In this document: one piece after another, positions 1 through 18,861 of the stretch
Layout of the letters: every line of letters starts with the position of its first letter
Numbering within the stretch: the first letter of the stretch is position 1
Program-made: the position numbers and the translations under genes
Origin: a bacterium
GTDB lineage: Bacteria; JALSQH01
Length of the DNA stretch: 18,861 nucleotides
NCBI GenBank assembly: GCA_026985515.1
Contig: JALSQH010000024.1
Location: 1 to 18,861 of the forward strand
Direction: 5' to 3'
Notes under the pieces: model-generated
What the model was told of the DNA's origin: nothing
The model's input: only the letters and a program-made list of their open reading frames with translations
Databases searched by the model: none

Positions 1-2645
1 AGGGGTGTAGTGTAATCGAGGTCAGGGATGTATCCCTTTAGCTCCATCAGTGCCGGGTTGTAATAAACCACCATCAATTTTCCTTCTGCAAAGTAAGAAT
101 TAATGACCGGAACAGCCATCGTTGCATGATCAGGAATTCTTATTGTCTGAATCAGAGTGCCATCGCTTCCTATTTCCAGAAGGTCTGAGAAAACTGGATC
201 ACTGCTGCTACCGGACCCAGAATGCTGACTGATGGTGAGGTAGTAAATGCCGCTGTCAGAAATTACGGCCATGTGATCAACGGTAGATGTAACCGTATAG
301 GAAAATGTTATGCATCTGTTAAAGAGTTTATTCTCCCACCTGATTGCTTCAAGTTTGTTGTTATTGCTTCTCACAAAGAAGGTCATCATGGTGTTTTTGA
401 ATGTGTCGGTGGTGAAGATCGGATAAAATGATGTGAAACCTGTTTTACACAGACCTGATGAAGAGTTAACCAGTGTGGTGAAAATCCAGTTCGAATCTTT
501 TTTTATCCCCATTCTCATGGCATTTGTGTCAGTAAAGGTGAAGATTGGCAGATTGCTCGCATAATCCCCTCCCGTCAGATATGAGATTGTGCTTGAACCG
601 GAGTACATCTGGTTTCCATTTTCATAAATGTCTGTGTTGTTATTTACATAAATGACAGAAGGAGTTGATTCGTGGTAAAGCACTGTGAAGTCCTGGCCAG
701 ATGATGTATATTTTGATGAAGGATAACCGCTGGTTATGGAATAAATCGTGTTGTTTCCCTCCATAAATTTATCATCAATGCCACGGAAAAAGGAGTATGT
801 CTGCACCGGAGTTGAACCTACAGGAGTGGCTAAAGTTCCCCCGGTTAACTGATATTTTTCAATTTCAAATGAGAAGGAAAATGAAGGTAGGGAGACGAGG
901 TAAATATAGTCTGGTGAAACCATCTCAATAGCGGTCTGATTGAAGAAGGCTGTGGATGCGGTGTATTCTGTGTTGATACCTGACTGGTTCAAATTGACAT
1001 TTCCAGAACTTATCGTAAAAAGTACCACGCTTACATAGTTTTTAACAGTGAAAAACTGTTGCTGAGAAGAGGTTATGGCTGATGCGTAAATGATGTTTGA
1101 TTGTGGGTCAATGTAGAGATCCGAAGAGGAAACCGGGTAATCGTTGAATTTGTAAATGTACTTTCCTATGTCAAATGATTTCCATCCATCTCCTGTGGCA
1201 GGATTGTTGTAGTAGAGGATGAGTGATGATTTGCCGCTGTCTGTGTATGACAGAAGGATGAGGTGGTATGTATCTCCATTTTCCGTATAGGTGGCAATAT
1301 CAATATCTGGCGGATTGTCTGAAAGAAAGGTACTGATTGTCTTCTCAGCGGCTGGATTGAGAAGGTCGATTATATTAATTGAAGACCATTTTCCACCCGG
1401 GTCTCTTTCCTCCACAACGGTTTTTCCTGAATTGTTCAGATCCACGAAATCTCTGCAGTAATTTATAACGAGGATTGTATCTGCTGAATAGAGAAGACGT
1501 GGGATGGATGAACCATGATCAATGTCCTGTATGTAAAATTTGTTTTCTCTGCTGAATATAACCTGTGTGGATTTGCCTGTAATTGCCATATCTGCACAGT
1601 TGTAATTTTCACTGCTTTCATCAAGTATTATGCCGGAAATATTTGTGGTTGAATCACCATAAACATTGTAGGAACACCTTTCCAGTTTCAGATAGTTTAT
1701 CTGATCTCCCTGACCCATTGTTATGAGATTTATGACCCTGCTGCCCGAAATCTGATCCACCAGTCCCTCTACATGGAGGGGAATTTCCTGATTCAGTGGC
1801 ATTGTTACAGTGAAGGTTGTGACTCCTGGATAAATTTTTATGAATTTGAGATTTGACCCTCCTGTGTAAATGATTCCGTCTCCGAGTTTTTCAATAATGG
1901 CTGTTTCCTGCGGCTCAGAAATGGACCCATTCGGGATAAAATTACCGGGATAAGTTGTTACGAAGGGAATATTGAAACTTAACTTTACACCATCATTGCA
2001 TCTGGAGTAATCTGGGGTACAGGTGAGAATTAATATGGAGTTCTGATTAAAAACTGTAACCGGGACCCCTGTAATGTGGATGGAGTTGCCTCCTGTGGTG
2101 AAATCCCAGGTTCCCTGATTATTTGAAAACTGGACTTTGTATCTCCAGCTTCCTGCCGGTTTTGTCCACTCCACTGTGAATCCAAATTGACTTCTGTCAA
2201 GCAGGATATGGGGATGTTTAACATCTGGAATTTCTGTTGGGTTTATTATATGTTCGGGAACGCCAGAGATGGTTACCCCATTTGAGAAATTAAAGCTGTT
2301 ATCATAGGTAAAAACACGGTAGTAATATCTCCTTCCATTCACAAGATTTACATCTGTAAAGGATGTAGTTATTCTGCCTGAGTAAGCCTTAATACCGTCA
2401 GAAGTACTGGATGAAGGATAACGATCCTCCCTTCTTACAATCAGTATCCCCTTTAAGTCAGTGTCTGAAGGATTCTCCCATGTTAACTTAAGGGCAGTGT
2501 CAAGAGAAATAATTTTAAGATTCTTCACCTCTCCCGGAGGAGTGGTATCCCTGGATGTGACTGTACCAGGAATTTCATGCTTTTTATGATGACATGATGA
2601 CACAAACAAAAGTGGTAAAAGAACAAGTAGATAAAATCTCTTCAT
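1..2645 (-). CDS. Large fibronectin type III lipoprotein, partial (3' end missing)
   Basis: An open reading frame with no stop runs from an ATG at 2645 off the left edge, giving at least 881 residues. The start follows a purine-rich GGGGGAG. The N-terminus is a lipoprotein signal: K2-R3, a Leu/Phe-rich core and a lipobox-like VSSC with Cys18 as the likely lipidated residue. Residues about 36-130 read as a fibronectin III domain (TPPGEVKNLKI, then LKLTWENP, then YYYRVFTYDNSFN). The rest is Ser/Thr/Asn/Tyr-rich, beta-strand-like sequence with alternating hydrophobics and no catalytic motif that I recognise; a beta-propeller-like fold is possible. It is divergent from lpdA and shows no functional tie to the polysaccharide genes. 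Role unknown; a surface or periplasmic binding or scaffold protein is an inference. Several short ORFs inside it on the other strand are shadows. Confidence 0.88.
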   Translation of the reverse strand, partial: MKRFYLLVLLPLLFVSSCHHKKHEIPGTVTSRDTTPPGEVKNLKIISLDTALKLTWENPSDTDLKGILIVRREDRYPSSSTSDGIKAYSGRITTSFTDVNLVNGRRYYYRVFTYDNSFNFSNGVTISGVPEHIINPTEIPDVKHPHILLDRSQFGFTVEWTKPAGSWRYKVQFSNNQGTWDFTTGGNSIHITGVPVTVFNQNSILILTCTPDYSRCNDGVKLSFNIPFVTTYPGNFIPNGSISEPQETAIIEKLGDGIIYTGGSNLKFIKIYPGVTTFTVTMPLNQEIPLHVEGLVDQISGSRVINLITMGQGDQINYLKLERCSYNVYGDSTTNISGIILDESSENYNCADMAITGKSTQVIFSRENKFYIQDIDHGSSIPRLLYSADTILVINYCRDFVDLNNSGKTVVEERDPGGKWSSINIIDLLNPAAEKTISTFLSDNPPDIDIATYTENGDTYHLILLSYTDSGKSSLILYYNNPATGDGWKSFDIGKYIYKFNDYPVSSSDLYIDPQSNIIYASAITSSQQQFFTVKNYVSVVLFTISSGNVNLNQSGINTEYTASTAFFNQTAIEMVSPDYIYLVSLPSFSFSFEIEKYQLTGGTLATPVGSTPVQTYSFFRGIDDKFMEGNNTIYSITSGYPSSKYTSSGQDFTVLYHESTPSVIYVNNNTDIYENGNQMYSGSSTISYLTGGDYASNLPIFTFTDTNAMRMGIKKDSNWIFTTLVNSSSGLCKTGFTSFYPIFTTDTFKNTMMTFFVRSNNNKLEAIRWENKLFNRCITFSYTVTSTVDHMAVISDSGIYYLTISQHSGSGSSSDPVFSDLLEIGSDGTLIQTIRIPDHATMAVPVINSYFAEGKLMVVYYNPALMELKGYIPDLDYTTP

Positions 2646-2665
2646 CACTCTCCCCCTTTTTAAAA

Positions 2666-2694
2666 AGGATAGTACCAGTTTTTACCAATTGCAA
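2666..2694 (-). promoter_or_regulatory. Possible promoter of the lipoprotein gene
   Basis: On the minus strand TTGCAA (2689-2694) and TATCCT (2666-2671) are separated by 17 bp, each matching four of six sigma70 consensus bases. It lies about 20 bp upstream of the lipoprotein ATG, which leaves room for the GGGGGAG ribosome site. Weak boxes, so only a candidate. Confidence 0.3.
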
Positions 2695-2699
2695 GTTTT

Positions 2700-2728
2700 T
2701 TGATGATAAGGGTGAAAATCTTTATAAT
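2700..2728 (+). promoter_or_regulatory. Sigma70-type promoter of lpdA
   Basis: TTGATG (2700-2705) and a perfect TATAAT (2723-2728) are spaced by exactly 17 bp. Transcription would begin near 2735 and give a short leader of about 17 nt. That leader contains AGGTGG (2740-2745), a ribosome-binding site 6 nt before the ATG at 2752. The geometry supports both the promoter and the chosen start codon. Confidence 0.65.
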
Positions 2729-2751
2729 GGTATGAAAAAAAGGTGGTTAGG

Positions 2752-4098
2752 ATGTATGACCTGATAATCATTGGTGGTGGACCGGGAGGATATGGAGCTG
2801 CTCTGCTTGGAAGCAAAAAGGGGCTGAGTGTCCTGCTTATTGAGGAAAACAGAATTGGTGGGGTTTGTCTCAACAGGGGATGTATTCCAGCAAAGAGTTA
2901 TATATCCATGGTGAAGAGTTATGGAAAGATTCTTTCATTGAGAAAACTCGGTATCTTTTCTGGTGATAATCTCTCACTCAACTGGGAAAAAGCAAGATTG
3001 CAGAAGCGAAAAGTTGTGGATACCCTCGTCTCCTCTGTGGAGAAGAGTATAAAAAAGCAGGGCGGAGACATTGTTTACGGGAGTGGTAAACTTCTTTCAC
3101 CGGGAGTTGTTGAGGCTGGATCTGAGGTATTTGAGGGCAAAAATGTGGTGATTGCCACAGGTTCCATCCCTTTTATTCCTGCAAAATGGGGGGATCTCCT
3201 GACTGGAGAGGGAGTGCTGGATCTTGAAAAACTGCCTGAAAAGGTGGTTATTATTGGAGGAGGAATAATTGGAGTTGAGACTGCTTTCTGGATGAATGGG
3301 TTTGGAGTTGAGGTTGAAGTTGTGGAAATGATGCCGGTTCTTTTACCCCAGACAGATATTCACATTTCAAAGATTCTGGAGAGAGAATTCAAAAAGAGAA
3401 AGATAAAGTTTCACCTCTCTTCTCCCGTTGAGGATATAAAAAGAATTGAAGGTGGTTTCGTGGTGATCACGCCGGAAAGTAAAATAGAAACTGAGGATGT
3501 AATTGTTGCCCTTGGAAGAAGACCCTCAACTGGCTGGGAGGGGAAGTGTATAGATAAGGATAAAGAAGGGTGGATAGAAGTGGATGAATTCTGGCGGACA
3601 TCCATGCCGGGACATTTTGCAATAGGTGATGTGACTGGAAAGGGAATGCTTGCTCATACAGCCTACTTTGGCGCTGAGCAGGTTGTAAAGATAATTACTG
3701 GTGCTGAAGCAGTGCCCTATGATCCCTATGTTGTACCCAGGGTGGTTTTTACTGAACCTGAGATTGCATGGGTGGGGAGAAGAAAGGTTGATCTTGAAAG
3801 GGAAGGGATAAATTTTGGCAGAGCAAATTTCCAGATGAGATGGACTGGCCGGGCGCTGGCTGAGGGAGAAATATCGGGGAAGGTGATAGTTTACTACGAA
3901 AAAGAGAGCAGGAAGCTTCTTGGTTTCCATGTAGCTGGTAGCGGTTCAGGGGAGTTTATACACGTCTGTCAGATGGCTCTGGCAGAAGGTCTTAGTGTTA
4001 ATAAATTCGAAAAGGTAATTGCATCCCATCCAACATTTTTTGAAGCAGTTAAAGAAGCGGTATCTTCCATAGATGGGTGGAATATTCATGGGGGATAG
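2752..4098 (+). CDS. lpdA: Dihydrolipoyl dehydrogenase (E3)
   Basis: A 448-residue flavoprotein that reoxidises dihydrolipoamide with NAD+ in 2-oxoacid dehydrogenase or glycine-cleavage complexes in the cytoplasm. Seen in the sequence: an FAD-binding GGGPGG near residue 8; the redox disulfide C39-LNRG-C44; the NAD-binding GGGIIGVE at 169-176; an AIGDVTG FAD motif; and the C-terminal catalytic His426/Glu431 pair (HPTFFE). Length is typical for the family. A GTG at 2743 in the same frame would add three residues, but AGGTGG at 2740-2745 is placed for the ATG at 2752. No E1, E2 or glycine-cleavage genes are visible, so the partner complex is unknown. Mercuric reductase and glutathione reductase are less likely: the disulfide is the CLNxGC form and there is no heavy-metal domain or C-terminal Cys pair. 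The stop lies 3 nt from the stop of the converging neuB-like gene. Confidence 0.93.
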   Translation: MYDLIIIGGGPGGYGAALLGSKKGLSVLLIEENRIGGVCLNRGCIPAKSYISMVKSYGKILSLRKLGIFSGDNLSLNWEKARLQKRKVVDTLVSSVEKSIKKQGGDIVYGSGKLLSPGVVEAGSEVFEGKNVVIATGSIPFIPAKWGDLLTGEGVLDLEKLPEKVVIIGGGIIGVETAFWMNGFGVEVEVVEMMPVLLPQTDIHISKILEREFKKRKIKFHLSSPVEDIKRIEGGFVVITPESKIETEDVIVALGRRPSTGWEGKCIDKDKEGWIEVDEFWRTSMPGHFAIGDVTGKGMLAHTAYFGAEQVVKIITGAEAVPYDPYVVPRVVFTEPEIAWVGRRKVDLEREGINFGRANFQMRWTGRALAEGEISGKVIVYYEKESRKLLGFHVAGSGSGEFIHVCQMALAEGLSVNKFEKVIASHPTFFEAVKEAVSSIDGWNIHGG

Positions 4099-4101
4099 GG
4101 G

Positions 4102-5193
4102 TTATTCCAGCATATTCCATTGTAATATTTCATCTTCCTCAATATCCCTTGAAGCTTTTTTGCCAATTACTTCCCCCCAGAATACTGGGGAAATGCCTGT
4201 CCCTGGCCTTTTTACTGTGATCTTGTCTTCAGTGATAATTTCTCCTTTTTTGATTTTTCTTTTTGCAACTATACTCCTTCTCGCGTACTTTCTTGAGTTT
4301 TGTTCAACTTCCAGAGGTTTTTTCACTCCATACCCAATGATCATTTTTAGCTTTTTTATTCTCTCCCGAAACTTCTTTATATCTTCAGGATCCATGGCGT
4401 GATAATGGTCATTTCCTGGAATGGTTTTATCAAGAGTAAAGTGTTTTTCTATTATTGATGCACCCAGTAAAAATGCTGTGGTAAGTACTTCCATTTCAGG
4501 GTCAGGAGGGACGTGATCAGAATAGCCCACAACAAACCATTTAAAAATTCTGTTCAATTCTCTTATGGCTCCAAGATTAGCGTCCCCTGGATCTGTTGGA
4601 TAGGAGAGAACACAGTGAAGTATTGAAATTTGATCGTTACCTTCTTCCAGGATCCAGCTTACTGCTTCCCATATTTCCGAAATTGTTGCAGCTCCTGTGG
4701 AAAGGATAACGGGTTTTTGCTTGTGTGCTATTTTTTTTATGAGTGGTTTGTTAGTGATATCTGCAGATGCAACCTTGAATGCTGGTACAAATTTGTCCAA
4801 AACATCAACTGCTTCTTCATCAAAGGGGGTTGAGAAAAAATCAACATTGAGGCTGTTGGCATATTCTGCCAGCTGACCATAGTCGTCGTAATCAAGTTTG
4901 TCGTATTTTTTAAACAGTTCATATTGACTTTGGGTAGGTTCTTTTCTGGTGTCCCAGTAAGCAGGACTGTTTTTTGATGCAAGGGAAGATGCTTTATAGG
5001 TCTGGAATTTTACAGCATCTACTCCTGCATTCGCAGCTTCTTTAATCATCAGTCTGGCTGCAGTAAGTAAGTCAATATTCTCCTTTTTTGCAATATCGTA
5101 ATAATTTACCCCTATTTCAGCAATGAGGTAAGGGGTATTATCTTCTTTTATGATTATTCTGTTACCAATTTTTATTTTTGGCTCCGGTAGCAT
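4102..5193 (-). CDS. NeuB-family nonulosonic acid synthase with SAF domain
   Basis: A 363-residue PEP-dependent aldolase-type enzyme expected to condense PEP with a free 6-carbon 2-acetamido sugar to give a 9-carbon nonulosonic (sialic-like) acid. Visible motifs: AEIGVN (25-30), KFQTYKA (62-68), STGAA (165-169), HCVLSYPT (193-200), GYSDH (223-227) and EKHFTLDK (249-256). His227 and His251 match the metal-binding histidines of NeuB. Residues about 305-363 form the antifreeze-like SAF domain. The loop after EKHFTLDK reads GNDHYHAMDPED, not the GPDH-type loop usual in sialic or legionaminic synthases, so the product sugar is uncertain. The start at 5193 is preferred over 5217 because GAGGAG sits 7 nt upstream. 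It overlaps the end of the fusion gene by 32 nt, so translation is probably coupled. Last gene of the minus-strand operon. Confidence 0.88.
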   Translation of the reverse strand: MLPEPKIKIGNRIIIKEDNTPYLIAEIGVNYYDIAKKENIDLLTAARLMIKEAANAGVDAVKFQTYKASSLASKNSPAYWDTRKEPTQSQYELFKKYDKLDYDDYGQLAEYANSLNVDFFSTPFDEEAVDVLDKFVPAFKVASADITNKPLIKKIAHKQKPVILSTGAATISEIWEAVSWILEEGNDQISILHCVLSYPTDPGDANLGAIRELNRIFKWFVVGYSDHVPPDPEMEVLTTAFLLGASIIEKHFTLDKTIPGNDHYHAMDPEDIKKFRERIKKLKMIIGYGVKKPLEVEQNSRKYARRSIVAKRKIKKGEIITEDKITVKRPGTGISPVFWGEVIGKKASRDIEEDEILQWNMLE

Positions 5194-6844
5194 CTTTCCA
5201 CTCCTCAAATTTTTCAATTATAAGTTTTTTTATCCTTTCCCTTCCTTTCCTGATTTCCCTTGCATAGGGGATAAGAAGAGTGTTCATCTGTTTTCTTTTA
5301 TTATAGTCAGTGAGTAATTCTCTCACTACTTGCATGATTTCATTGTCTTTTAATTCAGAGGCGAGGCCGAGAAATTTTATACCACGGCAGATTTTTGCAA
5401 AAGTATGGGTCATCTCTCTTGGATTCTGGGCTATTACCAATGTGGGGGTAGCGGAAGAAACTGCTTCATATACTGTTCGTCCATTTGAGGTAATGATTAG
5501 ATCAGCCTCAAACATATATTTCGCCATTATCGGGGAACCACTTATCATTTCAATCTGATAACCTTTTTCTGACAGATTGACGATTAAGTTTTTTAGTTCG
5601 TCAGTGTGCTTATACCCGAGTCCTGTGATTACTGTTACTCTAACATCTTCAGGGAGAATGTCGGGCAGGATTTTAATTACTCTTTTTGTAAGGTTTGAAG
5701 GGTCTGTTCCGCCAAAAGTTATAAGTATATTTTCTACTTTTTCCCGAATTGAATCCTTTATTGGAAACATGTAGAATTCCTCTCTGAGACATTCGTATCT
5801 ATAACCAAAAAATGCATTTTCTTCTCTTCCGCTCCATTCATATAGAGCGTTTATTAAAAGATCTGCTTTTCTTGATCCACTACCAACATCTTCAAAGTTC
5901 ACCACGAAAATTCCTTTTTGTTTTAGTTTATCAATATATTTTTCCCCTGTGTCAAGAATATCGTTTATTAAAATATCCGGTGAAATCTGATCTATTTTTT
6001 TCAGAAGTTCATCTTCCGATCTATAGAGCTCAATGGGAAATGTGTGTTCTTTGAGTTTCATGTATCCAGGTTTTTTTTCAGGGTTCGTGAGAAAAATGAC
6101 TTCATGCTCCGGGAACAGGTTAGCTATGGTGAGAGCTCTGTATATGTGCCCCAATCCCATTTCATGGGATCCCTCTGTTCTTATAGCTATTTTGAGTCGT
6201 TTCATAATTAGTTCGGCAATTATGAGCTGCTCCCAGCTGTCAATGTCCAGGCTTTCATCTTCATTCAGTGAGTATATACCTATTTTTACTCCAAATCGTG
6301 AGCGATTTTTAAGGATTACATCTCTGTAAGTTATTACGAGTCCTCCAGTTTCTTCGTAAACTGGTTTGAGAAACTGTCTGTTTGCCCTTTCTTTATAAAA
6401 AGGGAAAAATTTTCCATTTGCTTCTATCCAGAAGAGATGCGTTTTTTTTCTAACAGATACAAGAGTGTCAAATTTTTCCTGCAAAAAGTAATTCAAAGCC
6501 TTTTCCAGCGTTGTTGCCTTCAGGAGGGGTGAAGTGGGCTGCAGGGTAATTATGATATCTCCGAAATTAATTTTACTGATTACATCTATAATCACAGGCT
6601 CCAGTGTAACATTATCTCTGGCAAGTTCTTCTGGTCTCAGGAGAACCTCTGCACCATATATTTTTGCAACTTCCTTAATCAGAGGATCTTCTGTTGAGAC
6701 AATAACTTTTGAATGAGGAATTTTTTTTGCAGTGGTTATAGCATAATAAATCATTGGTTTATCATTTATAAGCCTCAGATTTTTCCCGGGGATTCCTTTG
6801 CTTCCTCCTCTGGCAGGAATGATAATGAGAATTTCACCTTTCAT
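5162..6844 (-). CDS. Bifunctional CMP-nonulosonate cytidylyltransferase / PseG-like UDP-sugar hydrolase
   Basis: A 560-residue fusion. Residues 1 to about 212 are an acylneuraminate cytidylyltransferase (NeuA/PseF/SpsF type) with ARGGSKGIPGKN (11-22), LQPTSPL (101-107) and DIDSWEQ (200-206); it would attach CMP to a nonulosonic acid. From about 215 a GT-B-like PseG/SpsG hydrolase begins, with GLGHIYR (230-236), GGTDPSN (378-384) and TSNGRTVYEA (452-461); this family removes UDP from a UDP-diacetamido-trideoxyhexose. The two activities flank the synthase step carried out by the next gene, so these two genes could perform hydrolysis, condensation and activation. The ATG at 6844 is directly preceded by in-frame TAA TAA and has no clear Shine-Dalgarno. 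A TATAAT lies 8 nt upstream. Bacillus subtilis has separate spsF and spsG; the reading as one chain here is direct. The exact sugar is inferred only. Confidence 0.87.
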   Translation of the reverse strand: MKGEILIIIPARGGSKGIPGKNLRLINDKPMIYYAITTAKKIPHSKVIVSTEDPLIKEVAKIYGAEVLLRPEELARDNVTLEPVIIDVISKINFGDIIITLQPTSPLLKATTLEKALNYFLQEKFDTLVSVRKKTHLFWIEANGKFFPFYKERANRQFLKPVYEETGGLVITYRDVILKNRSRFGVKIGIYSLNEDESLDIDSWEQLIIAELIMKRLKIAIRTEGSHEMGLGHIYRALTIANLFPEHEVIFLTNPEKKPGYMKLKEHTFPIELYRSEDELLKKIDQISPDILINDILDTGEKYIDKLKQKGIFVVNFEDVGSGSRKADLLINALYEWSGREENAFFGYRYECLREEFYMFPIKDSIREKVENILITFGGTDPSNLTKRVIKILPDILPEDVRVTVITGLGYKHTDELKNLIVNLSEKGYQIEMISGSPIMAKYMFEADLIITSNGRTVYEAVSSATPTLVIAQNPREMTHTFAKICRGIKFLGLASELKDNEIMQVVRELLTDYNKRKQMNTLLIPYAREIRKGRERIKKLIIEKFEEWKDATGAKNKNW

Positions 6845-6852
6845 GATTTTTT

Positions 6853-6858
6853 ATTATA
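6853..6858 (-). promoter_or_regulatory. Possible internal extended -10 promoter, leaderless
   Basis: On the minus strand TGGTATAAT gives a perfect -10 with the extended TGN element, but the -35 position (AGAAAA at 17 bp) is poor. It lies in the 19-nt gap after the flippase stop, 8 nt before the ATG of the fusion gene, so any transcript from it would have almost no leader. The first operon gene has the same TATAAT-8 nt-ATG arrangement. Confidence 0.35.
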
Positions 6859-6863
6859 CCAGA

Positions 6864-8111
6864 TCAGCCAGAATTTTTTCTATATTTCCTGTAAAATATG
6901 AAACCAGTGGTAAGTGAAAGAGCTGCTGCTAAGATAGAAGATATCATTGTTGCAACGGCGGCTCCAGAATCACCCATTATTTTTATAAGCGTATAGTTCA
7001 AAAAAAGATTTGCAATAAATTTTGAGAGAGTGATTCCAGAGATATAAACTGTTTTTTTGTACCAGAAGTTAAATGTTGCTCCAAGGTAGTAAACACTTGT
7101 GATTGCTTCTCCCACGCCCAGAAAAACAAAAAATTTTGAAGCTGATGAAAAACTTTTTCCCAGATAATATTTGTAGTAAAATGGGGAAAAGAACAGAAGG
7201 ACGATAAAAAGGAATGCAACTATTCCAATTATTTTTACTCCAGTTTCCCAGACCTTCCTGTAATCTCCCTTTTTTATTCTTTCATATGCATATGGCACAA
7301 AAGCCAGGTGTATGGAGTTTGCGATCATACCAATAATTGAAGCATATGCATAGGAGACATTGTATAGTCCAACTGATTTTACTCCTATCATATTATTGAG
7401 GAAAATTTTATCCGTGGAGGCAGCAAGAATTCCTGTCAAATTGTGAAGGATTAGAGGACCTCCAAAAAAAAGTAACTCCTTAATCTGAGAAGTTTTTATC
7501 TGCAGATCAACAAGTTTTTCTTTTAGCATAAAGTATATTATGGTAAGTCCCATAACTACATTTGCTATAAATATTCCTCCAGTTCTACCCTTCCATCCTG
7601 TGTAAAGAATTACAACAAGGTAAAGGGAAAGGCCTGCATTTAGTAGAGAAGATGTGTTTTGAAGAACAGCATAAGTTAAAGATCTTTCTTCAACTCTTAA
7701 TATTCCAAGATAAATTGTAGAAATTGTCAGAAAAAGCGAGTTTAACACACCTGCGACAAGCCATATGGTGGGGAGGGATAAAAAACTGGAGAGGGGGGAA
7801 GAAAATATCAGAGTTATGGTGACAAACAAAAGACTCATTGAAACACTTAAAATCAGTGCACCTCCAATATATGAAGCCAGTATCTTTTTCTCAGTGTCAT
7901 AGTAAAACCTCACAACAGCAGAGGAAGAATTAAGGCTGATTAGAGGAACAAGGATTGCCGTCCATAAAGTAAACATAGCGATATGACCATAATCTTCAGG
8001 GGTTAATATTCTTGTTAAAATGGGTAGAAGTAGAAATCCTATCCCTTTATTTAAGAAGTTTGAAAAAGTGTAAACTAAACTGTGGAAAGTGAGTTTATTA
8101 CGGAATTTCAT
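6864..8111 (-). CDS. Wzx-type polysaccharide flippase 1
   Basis: A 415-residue polytopic membrane protein of the polysaccharide transporter (MOP/MATE-like) superfamily, expected to flip lipid-linked sugar units across the inner membrane. The N-terminus, FLNKGIGFLLLPILTRILTPEDYG (in part), is characteristic: an amphipathic start, then the conserved Leu-Pro and the T-x-x-D/E-Y-G turn. The remainder is about 12-14 hydrophobic segments with short basic loops and a basic C-terminus (FYRKYRKNSG). The ATG at 8111 overlaps the pyruvyl transferase stop by 14 nt, with only a weak GGA upstream, so translation is probably coupled. The substrate cannot be read from sequence; its place in the nonulosonate operon suggests a unit carrying that sugar. 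A second flippase is encoded at 17144-18409. Confidence 0.87.
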   Translation of the reverse strand: MKFRNKLTFHSLVYTFSNFLNKGIGFLLLPILTRILTPEDYGHIAMFTLWTAILVPLISLNSSSAVVRFYYDTEKKILASYIGGALILSVSMSLLFVTITLIFSSPLSSFLSLPTIWLVAGVLNSLFLTISTIYLGILRVEERSLTYAVLQNTSSLLNAGLSLYLVVILYTGWKGRTGGIFIANVVMGLTIIYFMLKEKLVDLQIKTSQIKELLFFGGPLILHNLTGILAASTDKIFLNNMIGVKSVGLYNVSYAYASIIGMIANSIHLAFVPYAYERIKKGDYRKVWETGVKIIGIVAFLFIVLLFFSPFYYKYYLGKSFSSASKFFVFLGVGEAITSVYYLGATFNFWYKKTVYISGITLSKFIANLFLNYTLIKIMGDSGAAVATMISSILAAALSLTTGFIFYRKYRKNSG

Positions 8112-9279
8112 TTATAAGTTTTTCCATAAGAGGGTATGTTTTTGCAATTGTTAAAATCTGTGATCTTGTTAAAATGTAACCAGCCTTTTTTTCATGTCTA
8201 ATAAAATCTCTAATAACTTCTGCAAGCTTTGAAGGATTACAGATTTTCCTGTTGCTTTGATACCATAAGAGGTATCTGATAAGCTTTTCAGGGAAATAAG
8301 TGTATTTATCTTTGAAGGGTGAAAGTGCTAAAAAATTAAAGGATTTTGAGACTGCAAATGATCTACCATCTTCAACGATGAGAATGGAAGGCTTCAAAAG
8401 AGAGAGTGAAAGTATATGTCCATGTAACCTGAAGCCAATATGCATTTTGCTGTTGTTGTACCATAGAATCATTTTTTCAAGAGAATTTTCAGTGTCAATC
8501 CATTTAAGGCCATGGTTGTTTAAAAATTTTTTGAAACGTGAGGCATTTCTAAGATAAGTAATGTTATTCTCTGTTTCTCCGTAAATAGTTAAAAAGAGTT
8601 CACTGGTAGGGTGATGAAAAATAACAACAATATTATCAATTTCTCTCAGGTGAAGCAGGAGTTCTTTTATATAATCCATAAAAAAGCGATTGAAAAACAT
8701 ACGATTTGGAGTCGAAAAGAGAAGATAATCACCGTTATGCCTCAAAGGGATATCGTATGTGGAACTTTTAGAAATTTCAACCACTTCCTCTGAATACATT
8801 GCAGGACAGCCGGTCAGGAGTAATTTCTCATCAAATATTTTTTTCAAAGTACGATATGAAACGATGTCTCTGACACCATGATAGAAACCCTGGTTTTTTA
8901 TAAAATTGAGAAACATTCTGGTTTCTTCATTGAAACTAACCGTGTTGCATAAATCTCTCCGATAATCATTATGGCCGATCCCGAATAGAATCACGGGAAT
9001 ATTATTTTTTATCACTTCGTCTATGTTAAGTGAAGGATATATCTCGGGAATCATATTATGCTGAAGAGCTGGTCCACCTGTGAGTAGTATTGCTTTGAAA
9101 TTCTTTAAATTTTCTGGATCGATCGTTTCTCTTCTGTCGATTTTAAGTATTCTTTTATTTCCTTTTACTTTTGTAAATAACTCAATTGCTCTTCTGGTAA
9201 TAAGTTTATCTCCAACATTTCCGCTTCTTGTATCTCCTGTAAGAAAAAGGTAACTTTTTTTTGTTAATTTTTTATCCAT
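8098..9279 (-). CDS. Polysaccharide pyruvyl transferase family protein
   Basis: A 393-residue cytoplasmic protein of the CsaB/WcaK-like family, which transfers pyruvate from PEP to a sugar as a ketal, giving an acidic cap. Seen: an N-terminal SGNVGD (19-24), an AILLTGGP strand and loop (63-70), ILFGIGHND (97-105), VRDIVSYR (136-143) and the C-terminal GFRLHGH (282-288) followed by a Pro at 297. These fit the GT-B-like architecture and the family R-x-H motif. An in-frame TTG at 9291 could add four residues, but ATG 9279 is the more ordinary start; neither has a strong ribosome site. It overlaps asnB by 16 nt and the flippase by 14 nt. Some family members act on other substrates, so the pyruvylation target, and even the reaction, remain inference. 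Confidence 0.82.
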   Translation of the reverse strand: MDKKLTKKSYLFLTGDTRSGNVGDKLITRRAIELFTKVKGNKRILKIDRRETIDPENLKNFKAILLTGGPALQHNMIPEIYPSLNIDEVIKNNIPVILFGIGHNDYRRDLCNTVSFNEETRMFLNFIKNQGFYHGVRDIVSYRTLKKIFDEKLLLTGCPAMYSEEVVEISKSSTYDIPLRHNGDYLLFSTPNRMFFNRFFMDYIKELLLHLREIDNIVVIFHHPTSELFLTIYGETENNITYLRNASRFKKFLNNHGLKWIDTENSLEKMILWYNNSKMHIGFRLHGHILSLSLLKPSILIVEDGRSFAVSKSFNFLALSPFKDKYTYFPEKLIRYLLWYQSNRKICNPSKLAEVIRDFIRHEKKAGYILTRSQILTIAKTYPLMEKLINEIP

Positions 9280-11102
9280 TTTTTGAACCAAAGTTCTGTT
9301 AAAATGACTTTCCAGATATATTCTGGATACTTACCATTACCCGAGATGAATTGAGTGTAATCCCTTATTATTTTTCGATGATCCCAGAATAAGTGATTTT
9401 TGAAATCAGAACTTTTAAAAATTTCCTCTGCTATATTTTTCCCTTTATCAGAGAGAAGTATTGCAGAATCTGGTGTCTGGAAACCTATTTTGTCGATTCT
9501 TTTTCTAATCTTATCAGGTATAACGCCTCTCATACTTTTTCGGAGTATAACTTTTGAGATACCATTATTTATCTTTTCTCTTGTTGGAAGGGACAGAAGT
9601 AGTTCAACTACCCTGTGATCCACGAACGGGACTCTGCTTTCCACGCTCCACCTCATAGAATTTTTATCTTCAAATCTCAGGAGTTGAGGAAGGGAGGAAA
9701 CTGTTTCTGCATATATGGATATTTCTCTAAAATTTCTCTGCTCCCATTTTAATGGAAGATTAAAAATTTCATGTTGGTGGTTTGTAAGATACTCATAATT
9801 TAAAAAACTTATTTCGTTTATTTTGTAAAGGGAAAGCCTTAAATTCCTGGGTAATAAAAGTATCAACAACCCTTTTGCTGGACCTAAAGAATGATAGAGT
9901 TTCATGTACAATTTTATTTCCCTGCCGAGCTGAATAAAATAGCGATTTCCAAGAAGTTCTAAAAAGTAGTAGCTGAACAACCAGTGGTATCCTCCCATCA
10001 ATTCGTCACTGCCCTGACCATCAAGGAGAACCTTTGTTGCGTTTTCTCTGGCAAGCCTCATAACTCGATACTGACCATATATGGAAAGTGTTTCAAAAGG
10101 TTCTTCCTGTGTCCAGATTAAGTCCTCAAGATCATCAAGAAGTTCTTTTTCAGTGAATGTGGTAGTGTATCTCTTCACTCTACATTTTTTTTCAACTTCT
10201 TTTTGATAAGTGCTTTCATCTATTCCTCTTCCAGGGAAGATCAGTGAAAAAGCTGAAATTTCTTTTCCTTCTCCAAGAATTTCTCTCATAAGACACACAA
10301 TAGAGGAACTATCAAGACCACCGCTGAGGCATGAACCAACAGGAACATCTGCAACAAGTCTTTTTTCTACTGCATCTTTTAAAAGATTTTTAAAATTTTC
10401 ATGTGCATTTTCCCCCTCAATAAACCTGATTTTTTCCCTCACATCATAATATTTTCTCAGGATAAGTTTACCTTGATTTATATCAAAAATTGCATAAAAA
10501 CCAGCTGGAAGCTGATTTATGTTTTTAAAAAAAGTTTCATCTCCCCAGTTCATCAGGTGAAATGCAAGAAATTGCAAAAGACTTTTTTCGTTTACTTCTG
10601 CTGTAATTTCTCTACTGGCTAAAAGCCCCTTAATTTCTGAACTGAAAATAAGTTTTTTCCCGTCGTAGAAATAGTAAAGAGGCTTTATCCCAAATCTGTC
10701 CCGGCTTAAAAAAAGTTTTTTTTCTTTTGAATCGTAAATAGCGAAGGCCCACATGCCAATAAATTTTTCCAGAGCTTTTTCCCCCCACTGAATATAAGCT
10801 TTGAGAATAACTTCTGTATCTGTATTGGATCTGAAGGAAAACCCTTTCTTTATTAGTTGTTCCCTAATTTCCCTGAAGTTGTAAATTTCTCCATTATGAA
10901 CAATACAGAATCGTTTCGTTTCGTCACACATTGGTTGTTTCCCTTTTTCTGAAAGGTCAAGGATGGATAGTCTCCTGTGCCCGAGGGAGACTCTATCATC
11001 TATGAATATTCCTTCGTCGTCCGGTCCCCTATGTTTAACTGCCTCATTCATAGCCTTTATTTTTTTTCTATCTGGCCAGGTTATTCCATTTATGCCACAC
11101 AT
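9264..11102 (-). CDS. asnB: Asparagine synthase-type glutamine amidotransferase
   Basis: A 612-residue glutamine-hydrolysing amidotransferase. Cys2 is the class II glutaminase nucleophile, followed by RGPDDEG (25-31), GHRRLSILDL (41-50) and HNGEIYNF (69-76). The ATP-pyrophosphatase domain carries the PP-loop SGGLDS (260-265) and, later, GQGSDELMGG. Length and motifs are complete, so both half-reactions should work. A GGAG lies 4 nt before the ATG at 11102. It overlaps the glycosyltransferase upstream by 13 nt and the pyruvyl transferase downstream by 16 nt. In polysaccharide loci, such paralogues (for example the WbpS type in Pseudomonas) are thought to amidate the carboxyl of uronic-acid sugars rather than make asparagine. 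With uronate-type sugars made by the adjacent plus-strand genes, a sugar-amidating role is plausible here but inferred. Confidence 0.9.
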   Translation of the reverse strand: MCGINGITWPDRKKIKAMNEAVKHRGPDDEGIFIDDRVSLGHRRLSILDLSEKGKQPMCDETKRFCIVHNGEIYNFREIREQLIKKGFSFRSNTDTEVILKAYIQWGEKALEKFIGMWAFAIYDSKEKKLFLSRDRFGIKPLYYFYDGKKLIFSSEIKGLLASREITAEVNEKSLLQFLAFHLMNWGDETFFKNINQLPAGFYAIFDINQGKLILRKYYDVREKIRFIEGENAHENFKNLLKDAVEKRLVADVPVGSCLSGGLDSSSIVCLMREILGEGKEISAFSLIFPGRGIDESTYQKEVEKKCRVKRYTTTFTEKELLDDLEDLIWTQEEPFETLSIYGQYRVMRLARENATKVLLDGQGSDELMGGYHWLFSYYFLELLGNRYFIQLGREIKLYMKLYHSLGPAKGLLILLLPRNLRLSLYKINEISFLNYEYLTNHQHEIFNLPLKWEQRNFREISIYAETVSSLPQLLRFEDKNSMRWSVESRVPFVDHRVVELLLSLPTREKINNGISKVILRKSMRGVIPDKIRKRIDKIGFQTPDSAILLSDKGKNIAEEIFKSSDFKNHLFWDHRKIIRDYTQFISGNGKYPEYIWKVILTELWFKKWIKN

Positions 11103-12502
11103 TTTTCTCCAACCTGTAAAATTATCTCAATCACTCTTTCGTAATCATAGAGGTTCTCAAAAGCCTGCAATATATTTTTCTTGGATGGTTCAAACTCAAT
11201 ATCAAAGAGATCTGGAATTTTGATAACTTTTGCCAGCTTCAATTGTATGAGTTCACTCATCAGGGAGGTAAAGGGTGAATCTATAATAAAGTTGTTTATT
11301 CCAAATGCTGCTGCTTCCCAGGAAACTGTTGAGAAATAAGTTATATGGGCATAAGCGATTGAAAGAAGTTCATATAGAGAGACTTCATCATCAGTCACAG
11401 CATAAATATTTTTTCTCTTTAAGAGATCTTTGTAAGCAATTGTGTACCATTTTTTTTCTGCTGGGTGAATTTTAAGTATCAAAACGCAATTGTCTGGTAT
11501 CTTTAGCTGAGAGAAATCTTCAACAATAATCTGCTCTGTGTCAATTTGTGTTGTTAAGACGTAAACCTTTTTCTTTGCTGGAATTCCGAGCTTCTCTAAT
11601 TTCTTGTAAGCTTTTTTACGAAGCAGCTCCAGGTGTGTAATATTGTAGCTCAACCATGGATAACCACTTACAATAATTTTTTCTGGATCCCAGTAGGTAC
11701 CATTCTTCACCATCACCTCTTTAAAAATCCTGCCCCATGTGAAGATGCATCCTGGGACCATTTTCGATAGATGTATTTTTTTATCACCGGTAACATATCC
11801 TGGATGTTTTAAATGAATGATCCCATGCTGAAGTTCAAAGTTGATAACTCCGTTTCTATTAGCTGCGTAAAAAAGAAATGGTTTTATTTCGTCATACCAT
11901 GTGATAGATCCTATGATTGAAGGATTTTTGAGTTTTATTACTTTGTCAATGTATGTGGCAAGTATAACTCTTCTTGAAATTGTTCTTAATATTGCCGTTG
12001 CAACTTTTTCTGGCAGGTAGGGAGGAAGTTTGATAAGTGTTTTTAATGCACTTCCTGTAATGTCAGCGAATCGTGATAACATTGGAAGATCATTGATTAT
12101 TTTTTTCCCGGGGTAGGTTCTGTTGTTAGGATTGTAACTTATTACTGGTTTTTCCCATGTTTTAGGAAAGAAATCTGAAAAGATATTGAATGATCTTTCT
12201 TCATCATCTTTTCTTTCCACAGAGATCGGGGTAATAAACCAGTTTTTGCTGGAGGTAATGTTCATGAGATTGTTTTTCAGAAAAAATTTTGAGGTATTGA
12301 AAAATTTTTTAAGAAATTTAAGACTATTCCGGATCTTTTTGGGGGAATTGTCAGTGCTTATCCCAAAGTCAGAGTAAAGGAGATAAAAGACAGATTCCAT
12401 CCGTGCTGCAGGCCAGGGTTTAAATCCCGCGAACTCATATTCCCAGAGATTAAAATCTTTTTCTACTTCACGGATAAAATCAAAAGCTTCATCAATTCTC
12501 AT
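11090..12502 (-). CDS. Putative GT-B glycosyltransferase, possible nonulosonate transferase
   Basis: A 470-residue protein, first gene of the minus-strand operon. The N-terminal 140 residues (with FKPWPAAR at 27-34) match nothing I can name. The C-terminal half resembles the capsule synthesis / CDP-glycerol glycerophosphotransferase-like GT-B fold: LQHGIIHLKHPGY (224-236), VSGYPWL (278-284), LKIHPAE (343-349) and STVSWEAAAFG (391-401). An HP motif followed by a Ser/Thr motif also occurs in bacterial sialyltransferases and KpsS-type Kdo transferases. As the only transferase beside genes making a CMP-nonulosonic acid, it is the best candidate to add that sugar; this is inference, and the D/E-D/E-G motif of sialyltransferases is not seen. 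No Shine-Dalgarno precedes the ATG at 12502; TATAAT sits 8 nt upstream. Confidence 0.68.
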   Translation of the reverse strand: MRIDEAFDFIREVEKDFNLWEYEFAGFKPWPAARMESVFYLLYSDFGISTDNSPKKIRNSLKFLKKFFNTSKFFLKNNLMNITSSKNWFITPISVERKDDEERSFNIFSDFFPKTWEKPVISYNPNNRTYPGKKIINDLPMLSRFADITGSALKTLIKLPPYLPEKVATAILRTISRRVILATYIDKVIKLKNPSIIGSITWYDEIKPFLFYAANRNGVINFELQHGIIHLKHPGYVTGDKKIHLSKMVPGCIFTWGRIFKEVMVKNGTYWDPEKIIVSGYPWLSYNITHLELLRKKAYKKLEKLGIPAKKKVYVLTTQIDTEQIIVEDFSQLKIPDNCVLILKIHPAEKKWYTIAYKDLLKRKNIYAVTDDEVSLYELLSIAYAHITYFSTVSWEAAAFGINNFIIDSPFTSLMSELIQLKLAKVIKIPDLFDIEFEPSKKNILQAFENLYDYERVIEIILQVGEKCVA

Positions 12503-12510
12503 GATATGTT

Positions 12511-12539
12511 ATTATAGAGTAAAAGGCAGCACATCTCAA
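12511..12539 (-). promoter_or_regulatory. Promoter of the six-gene minus-strand operon, near leaderless
   Basis: On the minus strand TTGAGA (12534-12539) and a perfect TATAAT (12511-12516) are separated by 17 bp, matching 11 of 12 consensus bases. Only 8 nt lie between the -10 box and the ATG at 12502. A start site about 7 nt past the -10 would place the mRNA end at or beside the start codon, consistent with the absence of any ribosome-binding sequence. Confidence 0.68.
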
Positions 12540-12549
12540 TGTGGAATTT

Positions 12550-12577
12550 TTGAATGAAAAACCAGTTTTCATATGAT
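12550..12577 (+). promoter_or_regulatory. Promoter of the wlbA operon
   Basis: TTGAAT (12550-12555) and TATGAT (12572-12577) are spaced by 16 bp, matching nine of twelve consensus bases. Transcription would start near 12584 and give a leader that includes AGGAG (12588-12592), 6 nt before the ATG at 12599. It is divergent from, and close to, the minus-strand operon promoter. Confidence 0.55.
12554..12572. promoter_or_regulatory. Operator-like inverted repeat within the wlbA promoter
   Basis: ATGAAAA (12554-12560) and TTTTCAT (12566-12572) are perfect inverted 7-bp arms around a 5-bp centre. The 19-bp site fills the space between the -35 and -10 boxes of the wlbA promoter, and its left edge is 14 bp from the -35 of the divergent operon. 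A dimeric repressor there would block the plus-strand promoter. No regulator gene is visible in the window, and the arms are AT-rich, so chance is possible. Confidence 0.38.
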
Positions 12578-12598
12578 ATTTAGGAAAAGGAGAATGAA

Positions 12599-13561
12599 AT
12601 GCCCAAAAACTTTGCGATCATTGGGGTTGCAGGTTATGTCGCCCCCCGCCATCTCAAGGCGATTAAGGAAACGGGAAACAGGCTGGTTGCTGCTCTTGAT
12701 AAGTGTGATTCAGTGGGTATCCTTGATCAGTATTTTGATGATGTGGATTTTTTCACCGAGTTTGAAAGATTTGACAGACATGCTGAAAAGTTGAGGAGGA
12801 TGGGGGAGGATAAAAGAATACATTATGTCAGTATATGCTCTCCCAACTACCTCCACGATGCCCATATAAGATTCGCACTGAGAATAGGGGCAGATGCAAT
12901 TTGTGAGAAACCACTTGTTTTGAATCCGTGGAACCTCGATGCACTTGAAGAGATGGAGAGAGAAACTGGCAAAAGAGTTTACAACATACTACAACTGAGG
13001 GTTCATCCTGCCATTCTTGCTCTCAAAGAGAAGGTTGAAAAGTCACCGCCGGATAAGATATATGACATCGACCTTATTTACATAACTTCCAGAGGGAAGT
13101 GGTATTTCATTTCATGGAAGGGGGATGTGTCAAAGTCTGGAGGTATTGCAACGAACATAGGTATTCACTTTTTTGATATGCTTCTCTGGATATTTGGTAA
13201 AATGAAGCACAGCGAGGTACATTACTCAGATCCGAGAAAGATGGGAGGGTACCTTGAGCTGGAGAGGGCAAGGGTGAGGTGGTTTCTCTCTCTCGATAAA
13301 AGAGATCTTCCACCCCGGGCAGTTGAAGAGGGGAAAACGACCTACAGAAGTATACTCATAGATGGAGAGGAGATAGAGTTTTCAACTGGTTTTACAGACT
13401 TACATACTGTTGTTTACAGGGAGATACTTGAGGGAAGAGGTTTTGGGATCAGCGATGCCCGTCCCTCCATTGAGTTGACTTATATGATTAGAAACTCTTC
13501 TCCAATTGGGATCAGGGACACTTCTCATCCCCTTCTTGTGGGAGCGGTCAGAGAAAAATGA
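12599..13561 (+). CDS. wlbA: UDP-N-acetylglucosaminuronate 3-dehydrogenase (Gfo/Idh/MocA family)
   Basis: A 320-residue NAD-dependent oxidoreductase close in sequence to WlbA/WbpB, which oxidises C3 of UDP-GlcNAcA to the 3-keto sugar that is then aminated in the UDP-ManNAc3NAcA pathway. Diagnostic stretches: IIGVAGYVAPRHLKAI (7-22), LVAALDKCDSVG (29-40), FFTEFERFDRH (51-61), SICSPNYLHD (78-87), the cofactor/catalytic EKP (103-105), YNILQLRVHPA (128-138) and GGIATNIGIHFFD (181-193), which holds the catalytic-region His190. Length is normal. AGGAG lies 6 nt before the ATG. The stop overlaps the next start in an ATGA junction. The aminotransferase and acetyltransferase (WlbC and WlbB types) are not in the window and must lie elsewhere if the pathway is complete. 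Confidence 0.9.
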   Translation: MPKNFAIIGVAGYVAPRHLKAIKETGNRLVAALDKCDSVGILDQYFDDVDFFTEFERFDRHAEKLRRMGEDKRIHYVSICSPNYLHDAHIRFALRIGADAICEKPLVLNPWNLDALEEMERETGKRVYNILQLRVHPAILALKEKVEKSPPDKIYDIDLIYITSRGKWYFISWKGDVSKSGGIATNIGIHFFDMLLWIFGKMKHSEVHYSDPRKMGGYLELERARVRWFLSLDKRDLPPRAVEEGKTTYRSILIDGEEIEFSTGFTDLHTVVYREILEGRGFGISDARPSIELTYMIRNSSPIGIRDTSHPLLVGAVREK

Positions 13562-14643
13562 AGGTTGTATCCATAGTTGGAGCAAGGCCACAGTTTGTTA
13601 AGGCAGGTATTGTGTCCAGGGAATTGAGGAATAGAGGGGTGAGGGAAATATTTGTTCACACGGGACAGCATTATGATTTTGAGATGTCAGAGGTATTTTT
13701 CAGGGAGCTCAATCTCCCCGAACCAGATTATTATCTGGGAGTTGGTTCCGGAACCCACGGTGAGCAGACAGGACGAATGTTAATAGAAATTGAGAAGGTT
13801 CTCCTCAAGGAAAATCCTGATGTGGTTCTTGTTTATGGAGATACCAATTCAACTCTGGCCGGTGCACTCGCTGCCGCCAAACTTCACATCGACGTTGCTC
13901 ATGTTGAAGCAGGATTGAGAAGCTACAACATGGAGATGCCAGAGGAGATAAATAGAGTCTTAACGGATCATATCTCGAAATTTTTGTTTGCTCCCACTGA
14001 AACTGCGGTTAAGAATTTGAAAAGAGAGGGGATTGAGAAGGGAGTGTATCTTGTTGGAGATGTTATGTATGATGTTGCCCTTGAGGTGCTTTCAAAAGTT
14101 GACGAGAGAGGAATTCTTTCGAAGTGGAATCTCCACCCGGATGGTTACATACTTGTAACCATTCACAGAGCAGAGAATACAGACAGTGAGAATCACCTGA
14201 GAGAGATTGCAGGTGCACTGAGGGAATTATCTCTTAACCACAATCATAAAATTTTTTTCCCGGTTCATCCCCGAACCAGAAAGAAACTCGAAGAATACAA
14301 TCTCCTTGAAGTACTGGATGTACCCAATCTTATCCTTTCCAGACCTGTTACCTATTTTGAAATGGTTGTACTTGAGAAGAATGCTGCTGCCATAATAACT
14401 GATTCTGGAGGGGTTCAGAAAGAGGGTTTCTTTTTTGGAACCAGATGTGTAATACCGAGAAATGAAACAGAATGGGTTGAGCTTGTTGAGACAGGCTGGA
14501 ATATACTCTCTGGGGTAAAGAGTGAGGATATTGTAAAATCAACTCTGCAGATTATTTCTGGTGATCCTCCTGAGATCGGGAAAAGATTTTATGGAGAAGG
14601 TGATGCAAGTAAAAAAATCGCAGAACTTCTCACTTCTAACTGA
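13558..14643 (+). CDS. Non-hydrolysing UDP-sugar 2-epimerase (WecB/WbpI family)
   Basis: A 361-residue epimerase that inverts C2 of a UDP-2-acetamido sugar through a 2-acetamidoglucal-type intermediate. Motifs: VGARPQFVK (7-15), HTGQHYD (34-40), YGDTNSTLAG (93-102), HVEAGLRSYN (115-124), MPEEINR (127-133), HRAEN, HPRTRKK and DSGGVQKEG in the C-terminal Rossmann domain. WecB acts on UDP-GlcNAc, whereas WbpI/WlbD acts on UDP-GlcNAc3NAcA. The immediate coupling to wlbA (ATGA overlap) and the short S-Y-N-M-x-MPEEINR form favour WbpI/WlbD, but sequence inspection cannot settle the substrate. The 3' end overlaps the following exported protein by 41 nt. Confidence 0.87.
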   Translation: MKVVSIVGARPQFVKAGIVSRELRNRGVREIFVHTGQHYDFEMSEVFFRELNLPEPDYYLGVGSGTHGEQTGRMLIEIEKVLLKENPDVVLVYGDTNSTLAGALAAAKLHIDVAHVEAGLRSYNMEMPEEINRVLTDHISKFLFAPTETAVKNLKREGIEKGVYLVGDVMYDVALEVLSKVDERGILSKWNLHPDGYILVTIHRAENTDSENHLREIAGALRELSLNHNHKIFFPVHPRTRKKLEEYNLLEVLDVPNLILSRPVTYFEMVVLEKNAAAIITDSGGVQKEGFFFGTRCVIPRNETEWVELVETGWNILSGVKSEDIVKSTLQIISGDPPEIGKRFYGEGDASKKIAELLTSN

Positions 14644-16300
14644 GTTTTTTCTTGTGTTTCTTCTCTTCAACCCTGTTAACTTACTCGGATGGAATACATT
14701 TGTGGTCAGGGGGGATTTGAAAAATGGCCTTTTAATTGACAATGGAGTTTATTTTATTGGAATTGGCGGGGAGAAATCTTCAAAACCGGGTATGATAACA
14801 GAGCTTAAACTGCACAATTCAAATTTCAATTTCAGCGCAGATATTGGTGATTATAATCTATTCTTCCCTGAATTTCATGTCGTGTGGAAAGATTTCAGAC
14901 CCTCCTATCCTGGAGTGCCAGGTTATTACAGGGGGGATTTACATGGAACAACCAGAATTGCTCGTTACTGGGAAAAAGGTAGTTTCCTCTATGTGAAGGT
15001 AAAGTGGATCAATGGATGGATTGATGCTGAATGGCTCTACGCCATACCGTACGGGAAAAATTTCTTCACAGTTGACATAGAGAGAATTGTCAGGAAAGGC
15101 TATGTCTATACAAATTACCAGCAATGCACAATGGTCAATCCCGATATGAAAGTCAGTTACATTGTGGATGAAATGGGTCAATTTGTGAAAACATTTGATG
15201 CAGAGAAAGGGTACATGCCCTCTACTTGTAAAGAATACATAATGTTTGGAGCTATTGACAGGGGGATGGCAAAAAGATATCCAGCTTTTGCGTGGTATGA
15301 TCCGGAGAGAAATGTCAGCATTGGTATGATAACCACATGGGTTTCGTCCAATCAGAGAAAAGTAATTTCCTATCATGGTGGTGGATCTTCGCTTAAACAC
15401 CCTGGTTTTGGAGAAGGACAGTGGAACTGGTTTGGAGATGCCGATGATGGCTCCAAGTATTTACCCTCAGGCACAAGATTTGGAATGGAAATAGTTTATG
15501 TGGTGGGAAGGGGTGACCCTGAGGAAGTCGTTGATAAATTTAACAGGAGAATTTTCAGGGAAAGTATAGATAGAGGTGAGAAAATTGCTCCTGATATTTT
15601 TACAGCTGGATGGGGAGGAAGAAGGTCTATGAAGGGTGAGAACTGGAAATATAATTACAATTTTCCCACTATTTCTGGAAACTGGGTCTCTGATCATTTT
15701 CTCTTTGCCCACAATTCCTTTATTCTACCATGGATGAAGAATGGTGTTTCTGGTGTGGGGGATGCGATTTTTTCTATCTGGGTGAAGGGCAAAAAAGGGG
15801 GAAAAGAAGTTAATTTGACCCCTGTGTATGACCCGGATAAAAAGCCAGTTGAGATGGGAGGAGATGGCAGTTATGGATGGGTAAGGTGGTACAATCCCGA
15901 ATTGAAGGTCTGGACAAAAATAGAGGTTTCGAAAGGAAAGAATGGCAGGAATTTTACAATTTCTTCAGCGGTCACTGGCAACACTACGTTAAGGCCTTTT
16001 ATTTTTATAAAACCGGGAAGAAATATTGTTTTTAAAACAGCGAAGGATGGCTGGGTATTTTTCAGGAAGGGCTATGGGGGAATATGCGTGAAAAACTCCA
16101 GGCATAATAGACTGATTAAATCAGGTGCTAATTTTGAGATACCTTTTACCGGAAAAATTGCTCTGAATATGGTGGTGTTAAAAGGTGAAGAGAATGTAAA
16201 AAGTGGATGTTCTGTTGCCCACGATTCCATAATGTTTTACAGAGACCTTCTTCCGCCTTCCTATCTTGGTGGAAGACTTCCCTATGGATTCAGATTTTGA
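14603..16300 (+). CDS. Exported protein of unknown function in polysaccharide operon
   Basis: A 565-residue protein I do not recognise. ATG 14603 is preferred because GGAG sits 6 nt upstream and the start gives a clean signal peptide: KK near the N-terminus, hydrophobic LLTEFFLVFLLFNPVNLLG (11-29), and mature sequence from about W30. Starts at 14561 and 14591 in the same frame would lengthen the n-region and lack good ribosome sites. The mature chain is rich in Trp, Tyr, Phe and Gly, with four Cys (175, 209, 495, 536), and alternates beta-strand-like segments. Notable stretches are YRGDLHGTTRIARYWEKG (109-126), ISYHGGGSSLKHPGFGEG (255-272) and VVGRGDPEEVVDKF (300-313), the last resembling the end of beta-sandwich domains in carbohydrate-active enzymes. 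A periplasmic lyase, hydrolase or modifying enzyme is possible. It overlaps the epimerase by 41 nt. Confidence 0.8.
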   Translation: MQVKKSQNFSLLTEFFLVFLLFNPVNLLGWNTFVVRGDLKNGLLIDNGVYFIGIGGEKSSKPGMITELKLHNSNFNFSADIGDYNLFFPEFHVVWKDFRPSYPGVPGYYRGDLHGTTRIARYWEKGSFLYVKVKWINGWIDAEWLYAIPYGKNFFTVDIERIVRKGYVYTNYQQCTMVNPDMKVSYIVDEMGQFVKTFDAEKGYMPSTCKEYIMFGAIDRGMAKRYPAFAWYDPERNVSIGMITTWVSSNQRKVISYHGGGSSLKHPGFGEGQWNWFGDADDGSKYLPSGTRFGMEIVYVVGRGDPEEVVDKFNRRIFRESIDRGEKIAPDIFTAGWGGRRSMKGENWKYNYNFPTISGNWVSDHFLFAHNSFILPWMKNGVSGVGDAIFSIWVKGKKGGKEVNLTPVYDPDKKPVEMGGDGSYGWVRWYNPELKVWTKIEVSKGKNGRNFTISSAVTGNTTLRPFIFIKPGRNIVFKTAKDGWVFFRKGYGGICVKNSRHNRLIKSGANFEIPFTGKIALNMVVLKGEENVKSGCSVAHDSIMFYRDLLPPSYLGGRLPYGFRF

Positions 16301-16325
16301 AAGTTGCAACCCTATCTGATAAAAT
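16297..16325 (+). promoter_or_regulatory. Internal promoter before the wzz-like gene
   Basis: TTGAAA (16297-16302) and TAAAAT (16320-16325) are spaced by 17 bp, matching ten of twelve consensus bases, with a TGA extended -10 element directly before the second box. The predicted start near 16332 gives a 20-nt leader to the ATG at 16352. The -35 box overlaps the stop of the upstream gene. It would let wzz, wzx and the following gene be expressed apart from wlbA. Confidence 0.5.
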
Positions 16326-16351
16326 TATCCTTACATACTTTCAGCGCAGTT

Positions 16352-17134
16352 ATGAAAGAGATTGGTTTGATTGAGATTTTTGAATTATTCTGGAAAAGAT
16401 GGATTCTCTTTCTTTCCGTTGTGGTTATCTCCGGGTTGGCTGGGTTTGGTTTCTCTTTTCTCCTAAGACCACAGTATAGAACTGAAGCCCTTATCAGGGT
16501 GCCTCTCGAATATAATGAAATTAAGGGTAAAAGAGAGAGTGTTGTTCCTGTTTCGTTTTATAAAGAATATTTTCAATCTCTCAATGAGCTTCTCTACCAT
16601 GGAAATTTTCCCCTTCTGTCCAGATTAACAGGGATAAACAGGGAAGAACTTTCATCACTATCCAGACTCAGGATTGAAATCCCGGCTGCTTATCTTATTA
16701 ATTTGAAAGTTGAGGGTTATTCACCCTCTTCAGTTTACCGGATTGCAGAGTCTCTTATCCAGAGGATGAAGAAAATAGATGGTGCAGAATCATATTTAAA
16801 AAGGAAAAGACTTCAGTTAGAAAAGTATCTGAGCAGGTTGAAGGATAGTATTGAGTATTCAAAAAAACTCCGGAATTCTAATAAGGTGGAAAAGTTGTTT
16901 TTTGACCCTGCTCTCTCGCTTATTGAGGGGGAAAAGGAAATAAACAGGGCGGAGCTCCTCCTGCAGAATCTTTCAAGTATGAGGGTCCTTATTCCACCAT
17001 CTTTACCTGCAAAGCCATTCAAACCGCACAGAATTTTCTGGATTTTTGTTTTTGTGATGGCTGGCATATTTGTTGATTTTATAATGGCCATTTACCTGTT
17101 ATACAGAGAAGAAAAGGGATCGCAGGGAGAATGA
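16352..17134 (+). CDS. Wzz-like polysaccharide chain-length / co-polymerase protein
   Basis: A 260-residue inner-membrane protein of the Wzz (polysaccharide co-polymerase) family, which sets polymer length with Wzy. It begins MKEIGLIEIFELFWKRW, followed by TM1 (about 17-38). A periplasmic domain with coiled-coil-like charged sequence occupies roughly 130-205. A Pro-rich PPSLPAKPFKPHR precedes TM2 (about 228-251) and a short charged tail; this Pro-rich-plus-TM2 end is typical. There is no tyrosine-kinase domain, so it is the short Wzz form rather than Wzc. A TTG at 16304 could add 16 residues, but ATG 16352 matches the usual family start and lies just after a good promoter. No clear ribosome site is seen. 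The stop is 9 nt before the flippase start. Confidence 0.82.
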   Translation: MKEIGLIEIFELFWKRWILFLSVVVISGLAGFGFSFLLRPQYRTEALIRVPLEYNEIKGKRESVVPVSFYKEYFQSLNELLYHGNFPLLSRLTGINREELSSLSRLRIEIPAAYLINLKVEGYSPSSVYRIAESLIQRMKKIDGAESYLKRKRLQLEKYLSRLKDSIEYSKKLRNSNKVEKLFFDPALSLIEGEKEINRAELLLQNLSSMRVLIPPSLPAKPFKPHRIFWIFVFVMAGIFVDFIMAIYLLYREEKGSQGE

Positions 17135-17143
17135 TCCAATCCG

Positions 17144-18409
17144 ATGAAAAGAGATCTTTCTCTAACTTTTCTTACTCAAGTAATTGTGTTGATTGCAGGT
17201 TTGTACACCTATCGGCTTGCAAGAGTTAAATTCTCTGATATCATCTTTGCAGATTATGCTCTGATAAAAAGAAACACAAGTTTTTTGTTTTCATTTTTCT
17301 TTTTCGGATTTTCAGTGGCGATTCCAAGATATGTTTCTATTTTCAGAAAAGAGAGCGAGGGCAGTGAGGGGTCAGTTCTTATCTTTTCAACAATTTTTAT
17401 CCTTTCCATATCAGTTTTGATCTTCCTTACAGGCCTCAGTTTAAAGGGTGAGATTGCCTATCTTCTCTTTGGAAGCAGGAAGTACAGCCATTACATTTTA
17501 CCTTTTCTCCTGATGCTTACAGGTATGCTTTTTCATTCCCTTCCATACTCTTTTTTCAGAGGCAGAGTTCAAATGGTAAATGCAAATTTGCTTCAGTTGC
17601 TCGATTATGCTTTGATTCCCGTTGTGGTTTTCATTTATGGTAAATCTCTCCGAAATATCCTTATAATCACCGGAACAGGATGGCTTGCTGTCTCTCTATT
17701 TGTTTTAATCCTGCTTTTCTTTTCCCTTGGATCAGAGGTGAGTGTCGGGGAGATCATTGAGAAAGGAAAGATACTTATTTCATATGGCATTCAGAGAATC
17801 CCGGCTGATTTTGGTTTGTCTGCCCTGCTTTCACTTCCTCCTATTGTAGCGGCACATATTTTTTCCCCGGTTTACGGAGGTTACACTGCCTTTGCCGTCT
17901 CCCTTGTGAGAATGGTGGGTGCTCTTTTTGCACCTCTCGGAATAGTGTTACTACCTGTATTTACCTCAATGGTGAAAGAAGGTAAATTCAACACTGTCAG
18001 AAAGTATGTGACTCGTCTCGTTGCTTTTACAACACTTGTAAGTATTGTGGGAATTTTAATCTATTTTGTTGCCGATTCTTTATTGCTGAGAATTTATCTG
18101 GGTTCATTTAAAGATGAGTTATTGTATGCCACTGATATTTTTATTTCGGCAGCCATCGGTTACAATGTTTTTGTCGCTCTGAGAAGTTTCATTGATGCCG
18201 TTTATTTTTTCAGCATAAATACAGTAAACATAGTTGCATCTGTAATCCTTCTCATTTTCCTTATCGGGGTGGTATGGATGTTACATCCATCTTTCAATGC
18301 TACTCTGATCATACTTTCTTCTCCCCTTTATCTCCTCGGCTTGCTTACTTTTTTCACTGCAAGAATAACACTTGTGAGATTCAGGAAGGGCGATGTCAGG
18401 ATCAGGTAG
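17144..18409 (+). CDS. Wzx-type polysaccharide flippase 2
   Basis: A 421-residue polytopic protein with about 12 hydrophobic segments, matching the length and spacing of O-antigen/polysaccharide flippases. The N-terminal half has LYTYRLARVKFSDIIFADYALIKR, shorter than 30 residues in and equivalent to the R-x-L-x-x-x-D/E-Y segment of Wzx proteins, then FGFSVAIPRYVS. A late AFAVSLVRMVGALFAPLGIVLLPVF region also fits. It is distinct in sequence from flippase 1 at 6864-8111 and is not a recent duplicate. It follows the wzz-like gene by 9 nt and its 3' end overlaps the next start by 17 nt, so it is co-transcribed with both. GGGAG lies 14 nt upstream of the ATG, rather far for a strong ribosome site. 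Probable role: export of the main polymer repeat unit. Confidence 0.8.
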   Translation: MKRDLSLTFLTQVIVLIAGLYTYRLARVKFSDIIFADYALIKRNTSFLFSFFFFGFSVAIPRYVSIFRKESEGSEGSVLIFSTIFILSISVLIFLTGLSLKGEIAYLLFGSRKYSHYILPFLLMLTGMLFHSLPYSFFRGRVQMVNANLLQLLDYALIPVVVFIYGKSLRNILIITGTGWLAVSLFVLILLFFSLGSEVSVGEIIEKGKILISYGIQRIPADFGLSALLSLPPIVAAHIFSPVYGGYTAFAVSLVRMVGALFAPLGIVLLPVFTSMVKEGKFNTVRKYVTRLVAFTTLVSIVGILIYFVADSLLLRIYLGSFKDELLYATDIFISAAIGYNVFVALRSFIDAVYFFSINTVNIVASVILLIFLIGVVWMLHPSFNATLIILSSPLYLLGLLTFFTARITLVRFRKGDVRIR

Positions 18410-18861
18410 AAGAGTATTGTTTGTGTTAGTTATTCTCATCTTCAGAGTACTTCTTGAGATCATTTACATAAAGTTCATTGCCCCATCATATTCATACATG
18501 GGTTTTCACTTCTCACCAGATTTCTCAAGATTCCTTATAAGTTACATTTTCCTGATTTTTCTGGCGCTTTTATTTCCCGAAAATACGGGGTCGCTATCAA
18601 GGGTTTTATGGTCATACATTTTTGTAACCCTCTATGTCCCGGCGTCTGCAATGTACTGGATGGATGCTGATTTCTCCTCCGCATACTTTTTCACGATTAC
18701 TTTTTTCTCGCTATTTGTTAATCTGATTCTCAATTTCAAAAGCGGTTTTGTAATCAGGTTCAGATCCTCTCTTTCCATGGACAATTTCCTGCTGTTGATG
18801 CTCCTCCTTGATCTCTTATTTTTCGTCACGCTTCTCAGGCATTACGGAATTGTTTTGAGAA
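18393..18861 (+). CDS. Polytopic membrane protein, possible Wzy polymerase (partial)
   Basis: An open frame of 156 codons with no stop reaches the right edge. The ATG at 18393 overlaps the flippase end by 17 nt and is preceded by AGGAAGG (18383-18389), a well-placed ribosome site. The translation begins MSGSGRRVLFVLVILIF and continues with at least four hydrophobic segments, including FLISYIFLIFLALLF, VLWSYIFVTLYVP, FFTITFFSLFVNLIL and FLLLMLLLDLLFFVTLL, separated by short polar loops. Position right after wzz and wzx and the Leu/Phe-rich composition suit a Wzy O-antigen polymerase, but the conserved periplasmic loops would lie beyond the edge. Another membrane protein, such as an O-acetyltransferase, remains possible. 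Confidence 0.7.
   Translation, partial: MSGSGRRVLFVLVILIFRVLLEIIYIKFIAPSYSYMGFHFSPDFSRFLISYIFLIFLALLFPENTGSLSRVLWSYIFVTLYVPASAMYWMDADFSSAYFFTITFFSLFVNLILNFKSGFVIRFRSSLSMDNFLLLMLLLDLLFFVTLLRHYGIVLR

Follow-up and report, generated by a model that had tools for sequence, protein, structure and literature searches.

A fused cytidylyltransferase and PseG-like protein encoded beside neuB, a candidate bifunctional ulosonic-acid enzyme of bacteria and methanogens

In the legionaminate pathway of Bacillus subtilis, SpsF, SpsG and SpsE are encoded by separate genes with the dehydratase SpsM upstream, and they supply the same three functions that we propose here for one fused protein and its NeuB partner (PMC7439481). 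SpsE (1vli) is the closest solved structure to that NeuB, from which it differs in having no GNDHYH motif. The fused protein has two further sets of relatives among characterized enzymes. Its first half shares fold, CTP motif and metal-binding aspartates with the CMP-ulosonate synthetases of the NeuA/PseF type (1eyr, 6ifd, 9t4z, 9ftb), but differs from them in being joined to a second enzyme. Its second half shares with the UDP-6-deoxy-AltdiNAc hydrolase PseG of Campylobacter jejuni (3hbm/3hbn) a GT-B fold, the aligned histidine of a GxGH motif, the sequence GGTD and a NeuB-family neighbour. Unlike that hydrolase, to which it is 22% identical, the PseG-like half carries longer C-terminal helices and the invariants GR..E and E..H, scores below the PseG cut-off, falls in a clade of its own and is usually fused; nor are the pathway partners PseB, PseC and PseH linked to the fused gene.

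The gene lies in an 18,861-nucleotide stretch of bacterial DNA (contig JALSQH010000024.1), which we call the window. We put at roughly 70% the probability that its 560-residue product is a bifunctional ulosonic-acid enzyme working with the adjacent NeuB.

Domains, motifs and predicted structure

The fused gene occupies positions 5162..6844 on the minus strand, as an open reading frame of 560 amino acids that runs from an ATG start to a TAA stop with no internal stops. Residues 1–215 (6200..6844) form a cytidylyltransferase half of the NeuA/PseF type, matching Pfam CTP_transf_3 at residues 7–136 (97.6 bits against a gathering cut-off of 22.6) and NCBIfam PseF at residues 7–214 (E 1.1e-33). Residues 217–553 (5186..6196) form a PseG-like GT-B half, matching NCBIfam PseG at residues 218–472 (E 2.3e-39) and Pfam Glyco_tran_28_C at residues 376–520 (23.3 bits against 22). 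These matches confirm the original prediction of a single continuous frame joining a NeuA/SpsF-like to a PseG/SpsG-like domain. Both halves score below the curated cut-offs of the corresponding equivalogs, at 116.7 against 205.7 bits for PseF (TIGR03584) and 135.7 against 153.55 bits for PseG (TIGR03590).

The signature motifs were likewise predicted to be intact in both domains, and they are. With its CTP_transf_3 domain, the first half holds the CTP-binding motif RGGSKGIPGKN (residues 12–22; 6779..6811), which fits the family pattern RGGSKGI..KN, and the sequence LDID (residues 199–202; 6239..6250), whose metal-binding aspartates D200 and D202 correspond in an alignment to Neisseria NeuA residues D209 and D211. 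In the second half, H233 of GLGH (residues 230–233; 6146..6157) aligns with H17 of Campylobacter PseG (3hbm), so that an alignment places the catalytic residues of both domains where they are expected. FGGTD is intact at residues 377–381, and G455, R456 and E460 of GRTVYE (residues 455–460; 5465..5482) are invariant in the clade of fused proteins, to which the window protein conforms in having both halves in one frame, GxGH, GR..E, E..H and an adjoining NeuB with GNDHYH. All 67 full-length relatives keep the histidine of GLGH, whose counterpart H17 is the catalytic-site histidine of the GxGH motif in Campylobacter PseG.

An AlphaFold2 model of the fused protein, built from 28 relatives, has a mean pLDDT of 92.9 and a pTM of 0.87 and is confident across the junction, where the helix at residues 204–215 leads directly into the strand at residues 218–223, the first of the second half; there is therefore no linker between the halves in the model. 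Confidence is high for both predicted folds. The N-terminal half matches CMP-ulosonate synthetases with tied scores (9t4z, Z 30.0; 6ifd, 29.4; 1eyr, 29.3), and because of the tie the top rank of 9t4z, a CMP-Kdn synthetase, was not used as a pointer to Kdn. The C-terminal half best matches MurG (3s2u, Z 27.9 over 309 residues), against Z 25.1 over 267 residues for PseG (3hbn). PseG is shorter than this half, whose closest structural counterpart is a glycosyltransferase; hydrolysis is therefore not certain, and the half might instead be a MurG-like transferase using a nucleotide sugar rather than a hydrolase that feeds NeuB. We consider such a transferase quite unlikely: in sequence searches the half is matched by PseG (E 2e-39) and by none of the MurG families, and the company that it keeps, described below, points the same way.

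An extended −10-like sequence, TGGTATAAT, with TAGAAA 18 nt upstream, lies at 6853–6882 (minus strand) in the short gap right before the ATG of the fused gene; such sites are about as frequent in the region as chance would give.

A widespread cassette with a distinctive NeuB

A scan of genome contigs returned 74 loci, nearly all of which match the whole query, at about 30–43% identity, and one further fused homologue was found in an unrelated complete genome (G064). The carriers include Bacillota, Bacteroidota, Campylobacterota, Omnitrophota, Actinomycetota, Pseudomonadota, Methanobrevibacter, Methanocorpusculum and others, a spread over many phyla, methanogens among them, that indicates an old and widespread fusion. 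Fused forms had been suspected to be listed in databases already; with about 70 relatives the layout is widespread rather than rare, and we rejected the idea that it is new to this window. A chance fusion or an assembly artefact specific to this genome has a virtually negligible probability, since about 66 further full-length homologues, in unrelated assemblies from many phyla and forming one clade, have the same continuous frame; a stop or frameshift near residue 213, and with it a sequencing artefact there, is excluded in practice. In a tree of PseG-like domains, to be read with caution for its long branches outside the fused clade, the fused proteins form one supported clade apart from canonical PseG. 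Matches in Acinetobacter, Solidesulfovibrio and a Sinorhizobium plasmid seemed fused at first; on inspection of two of them (Acinetobacter, L032; Solidesulfovibrio, L033), PseF and the PseG-like protein proved to be separate adjacent genes. A phage collection yielded only single-domain cytidylyltransferase matches and no fused protein. Three IMG/VR contigs labelled viral (L111–L113) hold fused homologues beside NeuB and may be host DNA.

The gene that follows encodes a NeuB-family synthase of 363 residues with a SAF domain (4102..5193, minus strand). Its ATG at 5193 lies 7 nt after a GAGGAG Shine–Dalgarno sequence, a placement that bears out the predicted 32-nt overlap with the fused gene. The protein exceeds the Pfam gathering scores for NeuB (269.1 bits) and SAF (65.6 bits) and falls short of the equivalogs NeuB_NnaB (340.6 against 399.65) and PseI (258 against 340.25). 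NeuB is present at 67 of 72 fused loci, in 42 cases within 60 nt downstream on the same strand. All 67 of the NeuBs at fused loci carry the motif GNDHYH, found here at residues 260–265 (4399..4416, minus strand), for which the aligned solved SpsE, meningococcal NeuB and a PseI have no counterpart, holding other residues at that position.

The window locus is a surface polysaccharide locus. Six tightly packed minus-strand genes run from 12502 to 4102 and encode, in order, a glycosyltransferase-like protein (11090..12502; a weak NCBIfam match to the BFO_1060 family, and a neighbour at 24 of 72 loci), an asparagine-synthase-like amidotransferase, a polysaccharide pyruvyl transferase family protein (8098..9291; Pfam; a neighbour at 20 fused loci), a Wzx-type flippase (6864..8111; Pfam Polysacc_synt; a neighbour at 35), the fused protein and NeuB. 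The plus strand then carries genes for a GFO/IDH/MocA oxidoreductase, a WecB-type epimerase (wecB, 13558–14643), an unnamed protein and a Wzz-like protein; between the last and WecB lies an open reading frame of 579 amino acids (14561–16300) with no Pfam match.

The fused gene is a real, conserved variant of a known pathway whose component enzymes are already known. As far as can be told, what is new is the family-wide link of the fusion with a GNDHYH-bearing NeuB, the pattern in which the NeuA half is replaced, and the mismatch of the family with known upstream routes. The literature searched, in which most subscription journals are missing, contained no paper on the fusion, an absence that proves little.

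Natural replacement of the NeuA half

The core of the CTP motif is kept in 62 of 67 full-length fused proteins. The remaining five (L093, L099, L101, L102 and L104) have lost the CTP motif together with both metal-binding aspartates, and at a sixth locus, L100, the NeuA half is missing altogether. A separate cytidylyltransferase gene, KdsB/SpsF-like, lies nearby at exactly these six loci and at none of the 66 others (Fisher p 6e-9, uncorrected for kinship); unlike the NeuA/PseF-type synthetases, then, one fused subclade has lost the motifs and appears to use a separate enzyme. The wrecked proteins form one clade nested inside the fused clade and L100 stands elsewhere in the tree, so that the pattern amounts to some two independent events rather than nine, the three further cases described next included.

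A search of 793 genomes that used only the NeuB motif, and was thus blind to the fusion, gave ten new true NeuBs. Four accompany an intact fused gene, and there the extra cytidylyltransferase is absent; three, from close relatives, accompany a fused gene with a wrecked NeuA half, an extra cytidylyltransferase and KdnB; and three have a separate cytidylyltransferase-like gene but lack a PseG-like partner, for which reason we rejected GNDHYH as an exclusive marker of the fused cassette. Those last three loci are L224, L227 and L230, of which L224 has instead a class III aminotransferase-like protein, an SDR and an SpsF-like cytidylyltransferase.

This replacement pattern argues strongly for a NeuA half that acts as a cytidylyltransferase in the intact members, the window's included. 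Retention of the wrecked half suggests that it has a structural role, and L100 and the wrecked members together suggest that it is dispensable to the hydrolase and NeuB steps. Even with the NeuA half wrecked or missing, the PseG-like half remains associated with NeuB, as would be expected of a step that supplies NeuB, which counts further against a MurG-like glycosyltransferase.

Proposed pathway and candidate sugars

In the pathway that we favour, the PseG-like half would cleave a nucleotide sugar, probably a UDP sugar, and so release the free sugar, as its homology suggests; NeuB, to judge from its own homology, would condense the free sugar with PEP into a sialic-acid-like ulosonate; and the N-terminal NeuA half would join this to CTP, yielding a CMP-ulosonate destined for a surface polysaccharide that other genes of the operon may make and export. 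Enzymes acting before and after NeuB had been proposed from the outset, and the order hydrolase, NeuB, cytidylyltransferase is supported by homology and by the replacement of the NeuA half; the activities themselves are predicted ones. We infer that the PseG-like half is a hydrolase and that it acts on something other than the 6-deoxy sugar on which the pseudaminate and legionaminate routes depend. Channelling of the free sugar between the fused protein and NeuB is plausible, if hypothetical.

The textbook alternative would be a plain PseF–PseG fusion of the pseudaminic-acid pathway, which hydrolyses UDP-6-deoxy-AltdiNAc and yields CMP-pseudaminate with a PseI-like NeuB. PseG and PseF are indeed the best NCBIfam matches, and the window's genome (97.6% complete) has adjoining PseB-like and PseC-like genes, both below cut-off (177 against 408 and 369 against 423.5 bits, respectively). 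Against this, every equivalog cut-off is missed, the window's NeuB scores higher with NeuB_NnaB than with PseI, and pseB, pseC and pseH are not regular members of the cassette. The best PseB match stays below 90 bits in 10 of 28 carrier genomes, including G064, which is rated 100% complete, although most of the genomes reached through loci have no completeness value. We therefore regard a pseudaminate fusion as unlikely, a judgement to which the KdnB-bearing subclade, discussed below, also contributes. The label PseG-type holds by homology (E 2.3e-39); the pseudaminate substrate that it might imply does not fare as well, given the missed equivalog cut-off, the separate clade and the absence of PseB from several carriers. 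For the window's own organism, the PseC-like and PseB-like pair, which adjoin on another, short contig of its genome (L191, positions 445–2691; G000 contig C200), leaves a 4-amino-6-deoxy sugar as a candidate.

Other known routes fit the family no better. The ten carrier genomes that lack PseB contain no LegB over cut-off and no NeuC; only one carrier genome of 15 has a LegB above its cut-off and only three of 17 a NeuC above its own, and both routes were rejected. Alternatively, WecB might make UDP-ManNAc and the PseG-like half release ManNAc from it, giving CMP-Neu5Ac without NeuC, an idea suited to the window, which holds wecB and whose genome lacks NeuC. As WecB is absent from 8 of 28 fused-bearing genomes, the complete G064 among them, UDP-ManNAc was rejected as a general substrate, and we hold this route to be very unlikely. 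A search near PseC-like genes in carrier genomes for upstream enzymes found no consistent module. At one Methanocorpusculum locus (L196, 8724–18999), the fused gene comes after genes for WecB, an aminotransferase, dehydrogenases and an N-acetyl sugar amidotransferase (WbuX).

KdnB acts on Kdo by oxidising its terminal CH2OH, a group that 9-deoxy sugars such as pseudaminate and legionaminate lack. Close homologues of this Kdo 8-oxidase (5k8c) adjoin the fused gene at L099, L101 and L102 (E 1.7e-93 for L102), with an aminotransferase gene and the KdnB-like gene lying just upstream, and are absent from the window's cassette. Their presence implies a terminal CH2OH, and so a non-deoxy terminus, in the sugar of that one subclade. 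Taken with the missing PseB, LegB, NeuC and WecB, this suggests that at least some of the fused family probably use a non-6-deoxy precursor, and the sugar of the pathway is probably not a textbook one. The same combination of a wrecked NeuA half, an intact PseG-like half, a KdnB-like oxidase and a separate cytidylyltransferase occurs at L099, L101, L102, L225, L226 and L228, in some cases with an aminotransferase; the product of this subclade is possibly a terminally aminated ulosonic acid.

Our broadest reading, tentative and held at a little under even odds, is that the fused protein and its GNDHYH-type NeuB constitute a separate, widespread ulosonic-acid route in bacteria and methanogens, which would start from a nucleotide sugar other than the 6-deoxy ones behind pseudaminate and legionaminate, dispense with NeuC and lead to a new or unassigned sugar. 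The two-gene unit of fused gene and NeuB is small enough for rebuilding in vitro, and the loci at which a separate gene has naturally replaced the NeuA half offer a ready test of the role of each half. If the reading is true, many genes named by homology as NeuA, PseF, PseG or sialic acid synthase serve the synthesis of a different sugar, and where pseudaminate or sialate is predicted in gut bacteria and methanogens, the prediction would have to be corrected.
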